A stretch of DNA of 44,532 bases from Oscillatoriales cyanobacterium (GTDB taxonomy: Bacteria; Cyanobacteriota; Cyanobacteriia; Cyanobacteriales; Laspinemataceae), in the NCBI GenBank assembly GCA_011390955.1, contig JAABRM010000060.1, forward strand, positions 1 through 44,532. Reading direction: 5' to 3'. Both the position numbers and the translations under genes were made by a program. Shown piece after piece: positions 1 to 44,532 of this stretch (position 1 is its first letter; every line of letters begins with the position of its first letter). The notes under the pieces are model-generated. The model worked only from the letters and a program-made list of their open reading frames with translations. It searched no databases and was not told the origin of the DNA.

Positions 1-31
1 GCCAATCGATGTGGATTAATTAATTAACTCG

Positions 32-133
32 CTGGCGATCGAATTATTCATCCAAGGTAGGGACACGGCAATGCCGTGTCCCTGGCGATCGAATTATTCA
101 TCCAAGGTAGGGACACGGCAATGCCGTGTCCCT
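32..133. repeat. Two tandem 50-bp units with a 23-bp palindrome
   Basis: Two nearly identical 50-bp units start at 32 and 82. Each carries a palindrome with 11-bp arms (GGGACACGGCA / TGCCGTGTCCC) around one central base, at about 60-82 and 110-132. This looks like a dispersed cyanobacterial REP-type palindrome. No gene is seen in 1-160. Confidence 0.85.
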
Positions 134-160
134 ACGAATGCGGCTTATTTGAAATTGATA

Positions 161-376
161 TTATTGTCCCCGTCCTGGTTGGCAATCGATAAAAATCAAT
201 GCCTCGGTATCTAGAAAACTAGCGATCGCCATCTCGATTGTTGCTTCAATGGGATAATCGATTTCATTAGCGCGGGCAATCATTGCCGAGCGAATTCTTT
301 CCGGTAAGCGTTCTAAAATTATCTCCGCATCATTGGCCGATAATTGGTCTATTTTTTGAGTTATTTTTTTTGGCAT
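161..376 (-). CDS. Small hypothetical protein, possible antitoxin-like
   Basis: A 71-residue reading frame starting MPKKITQKIDQL. The frame stays open upstream to 565, but that part is translated from the AGAAACCCGGTTTCT repeats (residues such as KETRFLRFL recur), so I place the start at the ATG at 376, just outside the repeats. The protein is acidic and helical in appearance, with no signal peptide or membrane segment. Its size and composition would suit a small DNA-binding or antitoxin-like protein, but no family is recognised and no partner gene is next to it. That it is expressed is an inference. Confidence 0.5.
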   Translation of the reverse strand: MPKKITQKIDQLSANDAEIILERLPERIRSAMIARANEIDYPIEATIEMAIASFLDTEALIFIDCQPGRGQ

Positions 377-380
377 AAAC

Positions 381-582
381 AGAAACCCGGTTTCTGGGCT
401 ATTATAACGAAGAAACCTGACAAACCGGGTTTCTTTTACGCATCCCACCGTTAACTTTGAGATCCACAACAGAAACCCGGTTTCTGAGCCATAACGAAGA
501 AACCTAAGAAACCTAAGAAACCGGGTTTCTTTTCCGCATTCCACCGTTAACTTTGATACCAACAACAGAAACCCGGTTTCTA
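381..582. repeat. Tandem array of AGAAACCCGGTTTCT composite repeats
   Basis: The 15-bp palindrome AGAAACCCGGTTTCT occurs at 381, 471 and 567, giving units of 90 and 96 bp. Inverted partial copies (AAACCGGGTTTCTT) and the linker CCACCGTTAACTTTGA lie between them. The same linker and palindrome combination recurs near 3777-3810, 3925-3960 and 5010-5060, so this is a mobile or amplifying composite repeat family. Confidence 0.85.
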
Positions 583-598
583 GGCTATGGGCTATTAT

Positions 599-829
599 TT
601 AACCGGACTTTTCTTTATCTTGTGCCAGCTTTTGCAACAGGGGGCACTGACGGCTGACTGATTGTACGCGCACATAAGGAGGTTGTGCAGGGATTTCTCG
701 ATCGATGCGAATATGGACAAATGCCAAACCAAAGGTTAAAGCGACTCCTGCCCCGGTATGAATCAAACCCACAAAACTGGTTGCGGTGGCTTCGGCGATA
801 ATTAATAAAACTCGTTTAGAAATCTGCAT
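599..829 (-). CDS. Small hypothetical protein with N-terminal hydrophobic segment
   Basis: A 76-residue frame starting at an ATG preceded by AAGGAC at a plausible spacing (minus strand). Residues about 6-40 are hydrophobic and rich in A, G, V and L, with a polar, charged C-terminus (ends QDKEKSG). It could be a one-segment membrane protein. No family is recognised. It is divergent from the large STAND NTPase gene starting at 1023, and the interval between them holds palindromic sites that may serve both genes. Confidence 0.45.
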   Translation of the reverse strand: MQISKRVLLIIAEATATSFVGLIHTGAGVALTFGLAFVHIRIDREIPAQPPYVRVQSVSRQCPLLQKLAQDKEKSG

Positions 830-865
830 TATCTTGTCCTTAAACTCGATAATGCTGTTGTAAAA

Positions 866-985
866 TTTCGGTTATACCCGAAAGCAAGGAAACATTCAGG
901 AAACGCTGAAAGCATTATACTGAAAGTATTCGGGTAGGTTCGGGTAGGGGTTTCGATTTCGGGAACCCGAAACTTTCCCGAAACT
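866..985. promoter_or_regulatory. Palindromic CCCGAAA sites between divergent genes
   Basis: The interval holds TTTCGG-6 nt-CCGAAA at 866-883 and the perfect palindrome TTTCGGGAACCCGAAA at 957-972, plus direct TTCGGGTAGG copies around 930-950 and a TTTCCCGAAA at about 974-983. A TATACT at 916-921 could be a -10 box reading toward the gene at 1023. Repeated symmetric sites around a promoter suggest an operator. This is inference, because no regulator is identified. Confidence 0.4.
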
Positions 986-1022
986 TGCCGAATTTGGTGC
1001 TATTTCTTTGGTGTGATTTGTT

Positions 1023-3797
1023 ATGTCCAACTTCAGTTATGGCCCGGAACTGCAAAGTCGGGTGCAGCAGCTTCTAGAAATTTTAATCGACTATGCCAAC
1101 TGCGACTTAGAAGGAAATCTGGATCGGATTAACCTAGATGCACGGTGGGAAGAGGAAAACCAGAAAAATCGGGAAAACCAGAAAGATCGGAAAAAGTACC
1201 ATATAGCGGTAGAAACCACCCTGGAAGATTTGCGGGTGTTGCTTTACAGCAGCGCGAGAGTGGATCGAAAAACCAAATTGGCACAGCGGAAGGATATCGG
1301 GGCATTACTCACCCATTATTTAGAACGTCTGGAACTTTGGGAAGATCGCCGGGTTAAAAAGCCGGGTTCCCGTCGATGGATTTTTACTTTGAAGCTATGG
1401 AGTAAGGACAAAACCGAGAACCTGCGAAAGTTTGAAAAGGAGTGGGACAACAAATTAGGGGGTAGCAAGCCATCTTTGACTATTGAGGTGAGTAGCTCCA
1501 CTGCACCATCTGGCAAGGGGAAGCAGGGGGGTATCGCTACGGTGGGCTTAGAAAATATCGCCGAAATTCCCGTATGGGTGGGACGGGATGCCCTAATCCA
1601 AGAGTTAAAAGCCAAATTACTCGCACCGGAAACCGCCCCGAAAGTGCTGGCGATTATTGGGCAAGGGGGTATCGGTAAAACCAGTTTAGGGGTGAAGCTG
1701 TTGGAAAGTTTGGGGGTGCAGTTGCAACCGCCAAACCTCACCGAAATCTGTGTTTATGAAAAAGTCCTCTATTTTAAAGTTTACCCAGGGACGAGTTTTG
1801 ATAGTGTGGCGGAGTTTCTGCTGCGCGGGTTGGACATGGAAACCGTGGAACCGTTGAAAACTCCAGAGGAAAAAATCCGCAATGTCCTGGAGGGGTTGAC
1901 GAAACAGCGCGGAGTCGTGGTTTTGGATAACTTAGAAGATATTTTACACCCAGCATCGGCTGCGAATGCCGGGAAAGCCCTGTCTGGGGAATGGGGACAA
2001 TTGCTCAATCGCTTTGTCTATGGCAATCATTGCTCAACGATTATGCTCACCAGTCGGGAATTTCCGGTAGATTTGGCGGATTCTCGTGCGCGAACTCCGA
2101 AACCTGACCCGAAATTGGTCGAGTTGCTGACTTTGGTGGGGGTCAGCGATGAAGCTGGGGTGGAAATTTTGCGGCTGCGTGGGTCTGCCGATAGTGAAGC
2201 AGACCAGGAATGGATTGCGGAACGAGTCAAAGGCAATACATTTTTATTAGCTCAATTAGCGGCGATTGGTTTAGAAAGTCCGGGGTATTTGCGACAACAT
2301 CCCGAACTGGTGGCAGAGGAGGCAGAACCGATTCTACAAGCGCAACTGATGCGGCAAAGTGAGGCAGCACGGGATTTGTTGCGGCAAATGTGCGTGTTGC
2401 GGACGGGGATTGATATCCCAGGATTAACGTTTTTGCGCCTTTATACCGATGACAAGGAAAAAGATATTCGCTTTGAGATGGCGGCAATATTGGAAGAACC
2501 GGCAGAGTTGACCAAGGCAGAACTGAAAGAAACTGAGGAAATTGTTCGGCATTTGGTGAATAGTTCTTTGGTGCAGGGTCGCTACGATCGGAAACGGTGT
2601 GAATGGTTTTATGACCTGCATCGTTTGATGGTGGAATATCTGCAAACGGCATATCAGGCAGAATTGCCGCAACTGATGGAACGGGTTTATAAGTTTTACT
2701 GCACTGGGAAAACTGTCGAAAATCCCAAAACCCTGGAAGATTTGCGGCCACTTTTAGAAGCCCAGTATTTTGCTTTTCAGTTGGGGAATTATGATGAAGC
2801 CTCTAGTTTATTGATGGGAACGATAGAGAAATATCTCAAACCTTGGGGATATTGGAGTTTCTTAAAAGACTTATATGAGCAAATTTTGCCTTCTGTTGAT
2901 GAGGAAACCCGTCCTTATTATCTATCACGAATTGGTTCGAGATATCGCGATTGGGGTAACTGGGACACGGCGGAAAAATATTATCAGGATGGTTTAAAAA
3001 TCGCCCAAGCACAAAATAATCAAAGTCTAGTTGCTAATTTTCAAGGACAATTGGGAGATATCGCCCGATATCGCGGCAAATGGGATGAAGCAGAGAAACT
3101 CTATCGGCAATCTTTGGAATTGAGTACCGAATTGGGCGATCGCGCTGGGATGGCTTGGAGTTGGGGATGTTTGGGAGATATCGCCGAAAGTCGAGGCAAT
3201 TGGGATAAAGCGGAGAAACTCTATCGGCAATACTTGGAAGTGATGACCGAATTGGGCGATCGCGCTGGGATAGCTTCGAGTTGGGGAAGCTTGGGATATA
3301 TCGAACAATGTCGCGGCAATTGGGATGAAGCGGAGAAACTCTATCGGCAATGTTTGGATTTGAGAACCGAATTGGGCGATCGCGCTGGGATGGCTTACGG
3401 TTGGGTAAAATTGGGAGATATCGCCCGAAAACGCGGGAATTGGGATGAAGCGGAGAAACTCTATCGGCAATCTTTGGATCTGAGAACCGAATTGGGCGAT
3501 CGGGCTTGGATGGCAGCAACTTGGGCAAGCTTGGGAGAAAACGAACTGGGCAAAGGTAATCTCGATGCGGCGGAAAAATATTTAACCGAAGCTTTAGCCG
3601 ATATGGAAAAGCTGGGAATGACCTGGCATATTGCCGAAACTAATTTTGACTTGGCTAAATTATGGCGTCAGCGAGGCAACGAGGAAACTGCCCAAAAGCA
3701 TTACGAAAAATCCCATCAACTCTATGAAAAATTAGGGGCGATGAAGGATTTAGAACGGATTGAACGGGACTGGAGAGAAACCGGGTTTCTTATTTGA
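1023..3797 (+). CDS. STAND NTPase (NB-ARC-like) with C-terminal TPR repeats
   Basis: 924 residues, three parts. Residues 1-150 form a helical, winged-helix-like domain of the kind found at the N-terminus of many cyanobacterial NB-ARC/NACHT proteins (it ends around RRWIFTLKLWSKD). Residues about 180-480 are a STAND ATPase: Walker A GQGGIGKTS near 213-221, Walker B VVVLDNLED near 297, and sensor-type MLTSREFP near 341. Residues about 640-900 are tetratricopeptide repeats with the 40-residue unit GNWDEAEKLYRQ. STAND proteins act as nucleotide-controlled switches in signalling or immune responses; here the repeats would sense a ligand and the N-terminus would pass on the signal. No catalytic effector is recognised. 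The last six residues (ETGFLI) and the stop codon lie inside a dispersed repeat. Confidence 0.88.
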   Translation: MSNFSYGPELQSRVQQLLEILIDYANCDLEGNLDRINLDARWEEENQKNRENQKDRKKYHIAVETTLEDLRVLLYSSARVDRKTKLAQRKDIGALLTHYLERLELWEDRRVKKPGSRRWIFTLKLWSKDKTENLRKFEKEWDNKLGGSKPSLTIEVSSSTAPSGKGKQGGIATVGLENIAEIPVWVGRDALIQELKAKLLAPETAPKVLAIIGQGGIGKTSLGVKLLESLGVQLQPPNLTEICVYEKVLYFKVYPGTSFDSVAEFLLRGLDMETVEPLKTPEEKIRNVLEGLTKQRGVVVLDNLEDILHPASAANAGKALSGEWGQLLNRFVYGNHCSTIMLTSREFPVDLADSRARTPKPDPKLVELLTLVGVSDEAGVEILRLRGSADSEADQEWIAERVKGNTFLLAQLAAIGLESPGYLRQHPELVAEEAEPILQAQLMRQSEAARDLLRQMCVLRTGIDIPGLTFLRLYTDDKEKDIRFEMAAILEEPAELTKAELKETEEIVRHLVNSSLVQGRYDRKRCEWFYDLHRLMVEYLQTAYQAELPQLMERVYKFYCTGKTVENPKTLEDLRPLLEAQYFAFQLGNYDEASSLLMGTIEKYLKPWGYWSFLKDLYEQILPSVDEETRPYYLSRIGSRYRDWGNWDTAEKYYQDGLKIAQAQNNQSLVANFQGQLGDIARYRGKWDEAEKLYRQSLELSTELGDRAGMAWSWGCLGDIAESRGNWDKAEKLYRQYLEVMTELGDRAGIASSWGSLGYIEQCRGNWDEAEKLYRQCLDLRTELGDRAGMAYGWVKLGDIARKRGNWDEAEKLYRQSLDLRTELGDRAWMAATWASLGENELGKGNLDAAEKYLTEALADMEKLGMTWHIAETNFDLAKLWRQRGNEETAQKHYEKSHQLYEKLGAMKDLERIERDWRETGFLI
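3051..3530 (+). repeat. Four near-identical 120-bp TPR-coding units
   Basis: Units repeat at exactly 120 bp. For example GAATTGGGCGATCGC recurs at about 3128, 3248, 3368 and 3488, and GAGAAACTCTATCGGCAA at the matching positions. DNA-level identity is much higher than normal for diverged TPRs, so the array is recently expanded or homogenised. Confidence 0.85.
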
Positions 3798-4160
3798 ATT
3801 CCACCGTTAACCGATATATCCACAACAGTGGAGACTTTCGTAGGGTGCGTTAGGCTGGCGATCTATTTTCGGCGAAAAACAATCAGCCTAATTGCCAGCC
3901 GTAACGCACCATTAACCCGGATATGAAAACCGGGTTTCTTCTTTGAATTCCACCGTTATAGCGGTTTTCATTTTAATAGAATACGGCAAGGGCGAAGCAT
4001 TCCAGTAGTAGGGGCGAATGGCCATTCGCCCCTACATTGGTTAAAATACTAATTTTACTGCCGGAATGCTTCGCCCCTACAAATATTTCTGGTTTACTCG
4101 CGGAGAAAATTGCTGTAATATCCTGAATAGAAACCCGGTTTCTGTGTACCGTTGGCATTT
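3775..4160. repeat. Repeat-filled intergenic region with several hairpins
   Basis: No gene is seen here. It holds AGAAACCGGGTTTCTT at 3777; a long hairpin with arms GGTGCGTTAGGCTGGC and GCCAGCCGTAACGCACC (3844-3910, one bulge); another CCGGGTTTCTT copy near 3930; a 24-bp palindrome AGGGGCGAATGGCCATTCGC... near 4010-4034; an inverted pair GGCGAAGCATTCC / GGAATGCTTCGCC at about 3992 and 4062; and AGAAACCCGGTTTCT at about 4129. Confidence 0.75.
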
Positions 4161-4182
4161 CGTTAGTTTTCCATTACCCTTC

Positions 4183-4620
4183 TCACAAACCTCTGGTGAC
4201 AATTTCTCTTACTTCTCCAATAAATTCGGCAGGCGTTTGAATCACTAAACCACTCTTTGCCGCCACTTCCGCCGTAAAATCTTTAGTATTTAGGCTCAAA
4301 AGACGGTCAACTTTTGCCAGAACTGCTGCCGCTAATATTGGAGTATCTTTAGCTTCAATAATCGTTTTCCATCGTTCCGATTCGGCTGGCTGAGGATTAG
4401 GTTGAATTTCTGGATCTATCGCGGCTATTATCTGGGTAAAAATTGGTATAGCTGCCGGTAACTTTTTTTTGAAATTGCGCTGACATTCCTCCATTACCTG
4501 CTCTGATACAACTAACTTGAACAGACCAATTTCTGCCATCGTCAACACAGCACGACTCGCTCCCGTTTTAGAGCCACATCCGGCAATTAAAATGCTAGTG
4601 TCTGCAAATATCCTACGCAT
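4183..4620 (-). CDS. PIN-domain toxin (VapC-like ribonuclease)
   Basis: 145 residues from the ATG at 4620. The PIN fold acidic residues are visible: D7 in FADTSIL, E44 in VMEEC, D92 in KDTPIL and D114 in NTKDF. These would bind Mg/Mn in an RNase active site. The ATG overlaps the TGA of the upstream antitoxin gene by one base, the usual coupling of toxin-antitoxin pairs. In this family the toxin cleaves RNA and is neutralised by its partner. The C-terminal tail of about 25 residues after the last acidic residue is normal. Substrate cannot be read from sequence. The 3' flank is repeat-rich. Confidence 0.82.
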   Translation of the reverse strand: MRRIFADTSILIAGCGSKTGASRAVLTMAEIGLFKLVVSEQVMEECQRNFKKKLPAAIPIFTQIIAAIDPEIQPNPQPAESERWKTIIEAKDTPILAAAVLAKVDRLLSLNTKDFTAEVAAKSGLVIQTPAEFIGEVREIVTRGL

Positions 4621-4946
4621 CAAGACTGTTGCTCCTGAAAAATACTCTCTCTCTCCTCGTCTATTCCCGCTAACAAATCGGTCAATCTCACATTTTCATT
4701 ATCCATCATCGCCACGATTTTATCGATGAGTTGGGGAACTTGAGGCGATTTGGGAGATAGAAAAATTAACTGACCGACTTGAATTAACTCCAAGCGATCG
4801 CCCTCAGTTACATTCAGGGAATCTTGCATAGACTGAGGAATCATAATTTCTCCTCTCTTGCCGATCGTAATTGGTAATTGTTTCATCTCTAAATTGGTTT
4901 CTGGTGAATTTATTTGCATAAATTTTATGGTTTTATTTTTCGTCAT
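4620..4946 (-). CDS. AbrB/SpoVT-type antitoxin, partner of the PIN toxin
   Basis: Up to 108 residues. The segment ITIGKRGEIMIPQSM followed by LNVTEGDRLELI is the swapped-hairpin AbrB (MazE-like) DNA-binding fold. The C-terminal part (LIDKIVAMMDNEN...DLLAGIDEERESIF) would bind the toxin. Three in-frame ATGs exist (4946, 4919, 4886) and none has a strong ribosome binding site; the most family-like start is the one at 4886 (MKQLPITIG). Stop overlaps the toxin start by one base. By analogy with other pairs it should repress its own operon. Confidence 0.78.
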   Translation of the reverse strand: MTKNKTIKFMQINSPETNLEMKQLPITIGKRGEIMIPQSMQDSLNVTEGDRLELIQVGQLIFLSPKSPQVPQLIDKIVAMMDNENVRLTDLLAGIDEERESIFQEQQS

Positions 4947-5009
4947 AATCAGCGGTTAAATTCATTTTAGCCGATTTACCAGACTTTGGCCACGAAGGTG
5001 CGAGAGTTA

Positions 5010-5335
5010 CAGAAACCGGGTTTCTTATTTGAATTCCACCGTTAACTTTGATATTCTGAATAGAAACCCGGTTTCTTCTTTGCCGAAGTTAGTTAACCTC
5101 AAAACCAAGGTCCAGAAACCGGGTTTCTTCAGAAAACCTTTGCCGAAGACAAAAAGTTAACGCAGAAACCCGGTTTCTTCTTTGCCGAAGTTAATTAACC
5201 TCAAAACCAGGGTCCAGAAACCGGGTTTCTTCAGAAAACCTTTGCCGAAGACCAAAAGTTAACGCAGAAACCCGGTTTCTTCTTTGCCGAAGTTAATTAA
5301 CCTCAAAACCAGGGCCCAGAAACCCGGTTTCTTAT
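5010..5335. repeat. 102-bp tandem repeat array built from two inverted 15-bp palindromes
   Basis: AGAAACCCGGTTTCTTCTTTG starts at 5062, 5164 and 5266, exactly 102 bp apart. Each unit also has an AGAAACCGGGTTTCTTC copy about 50 bp in, a TTTGCCGAAG pair and GTTAAC. The third unit is truncated directly at the stop codon of dxr (5338-5336). An older copy with the CCACCGTTAACTTTGATAT linker lies at 5010-5055. The interval 4947-5335 has no gene. Confidence 0.9.
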
Positions 5336-6532
5336 TTAACGCAAGGATAAAATCCGATCGCCTTTAGTTAAATCCTGACTTGCTTCCAAAACTGCTTGAC
5401 GCGCCCAACTATCTGCTGCTAAAATATCATCTAAAGATGGATTTTGGCAGTTATTCCCTTGGTGGCGATCGCAGGTTTTTTCAATTACACGGGGAATATC
5501 TAAAAACGCAATTTTCTCATCTAAAAATAGCGCCACCGCTTGCTCATTGGCCGCATTTAAAACCGCCGTCATCGAACCGCCAGCGCGACCTGCCGCATAA
5601 GCTAATTCCATACAAGGATACTTATCATGGTCAGGTTCTCGGAAAGTTAAATCACCGGCTTTAACTAAATCTAACCGTTGCCAATCCGTATAAATTCGCT
5701 CTGGCCAAGACAACGCATAAAGCAACGGCAACCGCATATCCGGCCAACCCAATTGAGCCAAAACCGACGTATCTTGCACCTCAATTAATGAGTGAATAAT
5801 ACTCTGAGGATGAATCACAATATCAATATTATCGTAATCCATGCCAAACAGATAATGCGCCTCAATTACCTCTAAACCTTTATTCATCAAAGTAGCAGAA
5901 TCAACGGTAATTTTTCGACCCATAGACCAGTTAGGATGTTTTAAAGCATCAGCCACTTTCACCGAGGCTAATTTTTCCACCGGCCAATCCCGAAAAGCCC
6001 CCCCAGATGCAGTGAGAATAATCCGCCGCAAACCCCCATCCAGCACCCCTTGCAAACATTGAAAAATTGCCGAATGTTCCGAATCCGCAGGCAGCAATTT
6101 TACCCCATATTTTTCTACCAAAGGATTCACCACTGGCCCACCAGCAATCAGGGTTTCTTTATTCGCCAAAGCAATATCTTTCCCCGCTTCGATCGCCGCA
6201 ATTGTTGGCAGTAACCCCGCGCAACCGACAATCCCCGTCACCACCGCTTCCGCATCCCCGTAAGCAGCCACGGTTTTAATCCCTTCTGCCCCTGCGGTTA
6301 AAATCGGCTGGGGGTCAACATGGGCGATCGCCTCGCGCAACTCTGGCAACAACGACTCATCGGAAATTGCCGCAATTTCCGGGCGAAACTGCTCAATTTG
6401 CCGCGCCAACAAGCCCACATTCCGCCCTGCGGCAATGCCCACCAACCGAAATTTATCGGGATGTTGCGCCACAATATCCAAAGTTTGAGTGCCAATCGAG
6501 CCGGTGGATCCTAAAAGTGTAATAGCTTTCAC
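5336..6532 (-). CDS. dxr: 1-deoxy-D-xylulose 5-phosphate reductoisomerase
   Basis: 398 residues, the normal family length. The enzyme converts DXP to 2-C-methyl-D-erythritol 4-phosphate with NADPH and a divalent metal, the committed step of the MEP isoprenoid pathway that feeds carotenoids and chlorophyll phytol. Visible motifs: GSTGSIG (8-14) for [16 protein letters not shown] (122-132), metal ligands D150 and E152 in [18 protein letters not shown] (174-182), the flexible-loop region [20 protein letters not shown], and NKGLE with E221 as third ligand. The start codon is GTG at 6532. The gene is monocistronic and divergent from the FAD oxidoreductase; its 3' end abuts a repeat array. Confidence 0.96.
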
Positions 6533-6674
6533 GATTTCTTAACAATCAACAACAAACCTACTATAAAATTTTCCGGCGCCCTCGCGATCGCAATTTCTTG
6601 GCAACCAGCAACGCGCAATTCTCCAGTATTTCCACTTAGGCTATGTCATGCTAAAGAAAAAAAGGATCTAAACC

Positions 6675-8186
6675 ATGTCTACTGAATCAAAAACCGAAAA
6701 AATTGTGGTTGTGGGCGCTGGTTGGGCCGGTTTAAGCGCCACCTACCACCTAGCCAAACAAGGTTACAACGTCACCCTCCTCGAAGCGGGGCCTTATCCC
6801 GGTGGGTTGGTGGCTGGCTGGAAAACTGAGCACGGACGGTCCGTAGAAGCGGGAATTCACGGATTTTGGTATCCCTACAAAAACATCTTCAAATTAATCG
6901 ATGAATTGGGCATTCAACCCTTCACCCCTTGGACAAAATCCGCCCAATATTCCCCCGCAGGATTAGAAGTAGAATCGCCAATTTTTCAACAAGAACCGCC
7001 CCTCCCTACCCCCCTGGGGACATTTCTTTATCCGCAATTTCAGCGCTTACCTTTTATCGACCGACTATCAGCATTACCCATGCTTTATGCCTTAATTGAT
7101 TTTGACAATTCCGATGCAGCATGGCGACGGTATGACTCGGTGACAGCCAGAGAATTGTTTAAACAATATGGAGTATCCGGTCGCCTATATAGTGATGCTT
7201 TTAACCCCATGTTATTAGTGGGCTTATTTGCTCCGGGTGAGCAATGTTCAGCGGCAGCAGCGTTAGGAATGCTGTATTATTTTATCTTAGCCCATCAACC
7301 GAATTTTGATGTGATGTGGTGTCGGGGAACCGTAGGCGAAAAAATCTTTCGCCCTTGGGTGGAACGGATTGAAGAAGCTGGGGGCAAAATTATGGCAAAT
7401 CGCCGCGTCACAGATATTCTGTTCAACGAGTTAGGTGAGGCAACGGACGTAGTTTGTGGGGACGAAATTTTTGATACCGATGCGGTAATTTTCGCCGTAG
7501 GCATTACCGGGATGAAAAAGATTGTGGCGGGCAGTTCTCATTTACAAAGTCGCCCAGAATTTAGAAATATAATGAATTTATCCGGGATTGATGTGCTGGC
7601 AACTCGCTTATGGTTTGACCGCAAAATTAATATTCCCCGTGCTTCAAATGCTTGTTTTGGCTTTGATGAAACTACGGGCTGGACATTTTTCGATCTGAAT
7701 GCTTTGCATGATGAATATCGGGATGAACCGGGCACCGTGGTAGAAGTTGATTTTTATCATGCCAATCAATTTTTACCTTTAACAGATCGAGAAATTGTGA
7801 AAATCGTTAAAGGCTATTTAACCACTTGTATTCCTGAGTTTGGTCAAGCCAAGATTATTGATAGTAGCGTGATTCGCTTGCGCCAAGCGGTGACTCATTT
7901 TTCCCCTGGCAGTTATCAATATATGTTGCCTGCCCAGACCAGTATTAATAATGTGTTTATGAGTGGGGATTGGATTGTTAACCGTCATGGTTCTTGGTCA
8001 CAGGAAAAAGCTTATGTGACTGGCTTGGAAGCGGCAAATTTAGTCATTTCCCGGCTGAAAAAGGGCAAGGCAGCGGAAATTATTCCCGTGGAAGCCGATG
8101 AACCCCATATTCAGGGTTTGCGAGAGATTAACCAAGCGGTGCGATCGCTTACTGAGACTTTTCTGCCTAAGTTTTGGTTGCCTTAA
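6675..8186 (+). CDS. FAD-dependent oxidoreductase, carotenoid desaturase-like
   Basis: 503 residues from an ATG preceded by AAAGGATCT. The N-terminal Rossmann motif VVVGAGWAGLSA (11-22, GxGxxG at 14-19) and E37 at the end of the second strand bind FAD; PYPGGLVAGW follows. The C-terminal FAD contact VFMSGDWIV..HGSWSQEKAYVTGLEAA is typical of the amine oxidase / phytoene desaturase superfamily. GIHGFWYPYKN resembles the GFHGF motif of carotenoid desaturases and CrtU/CruE-type enzymes. The exact substrate is not decided. Divergent location from dxr is compatible with a carotenoid role, but that is inference. Confidence 0.8.
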   Translation: MSTESKTEKIVVVGAGWAGLSATYHLAKQGYNVTLLEAGPYPGGLVAGWKTEHGRSVEAGIHGFWYPYKNIFKLIDELGIQPFTPWTKSAQYSPAGLEVESPIFQQEPPLPTPLGTFLYPQFQRLPFIDRLSALPMLYALIDFDNSDAAWRRYDSVTARELFKQYGVSGRLYSDAFNPMLLVGLFAPGEQCSAAAALGMLYYFILAHQPNFDVMWCRGTVGEKIFRPWVERIEEAGGKIMANRRVTDILFNELGEATDVVCGDEIFDTDAVIFAVGITGMKKIVAGSSHLQSRPEFRNIMNLSGIDVLATRLWFDRKINIPRASNACFGFDETTGWTFFDLNALHDEYRDEPGTVVEVDFYHANQFLPLTDREIVKIVKGYLTTCIPEFGQAKIIDSSVIRLRQAVTHFSPGSYQYMLPAQTSINNVFMSGDWIVNRHGSWSQEKAYVTGLEAANLVISRLKKGKAAEIIPVEADEPHIQGLREINQAVRSLTETFLPKFWLP

Positions 8187-8220
8187 TTTTGACCTAAATC
8201 AAAGGTAGCATTAATATTAG

Positions 8221-8285
8221 GGTGCGTTAGGCGCTCAGATTTGCCGGAAATAAAACCTGGTTTAAATTTAGCGCCGTAACGCACC
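8221..8285. repeat. REP-like hairpin with GGTGCGTTA arms
   Basis: Left arm GGTGCGTTAGGCGCT (8221-8235) pairs with right arm AGCGCCGTAACGCACC (8270-8285). The same GGTGCGTTA/TAACGCACC design occurs at 3844-3910 and, shorter, at 8409-8434. It sits just after the FAD gene and might also stop transcription. Confidence 0.75.
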
Positions 8286-8373
8286 ATTTGTCCGGCTAAC
8301 TTTATTGATAAATAATATTATCTAAGGATAAATTTGACTATAATAAAATTGACCAGATTAAAACGATATAGTT

Positions 8374-8461
8374 AGGACTTATGCAACGACTCTATATATG
8401 GGGGATTGGTGCGTTACGCTCCGCTAACACACCCTACGAATAGCGTTTATGCGTAAGTCCT
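8374..8461. mobile_element. MITE-like element with AGGACTTAYGCA ends
   Basis: An 88-bp segment bounded by imperfect 12-bp terminal inverted repeats, AGGACTTATGCA at 8374-8385 and TGCGTAAGTCCT at 8450-8461. The inside contains GGTGCGTTA...TAACACACC. There is no coding capacity. AGGACTTACGCA-type ends are typical of non-autonomous cyanobacterial elements; no matching transposase is in the window. The interval 8187-8505 holds only this and the preceding hairpin. Confidence 0.6.
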
Positions 8462-8505
8462 GATAGTTATAATTTTAACAAAAAAATAGAGTAACTGGTG
8501 GATAA

Positions 8506-9129
8506 ATGTTAGATATACAAAAAAGTGAAAATAGAAGAAAACTCTATATTCAAATAGCTATAAAAAGATGCCGACCGGGCAGTGGAAGTAGCTTAGAATT
8601 CTTAAAAACTCGAACTTGGAATCACCCTGTGACAAATCTAACCAGCCTAATCCAAAAAACTCGGTTTGTGGTGGTAGGAGGAATTGCCACTCGCCTCTAT
8701 ATGCCAGAACGCATGACCGATGACTTTGGTATTTTAGTCCTAACTAATGATGCTGCCAGTCTCTATCAAGAACTGCGGCAAGCAGGCAGCAAAAAAGTTG
8801 GAAAACTCAGCATTGGGGGCAGCACTTGGCTGCTACCAGATAACACATTACTTGATGTAATTGAATCTGAATCAGCTTGGGTGAATTCAGCCGTAACCCA
8901 CCCGGAAAGTTCACCGGACGGCTTACCGATTATTGCTTTGCCTTACTTGGTTCTTATGAAGCTACAAGCCAGTCGAAGCCAAGATATTGCCGATGTAACT
9001 CGAATGTTAGGAGGGGCTGACGAAACTGCCTTAAATTTAGTCAGAAATGCTGTAAAAACTTATCTGAATGATGCCGTAGAAGACTTAGAAAGTTTAATCA
9101 TGCTGGGGAAGTTAGAATTTGGTGAATAG
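8506..9129 (+). CDS. Nucleotidyltransferase-fold protein, catalytic motif altered
   Basis: 207 residues from an ATG with GGTGG five bases upstream. The segment FVVVGGIATRLYMPERMTDDFGILV (about residues 53-77) resembles the GG...T-D-D start of AbiEii/MNT-type nucleotidyltransferase-like proteins, where a DxD pair normally binds metal. Here the second Asp is replaced by Gly (DFG), so catalysis is doubtful. The rest (LPIIALPYLVLMKLQASRSQDIADVTRML) matches the helical part of that fold, with the conserved MKL...D-DV segment. The N-terminal 45 residues have no recognised family. No toxin-like partner is adjacent. Confidence 0.6.
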   Translation: MLDIQKSENRRKLYIQIAIKRCRPGSGSSLEFLKTRTWNHPVTNLTSLIQKTRFVVVGGIATRLYMPERMTDDFGILVLTNDAASLYQELRQAGSKKVGKLSIGGSTWLLPDNTLLDVIESESAWVNSAVTHPESSPDGLPIIALPYLVLMKLQASRSQDIADVTRMLGGADETALNLVRNAVKTYLNDAVEDLESLIMLGKLEFGE

Positions 9130-9223
9130 CTAATCTTGACCCCATACCGAACCCCGTGCCCGTTGCACACCCCAGGGCGAGAGTCTGATGCCTTTGGTCG
9201 CATCTTTGACCCGCGATCGCAAA

Positions 9224-9256
9224 AAAAAGCCGGTTTCTCGAAGAAACCGGCTTTTT
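9224..9256. terminator. Bidirectional terminator hairpin
   Basis: A perfect 15-bp stem AAAAAGCCGGTTTCT / AGAAACCGGCTTTTT with a 3-base CGA loop lies between the plus-strand gene ending at 9129 and psaK ending at 9287 on the other strand. It has T-runs in both directions. Confidence 0.88.
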
Positions 9257-9286
9257 GCTACGGTCAACCGATCGCAGGGCAATGGC

Positions 9287-9547
9287 TTAAAGCGCACCCA
9301 TACTGGCTAATCCCAGGATCGCACCAGCACCCAGGATATGACCAAAGCAGGTGGTGCCGAGGACAGCACCCCAACCAAACCCACCAAACAAATTGGGGGA
9401 GGGGGTTGCCGGGCCAACACTGGGATATTTAATGGTGAATTTACCGAAGGCGATCGCGACAATATTGCAGATGATCATAACGATGGCGACAGTGGGACTC
9501 CATTCCAGGGTATTGGGAACCACTGCAAGTAAAGTTGAATAAATCAA
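9287..9547 (-). CDS. psaK: Photosystem I reaction centre subunit PsaK
   Basis: 86 residues, normal size for PsaK (PSI-K), a two-helix thylakoid membrane subunit at the edge of photosystem I that binds chlorophyll. Visible: LEWSPTVAIVMIICNIVAIAFG (first membrane helix), the loop GKFTIKYPSVGP, then LFGGFGWGAVLGTTCFGHILGAG (second helix), all typical of the family. The start is TTG at 9547, with GGGGAAAG about seven bases upstream; no in-frame ATG is suitable. It is convergent with the preceding gene and shares its terminator hairpin. The long 5' flank (9548-9925) probably holds a light-regulated promoter, which I cannot place. Confidence 0.93.
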   Translation of the reverse strand: MIYSTLLAVVPNTLEWSPTVAIVMIICNIVAIAFGKFTIKYPSVGPATPSPNLFGGFGWGAVLGTTCFGHILGAGAILGLASMGAL

Positions 9548-9925
9548 GGAACTTTCCCCTTATATTGATAGACGACAATTGAATCTAGTTGAATGTTATT
9601 GAATACATTTTTCGTTAACTCATGTCAATCACTCGCGGCAGTTTGTATTAATTCTTAACATTCTAAAGAATTGCTAAAGGTGTGATTCAAGCAGCGATCG
9701 GCTGAGTCATCGCGATCGCTTTCTCAGACCAGCATTTGATTTTTCCGCAGGTTTCTGTTCCCTGGCTACTGTTGCCGCCAGGGAAAAAATTTTGTCACAA
9801 ATTCCGAAATCCGCAAAACTTTCCTTGTAGTCAGGCAAAAATAACCCTCATCCCAGGGTGAAATCCCATATCTGACCATATCTGAACCAGCGATCGAAGC
9901 ATCGATCTATAATGCCCAACTAATG
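9548..9925. other. Intergenic region upstream of psaK
   Basis: No open frame with gene-like composition was found. It contains several GCGATCGC octamers and a short inverted pair CCAGCAT.. / GTTCCCTGGCTACTGTTGCCGCCAGGGAA near 9758-9784. It presumably includes the psaK promoter. Confidence 0.4.
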
Positions 9926-10074
9926 ACCACCATCAGCCAGTATTTATATTGTAGGGTGGGCAAAAGTGTAGGATCATATATGGTAGGGTGGCGTGAATAT
10001 TTTTGCCCACCAGAAGAATGCTAGGGGCTGGTGGATGAATTTCTGTAAATGGTAAAATCACCACCATCAGCCAG
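9926..10074. mobile_element. 119-bp element flanked by 15-bp direct repeats
   Basis: ACCACCATCAGCCAG occurs exactly at 9926-9940 and 10060-10074, enclosing 9941-10059. The enclosed DNA begins TATTTATATTGTAGGGTGGG and ends AATGGTAAAATC, and is clearly related to the two tandem units at 13065-13376. It contains GTGGGC / GCCCAC complementary stretches. The exact flanking repeat looks like a target duplication or recombination footprint. 10075-10269 is AT-rich and holds no gene. Confidence 0.6.
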
Positions 10075-10269
10075 CCAATTGCTCAACGCTTCAGATTTAT
10101 CATAATTTTAATTTTTAATGAACCCACTATAGTTTTCTTATATATTTATTATGTATTACTTATATATTATAAATATTTTGCGCCAAAAATCCGGAACTTT
10201 TCTCTTGCTTGCTGTAGTCAATCCTCATAACCACCAAAATCGTCCTACATTTCACAAACACTCAAAAAC

Positions 10270-10905
10270 ATGATGAAGCGCTTATTCACCATTTTATCTT
10301 TGGCCGTCCTCTTACAAGTTCCAACCTTAGTCAAGGCCGAAGATTTTTCTCATGTAGAAAAAGTGGTTTCCGCCGGATTAATGACCAAAGATCCTACCGG
10401 CAATTTTAATTCCGATCGCATTCTGAGTCGGGCGGAACTGGCTTCATTATTAGTCAATACTTTTGAATTAGACAAACGTCAAGCCGTGAGAGAAACGGAC
10501 GACTTTGCCATCAAAGATGTTCCTTCATCTCATTGGGGTTATAGAAATATTCAAATCGTCCTAAAAACCGGGGTGATGAATGGTTATCGGGATGGAATGT
10601 TTTTCCCCAATCAAAGAGTCAGTCGCGCCGAAGGTTTGGCCATTCTCGCCCAAGCTTATGGAGTGTTTCAATTTCCCCAAAGTAATATCAATGAAATCTT
10701 GGCTAAACATCCTGACGCCGGACAAATTCCCGAATGGGCTAGAAAATCGATCGCCACTGCTCTTTACGAAGGATTTGTAAATCTCCATCCCAATAATCAA
10801 ATCAAACCTTTAGACCCAATGACCAGAGGCGATATGGCCTATGCTTTAAGTCAGTATTTGGAACGACAAGAAGGCAACCCAGCCCCAATTCCCTGGGCTG
10901 AGTAA
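10270..10905 (+). CDS. Exported protein with three SLH domains
   Basis: 211 residues. Residues 1-23 (MMKRLFTILSLAVLLQVPTL...) form a Sec signal peptide with cleavage likely after VKA. Three S-layer homology modules follow: residues about 25-75 (GLMTKDPTGNFNSDRILSRAELASLL), 80-140 (IKDVPSSHWGYRNIQIVLKTG... GYRDGMFFPNQRVSRAE) and 150-205 (IPEWARKSIATALYEG... MTRGDMAYALSQYL). SLH domains tether proteins to cell-wall polymers. No other domain is present. A paralogue lies at 11577-12248 with the same layout, and a cupin gene lies between them. The start has no clear ribosome binding site; the ATG at 10273 is an alternative. Confidence 0.85.
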   Translation: MMKRLFTILSLAVLLQVPTLVKAEDFSHVEKVVSAGLMTKDPTGNFNSDRILSRAELASLLVNTFELDKRQAVRETDDFAIKDVPSSHWGYRNIQIVLKTGVMNGYRDGMFFPNQRVSRAEGLAILAQAYGVFQFPQSNINEILAKHPDAGQIPEWARKSIATALYEGFVNLHPNNQIKPLDPMTRGDMAYALSQYLERQEGNPAPIPWAE

Positions 10906-10949
10906 TTTCCGAGCAGGTGCAGGGGAGCAGGGGTGCAGGGTGTAGGGAA

Positions 10950-11085
10950 TAGTTGATAATTGATAATTGATAATTGATAATCAATCTGTTTAATTGTCAA
11001 TTGTCAATTGTTAATTGTTAATTGTTAATTTTTCCCCACACCCCACCGAGCACACCCCACCGAGCACACCCTCTTCCAAACCCGG
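10950..11085. repeat. Heptanucleotide tandem repeats (STRR)
   Basis: TTGATAA-type heptamers run at about 10952-10983, and TTGTCAA/TTGTTAA-type heptamers at 10992-11030. A CACCCCACCGAGCA 14-mer then repeats twice (about 11037-11070). A GGGTGCAGGGTGTAGGG stretch precedes them. This fits the short tandemly repeated repetitive sequences known from filamentous cyanobacteria. Confidence 0.8.
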
Positions 11086-11162
11086 GCAACGGTCAAGCCT
11101 TGTTTTCTGTGTCAGCCTAGGGCAAAATATTAGTAAACTTGGCAAATAGGAGGCGGGAAAAA

Positions 11163-11435
11163 ATGCGGATTCAAGTTGAACATCAGCCCAGTGAGGAAAA
11201 ACTGAAAAAACTGGATATTTTTAGTTGGCCGATTTGGACAAAAGAAGTGTCTGAGTTTCCCTGGGCTTATGATATGAGTGAAAGGTGCTATTTCTTAGAA
11301 GGAGATGTAGTGGTGACACCAGACCAGGGCACCCCTGTGGAAATGGGCAAAGGTGATTTGGTGAAATTTCCGGCGGGAATGTCTTGTACTTGGAAAATTC
11401 GCCAAGCGGTAAAAAAACATTACTCATTCGATTAA
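11163..11435 (+). CDS. Small cupin-domain protein (Cupin_3/DUF861-like)
   Basis: 90 residues. The ATG at 11163 has a perfect AGGAGG nine bases upstream, so it is preferred to a TTG 24 bases earlier. The pattern FSWPIWTKEVSEFPWAYDMSERCYFLEGDVVVTPDQGTPVEMGKGDLVKFPAGMSCTW is a single cupin barrel: EGDVVV is the core of motif 1 and GDLVKFPAG the core of motif 2. Members of this compact type are found widely in cyanobacteria and plants, mostly without known substrate. It is a stand-alone gene between two SLH-protein genes. Confidence 0.85.
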   Translation: MRIQVEHQPSEEKLKKLDIFSWPIWTKEVSEFPWAYDMSERCYFLEGDVVVTPDQGTPVEMGKGDLVKFPAGMSCTWKIRQAVKKHYSFD

Positions 11436-11576
11436 TTAAATTCGCTTAATTAAACAAGAGTCAAGATAACTGCGATCGCGACTTTCTTGACTTTTTTATT
11501 AACTTTTTTATTAACTTAACGATTAGGAGGTTTGTTAAAATAAGAAAAACATTTTATGCCAATAGGAGAAATTAGC

Positions 11577-12248
11577 GTGTTTAGCCGAAAAATTATCAGC
11601 TTGTGTTCTTTGGTGTTCTGCTTAGAAGCGGGGTCATTAGCGGTTCATTCCCAAGAAGTCCTCGGTTCCCGTAGCGATACCTACGAAAATCGCACCGCCG
11701 AAATTATCGAAATGGGATTGATGACAAATTATCCCGATGGTCAATTTCATCCAGAACGAGTCTTGAGTCGGGCGCAACTGGCCACAATTTTAGTCAAAAC
11801 CTTTGGATTAGATCAACGAATTTCCGAACAAGAAAATAATCTTCCCTTGTCCGATGTCCCCAATAACCATTGGGCTGTTAAGAATATTCAGATTGTGCTG
11901 AAAAATAGCATTCTACATCTGGATGAACGGGGAAGATTTTTACCGGATCAACCTGTCACCAGGGCGGCAGGTTTGGCCGCATTTGCCCAAGCTTATGGGA
12001 TTTTGTACCTCGGTGACGCCGAAATTTCCCGGATTCTGAATTCTTATCCAGATAGCGATCGCATTCCTGACTGGGCAAGACGGGCGATCGCGAGCGCTAT
12101 TTTTGAAGACTTAGTAAACATTGACCCGACAGACAATCGTTTAAATCCCGATCGCTTAATGACTCGTGCAGATATGGTTTATACCCTGAGTCAATACTTA
12201 GCCAAACAGGAAAACCCAGGGACAATTCCGACCATTCCTCTAGATTAA
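11577..12248 (+). CDS. Exported protein with three SLH domains, paralogue
   Basis: 223 residues from the GTG at 11577. That start has AGGAGA seven bases upstream (11564-11569) and gives a clean signal peptide (FSRKIISLCSLVFCLEAGSLAVHSQ), so it is preferred to the in-frame ATG at 11556. SLH modules: IEMGLMTNYPDGQFHPERVLSRAQLATIL, then LSDVPNNHWAVKNIQIVLKNSIL...RFLPDQPVTRAAGLAAF, then IPDWARRAIASAIFEDLVN...LMTRADMVYTLSQYL. It matches the protein at 10270 module by module, so the two arose by duplication. Expected in the cell envelope; the ligand is unknown. Confidence 0.86.
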   Translation: MFSRKIISLCSLVFCLEAGSLAVHSQEVLGSRSDTYENRTAEIIEMGLMTNYPDGQFHPERVLSRAQLATILVKTFGLDQRISEQENNLPLSDVPNNHWAVKNIQIVLKNSILHLDERGRFLPDQPVTRAAGLAAFAQAYGILYLGDAEISRILNSYPDSDRIPDWARRAIASAIFEDLVNIDPTDNRLNPDRLMTRADMVYTLSQYLAKQENPGTIPTIPLD

Positions 12249-12366
12249 GCATAATTGCCCCCAATTAACCCTTGGCAAGCATTCACTCAGACATAGAAAA
12301 ACTAGCATAATTGAAGTTAGACCGATTATAATATAGCTAGTGACCTGTTTCAACACCCCATCAATT

Positions 12367-12717
12367 ATGTTAAAAAATCTTAAAAATATCTCCATAGTTT
12401 TGCTGCTATGTCTATTGACCACTGGCTGCACCCAGGAAACCCAAAACCAACTTCAACGCAATATCCAAAACTGGACGGGAACTGATGGCGTTTTAGATAT
12501 TTATGCTGGGGATAAGCTGGTAAATCGATTCATTAAAATCGATAAGCTAACCACCGCCCAGGGAACCAGCGATCCGAGCACCTCTCGTCCCTATCGATTT
12601 GGCTATGGCTACTTGGATAAAAATCAAAACTATCAAGTAGACCCCGGAGAAAAACGGGTTTACTTTGAGTTTAGCGACTACTCCACTAGCTATGTTTTCT
12701 ATGAAAATCCCAATTAA
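12367..12717 (+). CDS. Conserved cyanobacterial lipoprotein
   Basis: 116 residues from the ATG at 12367. Residues 1-20 are a lipoprotein signal peptide with lipobox LTTGC; Cys21 would be lipidated. The mature part (NWTGTDGVLDIYAGDKLVNRFIKIDKLTTA ... RPYRFGYGYLDKN...EKRVYFEFSDYSTSYVFYE) looks like a small beta-rich domain seen in cyanobacterial hypothetical lipoproteins. Function is unknown. A TTG/ATG upstream at 12340 is in frame but lies before the signal peptide and is less likely. Confidence 0.72.
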   Translation: MLKNLKNISIVLLLCLLTTGCTQETQNQLQRNIQNWTGTDGVLDIYAGDKLVNRFIKIDKLTTAQGTSDPSTSRPYRFGYGYLDKNQNYQVDPGEKRVYFEFSDYSTSYVFYENPN

Positions 12718-12891
12718 TACCCTTGCATCAAAAATTATTGCTACAATGACGAGTTATTTCCCAGGCTGGCTCCAGGAAAATAGGGGTTATATCGTTTTCA
12801 ATTAATTCAATTAAAAATGCAATATTATGGGCGACAGCATTGGGTCTAACCTAAACTCGCAATTGTAGAAATAATCTTTTAAATTGGGATT

Positions 12892-12943
12892 AAAATTCTG
12901 GAAAATAAAAAACCGCCATCAGCTTTTTATTTTCCAGAATTTT
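12892..12943. terminator. 20-bp perfect inverted repeat
   Basis: AAAATTCTGGAAAATAAAAA at 12892-12911 is exactly complementary to 12924-12943, around a 12-base loop. It is AT-rich, 175 bp after the lipoprotein gene. It may act as a terminator or be a mobile-repeat remnant. The rest of 12718-13064 contains no gene. Confidence 0.55.
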
Positions 12944-13064
12944 ATTATGCTTAAATCGATTTACTGCTGATTTTTATTAAATTAAAATAAGCTTATTAAT
13001 TAATAAACAAAATTGCAAAATATCAGCTACAGCCTGCTCAGAAATAATCCGATCGCATTTCAAA

Positions 13065-13376
13065 TTATTTATATTGCAGGGTGGGCAAAAGTCCACCATT
13101 ATATATGGTAGGGTGGGTAAATTTTTTTGCCCACCCTACGAGTCTTAGAGGCTGTTGGATGAATTTTTGTCAATGGTATAATCATGGGGATAATTGAAGG
13201 ATTTATTTTATGTTTACACTACTTATTTATATTGTAGGATGGGCATCCACCATTATATATGGTAGGGTGGGTAAATTTTTTTGCCCACCCTACGAGTCTT
13301 AGAGGCTGTTGGATGAATTTTTGTCAATGGTATAATAATGGGGATAATTGAAGGATTTATTGTATGTTTAAACTAC
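13065..13376. repeat. Tandem duplication of promoter region and first codons
   Basis: Unit 1 (13065-13222, 158 bp) and unit 2 (13223-13376, 154 bp) are head-to-tail copies differing by a 4-base deletion and a few changes. Both end in ATGTTTAMACTAC: the copy at 13364 is the start of the downstream peptidase, and the copy at 13210 is a decoy start that opens a frame of about 30 codons. Each unit has GTAGGGTGGG / CCCACCCTAC arms and resembles the element at 9941-10059. Confidence 0.88.
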
Positions 13377-14410
13377 GTCAAGGAATTACTAATCGCCGTC
13401 AATTTTTTCAGTTATTGGGACTTTCTTTGTTGGCCAGTCAACTCCCTGCGGCGGCTACAAATCAGTCATTGCCTGACCGTATCCCTGACCATATCCTGAA
13501 ACCGCCAAAACTAAAAGTCGGGGATACGGTTGGTTTAATTAATCCCGCGAGTCCGGTGGATTTAGAAGATGTTGAATATACAGAAAAAGCCTTAGCCAAG
13601 TTGGGATTAAAGGTGAAGCGAGGGGCGCATATTTTAGATGAATACGGTTATTTAGCCGGGAAAGACCGCGATCGCGCTGCGGATATTCAGGCTATGTTTG
13701 CGGATGATTCCGTCAAAGCGTTGTTAACCCTGCGGGGGGGTTGGGGTTGCAATCGCATTTTGCCTTTGTTGGACTATAATTTAATTCGCCAAAATCCCAA
13801 AATTATTATGGGATATAGCGATATTACTTCCTTATTATTGGCGATTTATGCCCGCAGTGGTATGGTGACTTTTCATGGGCCGGTGGGCACTTCTGAATGG
13901 AATCAGTTTTCTTTAGGATATTTCCAACGGATTCTATTTAATGGAGGGACGGTGAAAATGGTCAATCCGGTGAGAATTTCTGGGGAGGCGATCGCCCCTG
14001 GAAAAGCCAGGGGACGGATTGTGGGTGGCAACTTATCCGTCCTGACTTCAATGGTGGGTTCTCCTTATTTACCGGACTGGAATCAAACCATTTTATTTGT
14101 GGAAGAAATTGGCGAAGATATCTACCGGATCGACCGAATGTTAACTCAGCTAAAAATCGCGGGCATCCTCGACCAAATTGCTGGGTTTATTTTTGCTCAA
14201 TGTCGCAACTGTACCCCTGGGGAAGACGACGATCCCTCCCTGACTTTACCCCAAGTTTTATCAGATATCATCAAACCGTTAGGGATTCCCGCTTGGTATG
14301 GGTCGGCGATCGGCCATCTTCCCGATAAATTTACCATTCCCATTGGTGTTACCGTGGAAATTGATGCAAATAACGCCACCATCCAAATGTTAGAAACCGC
14401 CGTGATATAA
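13364..14410 (+). CDS. LD-carboxypeptidase, peptidase family S66
   Basis: 348 residues. The N-terminus TNRRQFFQLLGLSLLASQ looks like a twin-arginine or Sec signal, so the enzyme is likely exported. The S66 family trims the terminal D-residue from murein tetrapeptides in cell-wall recycling. Visible: GDTVGLINPASP at the start of the fold, ALLTLRGGWGCNRIL, MGYSDIT with nucleophile S152, FVEEIGE (E247/E248) and IGHLPDKFTIPIG with H318, which fits the Ser-Glu-His triad. The start codon is the second of two duplicated copies (see the 13065-13376 duplication), and AAGGA lies ten bases upstream of it. Confidence 0.88.
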   Translation: MFKLRQGITNRRQFFQLLGLSLLASQLPAAATNQSLPDRIPDHILKPPKLKVGDTVGLINPASPVDLEDVEYTEKALAKLGLKVKRGAHILDEYGYLAGKDRDRAADIQAMFADDSVKALLTLRGGWGCNRILPLLDYNLIRQNPKIIMGYSDITSLLLAIYARSGMVTFHGPVGTSEWNQFSLGYFQRILFNGGTVKMVNPVRISGEAIAPGKARGRIVGGNLSVLTSMVGSPYLPDWNQTILFVEEIGEDIYRIDRMLTQLKIAGILDQIAGFIFAQCRNCTPGEDDDPSLTLPQVLSDIIKPLGIPAWYGSAIGHLPDKFTIPIGVTVEIDANNATIQMLETAVI

Positions 14411-14449
14411 TAAAGTAAGCAGGTAAAAAAACAATCGATCGCCTTACCA

Positions 14450-14653
14450 TTAATTCACATCAACCTCGAAAGTTTGTGAACCCACGGTCACGCGATCGCC
14501 GGTTACTAATTGTCTTCCTCGTCGGGTATCCACCACACCATTGACCAAAACTTCCCCCGATTGAATCATCATTTTTGCCTGTCCTCCCGTGTCAGCGATA
14601 CCGATGAACTTTAAAAATTGACTCAGGGTAATGGTTTTACTGTTTGTAGTCAT
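14450..14653 (-). CDS. S4-domain RNA-binding protein (YbcJ-like)
   Basis: 67 residues, a stand-alone S4 domain: ITLSQFLKFIGIADTGGQAKMMIQSGEVLVNGVVDTRRGRQLVTGDRV is the alpha-L fold that binds RNA. Small proteins of this kind occur widely and may contact structured RNA or ribosomes. The ATG at 14653 has AGAGGGA upstream. It is convergent with the LD-carboxypeptidase (40 bp apart) and no operon partner is seen. Confidence 0.85.
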   Translation of the reverse strand: MTTNSKTITLSQFLKFIGIADTGGQAKMMIQSGEVLVNGVVDTRRGRQLVTGDRVTVGSQTFEVDVN

Positions 14654-14911
14654 AAAATCCCTCTGAAATGATTAGATCGGTGCGATCGTATCACTTTTGC
14701 CCGATCGCTTTTACCACCGGAATGAGAATTTTTTACCCAATGCCACCCGACTACATTTCCATCAGGGATAATTTCTGATTTTAGATAGTACAAAAAACCG
14801 TACCCAGAGATGTTCGCAAATAGTGACAGCTTAAAAACTGGCATGAATTTATCCCGAAAACTGCCTTCTTAGAGTGAAGATATATTTAACGATTTAAACC
14901 AGAGTTATTTT

Positions 14912-15121
14912 ATGATTAACCAAACCTCGAAAGAAACCCAAGCCCAAATCCAAGCCCAAATCCAAGCCCAAATCCCAACCCAAACTCAATCTCAACCTCA
15001 AGCTCAACCGAAAACTTCTACTGAATTTCAGCCAGAAGAATTCGAGCAAGCTATGAACGATTTAGGTAGAGCCTTTGCGGTTTATATGACTTGGAAATTT
15101 TCCGGTTTACTCGATCGCTAA
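14912..15121 (+). CDS. Small hypothetical protein with AQIQ repeats
   Basis: 69 residues. The first half is low complexity (Gln, Ala, Ile, Pro, Thr) coded by a 12-bp tandem repeat CAAGCCCAAATC at about 14939-14975. The second half (FEQAMNDLGRAFAVYMTWKFSGLL) is a plausible amphipathic helix. AGAG lies shortly upstream of the ATG. Function is unknown. The repeat may vary in copy number between strains. Confidence 0.55.
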   Translation: MINQTSKETQAQIQAQIQAQIPTQTQSQPQAQPKTSTEFQPEEFEQAMNDLGRAFAVYMTWKFSGLLDR

Positions 15122-15295
15122 TACAATCCCAGAAAATGAAACCCAGTATGTCTGTTGGAGTGTCATTATGTTTCAGCCAAAGCAATTCCCAGGAAATTGC
15201 TGGTTTCTGGATTGTCACCTCAAGTTAACTTCTCGATCGCTTTTCCACAATCACAATTTGTCCAGCAAATTGTCCAGCAAATTAGTAATTTACAT

Positions 15296-15328
15296 AAAAA
15301 ACCCGGTTTCATAAAAACCGGGTTTTTT
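15296..15328 (+). terminator. Intrinsic terminator made from the palindromic repeat
   Basis: AAAAAACCCGGTTT (15296-15309), loop CATAA, then AAACCGGGTTTTTT (15315-15328). The 14-bp stem with T-run lies 175 bp after the small gene ending at 15121, and is bidirectional toward the minus-strand gene at 15393. It is a variant of the AGAAACCCGGTTTCT family. Confidence 0.8.
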
Positions 15329-15392
15329 ATTCGCGCTCAGTCAATAATCTGGGAGTAACGGCATATTTACTAGCCTCTAAATTATGAGATAT

Positions 15393-15638
15393 TTATCTAA
15401 CCTCAGCCAAAGATTTCCCAATCTTTAACTCTTCTTTACTCTGACCCAGTTGTTGCCAGAGTTTTTCAATTTCAGCATAAGCTTTTTCCAGAGGCATCTT
15501 GCCATTGCCCGCTAAATTAGAAATTAACGTTGCTTCTTGGACAAAATCTTCCATCCGGTTATGAAATTCAACATTTTCTGGAGTGAAATGGCCATAGAAA
15601 TGGCTATGAGGATGAATAAATTCAGTGCTTTTAATCAT
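15393..15638 (-). CDS. Short conserved cyanobacterial protein (DUF7219-like)
   Basis: 81 residues from the ATG at 15638, which has AGAGG eight bases upstream; a GTG nine bases earlier is the alternative. The pattern FIHPHSHFYGHFTPENVEFHNRMEDFVQEATLISNLAGNGKMPLEKAYAEIEKLWQQLGQSKEEL resembles a family of short cyanobacterial proteins that I tentatively recall as DUF7219 (HPxSxFxGxFxPEN, then a two-helix tail). No function is known. No signal peptide is present. Confidence 0.65.
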   Translation of the reverse strand: MIKSTEFIHPHSHFYGHFTPENVEFHNRMEDFVQEATLISNLAGNGKMPLEKAYAEIEKLWQQLGQSKEELKIGKSLAEVR

Positions 15639-16012
15639 AGTTTTCACCTCTAATTTTTAGGGATTGATTAATAATCAGGTAGAATCAGCATTTTTACACA
15701 GGTGTTTCAAAGCTTATCCCGATCCTTTATCCTCTACTTATTATTATTATACCCTAAATTGCAAATTTGTGTGATATAAATCACATTTTTTTAAATCAAG
15801 ACCCAAGGCGAAAACCTATTAGGGATCCACATTGACCATAGGATCTTGTCGATAAAACCGCAAGCGAGTATCTACGGTCATTGGTCTCTCGTGTGTCGGT
15901 CATGTTTTTCTCCTATGCCCAAGAATTCATACTTTCTCCTTGTTCTGGCTTCAATTCCGACAATTGTGCCGCCGCATTATAGTCATTTCAATTAAGATTA
16001 ATACAATTATGT
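15639..16012. other. Intergenic region with only short frame fragments
   Basis: No full gene is seen. On the minus strand a 35-codon frame starts at about 15902 after AGGAGA (MTDTRETNDRRYS...), and another fragment ends NSWA just before it. These could be leftovers of a decayed gene, but they are too short to assign. Confidence 0.3.
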
Positions 16013-16125
16013 AGGGGCGCCAGCATTGCGGGCGCCAGCATTGCGGGCGCAAGCATTGCGGGCGCAAGCATTGCGCCCCTACGATATTTGTTGATTTGCT
16101 GTAGGTAAGCAATGCTGGCGCCCCT
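16013..16125. repeat. Four 15-bp tandem units closed by an inverted copy
   Basis: GGCGCCAGCATTGCG / GGCGCAAGCATTGCG repeats four times from 16016 to 16075, and GCAATGCTGGCGCCCCT at 16109-16125 is the inverted partner of 16013-16029. The same GGGCGCAAGCATTGCGCCC palindrome is found inside a coding region at 18072-18090. Confidence 0.85.
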
Positions 16126-16229
16126 GATGTGTTGTCTCAAGTACAATTGAAATAGCTATATGTCTATTGTTATGCGATCGCGACTTGCCCGTAAACTTAA
16201 AAAATCATGTAATCACCGACTAAAAATCC

Positions 16230-16468
16230 CTACTCATCTCTTAATCTGGGTTGTAACTGCTCAAAAACTAATTCCCCTTCAGTTACATTACCCGCTAAAA
16301 TTTGTTCGGTTGCCCGATCGATTTTTTGCCTTAATTCCTCCAAGGGAGAATCAGGGCTATTTTCTTCAGCTAAAATAATAATTTCTACCCTTTGACCGGG
16401 AACAAAAGGTAAATCGGATAACACCAATGAGGATTATCAATGGTTACATATTTTTTGTAGGCATTCAT
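16230..16468 (-). pseudogene. Frameshifted small conserved protein, antitoxin-like
   Basis: The ATG at 16468 has AGGAGA six bases upstream and reads MNAYKKYVTIDNPHW, then runs out of frame. In the next frame VLSDLPFVPGQRVEIIILAEENS continues to a stop at 16230. Joined, they match the architecture of a small cyanobacterial protein (about 79 residues) often found in toxin-antitoxin-like settings. One lost base near 16428 (ATTGG where ATTTGG is expected) explains the break. No toxin gene is adjacent. A sequencing error is possible. Confidence 0.55.
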
Positions 16469-16879
16469 AGATAATCTCCTATATTTTGTTATTGTGAGTA
16501 TTAATGGGCAAATGTTAGTATTATTTAGTCTCAGATGCTTAAGATGGATATCCTTTGAATGTTCAGGATAAAATATGATAAGTTTTGTTTATGATTATAG
16601 TTTAACCGATATAGACCGCAGATTACCCTAGGGCTACTTTATTCTATATCATAAACAATATCATAAACAATATCATAAACAATGACACCAGAGCAGTACA
16701 CACCTTTGTCAGTTCCAAGGATTCAATTCTTGGGGACGAGTCAGGTAAGTAGGTGAACATATTGTAAAGGTACAAAGTCATCAGGGGATGTTGAGATTTA
16801 CTTCAAAGCCAAGAAGGTTTATTTTTTCACCGCTCTATAATAACCAATCATAACACAATCTGTAATTTTCTCTAGACCC
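16469..16879. other. Intergenic region with 12-bp tandem repeat
   Basis: TATCATAAACAA is repeated three times at 16647-16682. A weak inverted pair (TTCCAAGGATTCAATTCTTGG) lies near 16715. No gene is seen. It would contain the promoter of the glycosyltransferase gene. Confidence 0.5.
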
Positions 16880-19303
16880 ATGCAAATACCCATGCAAATA
16901 TCTATGAAAATAATTGTTGAAGGCTGGCGCTTTATTCCCCACTCTTATGCGATCGCGAATCATTTTCAACTCTTGGAAATGTTGAAACGACCGGAGTTGA
17001 AAATATTTCATCGAGATATGCCCTTTGTACAGGATAGCTGGAAACCCGTAAAAGGACTATTAGATCCTGCCTCAGAAATGGCTTTAAATGCCATCCCGAC
17101 TCCTCCACCAGACTGTGAGGCAGATGTCACTTTGCGAATGTATTGTCCGTTTAATCTGGCATCAGCAAAAACCCCACGGACTGTAATGTTTGGTTGCACC
17201 GAATGGGGCATAGTTCCTCCGAGTATTCTCACAGGAATGAAAGTAACATCTTTCCCACAAGCCCATGCTAATTCTAATACGACGATTGTTACTGCTTCTA
17301 ATTGGTCACGAGATGGTTTTATTTATAGTGGGGCTGACCCAGACCGGGTGGTGGTTGTCCCCTTGGGGGTCGATCGCAATATTTATCAACCATTACCTTT
17401 AGAAGAACGCAAAAAATTACGGCAAAGATTAGGGTGGGATGACTATTTTATTTTCTTTAATAGTGGGGTAATGTGGAATCAACGCCAAGGAATTGATGGC
17501 TTATTAAAAGCTTTTGCCCAGGTAAGCGATCGCTATCCCGAAGCCAGATTAATGTTAAAAGGCCGCGATCGCATTTTTCCTTCTCGGCAAGAACTTTTCC
17601 AAGCCAAAAATGTTTTAACCGAAAGGGAATTTGCCAAAATAAAGCCACGAGTGATTTATCAGGGAGAAAATATTTCTTCGGCTCAAATGGCGGAACTTTA
17701 TCAGGCTGCTGATGTCTATGTTTCTCCTTATTTAGCGGAAGGTTTTAATTTGCCGGTATTGGAAGCAGCCGCTTGTGGTTTGCCGGTGATTTGTACCCAA
17801 GGTGGGCCAACGGATGATTTTACTCATCCTGATTTTACTTGGGGGATTTCCAGTCAAGTTACGTCGGTGAACATAGAAGAAATTACAGGATTTTGTGTTG
17901 TGCCAAATCTCGACCATTTAATTGCATTAATGCAGGAAATTATGGACGAGCGAGAATTTAGCGATCGCGCCCGAAAAGCCGGACCAAAATGGGTGCATAG
18001 TCGCTTCACTTGGCAACATACAATTGATAAATTATTGCCCGTGTTAATGGTCGATCGTTCTTCAAATACCAGGGCGCAAGCATTGCGCCCCTACACCAAA
18101 AATAACGACAACGATCGCAGTCCTAAAAACCAATATAACCAAAATAAAAAGTATCAAATAGTAGTAGAAGGATGGCGAAATATCACCCATTCTTATGCAA
18201 TGGTGAACCAGTTTCAACTCTTGGAAATGTGCGATCGCCCTCATATAGAAATATTTCATCGAGATGTTGCTTATTTGCGGTCATCATGGCAACCTGTGGC
18301 GGACTTATTCGACCCCATTGCTACCCAAAAATTGCAGCAAATTCCGCCCCCACCACCGGAAACCGTTGACGGGATTTTGCGACTCGCCATTCCCTATAAT
18401 TTCCAACCAGGAAACGCCAAAAAAACCTGTGTATTTTGTACCACGGAAGCGGGCATCGTCACCAAATCCATGTTATCAGGAATTGGGGCTAATTCTATTA
18501 CCGAAGCCTTAGCAAATTCTGATGTAACAATTATCACCCCATCCCATTGGTCAAGACAAGGATTTTTACGGAGTGGAGTTGAACCCGATCGCGTGGTAGT
18601 CGTTCCCTGCGGAGTAGAGACTAATTTATATAAGCCTTTGCCAGAAGATCAACGCAACGCTTTACGGCAGCAATTAGGCATTGCGGATAATTTTGTTTTT
18701 TTAAATATTGGCATTTTGTCGGATAATAAAGGAATTAGACCATTATTAAAAGCCTTTGCCAAAATAGTAGAAAAATATCCCCAAGCCCGACTAATTTTAA
18801 AAGGTGCCGGGAACTTATTTGAGTCTACCAAATTTTTAACTGCTGCTGCCAAAGCGGTACTTACGGAAGCGGAAACCGCTAAGGTCGAATCTCGGTTAGC
18901 TTATATTAATCAGAATCTCTCAATTCCCGAAATTATTCGACTTTATCAAGCGGCAGATATTTATCTTTCTCCTTATTTAGCGGAAGGATTTAATCTGCCA
19001 GTATTAGAGGCTGCTGCCTGTGGTTTACCAGTAATTTGTACTCAGGGCGGCCCGACTGATGATTTTACTCAGCCGGATTTTGCTTTACAAATTAGCAGTG
19101 AACTTAAACCGATGAATATTGGCGGGGAAACCGTGTTTTTACGGATGCCAAATTTAGACCATTTAATCGAACAAATGGAATGGGCGATCGCGCATCCAGA
19201 ATTCAGAACCCATGCCCGTAAATCTGCGGAGAAATTTATCGAGAAACATTTCACCTGGCACCGGGTAGTCGAGCAACTATTAACCGTATTAACTGGCAAT
19301 TAA
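16880..19303 (+). CDS. Tandem double GT4-type glycosyltransferase
   Basis: 807 residues made of two homologous halves, about 9-393 and 420-807. Both begin IIVEGWR / IVVEGWR..HSYA, then HRD, PYxF and TPSHWSR-type segments. Each has the GT-B/GT4 donor-site motif: EGFNLPVLE at residues 287-295 and 702-710, within SPYLAEGFNLPVLEAAACG, followed by GLPVICTQGGPTDDF. Such enzymes move sugars from nucleotide donors to lipids, proteins or polysaccharides; the substrate is unknown. Both halves keep the motif glutamates, so both may be active. The linker contains an in-frame palindromic repeat. Start is uncertain among three ATGs (16880, 16892, 16904). Confidence 0.85.
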   Translation: MQIPMQISMKIIVEGWRFIPHSYAIANHFQLLEMLKRPELKIFHRDMPFVQDSWKPVKGLLDPASEMALNAIPTPPPDCEADVTLRMYCPFNLASAKTPRTVMFGCTEWGIVPPSILTGMKVTSFPQAHANSNTTIVTASNWSRDGFIYSGADPDRVVVVPLGVDRNIYQPLPLEERKKLRQRLGWDDYFIFFNSGVMWNQRQGIDGLLKAFAQVSDRYPEARLMLKGRDRIFPSRQELFQAKNVLTEREFAKIKPRVIYQGENISSAQMAELYQAADVYVSPYLAEGFNLPVLEAAACGLPVICTQGGPTDDFTHPDFTWGISSQVTSVNIEEITGFCVVPNLDHLIALMQEIMDEREFSDRARKAGPKWVHSRFTWQHTIDKLLPVLMVDRSSNTRAQALRPYTKNNDNDRSPKNQYNQNKKYQIVVEGWRNITHSYAMVNQFQLLEMCDRPHIEIFHRDVAYLRSSWQPVADLFDPIATQKLQQIPPPPPETVDGILRLAIPYNFQPGNAKKTCVFCTTEAGIVTKSMLSGIGANSITEALANSDVTIITPSHWSRQGFLRSGVEPDRVVVVPCGVETNLYKPLPEDQRNALRQQLGIADNFVFLNIGILSDNKGIRPLLKAFAKIVEKYPQARLILKGAGNLFESTKFLTAAAKAVLTEAETAKVESRLAYINQNLSIPEIIRLYQAADIYLSPYLAEGFNLPVLEAAACGLPVICTQGGPTDDFTQPDFALQISSELKPMNIGGETVFLRMPNLDHLIEQMEWAIAHPEFRTHARKSAEKFIEKHFTWHRVVEQLLTVLTGN
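18072..18090. repeat. Palindromic repeat inside the glycosyltransferase linker
   Basis: GGGCGCAA-GCA-TTGCGCCC (8-bp arms) is flanked by CCCCTAC, the same sequence as the intergenic array at 16016-16080. It is read in frame as RAQALRPY between the two glycosyltransferase domains. Confidence 0.85.
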
Positions 19304-19342
19304 CTGGCGATATGATAAAATAGGAAACAGAATATAAACCAT

Positions 19343-19385
19343 AGAACCAGGTAATTTTACTATAAAGGTAAAATTACCTGGTTCT
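19343..19385. terminator. 18-bp perfect hairpin after the glycosyltransferase
   Basis: AGAACCAGGTAATTTTAC and its exact complement enclose a 7-base loop, 40 bp after the stop codon. There is no long T-run, so it may act as a transcript-end stabiliser or a weak terminator. Confidence 0.6.
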
Positions 19386-19854
19386 ACTCTAAAAAGTATA
19401 TTTAGTATAAAAAATCACAATTATTAATCAGGGTGAAAACACCATGCTCTTCTCTAACGCTATTACCCCGTCGCTCAAGATACATTCCCAGACAAGAGTA
19501 TCTATCTGGCCTTTCCGTTAACTATTACCAGTCATACCCAACTGGATGCATCGATCGCGACCAGGTTAACAGGCGATCGCGCATCCGAATTTCCCAGGTT
19601 TCCCTTCCAGGGTCTCCCTGGAGCAATCAGCGAGGCTTTGCCAGAGTGTCAAGTAACAGCAGTGACAGGAGGCAGAGCCTCCCCCGTAGGGCATTCCCAG
19701 GCAGAGCCTGGGAACGAGAGGACCCAACCGCCAACCACCAACAAACAACAAACAACAACCAACAACCAACAACCAACAAACAACAACCAACAACCAACAA
19801 CCAACAAACAACAATCAACCAAAAGCTGATGATTACAGGGATGACTAAGGAACC
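19386..19854. repeat. REP palindromes followed by CCAACAA heptamer array
   Basis: No credible gene. GAGGCAGAGCCTC and CCCAGGCAGAGCCTGGG palindromes lie at about 19668-19712, with a CCAGGGTCTCCCTGG pair near 19610. A heptanucleotide array of CCAACAA/ACAACCA units runs from about 19730 to 19820. The kinase gene starts 35 bp later. Confidence 0.8.
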
Positions 19855-22800
19855 ATGAACCTACCCAACTCTCGCATTGCTTCCTTAAAACTAGAAGCCA
19901 TTATCGATCCTTATCCACTGACCGTCACGCCAGATACTCCCTTGATACAAGTGGTGGATCTGATGCACCTGCAATGCGCTGAAGCTAGTGAAGTGCTGAA
20001 AGCCACTGGAGTCCCGGAAGCCCGGGGCAGTTGTGTTCTGGTGCGAGAGGGCACCAAGGCGATCGGTCTGTTTACCGAACGGGATCTCGTCCGGTTGGCC
20101 GTGAAAGGAGTAAATCTTGAGGCTGTCACTATTGGCGAGGTGATGACACGGGAACCGATTACCCTGAAACAATCGGCTTATCGGGATATTTTCAGTGTTT
20201 TGAACCAACTTCAAGAGCATCGGATTCGTCATTTACCCATAGTCAACGACGCGGAGGAGTTGATCGGCTTAACCTCTGCCACCTTGGTTTGCCAACGACT
20301 GCGACAGATAGAACTGCTCAAACTGCGACGGGTGGGAGAGGTGATGAACCGAGAAACGATCCAAGCCCCGCCAACCGCCTCTTTGCTGGAGGTGGCTCAG
20401 TTAATGGTAGATCGTGGGGTGAGTTGTGTGGTGATTGCCGAGCCTTTGGCGGGTTCCCCAAGCCTGATGAAGCCCTTGGGCATCGTCACTGAGCGAGATA
20501 TTGTCCAGTTCCAACGGCTCAATCTGGTCCAGGAAGGTTTGGAACTCGCCGCGACTTCAGCGCAAGCGGCGATCGCTGCGCCGTTGCACGCGATAAATGC
20601 AGATGCCAATCTGTTTGAGGCTCATCAAACCTTGCAAAATAAAATGATTCGCCGGTTGGTGATTACGGGTTCTCAGGGGGAATTGTTGGGCATTGTCACC
20701 CAAACGACGATTTTGCGCCTGTTAGAACCTGTTGAGTTAACTCAAATTTTAGAATTGTTGCAGTCTCAAGAGAACAGTACCCGTTCGCCCAAACCTCAAA
20801 CCATATCACCGGCAAATCGGGCTTATTTCGGCAGCAGTATTGCCCAAAAACGGGAATTCATATCAGTTTTATTACTGGAAGACGATCCCACCTATCGGAT
20901 GATCGTCAAGCGGCAATTGCAGCGTTCGCCCCAGCCTCCCATAGAATTGACCATCGCCGGAACCCTGGCGGAAGCCCTGGGCTGTTTGCAGCAAGATACC
21001 CAAAATACCTTTGACGCCATCTTGCTCGATCTCAACTTGCCGGACAGTCGCGGGGTGAATACGTTGCAGAATATGCAGCAGTCGGCGCCGAATTCAGCCA
21101 TTGTGGTGCTGACCAGTACGGAAGATGAGGAGTTAGCCCTCCAGTTAATCCAGATGGGGGCACAGGATTATCTGATTAAGCAACAAGTCAGCGATCATTT
21201 GCTGACTCGCAGTATTACCTATTCCATTAGCCGGAAACAGATCGAGATCGCGTTTCAGGCGAAGAATTTAGAGTTAGCTGCCGCCAATGAAGCCCTGGAA
21301 AGGAATACGGCGCAACTAGCCCAGAAAAACCAAGCACTCCAGGACGAGATCGGTCAGCGCCAACAAGTTGAATCCGCATTACAACAACTGGCGATCGATT
21401 TGGAGAACCGAGTGGCAGAACGCACGGTGAAGCTGGTTTCCAGCAATCAACGGCTGAAACGGGAAGTGGAAGAACGCCTCTTGGCAGAAGCGCGGTTAAA
21501 GTCTCAAGCCGAATACCAACGGCTGCTAAATCAAATCGCTTTGCAGATTCGCCAATCCTTGAATTTAGAGGACATCCTCAACACTACGGTGGAACAAGTG
21601 CGCCAGTTACTTAACTGCGATCGCGTCCTGGTCTATCAGTTTGATGCGGAGTTAAATGGCACCGTTGTCGCTGAGTCCGTCGCCTCTGGTTGGCCGATGA
21701 CTCTGGGGATAAACATTGAGGACACTTGCTTTACATCTGGCGGCGCCCTGCATTATCAACAAGGGGTTAAGACCGCCTTGGATGATATCGATCGCTCTGA
21801 CCTGAGTAGTTGCTATCACGAATTATTGGCTCGATTTCAGGTGAAAGCCAATCTGGTGGTGCCGATCTTGTTGCCCGTGAGATCCCCCCAACCCCCCTTA
21901 AAAAGGGGGGTTCAAGGGAGTTCTTCCGAAGCCCCCCTTTTGAAGGGGGGTTGGGGGGATCTGCCCTTATCCGAGGAAGAACCAGGAACGACTTCCGAAG
22001 CCCCCCTTTTGAAGGGGGGTTGGGGGGATCTGCCCTTATCAGAGGAAGAACCCAGAACATCGCCATGTCCCCTGTGGGGCTTATTAATTGCCCATCAATG
22101 TTCTGGGCCGCGTCACTGGCAGGAAGAGGAATTGGAACTGCTGGATGAGTTGGCGGTGCAGTTGGCGATCGCCATTCAACAAGCCCAACTTTACCACCAG
22201 GCCCAAACGGAACTACAGCAGCGCCGTCAAGCCCAGGATGCCCTGCGGCAACTGAATCAACACTTGGAACAACAAGTTTTAAAGCGCACCGCAGAACTAG
22301 AGCAGCAATATATCAAATCCAGCTTATTCGGGGAAATTACCCAAAAAATTCGCCAATCCTTGCGTTTAGAGGAAATTCTCCAAACCACCGTGGCGGAAAT
22401 CCAAAAAATTCTTCAGTGCGATCGGGTCTTAATTTACCAAGTCTTGAGCAATGGCATTGGGCGGGTGGTCGCCGAAACCGTCAACGAGGGCAGGTATCCC
22501 AAGCTGCTAGATATGGAATTTCCCGAAGAAACCTTTCCCCCGGAATGCCAGGAAAAATATCTTGATGGCAGCATCGTCGCCATTAGCGATATCAACACCT
22601 GCTATGGGGAAAACTGGCCTTGTCTGCGGGAATTCTTAGAATCTTGGCAAATCCAAGCCAAATTAGTGGTGCCGATCTGTCAAGCCCAGAACAATCAAAA
22701 ACTCTGGGGGCAACTCTGGGGGTTTATTATCGCCCACCACTGTACCGCCCCTCACCTGTGGACTGACTTTGAAAAAGAGCTTACCCGACAACTGGCGAAT

Positions 22801-24717
22801 CAAGTCGCCGTGGCGGTGTCTCAGGCGAGTTTGATGAAATCTCAACAGAATGCTCTGCAAGCTTTAGCTGATAGCCAAGAACAGCTACAAGACTTGTTTG
22901 ATAGTACCAATGACCTAATCCAAAGTGTGTCTTTGGCCGATGGTAGCTTCATCTATGTGAATCAAGCGTGGCTGGACACCTTGGGATATAGCCTGGCAGA
23001 AATTCCCCAGCTTGGTTATCTGGATGCGATCGCCCCGGAATATCACGACCAGTGCCGAGAAATGTGGGATGCCTTACGCACTGGCAAATGCGATCGCTAC
23101 GATGCGGTAGAAGTTTCCTTTATTAGCAAAGATGGTCGCAAGGTGATTTTGGAAGGGGATATCACCTGTCGTTATCGGGAGGACAAGCCCGCCGCCGCCC
23201 AAGCCATTTTCCGGGATGTCACCGAACGGCGCAAAACCCAAGCCCAATTGCACCAAGCACTTCAGGAATTAGCCTACCAGAAGCAGGCTTTGGATGAAAT
23301 GGCGATTGTGACGATGACCGATCCTCACGGCATCATTACTTATGTCAATGAAAAATTCTGTGAAATTGCTCAGTACGAGCGATCGGAGGCGATCGGGCAA
23401 ACCCACCGAATAGTCAATTCTGGCTATCATCCCCCCAGCTTCTTTAAGGAAATGTGGTCAACCATTGCCCTTGGGCAAATTTGGCGCGGCGAAGTCAAAA
23501 ATCGCTCCAAAGATGGCGGGTTTTACTGGATGGACACCACCATCGTCCCCTTTTTGGACGAAGCGGGCAAGCCGTTACAATATCTGGCCATTCGGATTGA
23601 TGTCACCGATCGCAAAGTCGCCGAAGAAGGGCTGCGACAACAGTTAGCCGCGATCGAAGCCGCCATTGATGGCATTGGCATTCTGCACAACGATCGGTAT
23701 GTCTTTCTCAACCAAGCCCATGCCCAATTGTTTGGCTTCCCTAGTGCAGCGGACCTACTCGGCCAAACCTGGCATATCCTTTACGATGCCGATGAGGTCG
23801 ATCGCATTGAACGGGAAGTTTTCCCTATTTTAACCCAGCAGAAACATTGGCAGGGAGAGGCGATCGGTAAACGAGTCGATGGCAGCACCTTTCCCCAGGA
23901 ACTTTCCTTAACTCTGACAGAAGATGGCGACTTAATTTGTGTTTGCCGAGATATCAGCGATCGCAAAAAAGCCGAACAACAACTTCGCAAAGCCCTCGCC
24001 AAAGCCGAAGAAGTCAACGAACTCAAATCGCGGTTTATCACCATGACTTCCCACGAATTCCGCACCCCCTTAACCACAATTTTAGGAGCCGCCGAAATCC
24101 TCAAATATTACGGTCATAAATGGGACGAAGATAAAAAAATGAAATATCTCGATCGCATTTACAGCACCGTCAAACACATGACTGGACTACTAGATGATGT
24201 CCTCCTATTAGGGCGAATGGAATCCGGCAGACTAGAACTAAGCCCAACGCCGATTAATATCTGTGAATTCTGTCAATCCTTAGTCGAAGAAGTAAAACTC
24301 GGTATCGGCAAAGAACACCAAATCGCCTTAAGTTGTCCTACTAATTCTGTAGCTGCCACTGCTGCTTACAACTTAGACGAAAAAATTCTGCGGCATATTT
24401 TAATCAACTTGCTCACCAATGCCATCAAATACTCTCCCGCAGGCAGCACCGTAAATTTCCAAGTATCAATTGAACAAAAAGACCAGGTGAAATTCCAAAT
24501 AGAAGACCAAGGAATTGGCATCCCCCCAGAAGACCAAAAGCACTTATTTGAATCATTCCATCGCGCCCAAAATGTTGGCAACATTCAAGGGACGGGCTTA
24601 GGTTTATCAATTGTCAAAAAATCCGTCGATTTACACCAAGGAGAAATCCTATGTCAAAGTCAATTGGAAAAAGGCACAACCTTTATTGTCACCCTGCCAT
24701 CAATTTACACTTATTAA
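19855..24717 (+). CDS. Multisensor hybrid histidine kinase (CBS-REC-GAF-PAS)
   Basis: 1620 residues. Order: four CBS motifs as two pairs (about 10-300; TERDLVRLA, EVMTREPITL, TERDIVQF); a receiver domain (about 338-460; LLLEDDPTYR, phosphoacceptor Asp in LLDLNLPD); a coiled coil; GAF1 (about 552-778); a coiled coil; GAF2 (about 818-995); PAS domains at about 1008-1128, 1142-1256 and 1262-1372; HisKA with SHEFRTPL (H1400); and HATPase with N-box LLTNAIKYS, DQGIGIP and GTGLGL. It should autophosphorylate H1400 and signal to the downstream receiver proteins. GAF1 keeps a Cys (LSSCYHELL) where bilin-binding GAFs often have Cys-His. GAF1 also carries an in-frame repeat insertion. AAGGAACC precedes the ATG. 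Confidence 0.92.
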   Translation: MNLPNSRIASLKLEAIIDPYPLTVTPDTPLIQVVDLMHLQCAEASEVLKATGVPEARGSCVLVREGTKAIGLFTERDLVRLAVKGVNLEAVTIGEVMTREPITLKQSAYRDIFSVLNQLQEHRIRHLPIVNDAEELIGLTSATLVCQRLRQIELLKLRRVGEVMNRETIQAPPTASLLEVAQLMVDRGVSCVVIAEPLAGSPSLMKPLGIVTERDIVQFQRLNLVQEGLELAATSAQAAIAAPLHAINADANLFEAHQTLQNKMIRRLVITGSQGELLGIVTQTTILRLLEPVELTQILELLQSQENSTRSPKPQTISPANRAYFGSSIAQKREFISVLLLEDDPTYRMIVKRQLQRSPQPPIELTIAGTLAEALGCLQQDTQNTFDAILLDLNLPDSRGVNTLQNMQQSAPNSAIVVLTSTEDEELALQLIQMGAQDYLIKQQVSDHLLTRSITYSISRKQIEIAFQAKNLELAAANEALERNTAQLAQKNQALQDEIGQRQQVESALQQLAIDLENRVAERTVKLVSSNQRLKREVEERLLAEARLKSQAEYQRLLNQIALQIRQSLNLEDILNTTVEQVRQLLNCDRVLVYQFDAELNGTVVAESVASGWPMTLGINIEDTCFTSGGALHYQQGVKTALDDIDRSDLSSCYHELLARFQVKANLVVPILLPVRSPQPPLKRGVQGSSSEAPLLKGGWGDLPLSEEEPGTTSEAPLLKGGWGDLPLSEEEPRTSPCPLWGLLIAHQCSGPRHWQEEELELLDELAVQLAIAIQQAQLYHQAQTELQQRRQAQDALRQLNQHLEQQVLKRTAELEQQYIKSSLFGEITQKIRQSLRLEEILQTTVAEIQKILQCDRVLIYQVLSNGIGRVVAETVNEGRYPKLLDMEFPEETFPPECQEKYLDGSIVAISDINTCYGENWPCLREFLESWQIQAKLVVPICQAQNNQKLWGQLWGFIIAHHCTAPHLWTDFEKELTRQLANQVAVAVSQASLMKSQQNALQALADSQEQLQDLFDSTNDLIQSVSLADGSFIYVNQAWLDTLGYSLAEIPQLGYLDAIAPEYHDQCREMWDALRTGKCDRYDAVEVSFISKDGRKVILEGDITCRYREDKPAAAQAIFRDVTERRKTQAQLHQALQELAYQKQALDEMAIVTMTDPHGIITYVNEKFCEIAQYERSEAIGQTHRIVNSGYHPPSFFKEMWSTIALGQIWRGEVKNRSKDGGFYWMDTTIVPFLDEAGKPLQYLAIRIDVTDRKVAEEGLRQQLAAIEAAIDGIGILHNDRYVFLNQAHAQLFGFPSAADLLGQTWHILYDADEVDRIEREVFPILTQQKHWQGEAIGKRVDGSTFPQELSLTLTEDGDLICVCRDISDRKKAEQQLRKALAKAEEVNELKSRFITMTSHEFRTPLTTILGAAEILKYYGHKWDEDKKMKYLDRIYSTVKHMTGLLDDVLLLGRMESGRLELSPTPINICEFCQSLVEEVKLGIGKEHQIALSCPTNSVAATAAYNLDEKILRHILINLLTNAIKYSPAGSTVNFQVSIEQKDQVKFQIEDQGIGIPPEDQKHLFESFHRAQNVGNIQGTGLGLSIVKKSVDLHQGEILCQSQLEKGTTFIVTLPSIYTY
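21880..22062 (+). repeat. In-frame CCCCCCTT/AAGGGGGG repeat insertion in the GAF1 domain
   Basis: GATCCCCCCAACCCCCCTTA followed by its complement, then a 69-bp unit repeated twice (21923-21991 and 21992-22060), each with CCCCCCTTTTGAAGGGGGG. It codes for about 62 residues (about 675-737), including two copies of a 23-residue unit (SEAPLLKGGWGDLPLSEEE). This palindrome is a common dispersed intergenic repeat of cyanobacteria. Confidence 0.9.
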
Positions 24718-24734
24718 CTCATAGCCGCATTTAT

Positions 24735-24856
24735 AGGTGGGCATTGCCCACCCTACGTTAATTGTAGCAATGCCCACCCCACGTTAATTGTAGCAATGCC
24801 CGCCCCACGTTAATTTTAGTTAATCATAGGTGGGCAATGCCCACCCTACTTGAATT
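24735..24856. repeat. GGTGGGCAWTGCCCACC palindromes and 26-bp tandem repeat
   Basis: Palindromes with 8-bp arms occur at 24736-24752 and about 24830-24846. TGTAGCAATGCCCACCCC-type units repeat between them. The region separates the hybrid kinase from the EAL response regulator. Confidence 0.8.
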
Positions 24857-24870
24857 TTATCTCCAAAACC

Positions 24871-26187
24871 ATGCTAGAACATCAAAAAATCTTAATTATC
24901 GAAGATGACTTTATGATTCGTGAAGTCATCAGCACCATGCTAGAATGTGAAGAATTTGAAGTAATCGAAGCCGAAGAAGGCTATGATGGCATCACCTTGG
25001 CAAAACAATGTCTCCCGGACTTAATTCTCTGCGACATTATGATGCCCAACCTCAGTGGTTATGATGTGTTAAAACGCCTAGGAGAAACCGAGCAAACTGC
25101 CGCCATTCCCTTTATCTTTATTTCAGCCAAATCCCAAAAAAATGACGTGCGTCTCGGCATGGAACTCGGCGCCGATGACTACATCAGCAAGCCTTTTACC
25201 AGAGATGAATTAGTCACCGCTGTCAAAACTCGACTAAAAAAACAAGCAGAACGACAGCATTACTACGATGGAAAAATCAGTCAAATAGAGGAGAAAATGC
25301 ATGAATTAGAACAAAAACTAAATCAATTAATTTATGCTGATTCAGAGCTTATGTTTACTCCCACACAGGGGTGGCAAGGGCGATTTGAACAAGTGGTAAT
25401 GACCGCTGACAAAATTATCACCATGACCGGCGAAATCACTGAAGCTATAGAACGAGAAGAATTTCAGCTACACTATCAACCTCAAGTCGATATCCGTACT
25501 GGAGAAATTATCGGTTTAGAAGCCCTGTTACGGTGGCAGCATCACCAACGGGGGATGATTTCTCCCGTGGAATTTATTCCCATAGCGGAAGCAAAAGGCT
25601 TGATTGTCCCTCTGGGAGAATGGGTACTGAAAACCGTATGCCAAAACGCCAAAAAATGGCAGAATATGGGTTACTCTTTCCGGCGCGTTGCCGCCAATAT
25701 CTCCGCCCAACAATTGCAACAACCCAATTTTGGGTCTAAATTACTAGAAATTCTCATGGATACGGGCTTATCTCCTCAGTATTTAGAATTAGAATTAACT
25801 GAGAGTATGGTGGTGCAAAACATCGAACAGGCTACTAATGTTTTTCAGCAACTAAAAAATATGGGCGTGCAAATTGGGATCGATGACTTTGGCACCGGAT
25901 ATTCCTCCTTAAGCTATTTGAACAACTTTGATTTTGATACATTAAAAATCGATCGCTCTTTTGTTCACAACCTGGATAAGCAGCCGAAAAAACAGGCGAT
26001 GGTTCAGTTAATGATTTCTCTGGGGCATACCTTAAGTCTGAAAGTTTTAGCCGAAGGAGTGGAAACCGAAGCCGAACTCAGTATTCTCAAAGAACTGCAT
26101 TGTGATGAATTCCAAGGCTATCTGTTCAGTCGGCCTTTACCGGCATCAGAAATAGAGGTTTTACTTCAGGAACACCAGAAACTCTAA
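24871..26187 (+). CDS. Response regulator with EAL c-di-GMP phosphodiesterase
   Basis: 438 residues from the ATG at 24871 (a TTG 21 bases earlier is in frame). The receiver domain is residues 5-125: IIEDD, phosphoacceptor D55 in LCDIMMP, and K in SKPFTRDE. A short coiled linker follows. The EAL domain is about 195-435 with complete catalytic motifs: GLEALLRW (E217), NISAQQL, LELTES, IDDFGTGYSSL, LKIDRSF, LAEGVET and CDEFQGYLFSRPL. It should hydrolyse c-di-GMP to pGpG, with phosphorylation from the cluster's kinases as control. It is the second gene of a same-strand signalling group. Confidence 0.94.
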   Translation: MLEHQKILIIEDDFMIREVISTMLECEEFEVIEAEEGYDGITLAKQCLPDLILCDIMMPNLSGYDVLKRLGETEQTAAIPFIFISAKSQKNDVRLGMELGADDYISKPFTRDELVTAVKTRLKKQAERQHYYDGKISQIEEKMHELEQKLNQLIYADSELMFTPTQGWQGRFEQVVMTADKIITMTGEITEAIEREEFQLHYQPQVDIRTGEIIGLEALLRWQHHQRGMISPVEFIPIAEAKGLIVPLGEWVLKTVCQNAKKWQNMGYSFRRVAANISAQQLQQPNFGSKLLEILMDTGLSPQYLELELTESMVVQNIEQATNVFQQLKNMGVQIGIDDFGTGYSSLSYLNNFDFDTLKIDRSFVHNLDKQPKKQAMVQLMISLGHTLSLKVLAEGVETEAELSILKELHCDEFQGYLFSRPLPASEIEVLLQEHQKL

Positions 26188-26376
26188 TTGGTTGTTGGTT
26201 GTTGGTTGTTGGTTCTTGGTTCTTGGTTCTTGGTTATTTAAATCAAACAACCAATAACAGGCATAATTCCTACCCAACAACAACCAACAAACAACCAACA
26301 ACAACCAAGAACCAACAAACAACAACCAACAACCAACAGTCAACAAACAACAACCAACAACCAACAAACAACAAAT
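26188..26376. repeat. Mirrored heptamer arrays (TTGGTTG/TTGGTTC then CCAACAA)
   Basis: Left array TTGGTTG/TTGGTTC at 26188-26236, spacer with AAATCAAACAACCA, then CCAACAA/ACAACCA units to 26375, ending three bases before the next ATG. The arrays are complementary, so the transcript could fold into a long hairpin. The spacer TTATTTAAATCAAACAACCA is shared with 28150-28172. Confidence 0.88.
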
Positions 26377-26378
26377 AT

Positions 26379-28091
26379 ATGCACAAAATATTAGTGATTG
26401 AAGATGAAGCTCATATCCGAGAAATCATTCTAGAAATCCTGGAAGCGGAGGATTTCGCAGTGATAGAAGCGAATAATGGTCAAGTGGGGGTGACACTGGC
26501 AGCCGCAGAACAGCCAGACTTAGTTATTTGCGACGTAATGATGCCTGCATTGGATGGTTACGGGACGATCGCCCACTTAAGAAATGACCCCACTACTCAA
26601 CATATTCCGGTGATATTTCTCACGGCAAAAGCCACCAAGGGAGATATGCGCCAAGGGATGAATTTGGGGGCCGATGATTACCTGACCAAACCTTTTACTC
26701 GCGATGAATTAATGGATGCAGTTAATGCTCGTTTAGCGCGAGTCGCCCAGCAAAATCAAAAACTCGCTGAAGTATCCCAAAAACTGGAACAATTAGAACA
26801 GTTTGATAGTCTCACGGGCTTACCAAATCAGTTAGTTTTGGGGGATTATTTCCAGGAGGCATTACAGCAAGCTCAAGCAAACAGCAACAACCAGCAAACC
26901 AACAACCAGCAAACCCTGATTTCGTTTCTGCTTTTAGGTTTAGATCGCTTTGCCCAGGTTAATGATACGATTGGTTATGAAAATGGGGATTTAATCTTAA
27001 AAGAATTGGCGCAACGGTTGACCGATTTTGTCCAGACCGTTCAAGGGGTGGGAGTGGTGCGGTTGCCCGGAGATGAATTTGCGGTAATTCTTGCCCCGGT
27101 CAGTCGAGAGGAGCAAGCTTTGGGTATTGCAGAAAACCTTTTAACCAAAGTCGCCCAACCATACAATGTGAACCGTAAAATGATTCCGGTTACGGGTACG
27201 ATTGGCATTTCTTTTTATCCCCAAGCCAACACCCTCGACCCGCTGCGGCAGCAAGCGAGTATGGCCATGACTGAAGCCAAAAAAGAGGGGGGAAATCGTT
27301 GCAAAATCTATGTTCGGCCTTTGTTTGGGGCGGATACCGCTAAGGATTTACAAACGGCGGGATATTTCCAAACCGCGTGGCAGCGTAAAATGCTGAAAGT
27401 GTTTTATCAGCCCCGCATTAATATTAGAACGAGAAAAATTGTTGGGGCCGAGGCGGTGGTATATTGGCAAGATCCAACGGGGACTGTGGTTTCTCCGAGA
27501 AATATTGCCATGCTGGCTGATAAAACTGGTCTGAGACTCGCGATCGCGGAATGGCTGTTGCCGATCGCTTGCGAGCAAGCCAAACAGTGGCAACAAGCTC
27601 GCAAGAAACTCCGAATGGCGGTGAATGTGCCGCCACAATTGTTTATGTCCCCGTCGTTGTTGGAAGTTATTTCTCAGCAAATAGAGGCGGTTTCATTAGA
27701 TCCCAGCTATTTGGAGTTAGAGATTTCTGCGGATACGATGGCTAGTCAGACAAATTTAAATCTGATGGCCTCGAAATTACTAGGGTTGCAACGTCTGGGA
27801 ACTCATGTCACCATTTCCGACTTTGGTTTAGTCCATAGTTCTGGTACTTTTGGGGATTTGGGATTATTAGCTTTAAATAATTTGAAGCTAGACAGCCGTT
27901 TGGTGAGTAATTTGTCTCAAAATGAGCCAGCGATCGCGGCTTTGATCCAAATTGCTGGCAGGCGAAAATTAAAGGCGATCGCCAGTGGGGTGGAAACCGA
28001 AGCGCAAATCAAAACTTTACACAAATACAAATGTGATGAAATTCAGCAAAATATCTCCTTAGCACCCACCGAATTATTAAAATTTATCTAA
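26379..28091 (+). CDS. Response regulator with GGDEF and degenerate EAL domains
   Basis: 570 residues from the ATG at 26379, the first after the heptamer array; upstream in-frame codons are only repeat translation. Receiver 3-120 (D52 in ICDVMMP). GGDEF domain about 145-320 with PGDEF in place of GGDEF, interrupted by NSNNQQTNNQQT (about 168-180). EAL-like domain about 335-565: EAVVYW for EALLRW, LEISADT for LELTES, ISDFGLVHS for IDDFGTGYS, ASGVET for AEGVET, and CDEIQQN for CDEFQG. Most metal and catalytic acidic residues are lost, so the EAL domain is probably inactive, perhaps a binding or regulatory domain. No Shine-Dalgarno sequence. Confidence 0.9.
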   Translation: MHKILVIEDEAHIREIILEILEAEDFAVIEANNGQVGVTLAAAEQPDLVICDVMMPALDGYGTIAHLRNDPTTQHIPVIFLTAKATKGDMRQGMNLGADDYLTKPFTRDELMDAVNARLARVAQQNQKLAEVSQKLEQLEQFDSLTGLPNQLVLGDYFQEALQQAQANSNNQQTNNQQTLISFLLLGLDRFAQVNDTIGYENGDLILKELAQRLTDFVQTVQGVGVVRLPGDEFAVILAPVSREEQALGIAENLLTKVAQPYNVNRKMIPVTGTIGISFYPQANTLDPLRQQASMAMTEAKKEGGNRCKIYVRPLFGADTAKDLQTAGYFQTAWQRKMLKVFYQPRINIRTRKIVGAEAVVYWQDPTGTVVSPRNIAMLADKTGLRLAIAEWLLPIACEQAKQWQQARKKLRMAVNVPPQLFMSPSLLEVISQQIEAVSLDPSYLELEISADTMASQTNLNLMASKLLGLQRLGTHVTISDFGLVHSSGTFGDLGLLALNNLKLDSRLVSNLSQNEPAIAALIQIAGRRKLKAIASGVETEAQIKTLHKYKCDEIQQNISLAPTELLKFI

Positions 28092-28095
28092 TTTT

Positions 28096-28318
28096 GTTCT
28101 TGGTTCTTGGTTCTTGGTTCTTGGTTCTTGGTTCTTGGTTCTTGGTTCTTGGTTATTTAAATCAAACAACCAACAACATGCATAATCCCTACCCAACAAC
28201 AACCAACAAACAACAAACAACAAACAACAAACAACAACCAACAAACAACCAACAACTAACAACCAACAACCAACAACAAACAACCAACAACAAACAACTA
28301 ACAACAAATAACTAATAA
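28096..28318. repeat. Second mirrored heptamer array
   Basis: About eight TTGGTTC units at 28096-28154, the shared spacer (TTATTTAAATCAAACAACCA), then CCAACAA, ACAAACA and AACTAAC heptamers to 28318. It directly precedes the ATG at 28321. Clearly homologous to 26188-26376. Confidence 0.9.
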
Positions 28319-28320
28319 TT

Positions 28321-29415
28321 ATGCCTAAAATTTTAGCGATTGAAGACGAAGCCCACGTTAGAGAAATTATTTGGGAAATTCTCGAAGCCGAAAATTTCCA
28401 CGTTCTCGAAGCCGAAAATGGTTTAATCGGCTTAGACCTGGCGATCCAAGAAAAACCAGACTTAATTATTTGCGACGTAATGATGCCCGGAATGGATGGG
28501 TTGACCGTTCTCAAAAACTTAAGAGAAAACCCAACTACGGAAACCGTTCCTTTTATTTTCCTCACCGCAAAAGTGACGAAATATGATATGAGAGAGGGCA
28601 TGGATTTAGGGGCTGATGACTATTTGACCAAACCCTTTACCCGTGATGAGTTACTCAGTGCAGTGAATACCAGGCTGAAAAAATCTGCCGCTGTTCAGCA
28701 ACATTCTGAAGAAAAGTTAAATGAATTGCGGAGTAATCTCACCCGAACTCTGCCCCATGAACTGTTGACCCCTTTAAATGGAATTCTGGGTTTTGCTAAT
28801 TTTTTGATTGAAGATTATGAAGATATGGAACCGACAGAAGTCCGGCAAATGCTGCAAGATATTAAGAATTCCGGCGAGCGGTTATATCAGCTAATTCAAA
28901 ATTTTTTACTCTATGCCCAACTAGAACTGATAAGCAAAGATCCTGACCGCCTCAAAGCGTTTTTGCAGGGAGAAACACTTTCGACTCACTTAACGATTAA
29001 TGCGGTGGCTCACGAGAAGGCAACATGGTTCAACCGACTGAATGATTTACATTTACAACTGGCAGATACCAGTTTGTCTATAGACGATCATTGGTTTAGT
29101 AAAATTGTCGGCGAACTGGTGGACAATGCTTTCAAGTTTTCTCAACCGGGACAACCCGTAAAGGTGGAAAATCATTTACGCGATCGCAGGTTGATTTTAT
29201 CGGTGAGCGATCGCGGTCGGGGGATGACCCCAGAGCAAATTGCTCAGGTGGGAGCATACAGTCAATTTGAACGGAAACTCTATGAACAACAAGGATCTGG
29301 CTTAGGATTAGCCATTACTAAGCGACTGACTGAATTATATCAAGGCGAATTAAAGATAGAGAGTGTTCTCAACGAACAAACCACCGTAATGGTGAGTTTA
29401 CCATTGGGGTCTTAA
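28321..29415 (+). CDS. Receiver-histidine kinase protein
   Basis: 364 residues. N-terminal receiver (3-120; IEDE, D52 in ICDVMMP, K104 in LTKPFTRDE) is closely similar to the receivers of the two preceding genes. HisKA about 135-205 with LPHELLTPL (H146). HATPase about 255-362 with N-box ELVDNAFKFS, DRGRGM and GSGLGL. All catalytic boxes are present. This REC-HK order is usual for cyanobacterial kinases that integrate a phosphorelay. The start lies immediately after the heptamer array with no Shine-Dalgarno sequence. It ends the signalling group, and the next gene is on the other strand. Confidence 0.92.
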   Translation: MPKILAIEDEAHVREIIWEILEAENFHVLEAENGLIGLDLAIQEKPDLIICDVMMPGMDGLTVLKNLRENPTTETVPFIFLTAKVTKYDMREGMDLGADDYLTKPFTRDELLSAVNTRLKKSAAVQQHSEEKLNELRSNLTRTLPHELLTPLNGILGFANFLIEDYEDMEPTEVRQMLQDIKNSGERLYQLIQNFLLYAQLELISKDPDRLKAFLQGETLSTHLTINAVAHEKATWFNRLNDLHLQLADTSLSIDDHWFSKIVGELVDNAFKFSQPGQPVKVENHLRDRRLILSVSDRGRGMTPEQIAQVGAYSQFERKLYEQQGSGLGLAITKRLTELYQGELKIESVLNEQTTVMVSLPLGS

Positions 29416-29452
29416 TTGTTGGTGAGAATAATACCAAATCAGGTTCTTCTGT

Positions 29453-29640
29453 AGGGGTGATTCACGAATCGCCCCTAGGATTCGTCAGGAGTCCCGAACC
29501 GTTTAATCTTGAAAATTGCTAACAGATTTACAGCGTTTTCCTTTGTTATGGAGTACATTCCGATGCTCAAAATGCCCGCACTACAAACTGTTCCCCGTTG
29601 CCTGTTCCCTGTTCCCTAGAGCGCGAAGCGCTGTATGGGC
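29453..29640. repeat. Palindrome and short tandem repeats in intergenic DNA
   Basis: AGGGGTGATTC-AC-GAATCGCCCCT at 29453-29476 (one mismatch), then TGTTCCC-type heptamers at about 29592-29618 and GAGCGCGAAGCGCT at about 29619. No gene. Confidence 0.6.
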
Positions 29641-29643
29641 TGA

Positions 29644-30447
29644 CTATAATTTTTGTTGTGAGTTTTTGGATAAATAACTCTTCAGAGATTGATGAGTCAC
29701 GTCCTGAATTTGAGACTGTTGTAACCGATACTGGACTTCCAAGTTTAACCAATTTTGAAATAATTTATTGAGGATTTTTTCCCGAATTTCTGGGGTTAAT
29801 TCAATTTCACTGATTTCTTCAATTAACATCAAATGATATCCGGATTCAGTTTTCACCGGCGGAATAATTTCTCCCAAGTTAGCATTCAGGATAGCATCGA
29901 GAATTTCTGCCGGTAATTCAGAAATAGAGACCCAACCCTCATAACCACAAGTTAATCGGCGCTGCTGGTCAATGTCATACAGATGGGCGGCTTCAAAAAA
30001 GCTAAATTCTTGCTCTTCTATTTGATAAAATAAATCCGCAGCTACCCTTTCAAACGGCACGACGATTCGATACATTAATACTTGTTGAAATTCGGTTTGA
30101 TGCTCGGTAAAATATGCTTCAACTTGGTCACCAAATAAATGGTTTGCTAGTTTTTGGGCTAATAAGCGATCGCAAATCGTCTGTTCCCAGTCTTCATAAA
30201 ATATTCCTTGATTTACTAACCAAGCGATTAAATCAGAAGTAGTTTCTAGATTATAATGGGAGCGAAAATGATGAGATTCAGCTTGAATTTCCTCTAAATT
30301 AATGGTAATTCCTTTTTTTTCAGCAAATTCTTTAACAATTTTTGTGGATAATATTCTGACAATCACTTCTGGCAAAATTTGCTCCTGTTTGAGGAAGTTA
30401 ATAATTTCCTTGGAAGTGATTCCTGCGGCAATTTGTAAATTAACCAT
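29644..30447 (-). CDS. Parvulin-type peptidyl-prolyl isomerase
   Basis: 267 residues; GGAGGGG six bases before the ATG. The N-terminal helical part (about 1-120) is SurA-like. The PpiC/parvulin domain is about 125-215: VLMYRIVVPF, EEQEFSFFEAAHLYDID, GYEGWVSISELPAEILDAILNANLGEIIPPVKTESGYHLMLIEEI. The last segment is the typical end of the domain. A C-terminal helix follows. There is no signal peptide, so it would act in the cytoplasm. In cyanobacteria this type is often found beside HlyD/ABC peptide exporters, but none is present here. Confidence 0.85.
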   Translation of the reverse strand: MVNLQIAAGITSKEIINFLKQEQILPEVIVRILSTKIVKEFAEKKGITINLEEIQAESHHFRSHYNLETTSDLIAWLVNQGIFYEDWEQTICDRLLAQKLANHLFGDQVEAYFTEHQTEFQQVLMYRIVVPFERVAADLFYQIEEQEFSFFEAAHLYDIDQQRRLTCGYEGWVSISELPAEILDAILNANLGEIIPPVKTESGYHLMLIEEISEIELTPEIREKILNKLFQNWLNLEVQYRLQQSQIQDVTHQSLKSYLSKNSQQKL

Positions 30448-31084
30448 AATAGCCCCTCCGTTATCGGATTATCTGTAGCTGTTCGTTATTTTTAAGCGAA
30501 TCACATTGAGTTAGTGAAATTTAACTGCAAGCCCTATAATTCAATCGATTATTTTTTTTCAAAAACAATATTAACCCCAAAATATCGCGATTTTGGGATA
30601 TGTTTTTGGCTAATTTTTTCGAGGTTCCCTGAACAATTAAATGTAACCGAATCGCCATCGGTATCGATTCATTTAAGCAGCTTCACCGATCGGTGCAATA
30701 CTTTCACTGAGAGATAATTCAGATCAAATCATTTCAGTTTCGGATATCACTATTATAAGCCAGAACTTGACTAGAGATCAAATATTGTTACCTTTTTTGT
30801 GACCTCTAATGTCACCTTTGTTACATCTTAACTCTTTTTCAGGGAAATAATGTTGCCAAATTGGCAGATATCTGGAGCGATCCCCTGGGTGGCGATCGCA
30901 TCCGGGGTTAGTTTAGATACCGATCTCGATGATCCCTATATGGGTAGGATAATTGCGGAATTATAGCGCTACGCGCAGGGTGTAGGGTGTAGGGTGTAGG
31001 GTGTAGGGTGTAGGGGACTGAAACCCTCTTTAAGTAAGGATTTATTGGTGAGCAACCTCGAACGAAAGTTACTGCGCTCATTGC
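30448..31084. other. Intergenic region with GGGTGTA heptamers
   Basis: No gene is seen. The heptamer GGGTGTA repeats about five times at 30977-31015. Upstream are AT-rich DNA and isolated GCGATCGC sites. Confidence 0.55.
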
Positions 31085-31090
31085 TATAAT
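31085..31090 (+). promoter_or_regulatory. -10 box TATAAT
   Basis: A perfect TATAAT with the start point expected near 31097. The -35 region is weak. It would drive the structured leader and the SPFH gene. Confidence 0.5.
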
Positions 31091-31096
31091 GTGCGG

Positions 31097-31248
31097 GAAA
31101 GAAAGACAGGATCTTTGACGGGAACGGGCGAACCGTTGAGAGGATTAGAGTAGCGCTTCGGACTTTGACGGTTCACGCCCTGCCTGGGGTGAGGGCCACA
31201 CCGGGACAGTGTGGGATAGCATAGTCTTGTCGCTACTGGTGATGAAAA
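31097..31248 (+). promoter_or_regulatory. Structured 5' leader candidate (possible riboswitch or RNA element)
   Basis: The 150-base leader is GC-rich and foldable, unlike its surroundings. Helix 1: GGGCG-AACCGT (31126-31136) with ACGGTT-CA-CGCCC (31168-31180), enclosing a CTTCGG turn. Helix 2: CCACAC (31196-31201) with GTGTGG (31209-31214). In addition, AGTAGCG in the first loop (31149-31155) is exactly complementary to CGCTACT (31231-31237), just before the GGTGA ribosome binding site. This would make a pseudoknot able to control translation. It matches no riboswitch I can name. Confidence 0.45.
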
Positions 31249-32142
31249 ATGATGCAAGAAATTCCGGCGATTAAAATCAATGGGTTTATGGCCCTTGGGG
31301 GGGCGATCGCCTTAGCCGGGGTGGGGTTATGGCTGACCGGGGATATCACCGAGTTGGTCAACCAATTAAACCAGGGGCAGGTGGCGCCGCCAACTTTACT
31401 GGGAGTAGGTTTTTTGGTTTTGGCTACGATTACTTTCACGGGTTTTATCACCGTAGAACCCAACCAAGCGCGGGTGTTGATTTTTTTGGGTAACTATAGT
31501 GGTACAGTGCGTGACGCTGGGTTTTGGTGGGTGAACCCATTCGCCGCGAAAGAATTGCTGTCTTTGCGAGTGCGTAATTTTAACAGCGATCGCCTGAAAG
31601 TGAATGATGCCCAAGGCAACCCGATTGAAATTGCTGCGGTAATTGTTTGGCGAGTAGTTGATTCCGCAAAAGCCCTATTTGACGTTGAAGACTACGAGGA
31701 ATTTGTGGCCATTCAAAGTGAAACGGCCATTCGTTCCCTGGCCATTCGTTATCCTTACGATAGCGGCAACGATCGCGAAGCCTCACTCAGAGGCAGCCCG
31801 GTGGAGGTGGCGGCGGCCCTGCAACAAGAAGTGCAAGACCGCTTAGAAGTGGTCGGGGTGGAAGTGCTGGAAACTCGGCTATCTCATTTGGCTTATGCCC
31901 CGGAAATTGCCCAGGTGATGTTGCGTCGTCAACAAGCCCAAGCGATTATTGCGGCGCGTCAGCAAATTGTCGAGGGGGCGGTGAGTATGGTGGAAATGGC
32001 GATGAATCAACTCAGCGATCGACAGATTATTGCCTTAGATGACGATCGCAAAGCCAAGATGATTAATAATTTGTTAGTGGTTTTGACTTCTGAAAATAAT
32101 ATTCAACCGATTGTTAATGCCGGTCAGTCGCCGGAAAGTTGA
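31249..32142 (+). CDS. SPFH/Band 7 membrane protein
   Basis: 297 residues. Two hydrophobic segments at about 10-31 and 47-68, then the SPFH (prohibitin/stomatin) domain: [125 protein letters not shown], and a helical C-terminus. Such proteins form large membrane rings that organise lipids or proteases. The gene stands alone behind a structured leader. Start at 31249 (MMQEIP); GGTGA lies six bases upstream. Confidence 0.92.
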
Positions 32143-32259
32143 TGCTTGGTTTTTAGCAGATATCAGCGTCTTAATTAAGTCTTAACTAAAATTAGCATTC
32201 CCCACGCCTCAGCAGCTTTACAATATGGCTGAATTTTATAGCACTTCTCAGAGTTATGA

Positions 32260-33471
<1,212 letters not shown>

Positions 33472-33476
33472 TGGTG

Positions 33477-33509
33477 AATCGCCACGGGTTTTAAACTGTG
33501 GCGATTTTT
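33477..33509 (+). terminator. Terminator of frmA
   Basis: AATCGCCAC (33477-33485) pairs with GTGGCGATT (33498-33506), followed by TTT, starting six bases after the stop codon. Confidence 0.8.
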
Positions 33510-33511
33510 AA

Positions 33512-33636
33512 AGAAACCGGGTTTCTTTGGTGGGTAATAAAGATAACTGTTGGTAGCGAAAAAGAAGACAAGAAACCGGGTTTATTTGGTGGGTGACAAA
33601 GATAACTGTTTATAGCGAAAAAGAAACCCGGTTTCT
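33512..33636. repeat. Composite repeat: inverted 15-mers around GATAACTGT
   Basis: Copies start with AGAAACCGGGTTT(C/A)TT at 33512 and 33571, continue GGTGGGTRAYAAAGATAACTGT, and the second ends AGAAACCCGGTTTCT at 33622-33636. The design (inverted palindromes at both ends, about 65 bp, conserved GATAACTGT core) recurs at 34148-34213, 34754-34820 and 43061-43127, and is MITE-like. Confidence 0.85.
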
Positions 33637-33686
33637 GGTTCCGGGATTTCAATACATATAGCACATATAGCGCTTAACGGGAAACG

Positions 33687-33831
33687 TCATAAATATTCAA
33701 TACCAATTTTTCCCGCTTCAGTTTCTTTCTTCATCACCACATGACTGCCGGGAAAGCCTAACTTGCTCAAATCCTAAACGTTCCAGCACTCGAATTGCTT
33801 CTTTACTAGAAATTCGCGGCATTTTAGGCAT
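33687..33831 (-). pseudogene. Broken hicA toxin gene
   Basis: The ATG at 33831 reads MPKMPRISSKEAIRVLERLGFEQVRL, the typical HicA (YcfA) start. The sequence then continues in another frame as GSHVVMKKETEAGKIGIEYL before a stop, where HicA has the GSH active-site histidine. A one-base indel near 33750 and loss of the C-terminus inactivate it. Its start overlaps the end of a broken hicB. Confidence 0.78.
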
Positions 33832-34059
33832 AGCTAACCTCAATGCTAGTCACAAATCTAGGAGATATTTCAGAATCAGAAAACTCTTCTAAATAAAGTC
33901 GTGTTGCTTCTCTGAGACCCGCGAAAAGCCTTACGGCATAGCTTCGCTTACCGCCTGTTCGATCGTTTCTCCTTGATCCACTGTGCCAATTTCAGGACAT
34001 TCGGCGATATACATATCATCTTCTTTATAAACAACCACTGCAAGGCTACGACTTTTCAT
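33824..34059 (-). pseudogene. Broken hicB antitoxin gene with palindrome insertion
   Basis: The ATG at 34059 reads MKSRSLAVVVYKEDDMYIAE, then CPEIGTVDQGETIEQAV, a typical HicB fold. It is then interrupted by AAGCGAAGCTATGCCGTAAG plus its inverted tail (about 33921-33952), which brings a stop. In a shifted frame GLREATRLYLEEFSDSEISPRFVTSIEVSYA resumes and ends at 33824 over the hicA start. The inserted DNA is a palindromic repeat of the GCGAAGC...GCTTTTCGC type. Confidence 0.8.
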
Positions 34060-34147
34060 CTAATTCTTTCCCTACAATTGCGATCGGAGATTATGATAGC
34101 ACTTTTTTTGAAATTATTATCGAGGGATATCGCCCCAGAACAAGACA

Positions 34148-34213
34148 AGAAACCGGGTTTCTTTGGTGGGTGACAAAGATAACTGTCGATCGCGGATAAG
34201 AAACCCGGTTTTT
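34148..34213. repeat. Composite repeat copy (GATAACTGT type)
   Basis: AGAAACCGGGTTTCT at 34148-34162, GGTGGGTGACAAAGATAACTGT core, AGAAACCCGGTTTTT at 34199-34213. Confidence 0.85.
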
Positions 34214-34249
34214 GGCTGAGATTTCGTTATTGTTAAAATAAAACAACTT

Positions 34250-34450
34250 TCATCGGACTTGCCTTTGTTGTTTATAATCATAGTCTTCTTCATAGTCTAT
34301 AGTGCCAAACAAATCCAGCACTTTCTGTTGCTGGCGACGTTGAATATATTCCCGTAAAGCTTCTGAAATCAATTGATTTTCTGTTAAACTATCGCTTAAT
34401 GCTAGGGCTTGTTTAAGCAGCTTTTCGTCTATCTCAAGGTTAGTTATCAT
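34250..34450 (-). CDS. Orphan VapB-type antitoxin
   Basis: 66 residues, ATG at 34450. ITNLEIDEKLLKQALALSDSLTENQLISEALREYIQRRQQQKVLDLFGTIDYEEDYDYKQQR fits the VapB/DUF2191 family: a ribbon-helix-helix-type start and an acidic tail that wraps a PIN toxin. A VapC gene would be expected directly after it (below 34250), but only a repeat and the broken hicBA lie there. The toxin is therefore lost, or the antitoxin acts on a partner elsewhere. It lies between two copies of a duplicated segment. Confidence 0.72.
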   Translation of the reverse strand: MITNLEIDEKLLKQALALSDSLTENQLISEALREYIQRRQQQKVLDLFGTIDYEEDYDYKQQRQVR

Positions 34451-34456
34451 AGATGG

Positions 34457-34670
34457 TTATTTTTCTCTGCGAAACACTGATAAAAATATTTTAGCAAATT
34501 CTTCTAAATCAAGTCGTGTTGCTTCTCTGAGACCAGCGAAAAGCCTTACGGCATAGCTTCGCTTACCGTTCGATCGTTTCTCCTCGATCCACTGTGCCAA
34601 TTTCAGGACATTCGGCGATATACATATCATCTTCTTTATAAACAACCACTGCAAGGCTACGACTTTTCTT
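34457..34670 (-). pseudogene. Second broken hicB, same insertion
   Basis: The sequence reads KKSRSLAVVVYKEDDMYIAE and CPEIGTVDRGETIER without a start codon (AAG in place of ATG), meets the same GCGAAGCTATGCCGTAAGGC palindrome, and resumes as GLREATRLDLEEFAKIFLSVFRREK. It is a copy of the one at 33824-34059, about 610 bp away, and carries the insertion at the same place, so the duplication came after the insertion. Confidence 0.78.
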
Positions 34671-34753
34671 ATGATTGCTTACCTATAATTCTTATCGTAG
34701 ATTATGATATCACTTTTTTTTAATTATTATCGACGCCGCCCCTGAACAAGACA

Positions 34754-34845
34754 AGAAACCGGGTTTCTTTGGCAGATAAAAAAGATAACTGTCGATCGCG
34801 GATAAGAAACCCGGTTTTTGGTTCTGAAAAGAAACCGGGTTTCTA
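34754..34845. repeat. Composite repeat copy plus an extra palindrome
   Basis: AGAAACCGGGTTTCT at 34754, GATAACTGTCGATCGCGG core, AGAAACCCGGTTTTT at 34805, and another AGAAACCGGGTTTCT at 34830-34844. Confidence 0.85.
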
Positions 34846-34901
34846 TGATAATTTTTGCATGAAAACAGAGATTTAATTAAGCAACCCGGTTTCTGATTCT
34901 T

Positions 34902-35240
34902 TTAAGCATTCAGTGCTTTATCAGCCATCTCGCTTAACACCTCATCCATCCAAGCATTAATACTTTTGCCCGCTTTTTTCGCCGCAATAAAAATTTTCCG
35001 GTGAGTTTCGGGACTCGTGCGATAAGGCAACTTTCCAGAGAATGGTTTTTCTGGTTCTTCCCCTAATTCTTGGCAAAATTCTAGATAAAAATCCACTGAA
35101 TTTTGGAATTCTTGACGAGCTTCTTCTACTGTTTTTCCCTGAAATGTGATGACATCATTAATATCCAGGACTGTGCCAAATAGAATATCTGCTTCGGCAT
35201 CGACTTCAACTTGACCTGTGTAACCTTTGTAAGTGAACAT
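34902..35240 (-). CDS. hicB: HicB-type antitoxin
   Basis: 112 residues. N-terminal HicB RNase-H-like fold (MFTYKGYTGQVEVDAEADILFGTVLDINDVITFQGKTVEEARQEFQNSVDFYLEFC) and a C-terminal ribbon-helix-helix DNA-binding part (LPYRTSPETHRKIFIAAKKAGKSINAWMDEVLSEMA). It neutralises HicA and represses the operon in known systems. It is downstream of the hicA gene at 35332, with a 91-bp gap that contains a hairpin; hicA-first order is the commoner arrangement. No frame damage. Confidence 0.85.
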   Translation of the reverse strand: MFTYKGYTGQVEVDAEADILFGTVLDINDVITFQGKTVEEARQEFQNSVDFYLEFCQELGEEPEKPFSGKLPYRTSPETHRKIFIAAKKAGKSINAWMDEVLSEMADKALNA

Positions 35241-35291
35241 AGTTAATTAATGTTTGATGAAAATATCTGTAATCAAAAAAAAGTTTGAGAC

Positions 35292-35312
35292 TACATGGCG
35301 AAAAACCATGTA
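35292..35312. promoter_or_regulatory. Hairpin or operator between hicA and hicB
   Basis: TACATGG-CGAAAAA-CCATGTA (7-bp arms) lies in the unusually long gap between the two cistrons. It could be an operator for a separate hicB promoter or an RNA hairpin that sets the toxin to antitoxin ratio. Confidence 0.4.
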
Positions 35313-35331
35313 ACACTTGTTTTTCTAATTC

Positions 35332-35592
35332 CTAGGGTTCTATCCCTGCATTGAGCAAAAATTTTCTCACTGATTTCACTGCTCCTTTATCAGTTTCTTT
35401 TTGGGGATGAGGTTCGTGAAAAGCTGCTTTAGCCTGATTTAATTTTACCCCGATTCTAGACCCTTTACCTTGAACGATAGTAGCGCCTAGGGCTGTAAAC
35501 AGACTTTCAATATCCTGCCAATTAATATTAGCGGGGATGGGGTCTGTAAAGATTAACTCTAAGGTTTTGCGCTGTTTATTATTTAGGTTCAT
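35332..35592 (-). CDS. hicA: HicA-type mRNA interferase toxin
   Basis: 86 residues, ATG at 35592. NINWQDIESLFTALGATIVQGKGSRIGVKLNQAKAAFHEPHPQKETDKGAVKSVRKFLLNAGI is the double-stranded-RNA-binding-like HicA fold; HEPHP and the GKGSR segment take the places of the usual active-site region, where the common Gly-Ser-His is GSR, so the catalytic His may be the one in FHEPHP. It forms a pair with hicB. A 12-bp palindrome TATGATATCATA lies about 100 bp upstream. Confidence 0.82.
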   Translation of the reverse strand: MNLNNKQRKTLELIFTDPIPANINWQDIESLFTALGATIVQGKGSRIGVKLNQAKAAFHEPHPQKETDKGAVKSVRKFLLNAGIEP

Positions 35593-35635
35593 AGATTGTC
35601 ACTACTGCACGACTCCTTTATGAATTAACTAACAA

Positions 35636-35706
35636 CGGCAATAAAAATTGCCGCAGAACCCAAAAACAAAGCCACTAGAAAAGGTATTTCACCTTATGAT
35701 ATCATA
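35636..35706. promoter_or_regulatory. Inverted repeats upstream of hicA
   Basis: CGGCAA-6 nt-TTGCCG at 35636-35653 and the perfect palindrome TATGATATCATA at 35695-35706. They are possible operator sites for hicAB autoregulation; inference only. Confidence 0.35.
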
Positions 35707-35743
35707 ATATAATTTTATTGACAATAGAATTGGCGTAAGTGAT

Positions 35744-35896
35744 ATGACAAAGCAAAATCGCTGGGAATTTTGGATCGATCGCGGCGGTACATTTACCGAT
35801 ATCGTTGCCAAACGTCCCGACGGACAATTAGTGATTAATAAATATCAGAAAATCCCGATTATTTGGCGATCGCCACAGCAACCAGCATCTATCTGA
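35744..35896 (+). pseudogene. 5' fragment of a 5-oxoprolinase gene
   Basis: The 50-codon frame starts [15 protein letters not shown], then [18 protein letters not shown], nearly the same as residues 10-40 of the full oxoprolinase at 36833 (WEFWIDRGG / [18 protein letters not shown]). After about codon 33 similarity ends and a stop follows at 35894. The DNA match is about 85 bp. It is a remnant of a duplicated or relocated gene start, separated from the intact gene by mntA/hepT. Confidence 0.82.
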
Positions 35897-35974
35897 CAAG
35901 TCGGCGATCGCTGTTTTCGATGCGATATAATTTAGACGATTCAGAAAAAACTGTGAATTACCCTTTTAACTCTT

Positions 35975-36268
35975 ATGAAGCGAGACGAAGTATTGGCGAT
36001 CGTTGCCAAACATCAAGCCGAATTACAGGCAATGGGAGTTAAATCTTTAGCCTTATTTGGTTCCGTGGCTAGAGATGAAGCCAAACCAGATAGTGATGTG
36101 GATTTTCTAGTGGAATTTGACGATCGCCCCATTGGACTGTTTGATGTGAGTCGAGTGCGTTTGTATTTAGAAGATGTTTTAGGTTGTTCCGTGGATATGG
36201 GGAGTTCAGACTCCCTGAAGCCATACTTGCGCGATCGCGTTTTAAAGGAGGCGATTTGTGCCTTCTAG
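35975..36268 (+). CDS. mntA: MntA-type nucleotidyltransferase antitoxin
   Basis: 97 residues. Minimal nucleotidyltransferase: LALFGSVARDEAKPDSDVDFLVEF has GSxxR at 29-33 and the metal Asp pair D41/D43, intact. In the HEPN/MNT toxin-antitoxin systems that have been studied the MNT protein modifies (AMPylates) and blocks the HEPN toxin. The stop overlaps the HEPN start by 11 bases. A TATAAT at 35926-35931 may be its -10 box. Confidence 0.88.
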   Translation: MKRDEVLAIVAKHQAELQAMGVKSLALFGSVARDEAKPDSDVDFLVEFDDRPIGLFDVSRVRLYLEDVLGCSVDMGSSDSLKPYLRDRVLKEAICAF

Positions 36269-36611
36269 AGAATCCATCGATAGAATTCGTGATATTTTAG
36301 CTGCAATTAAGCGAATAGAAAAGCGCACAGCAGAGGTAAACTTTTCCGAATTTGAAGCTAATGATACCATTGCCAATGCTTGTCTCTATGACTTCATTAT
36401 CATTGGTGAAGCGGCTATCAATATTGACACCGAAATCAAGACCTACTATTCTCAGATTCCCTGGCGGTTAATGGGGGATATGCGTAACGTGATTGCACAT
36501 GAATACTTCCAAGTTGAACTAGATATTGTTTGGCATACCATCCAAAATTATTTACCTCCTTTGATTCCGCAATTAGAAGCAATATTGCAGCAGGAAGGAG
36601 TTATTGAGTAA
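36258..36611 (+). CDS. hepT: HepT-type HEPN ribonuclease toxin
   Basis: 117 residues, GTG start at 36258 with AAAGGAGG six bases upstream (inside mntA). Helical DUF86/HEPN fold. The catalytic RX4-6H motif is present as RNVIAHEYF (R76, H81), followed by the Tyr that is the modification target in known systems (Tyr83). Partner of the MNT protein, encoded as one overlapping operon. Confidence 0.88.
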   Translation: MPSRESIDRIRDILAAIKRIEKRTAEVNFSEFEANDTIANACLYDFIIIGEAAINIDTEIKTYYSQIPWRLMGDMRNVIAHEYFQVELDIVWHTIQNYLPPLIPQLEAILQQEGVIE

Positions 36612-36747
36612 GCGATTCGCTTTTAGCGTCCGATCAAAGCGGAATCGCCCCTGAAAAGAAACCGGGTTTCTGCCATCAATGCCTGCATCAAAACAGAGGT
36701 TTAATTCAGAAATCCGGTTTTTGGTTCTATTTTCTGGGTTGTTCGTG

Positions 36748-36785
36748 ATGGTAGCCATGAGTTTAAACCCGTGGCTACCATTATT
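36748..36785 (+). terminator. Terminator hairpin before oxoprolinase
   Basis: ATGGTAGCCA (36748-36757) and TGGCTACCAT (36772-36781) form a 10-bp stem followed by TATTTG. It would end the mntA/hepT transcript. Just upstream (36657-36722) are two further AGAAACC/CCGGTTT repeat copies. Confidence 0.65.
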
Positions 36786-36832
36786 TGTAGAATTTGCTAG
36801 TATTTTTTACATATTCTCTCTAAGGACAAAAA

Positions 36833-39800
36833 ATGATGAGTAATATTTCTACCAATCAAAATCCCTGGGAATTCTGGATCGATCGCGGCGGCACATTTAC
36901 CGATATTGTTGCCAAACGTCCCGACGGAAAATTAGTGATTCATAAAGTGTTATCGGAAAATCCCGATCGCTATAGTGACGCCCCTTGTCAGGGAATTCGA
37001 GAAATTTTGGGTATTCCCACCAATGAACCTATCCCTGGGGAATTGATTTCCGCAGTGAAAATGGGCACTACCGTAGCAACAAATGCCCTATTAGAACGGA
37101 AAGGCGATCGCACAGTTTTAGTCATTACTAAAGGATTTCGGGATGCCTTGCGAATTGGTTATCAAAATCGCCCGGATATTTTTGCGCGGGAAATTGTTCT
37201 GCCAGAAATGCTTTATGAACAAGCGATCGAAGTAACCGAACGCTACAATGCCCACGGGGAAGAATTGCAACCCGTAAATGAAGCGCCATTAATTGCCCAA
37301 TTGCAGCAAGCATATAACAGCGGCATTCGTTCTTGCGCGATCGCATTAATGCATGGCTATCGCTATCCGAAACACGAACAGCAAATTGCTGAAATTGCCC
37401 GCAAAATTGGCTTTACGCAAATTTCCATTTCCCACCAAGTTAGCCCCTTAATGAAATTAGTTAGTCGGGGAGATACTACCGTAGTCGATGCCTATCTTTC
37501 TCCTATTTTACGCCGCTATGTCGATCGCGTTGCGGGACAACTTTCCGACAACCAATCCGCCCCAACATTAATGTTTATGCAATCTTATGGTGGGTTAACA
37601 GATGCCCAAAAATTTCAAGGCAAAGATAGCATCTTATCTGGGCCTGCGGGGGGCATTGTTGGGGCAGTTCAAACCAGTAAAATGGCCGGTTTTGATAAAA
37701 TTATCACCTTTGACATGGGGGGAACTTCCACCGACGTAGCCCATTATAACGGCGAATACGAACGAGAATTTGAAACAGAAATTGCTGGAGTTCGCCTCCG
37801 AACTCCCATGATGTCAATTCATACGGTAGCAGCCGGTGGGGGGTCAATTTTATTTTTTGATGGGTCACGATATCGGGTCGGGCCAGAATCTGCCGGGGCA
37901 AATCCTGGGCCTGCTTGTTATCGCCAAGGTGGGCCATTAACTGTCACCGATTGTAATGTCATGTTAGGCAAAATTCAGCCGCAATTTTTCCCTAAAGTGT
38001 TCGGCAAAAATGGGGATTTACCCTTAGATGGGGAAATTGTCCGGCAAAAATTTCATCAATTAACTACAGAAATTAACGCCAAAACTGGGAGCAATTCCAC
38101 CCCGGAACAAGTAGCCGCCGGATTTTTAGCGATCGCCGTAGAAAATATGGCCAATGCCATCAAAAAAATCTCCTTACAACGGGGTTATAACGTTTCTGAA
38201 TATACCCTCTGTTGTTTTGGCGGCGCCGGGGGACAACACGCTTGCCAAATTGCCGAAACTTTAGGCATGAAACAAGTATTTATCCATCCTTATGCTGGAG
38301 TTTTATCGGCTTTCGGCATGGGATTGGCGGATGTTCGCGTGATTCAGCAACGGGCAATTGAAGCGCCATTATCCCCAGAATTATTATCAGAATTGCAGCA
38401 AATATTCGCTGAATTAGCTGCAAAAGGTAAACAAGAAATCGCCAATAACGATATCAGTGGTTTAACAGAAACTCGAGATTGCCAAGTTTTCCCCAAAGTC
38501 CAGCTAAAATATCAGGGAACGGATTCATCTTTGATTGTGGATTTTACCGAAAATGTGGCCACTATGCAAGCCGAATTTGCAGCCGCCCACCAGCAACGTT
38601 ATGGCTTTATTCAACCAGAAAAAGCCCTAATTGTTGAGGCTGTTTCTGTGGAAGTGGTGCAAATTATGGATAGTCCCGAAGACCCCATAATTTATCGTCA
38701 CAGTCCCGAACCTCCCTCACCCATTGCCACCGTAAAAATGTATGTGGCAAGTATCTGGCAAGATACCCCGGTTTTTCAGCGGGATATGTTACAACCGGGA
38801 GATATAATTACCGGCCCTGGGATTATTATTGAAGCAACGGGAACGAATGCGATCGCGCCCAATTGGCAGGCGAAAATCACCGAAAAAAATCATTTAATTC
38901 TCACCAAAGAAACGACAATTTCCTCCTCTCCCGTTGCCCCAAAAACGACCCAGATCGCTGCCAAACCAGACCCGGTAATGTTGGAAATTTTCAACAACTT
39001 ATTTCGGGCGATCGCGGAACAAATGGGCATCACCTTGCAAAACACCGCCTCCTCCGTCAACATCAAAGAACGCCTCGACTTTTCTTGTGCCATCTTCGAT
39101 CAAAACGGACAATTAGTAGCCAACGCCCCTCATATTCCCGTCCATCTTGGGTCAATGAGTGAAAGCGTAAAAGCCCTAATCAAAGACAAAAACAACACCC
39201 TACAACCGGGGGATGTTTATATTTCCAATAACCCCTACAATGGCGGCACCCATTTACCTGACATCACCGTCATTACCCCGGTATTTCTAACCGAATCATC
39301 CCAAAAATCTGCTGCCAACCCTATTACTCAAACCGACAACCCATCCGCTGCCACATCCGCCGACCAAGCTATTACTCAAACCAAAAACCCATCCGCTGCC
39401 CCATCCGCCGACCAAGCTATTACTCAAACCAAAAACCCATCCGCTGCCACATCCGCTGCCCCATCCGGTGCGCCCATCTTCTACCTTGCCTCTCGTGGAC
39501 ACCATGCAGACATTGGCGGAATTACTCCCGGTTCCATGCCTCCTAACAGTATCTCCGTAGACCAAGAAGGCATATTATTTGACAATTTCCAGCTAGTTTC
39601 TGGCGGCAAATTCCAAGAAACCGAACTACTGGAAAAACTCAACTCCAGCCCATATCCTGCCCGCAACACTGCCCAAAACATCGCCGACTTACAAGCGCAA
39701 ATTGCCGCCAACAAACGGGGAATTCAAGAAATAGAAAACATGGTCAACCATTTCGGCTTAGAAACCGTTCAAGCCTATATGGGATATGTGCAGGACAATG

Positions 39801-40669
39801 CCGAAGAATCCGTTCGCCGTGCGATCGCCGTCCTCAAAGATGGGGAATTTACCTATCTTATGGATGCCGGAGGAACCATCCAGGTAAAAGTCACTTTAGA
39901 CAAAACCACCCGCAGCGCTAAAATCGACTTTACCGGCACATCTTCCCAGCAAAATAGCAATTTTAACGCCCCGGCTGCGGTATGTAAAGCGGCGGTTCTC
40001 TATGTATTTCGCACCCTAGTTGATGACAATATCCCCCTCAATGCTGGTTGCCTGAAACCATTAGAAATTATCATTCCCGAAGGCTGTATGCTAAATCCCC
40101 AATATCCCGCTGCGGTGGTTGCCGGAAATGTAGAAACTTCTCAGGCGATCGTGGATGCTTTATATGGGGCATTAGGGGTGATGGCCGCATCCCAAGGAAC
40201 CATGAATAACTTCACTTTTGGTAATGAAAAATATCAATATTATGAAACCATTTGTGGCGGTTCTGGGGCTGGGCAAAACTTTAATGGAACGGATGCAGTG
40301 CATACGCACATGACCAACTCTCGGTTAACTGACCCAGAAGTTTTAGAATGGCGTTTTCCCGTGATATTAGAAAGTTTTGCCATTCGGGAAAATAGTGGTG
40401 GTAAAGGACAATATCGCGGCGGCAATGGGGTGATTCGTTGCCTGCGTTTCCAAGAACAAATGACTGCCGGTATTTTATCGAATCATCGGCTTATTTCTCC
40501 CTTTGGTTTAAATGGTGGCAGTGACGGGGCTTTGGGTAAAAATTATGTCCAACGTCGCGATGGAACAGTGGAACAATTAGACAGTACCGGGGCAGTAGAA
40601 ATGTATCCCGGAGATATGTTTATTATTGAAACTCCAGGGGGCGGTGGCTATGGTTTAGGTGAGAATTAA
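36833..40669 (+). CDS. 5-oxoprolinase, fused HyuA-HyuB (ATP-dependent)
   Basis: 1278 residues, the length of fused bacterial/eukaryotic OPLAH. It opens 5-oxo-L-proline to glutamate using ATP, a step of glutathione turnover. HyuA half about 10-690: [19 protein letters not shown], the nucleotide segments [36 protein letters not shown] (about 267-300) and [17 protein letters not shown]. HyuB half about 715-1275: [102 protein letters not shown] and [10 protein letters not shown] low-complexity tandem insertion lies in the HyuB half at about 822-880. A 5' fragment of the same gene lies at 35744. Confidence 0.93.
39300..39475 (+). repeat. 48-bp tandem repeat inserted in the HyuB half
   Basis: The unit GACCAAGCTATTACTCAAAC... 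recurs 48 bp apart (39362, 39410) with partial units on both sides, coding repeats of [14 protein letters not shown](T/P)S. It sits between ITPVF and [11 protein letters not shown], which are almost adjacent in normal oxoprolinases. Confidence 0.88.
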
Positions 40670-40678
40670 TTAACGTAG

Positions 40679-40695
40679 GGTGGGCATTGCCCACC
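40679..40695. repeat. GGTGGGCATTGCCCACC palindrome
   Basis: 8-bp arms around one base, just after the oxoprolinase stop. The same palindrome lies at 24736-24752. Confidence 0.8.
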
Positions 40696-40744
40696 TTTCG
40701 ATCGTATAATTATTTTAGCAAGTCATTTTCAGCATTAAATAACC

Positions 40745-41749
40745 ATGAAAATTCAGCGAATTGAAATTCAGAATTTCCGAGGATTCGATCATTTTACCTG
40801 CGATTTAACTGACCCCTGTTTAATTGTGGGAAATAAAGGCAGTGGCAAAACTAGCCTAATGGAAGCATTGGCGATCGCTGCTGGTTCCCTGTTTTTAGGG
40901 TTTAGCGATATTCCATCTCGTAATATTCATAAAGAAGATGTGCGACGAATAGGTAATGAACCAGGAAAGGTGCCAACATCACAGTATCCGGTGGAGATTT
41001 GTTGTCAAGGTATAGTAAATGGGCAAGAAATTGATTGGAAGCGCACCATAGAAAAGGAAAACAGCCGAACTACGATGAAGGACGCCAAAAAAATTCAAAC
41101 AATTGGCCAACAAATTCAGAAACAATCTAGCGCTGGAAAAGAGATTCTGTTACCAATCGTTGCTTATTATAGCGCCGATCGCTTTTGGCCTAACAAATTA
41201 TTAAAACAAGTAACAATAGATAAACCTGGATCGAGAAGTAAAGGATATGTAAATTGGTTGAATCCGCCAGCGAATACGACTAAGCTATGGAACTGGTTGA
41301 GTTGGATGGAATTTAGCGCCAGAGATAAGGGAAAACCTTTAGAAATATTTATTGCAGTTAAAAAAGCGATCGCAGACTGTTCGGACAATGTACAGGAGGT
41401 GACATACGATTTTAATGAAAATGAACTGCTGTTTCAAACGAGGGATCGCGGGATGCAAACTTTTTGGATGCTCAATGATGGCGATCGCAATTTAGTAGGA
41501 ATGGTCGCGGATATTGCCTATCGCTGCGTTAATCTCAACCCTCAGTTTAACGCAGAAGCGATCGAGCAAACCCCTGGAGTGGTATTAATTGATGACTTAG
41601 AATTGCGTCTAGATTCAGCATTGGAAAAAAATATAATGAACAAGCTTCGGCAGATATTTCCCATGATACAATTTATTGGGACAACCCAATCACCGCTGAT
41701 TACCGAGGAAATAGAACCCCAGCAAATTGTCAACCTGAAATCATTATAG
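40745..41749 (+). CDS. AAA (ABC-type) ATPase with altered catalytic motifs
   Basis: 334 residues, a short RecF/SMC-head-like ATPase. MKIQRIEIQNFRGF, Walker A IVGNKGSGKTS (27-37), signature-like LNDGDRNLVGMVADIAYR, Walker B GVVLIDDLELRL near 279-290, and the switch region TTQSP near 312. Related proteins usually have LIDE in Walker B and TTHSP in the switch; here Glu is Asp and His is Gln, so ATP hydrolysis may be slow or absent. ATPases of this group are common in defence systems (OLD, retron and Septu-like). It is followed by a truncated sister gene. Confidence 0.82.
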   Translation: MKIQRIEIQNFRGFDHFTCDLTDPCLIVGNKGSGKTSLMEALAIAAGSLFLGFSDIPSRNIHKEDVRRIGNEPGKVPTSQYPVEICCQGIVNGQEIDWKRTIEKENSRTTMKDAKKIQTIGQQIQKQSSAGKEILLPIVAYYSADRFWPNKLLKQVTIDKPGSRSKGYVNWLNPPANTTKLWNWLSWMEFSARDKGKPLEIFIAVKKAIADCSDNVQEVTYDFNENELLFQTRDRGMQTFWMLNDGDRNLVGMVADIAYRCVNLNPQFNAEAIEQTPGVVLIDDLELRLDSALEKNIMNKLRQIFPMIQFIGTTQSPLITEEIEPQQIVNLKSL

Positions 41750-41804
41750 TCTCTAGCAGTCATCAACGGTCAAATTTAGCCTTGTTTAAGGATTGGAGAA
41801 AACT

Positions 41805-42047
41805 ATGAAAATTAACCGAATCATACTTGAGAACTTTAAATGCTTTGAAAACGAGGAGTTTGAACTCTCATCGCCCTATACTTTAATTATTGGGGATAAT
41901 GGTAAAGGGAAGACAGCGATTCTGGATGCGATCGCTGTTGGGATTAGTGCTTTACTATCAGAGGTTAGTGAATCAGGTTCTTTGCTTTTCTTAAAAGATA
42001 ATGACGTGCGTCTCAAATCATATAAAAAAGGAAATATATTTAGCTGA
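41805..42047 (+). pseudogene. N-terminal fragment of a second AAA ATPase
   Basis: 80 residues from an ATG with GGAG six bases upstream. MKINRIILENFKCFENEEFELSSPYTLIIGDNGKGKTAILDAIAVGISALL carries an intact Walker A (GDNGKGKT) and then ends SYKKGNIFS. No signature, Walker B or switch region follows in any frame before the next gene. It is similar in plan to the ATPase just upstream, so it is probably a decayed paralogue. A short standalone product cannot be excluded. Confidence 0.75.
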
Positions 42048-42095
42048 CGGACTTGTATGCTAAACTGAATATAGAGGAGTTATCCAAAGCTAATT

Positions 42096-42701
42096 ATGCT
42101 AACCCAATTTGATCGCGACTGTGCTTTGATCAATATTTACTTTCAAAACCGTCCTAATCCAAATGAGAGAAGATCAGTGCGGCAAGTGACCTCCTGGGAT
42201 GATGTGTATTTGGTACAGTTTTATTGGGGTCATTCTAAGTTTATTAGTAAAAACTCTGACTGGTTAGGAGAAGTTGCCGAAAAAGTACCTTCAGGATTAT
42301 TTCGAGAATCTTGCGATCCAGTGACTCTGAAAAAAGCGAATAGTCAAGAAAGAAAAATTATCAATTCTCAAGCTACAAAAAGATGGACGAAAGAACAGCA
42401 TAATCAATGGCTCGAAAGCCAAGAATTATATGTCCGGCGTTATTGGGCATATAAAAAATATTCAGAAATAGAAACATCATCAGAGCAAATAGAAGTGATG
42501 ACAGCTTTTGCCGTTTTAGGGCTACAACCCTTTTGTTTAACAGCCCAAATAAAAAAAGCTTTTCGAGAATTAGCCTTGCGGTTTCATCCCGATCGCGGTG
42601 GCAATGAAGACGCTTTTCAATTTTTGAAAGGAACCTATCAAAAAGCGCTTTTATATGCCAAAGATTATCTGTTAGTGAGCAATACATCGGAGGGTTTTTA
42701 A
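42096..42701 (+). CDS. Protein with C-terminal J (DnaJ) domain
   Basis: 201 residues. The N-terminal 125 residues are not recognised (rich in W, Y and charged residues: DDVYLVQFYWGHSKF, KRWTKEQHNQWLESQELYVRRYW). The C-terminal 65 residues are a J domain: AFAVLGLQPFCLTAQIKKAFRELALRFHPDRGGNEDAFQFLKGTYQKALLY with the HPD motif at 164-166. It should recruit a DnaK/Hsp70 protein to a client bound by the N-terminus. Followed by an unknown gene only 5 bp later, so probably co-transcribed. Confidence 0.8.
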   Translation: MLTQFDRDCALINIYFQNRPNPNERRSVRQVTSWDDVYLVQFYWGHSKFISKNSDWLGEVAEKVPSGLFRESCDPVTLKKANSQERKIINSQATKRWTKEQHNQWLESQELYVRRYWAYKKYSEIETSSEQIEVMTAFAVLGLQPFCLTAQIKKAFRELALRFHPDRGGNEDAFQFLKGTYQKALLYAKDYLLVSNTSEGF

Positions 42702-42706
42702 AGAAA

Positions 42707-43012
42707 ATGGTAGAAAATTATACTTACTTAGGCTCCACAATTCATTTTTATAATAATCTAGTCAGTGCTTACGATCTTTTAGTGGCTTTTTCTGTTCCCG
42801 ATCCAGCGAGTGAATTTTATAAAATTCAGAATCATCCATTATCATCAGACTTATTTCGCATTCCCAAAAGGGTTAGGTGGCAGTCTGAAGATGGAGAAAT
42901 GAAGGAGAGAATTTTTCTCAATATGCAGCAAATAGTAGTTTGCTTATATTATCTACAGCAACATGACTTGATTAAAAATGATCAAACGATGAATTTTCTC
43001 CGTAAATCTTAA
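42707..43012 (+). CDS. Unknown protein, co-transcribed with J-domain gene
   Basis: 101 residues, starting five bases after the J-domain gene. No family is recognised. Sequence is soluble and mixed (YNNLVSAYDLLVAFSVPDPASEFYKIQNHPL...SDLFRIPKRVRWQ...NMQQIVVCLYYLQQHDLI), without signal peptide or repeats. Tight spacing suggests it acts with the J-domain protein. Confidence 0.6.
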   Translation: MVENYTYLGSTIHFYNNLVSAYDLLVAFSVPDPASEFYKIQNHPLSSDLFRIPKRVRWQSEDGEMKERIFLNMQQIVVCLYYLQQHDLIKNDQTMNFLRKS

Positions 43013-43060
43013 ACAAGCATGGGTTGAAGAAGAGGAAAAACCCCGTCAGCATCCAAATAC

Positions 43061-43127
43061 AGAAACCGGGTTGATTTTCGGGAAATCACAGATAACTGTG
43101 GGAGGCAAAAAATAAACCCGGTTTCTT
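43061..43127. repeat. Composite repeat copy (GATAACTGT type), diverged
   Basis: AGAAACCGGGTT...GATAACTGTG...AAACCCGGTTTCTTG. It is followed by a CACCACAGAGGTACAGAG stretch. 43128-43263 holds no gene; it should contain the tcmP promoter. Confidence 0.75.
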
Positions 43128-43263
43128 GCTATTTCGGAGTGTAATTTTTCACCACAGAGGTACAGAGAACACAAAGAGAGTAGAAAAAGATGCAAAATCT
43201 TGCCGATTTCCAATTGATTCAGCTATAATCTAATTATTCTCATCTGAATGTTTAAACCCAATT

Positions 43264-44379
43264 ATGAGCAATAGTGATTTTTTTAACAAGCCCAGAGAAC
43301 AGTCTTTAGTGAAAACTGAAATCGTCACTAAATATTTTGGGGCTTGGGCAAAAGTAATTATCCCCCAGGCTAAGGAAAAAAACAAAAATATTGCATACGT
43401 TGATTTATTTTCTGGGCCGGGCCGCTACGAAGATGGCACTCAGTCTACACCATTACTGATTTTGGAACGGGCGATCGCCGATCCAGATATGCAACAAATG
43501 CTGATCGGCATCTTTAATGATATTAACTCTAATCATACCCAATCTCTTCAAAAAGCGATCGCCTCACTCGATGGCATCAATACCTTAGAACATAAACCCA
43601 AAGTATTAAACATAGAAGTAGGATCAGAAATCATCAGTGTTTTTAAACAATATCGATGTCCGATACTTTCTTTTATCGATCCTTGGGGTTACAAAGGCTT
43701 GTCACTTCAACTAATTAGTTCAGCGATCGCCGGTTGGGGGTGCGATTGCATATTTTTCTTTAACTATAACCGGGTTAATCCTGGATTGCGTAACCCACGA
43801 GTCGAAAAACATATGAACGATCTCTTTGGCAAAGACCAAGCGGATCTACTTCGAGAACAAGTGGTCAATTTGCCACCTGATGAACGAGAGTCAAGGATTG
43901 TTCAGGCGATCGGTGACGCTTTAAAAAAAGTAGGTGGTTCATATTTTCAAGATTTTTGCTTTAAGAACGAAGATAAAGATCAAACTAGCCATTATATTAT
44001 TTTTGTATCTAAGAATCATCTTGGTCACAAGATTATGAAAGATATTATGGCACCATACAGTTCTACAATAATTCAAGGTGTACCATCGTTTAAATACGAC
44101 GAAAAGCCTGTCCAGCTTTCAATACTTGACTCCCAACCACTTGACAATCTAGAAAATATGTTGCTTGATAAATTTGCCGGAAAAACTATGACCATGCTTG
44201 AAGTTTATGAGCAACATCATGTTGGCAAACGCTACATCAAGACAAATTATAAAGAAGCTCTAAAAAAATTAGAATCTCAAGGTAAAATAACTGTAGACCC
44301 ACCATCTAGTAAACGCCGAAAAAATAAAGGTCAGACTACATTTGCGGATCATATCAAAGTTACTTTCCCACCGAAGTAA
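43264..44379 (+). CDS. tcmP: Three-Cys-motif partner protein TcmP
   Basis: 371 residues. The plan of the TcmP family (TIGR04474-like) is visible: FFNKPREQSLVKTEIVTKYFGAWAKVI, then YVDLFSGPGRYEDG (45-58) resembling a SAM-binding loop, IGIFNDIN, and ILSFIDPWGYKGLSL with DPWG (139-142), reminiscent of the (D/N)PP(Y/W) motif of N-methyltransferases. The C-terminal 90 residues include a winged-helix-like part (YIKTNYKEALKKLESQGKITV) and a basic tail. About half of known members sit next to a Gp37/Gp68 (PF07505) gene with three conserved Cys, and one such gene is convergent here. Function is not established. The 3' ends overlap by 20 bases. Confidence 0.85.
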   Translation: MSNSDFFNKPREQSLVKTEIVTKYFGAWAKVIIPQAKEKNKNIAYVDLFSGPGRYEDGTQSTPLLILERAIADPDMQQMLIGIFNDINSNHTQSLQKAIASLDGINTLEHKPKVLNIEVGSEIISVFKQYRCPILSFIDPWGYKGLSLQLISSAIAGWGCDCIFFFNYNRVNPGLRNPRVEKHMNDLFGKDQADLLREQVVNLPPDERESRIVQAIGDALKKVGGSYFQDFCFKNEDKDQTSHYIIFVSKNHLGHKIMKDIMAPYSSTIIQGVPSFKYDEKPVQLSILDSQPLDNLENMLLDKFAGKTMTMLEVYEQHHVGKRYIKTNYKEALKKLESQGKITVDPPSSKRRKNKGQTTFADHIKVTFPPK

Positions 44380-44532
44380 AAGATTTTTTGTTATCAACTT
44401 GCCTAGATTTAACCGGGACGTTTTTCCAACGCTGACGGTGTTTTTTCCAAGCTTCGGGCATTTCGTCCCAAATTTTATCATCTAATAATCTGCCATTGGC
44501 TTTTGGAGTTCTACCGCCCCACTGCTTAAAGA
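44360..44532 (-). CDS. Gp37/Gp68-family (three-Cys-motif) protein, C-terminus, cut by window end
   Basis: The minus strand is open from the window edge to a TAA at 44362-44360. It reads FKQWGGRTPKANGRLLDD, then KIWDEMPEAWKKHRQRW and VPVKSRQVDNKKSF. FKQWGG, followed by an NGR-LD segment and WDEMP, is the characteristic C-terminal end of the PF07505 (DUF5131, phage Gp37/Gp68) family, whose N-terminus carries a CxxxCxxC-like motif similar to radical SAM proteins. The Cys motif lies beyond the window. The gene is convergent with tcmP, its known partner. Confidence 0.75.
   Translation of the reverse strand, partial: FKQWGGRTPKANGRLLDDKIWDEMPEAWKKHRQRWKNVPVKSRQVDNKKSFTSVGK

Follow-up and report, generated by a model that had tools for sequence, protein, structure and literature searches.

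TcmP and DUF5131 are common protein names that carry no function. The closest described entry for the two together is PDC-M30, a candidate system of PADLOC; its A component is matched by the TcmP studied here, its B component (PDC-M30B/M41B) by the DUF5131 proteins of relatives, and the two genes lie side by side. Our TcmP belongs to TIGR04474 and PDC-M30A with no important difference. The relatives' DUF5131 proteins are full members of PF07505 and PDC-M30B, of which our own copy holds only 56 codons. A search of open-access full texts found no mention of DUF5131, PF07505 or TIGR04474 and only passing mentions, in three papers, of the three-Cys-motif partner.

The DNA we analyzed, referred to here as the window, is a whole contig (G000:C76) of 44,532 bp that ends at 44532. 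An initial annotation had described a full TcmP-like gene with a SAM-pocket-like loop and a DPWG motif, facing the C-terminal end of a PF07505-type protein across a 20-base 3′ overlap. Both genes are indeed present (Table 1). TIGR04474 scores the TcmP at 180.9 bits (E, 4.2e-53), above the curated cut-off of 53, and DLFSGPGRY and DPWG are both seen in it. On the minus strand, inspection of the ORFs gave a frame open from 44532 to a stop codon at 44362-44360. The 56-aa fragment scores below the PF07505 gathering cut-off (16.2 bits against 28.9; E, 0.0078); it is 60% identical to a full-length DUF5131 relative (E, 2.8e-16) and aligns with the C terminus of the family. It is also the sole match to this relative in the assembly at E <= 10, with no second DUF5131 piece. 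The region of the three-Cys motif falls past the contig end. The extra accessory ORFs are missing from the corresponding site in two relatives (L004 and L017). In L004, L017, and L064-L068, an oxoprolinase homologue occupies the corresponding side of TcmP and DUF5131; other ORFs lie between in L065, L066, and L068. Judged by its genes, the window holds an ordinary member of the TcmP-DUF5131 pairs, cut off by the contig.

Table 1. Features of the TcmP-DUF5131 locus in the window
Feature	Position	Strand	Evidence
TcmP, 371 aa, predicted class I methyltransferase fold and C-terminal winged helix	43264..44379	+	TIGR04474, PF22560, PADLOC PDC-M30A 3.2e-25, AF2 pLDDT 94.7
Motif-I-like loop DLFSGPGRY, residues 47-55	43402..43428	+	TcmP translation and alignment
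DPWG, residues 139-142, motif-IV position	43678..43689	+	TcmP alignment
GMT-like winged helix-turn-helix, residues 290-348	44131..44307	+	PF22560 GMT-wHTH 2.6e-18
DUF5131 (PF07505, phage Gp37/Gp68 family), C-terminal 56 codons, cut by contig end	44360..44532	-	ORF, relative alignment
Tail-to-tail overlap TcmP/DUF5131, 20 nt	44360..44379	.	ORF coordinates
5-Oxoprolinase/hydantoinase-type gene, slot marker	36833..40669	+	Pfam, ORFs, blastn
Extra accessory ORFs between oxoprolinase and TcmP	40745..43012	+	Pfam, PADLOC, ORFs, blastn
PtuA-like ATPase	40745-41749	+	Accessory ORF
Short AAA piece	41793-42047	+	Accessory ORF
DnaJ-domain ORF	42096-42701	+	Accessory ORF
101-aa ORF	42707-43012	+	Accessory ORF

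The window TcmP was matched in 24 of 386 cyanobacterial genomes, its own included. Seventeen further genomes carry near-full-length matches (L004-L020; L016 has one internal stop), and the other six hold broken copies (G312, G385, and G097) or weak partial matches (G164, G238, and G248). A DUF5131 gene lies tail-to-tail with TcmP in 17/17 of the loci L004-L020, or 18/18 with the window; overlaps are 4, 11, or 20 nt in 16 of the 17, and a 147-nt gap separates the genes in one. Since this pairing recurs in all 17 relatives, the arrangement in the window is more than chance. Mycobacteria are similar: in a genus sample (L226 and L230-L258), 25 of 30 TcmP loci were convergent with DUF5131, one was co-directional, one was divergent, and three had no DUF5131, counts that leave out four further TcmP matches lacking a locus. 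When genomes were picked through DUF5131, 4/4 further mycobacterial loci were convergent. The two families are thus recurrent partners, as initially stated, but the tail-to-tail arrangement, then called unusual, is what one regularly finds in cyanobacteria with TcmPs of this subfamily and in mycobacteria.

Gene order is mixed elsewhere. Of the 584 loci that a DUF5131 profile picked out of a species-level genome collection, we took the best 80 and counted 39 in the order TcmP>DUF5131, 10 DUF5131>TcmP, 17 convergent, 1 with a distant TcmP, and 13 without TcmP (3 near contig ends). For other cyanobacterial TcmP subfamilies (30 loci, L348-L377), the figures were 9 DUF5131>TcmP, 7 TcmP>DUF5131, 9 convergent, and 5 without DUF5131. 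Since orders are mixed outside the window subfamily, convergence is a clade trait and not a requirement. The idea that it is essential for the pair is ruled out, co-directional loci being common (39/80).

Among the 386 cyanobacterial genomes, TcmP exceeds the cut-off in 54 (57 at E <= 0.001) and DUF5131 in 68 (72 at E <= 0.001); among 198 mycobacterial genomes, TcmP does so in 29. Of 47 cyanobacterial genomes examined (the 72 with a DUF5131 match minus 20 with a window-like TcmP and 5 weak matches), 18 have DUF5131 without TcmP. The best 80 of 588 viral DUF5131 loci include 44 without TcmP (12 near ends), where a TcmP may be too divergent for the HMM used. Window-like viral TcmPs have DUF5131 in 14/14 loci, adjacent in 12 and at 1.9 kb in 2. 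Since DUF5131 occurs without TcmP in 18/47 cyanobacterial genomes, 13/80 genome loci, and 44/80 viral loci, it does not always need TcmP.

What kind of protein is DUF5131? The initial annotation had likened its Cys motif to that of radical-SAM enzymes and had expected CxxxCxxC. The radical-SAM link stood, but the spacing did not: the usual motif is CX6CX2C, present in 234 of 238 distinct DUF5131 ORFs of at least 215 aa and reading GCX6CX2C in 233. Of the four exceptions, L013 (at a contig end) and L069 lack the N terminus as called, and L358 and L359 carry the canonical CX3CX2C. L359 is a clear family member by hhalign against the family profile (E, 1.3e-33; 37% identity; 207 columns) and is three residues shorter in precisely the loop that joins the first Cys to the second. 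A haloarchaeal PF04055 radical-SAM protein encoded beside TcmP aligns with DUF5131 Cys for Cys and shows the same three-residue difference. Furthermore, DUF5131 matches the radical SAM mobile pair A model TIGR04471 at 1.5e-27, under the cut-off. We built an AF2 model of DUF5131 from 51 sequences (pLDDT, 89.3) and compared it with the PDB. The first five matches are all spore photoproduct lyase (prob, 0.99-1.00; E, 1.2e-3 to 6.3e-3), the best at E 1.2e-3, prob 1.00, and TMq 0.46; none reaches E <= 1e-3. Three full DUF5131 proteins gave no PF04055 match at E <= 0.1 and no match to the spore photoproduct lyase families PF20903 and TIGR04070, and we found no literature joining CX6CX2C with radical SAM in open-access full texts. 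On this evidence, DUF5131 proteins very probably belong to the radical-SAM enzymes, with three extra residues inserted into the cluster loop.

TcmP can also be found next to a canonical radical-SAM gene. Where an intact, above-cut-off cyanobacterial TcmP has no adjacent DUF5131, a CX3CX2C radical-SAM gene adjoins it in 10/10 loci, a set that leaves out the decayed G385 copy, the below-cut-off G328, G296, and G214, and the fragment G030. All ten of these partners are homologous to the haloarchaeal radical-SAM gene (E, 1.2e-67 to 5.8e-60). For two TcmPs on haloarchaeal plasmids, the gene immediately upstream encodes a PF04055 radical-SAM protein, and no DUF5131 is annotated. The TcmP of L391, beside radical SAM, is 54% identical over its full length to that of L132, beside a CX6CX2C DUF5131, so one TcmP subfamily uses either enzyme. 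The proposal that TcmP never occurs without DUF5131 is ruled out by the 10 cyanobacterial loci and by L249, an intact mycobacterial TcmP with neither DUF5131 nor a radical-SAM gene in its 1.5-kb flanks. Our survey of neighbors across genomes, a check suggested in the initial annotation, found DUF5131 or a radical-SAM gene beside nearly all TcmPs. Together, the radical-SAM features of DUF5131 and the 10/10 alternative radical-SAM genes argue that TcmP, whose predicted fold is that of a class I methyltransferase, works as a partner of radical-SAM enzymes.

The expectation of a methyltransferase fold was borne out by the TcmP model (pLDDT, 94.7), whose best PDB matches are Trm1 (2.0e-6; TMq, 0.34) and RlmJ (4.6e-6; TMq, 0.40), both at low TM-scores. 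There were 121 PDB matches at E <= 1e-3, and almost every one of the best 50 has a methyltransferase fold (TMq, 0.19-0.40). Many small-molecule methyltransferases occur among these best 50 of 121. At the sequence level, a PDB search with TcmP and both profiles gave no useful match, and a profile comparison of RlmJ and TcmP found similarity over 21 columns only, with the DxxxGxGRY loop common to both. We then examined conservation in an alignment of 90 TcmP rows, with five loci counted twice. Position 47 is Asp or Glu in 88/90, G51 and D139 are present in 90/90, and K17 and Y24 in 86/90; DPxG is found in 57/90, and DQx followed by A, G, S, or M in 18/90. Amino-group methyltransferases have [DNS]PP[YFW] as motif IV, and the Trm1 motif is DPFG. 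The DPPY-type motif is absent from the window TcmP, which has DPWG. In recA-linked mycobacterial TcmPs, DQQA and MAGQPxN replace DPxG and FAGxGxY; given these changes and the lack of DPPY, methyl transfer appears doubtful at least in these copies. The alignment suggests that the fold is kept, and methyl transfer by all members is not certain.

Pairs differ far more in TcmP than in DUF5131. Across 62 pairs (1891 comparisons), the median identity was 58% for DUF5131 and 20% for TcmP, the former figure being inflated because loci had been ranked on similarity to DUF5131 and the top taken (80 of 584 genome and 80 of 588 viral relatives). In the 164 comparisons with DUF5131 at least 70% identical, TcmP was below 25% in 115 and at or above 40% in 21. 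Two further kinds of evidence, junctions and nearest neighbors, are independent of that choice. The 27 non-redundant mycobacterial pairs have DUF5131 proteins 63 to 99% identical (median, 81%) and TcmPs with a median of 20%, falling into seven families at 35% single linkage; in 14 of the 27, the nearest DUF5131 carries a different TcmP family. The extreme case is L238 and L250, with DUF5131 99% and TcmP 17% identical. At the DNA level, these two loci share 89.5% identity as far as the stop codon of DUF5131; blastn gives no match through TcmP, and upstream of TcmP the relatedness returns (79.6%). In L252 and L080, homology likewise breaks off at the DUF5131 stop and resumes beyond TcmP. The cyanobacterial slot tells a similar story. 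In Microcoleus L064, TcmP sits between DUF5131 and oxoprolinase; in Microcoleus/Oscillatoria relatives, this slot holds an RNase H gene (L065 and L066), two ORFs with HEAT-type repeats (L068), or only 150 bp (L067). By blastn, the flanks of L064 are homologous to those of L065 and L068, and those of the window to L065-L068, in L067 on the oxoprolinase side only. No TIGR04474 match was found in the genomes of L065-L068. As read from these sequences, DUF5131 is the constant member of the pair and TcmP the exchangeable one. Specificity or arms-race systems have this pattern, in which the catalyst stays constant and its partner can be exchanged.

Upstream regions pointed to DNA damage in some actinobacteria. 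We searched the 300 bp upstream of 118 non-redundant actinobacterial units for GAACN4GTTC, the core of the Gram-positive LexA box. Twelve units, from 11 loci, carry it, and five of the 12 boxes are the full TCGAACN4GTTCGA. It was found in 0/200 upstreams of other ORFs (Fisher, 4.7e-6). Shuffled sequences gave a mean of 0.48 boxes (maximum, 3 in 200) and random segments of the same loci 1.38 (maximum, 7 in 200). The motif was chosen from 20 pattern-by-set tests and the 118 units include the discovery loci; in loci fetched after discovery (L301-L330), a box lies in 2 of 32 upstreams. A box upstream of the Saprospirales locus L136 was kept out of the actinobacterial count. Eleven of the 12 boxes precede DUF5131; box counts compared between the two genes are 7/56 before DUF5131 and 1/45 before TcmP (p, 0.07). 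The motif agrees with the Streptomyces LexA consensus tCGAAC-N4-GNNCGa given in PMC9380542, which also lists among the LexA targets of Streptomyces venezuelae a gene resembling those for radical-SAM enzymes that repair thymine crosslinks. Other patterns (CTGTN8ACAG, GTTCN7GTTC, cyanobacterial LexA, and PafBC-like motifs) gave no signal as clear as GAACN4GTTC. Among 47 cyanobacterial upstreams, none has a Gram-positive or cyanobacterial LexA-type box by these patterns, and one, at L004, has an E. coli-type CTGTN8ACAG. Since the cyanobacterial set lacks such boxes, we do not extend the DNA-damage link to the window.

A second line comes from mycobacterial L230, which holds recA (with an intein), recX, TcmP, a convergent DUF5131, and the start of miaB, the recA, recX, and miaB genes being named by reading translations. 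In Mycobacterium tuberculosis, Rv2735c, the gene after recX, is described in PMC3062782 as at least partly co-transcribed with recA-recX; in BCG, where recX is BCG_2749c, PMC7387457 annotates BCG_2748c with a TcmP domain. Rv2734, Rv2735c, recX, and recA appear in PMC5057432 as one cluster differentially expressed under mitomycin C. It follows from gene order, rather than from sequence, that Rv2735c is BCG_2748c, and from synteny with L230, again rather than sequence, that Rv2734 is DUF5131. The LexA-type boxes argue that the pair is tied to the DNA-damage response in some actinobacteria.

We conclude that the pair forms a module that probably serves in nucleic-acid modification, in repair, or in defence. 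What can be read in the genes (the pairing, the alternative radical-SAM partner, the exchange of TcmP, the LexA-type boxes, and, as predictions, the folds) leads us to a more specific proposal, which we regard as evenly balanced between right and wrong: a SAM-dependent two-protein module acting on nucleic acid, with DUF5131 as engine and TcmP as specificity part. As a small radical-SAM enzyme similar in kind to spore photoproduct lyase, DUF5131 would use its three Cys to hold a 4Fe-4S cluster that would cleave SAM to a 5′-deoxyadenosyl radical, and this radical would take a hydrogen atom from a base. The role of TcmP, whose predicted fold is RlmJ/Trm1-like and which often has a winged helix, would be to select the site and prime it by flipping or methylating it. 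On this reading, the engine stays constant while the specificity part is exchanged, and the module may be coupled to the DNA-damage response in some actinobacteria. The cluster, the radical chemistry, the nucleic-acid substrate, the direction of the reaction, and the division of labor are what we infer here. DUF5131 is often found without TcmP, which counts against this explanation: TcmP is not always needed. Also against it are the lack of PF04055 and spore-photoproduct-lyase Pfam matches in DUF5131, PDB matches of the DUF5131 model that stay above E 1e-3, the low TM-scores of TcmP, its missing DPPY, the similarity to RlmJ over only 21 columns, and cyanobacterial upstreams that gave no Gram-positive or cyanobacterial LexA-type box. 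In its boldest form, the proposal describes a widespread two-part radical-SAM system with a constant spore-photoproduct-lyase-like enzyme and TcmP cassettes exchanged as whole genes. The system, linked to SOS in some actinobacteria, would write or erase a novel nucleic-acid modification, TcmP making or marking the site and DUF5131 completing or reversing the reaction; this we put forward only tentatively.

The same patterns can be read as anti-phage defence (PDC-M30/M41), in which the pair would modify phage or host nucleic acid and block infection while TcmP diversifies in an arms race. Besides the PADLOC matches of both proteins and the exchange of TcmP, the patchy spread (TcmP in 54/386 cyanobacterial and 29/198 mycobacterial genomes) fits this reading, and so do mobile locations: the pair or its TcmP was on plasmids in 7 of 15 matches opened and, in one of nine phage records opened, a Gordonia phage, beside an immunity repressor and near an integrase. 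In an expression table of PMC12445080, the Sinorhizobium meliloti TcmP SMa2243 is listed directly after the Hna defence gene SMa2245, and PMC10855318 reports that 68.8% of 32 Pseudomonas aeruginosa strains with predicted PDC-M30 were resistant. However, when we ran PADLOC on 142 neighbors of 20 cyanobacterial and mycobacterial pair loci and on 130 control proteins, a weak test, there was no evident excess of defence genes. Families with any match numbered 158 for neighbors and 91 for controls, many models answering to one protein, and each of the 25 families listed per set was matched by one or two proteins in both sets alike. Genes were called as simple ORFs; L270 lost its pair in greedy calling, and its middle genes were used. 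The LexA-type boxes and recA linkage also point to DNA damage. The initial suggestion of a modification system, possibly for defence, agrees with the PDC-M30 match, and we consider defence possible but rather doubtful. Repair would place the pair within the SOS response, DUF5131 reversing a base lesion as spore photoproduct lyase does and TcmP recognizing the lesion. The nearest fold to the DUF5131 model, the boxes upstream of actinobacterial units, the recA-recX linkage in L230, the mitomycin C cluster (PMC5057432), and the radical-SAM-like LexA target of S. venezuelae (PMC9380542), all agree with it. Partner exchange down to 17% identity is not what one expects of a general repair enzyme, though, and the patchy distribution and the cyanobacterial set lacking Gram-positive and cyanobacterial LexA-type boxes weigh the same way; we judge repair somewhat unlikely.

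It is also conceivable that the two proteins oppose each other, TcmP being a variable nucleic-acid-modifying effector and DUF5131 a constant antidote resembling spore photoproduct lyase, so that a lone phage DUF5131 would be counter-defence. DUF5131 alone is common (13/80 genome and 44/80 viral loci) and stays constant while TcmP changes; intact TcmPs that lack both DUF5131 and a visible radical-SAM neighbor are rare (L249, among mycobacterial loci), viral window-like TcmPs had DUF5131 in 14/14 loci, and 11/12 LexA-type boxes stand before DUF5131. Yet the box counts before the two genes (7/56 and 1/45) differ only at p 0.07, the TcmP gene Rv2735c is itself at least partly co-transcribed with recA-recX (PMC3062782), and lone viral DUF5131 genes may have TcmPs too divergent for the HMM; we think the antidote idea unlikely. 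The substrate may even be a small molecule or a protein. RiPP and cofactor pathways include enzymes of both folds, radical SAM and class I methyltransferase, and small-molecule enzymes are numerous among the best 50 of 121 structural matches of TcmP; the top matches (Trm1 and RlmJ for TcmP and spore photoproduct lyase for DUF5131), the winged helix in TcmP, and the LexA-type boxes speak for nucleic acid instead, and we think such a substrate quite improbable.

The exchange of TcmP, the alternative canonical radical-SAM partner, and the SOS link are new beyond the initial annotation. There are now three handles on function: DUF5131 as a very probable radical-SAM family with its cluster-loop insertion, the existence of members with the ordinary motif, and a partner that swaps while the enzyme stays. 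Through the LexA-type boxes, DNA damage becomes a condition under which to seek the product.

Among known systems, spore photoproduct lyase (SplB-like) is comparable to DUF5131 as the nearest solved fold to its model. DUF5131 differs from it in being shorter, in having CX6CX2C in nearly all members, in lacking a PF20903 match, and in its usual partner, TcmP. The alternative partner that TcmP has in haloarchaea shows similarity to two radical-SAM families, Rv2578c and PA0069, with scores under the cut-offs. The radical SAM mobile pair is another comparison, since DUF5131 resembles its A protein (TIGR04471) and the haloarchaeal TcmP partner its B protein (TIGR04470; 2.2e-11); both matches are far below the equivalog cut-offs, and the mobile pair is, by name, two radical-SAM proteins. 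RlmJ and Trm1 offer the nearest folds to TcmP, at low TM-scores, and RlmJ shares the DxxxGxGRY loop. Unlike them, TcmP has no DPPY and is the product of an accessory gene, with a winged helix and a radical-SAM partner. The specificity subunits of restriction-modification systems provide the likeness of one constant and one exchangeable part; the TcmP-DUF5131 pair differs in having no nuclease and in that the part swapped is a whole protein of predicted methyltransferase fold.

Among the 80 best of 588 viral relatives of DUF5131, the probable radical-SAM enzyme usually found beside TcmP (three-Cys-motif partner), 44 of the 80 loci (numbered L144-L223) had no recognised TcmP within 5 kb, and 12 of these 44 lie close to contig ends. 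In actinobacteria, some DUF5131 matches sit inside long open frames of up to 791 aa.

The plasmid loci showed further arrangements. On the Rhodococcus plasmid L057, an additional, divergent TcmP adjoins the TcmP-DUF5131 pair, and one DUF5131 may therefore be common to two different TcmPs. On the haloarchaeal plasmids L056 and L062, the region upstream of TcmP holds two radical-SAM genes in divergent orientation to one another.

Features in the window and on the Rhodococcus plasmid
Feature	Location	Length (aa)
PtuA (Septu)-like ATPase ORF, then second short AAA ORF	window 40745-42047	334; 84
ORF with C-terminal DnaJ domain	window 42096-42701	201
Additional TcmP	L057:2370-3713	

In the window, a 101-aa ORF adjoining the DnaJ-domain ORF gave no Pfam matches. 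The PtuA-like ATPase and AAA ORFs follow the 5-oxoprolinase/hydantoinase-type gene and precede TcmP. Together, this couple looks like a defence-type module, decayed or partial.
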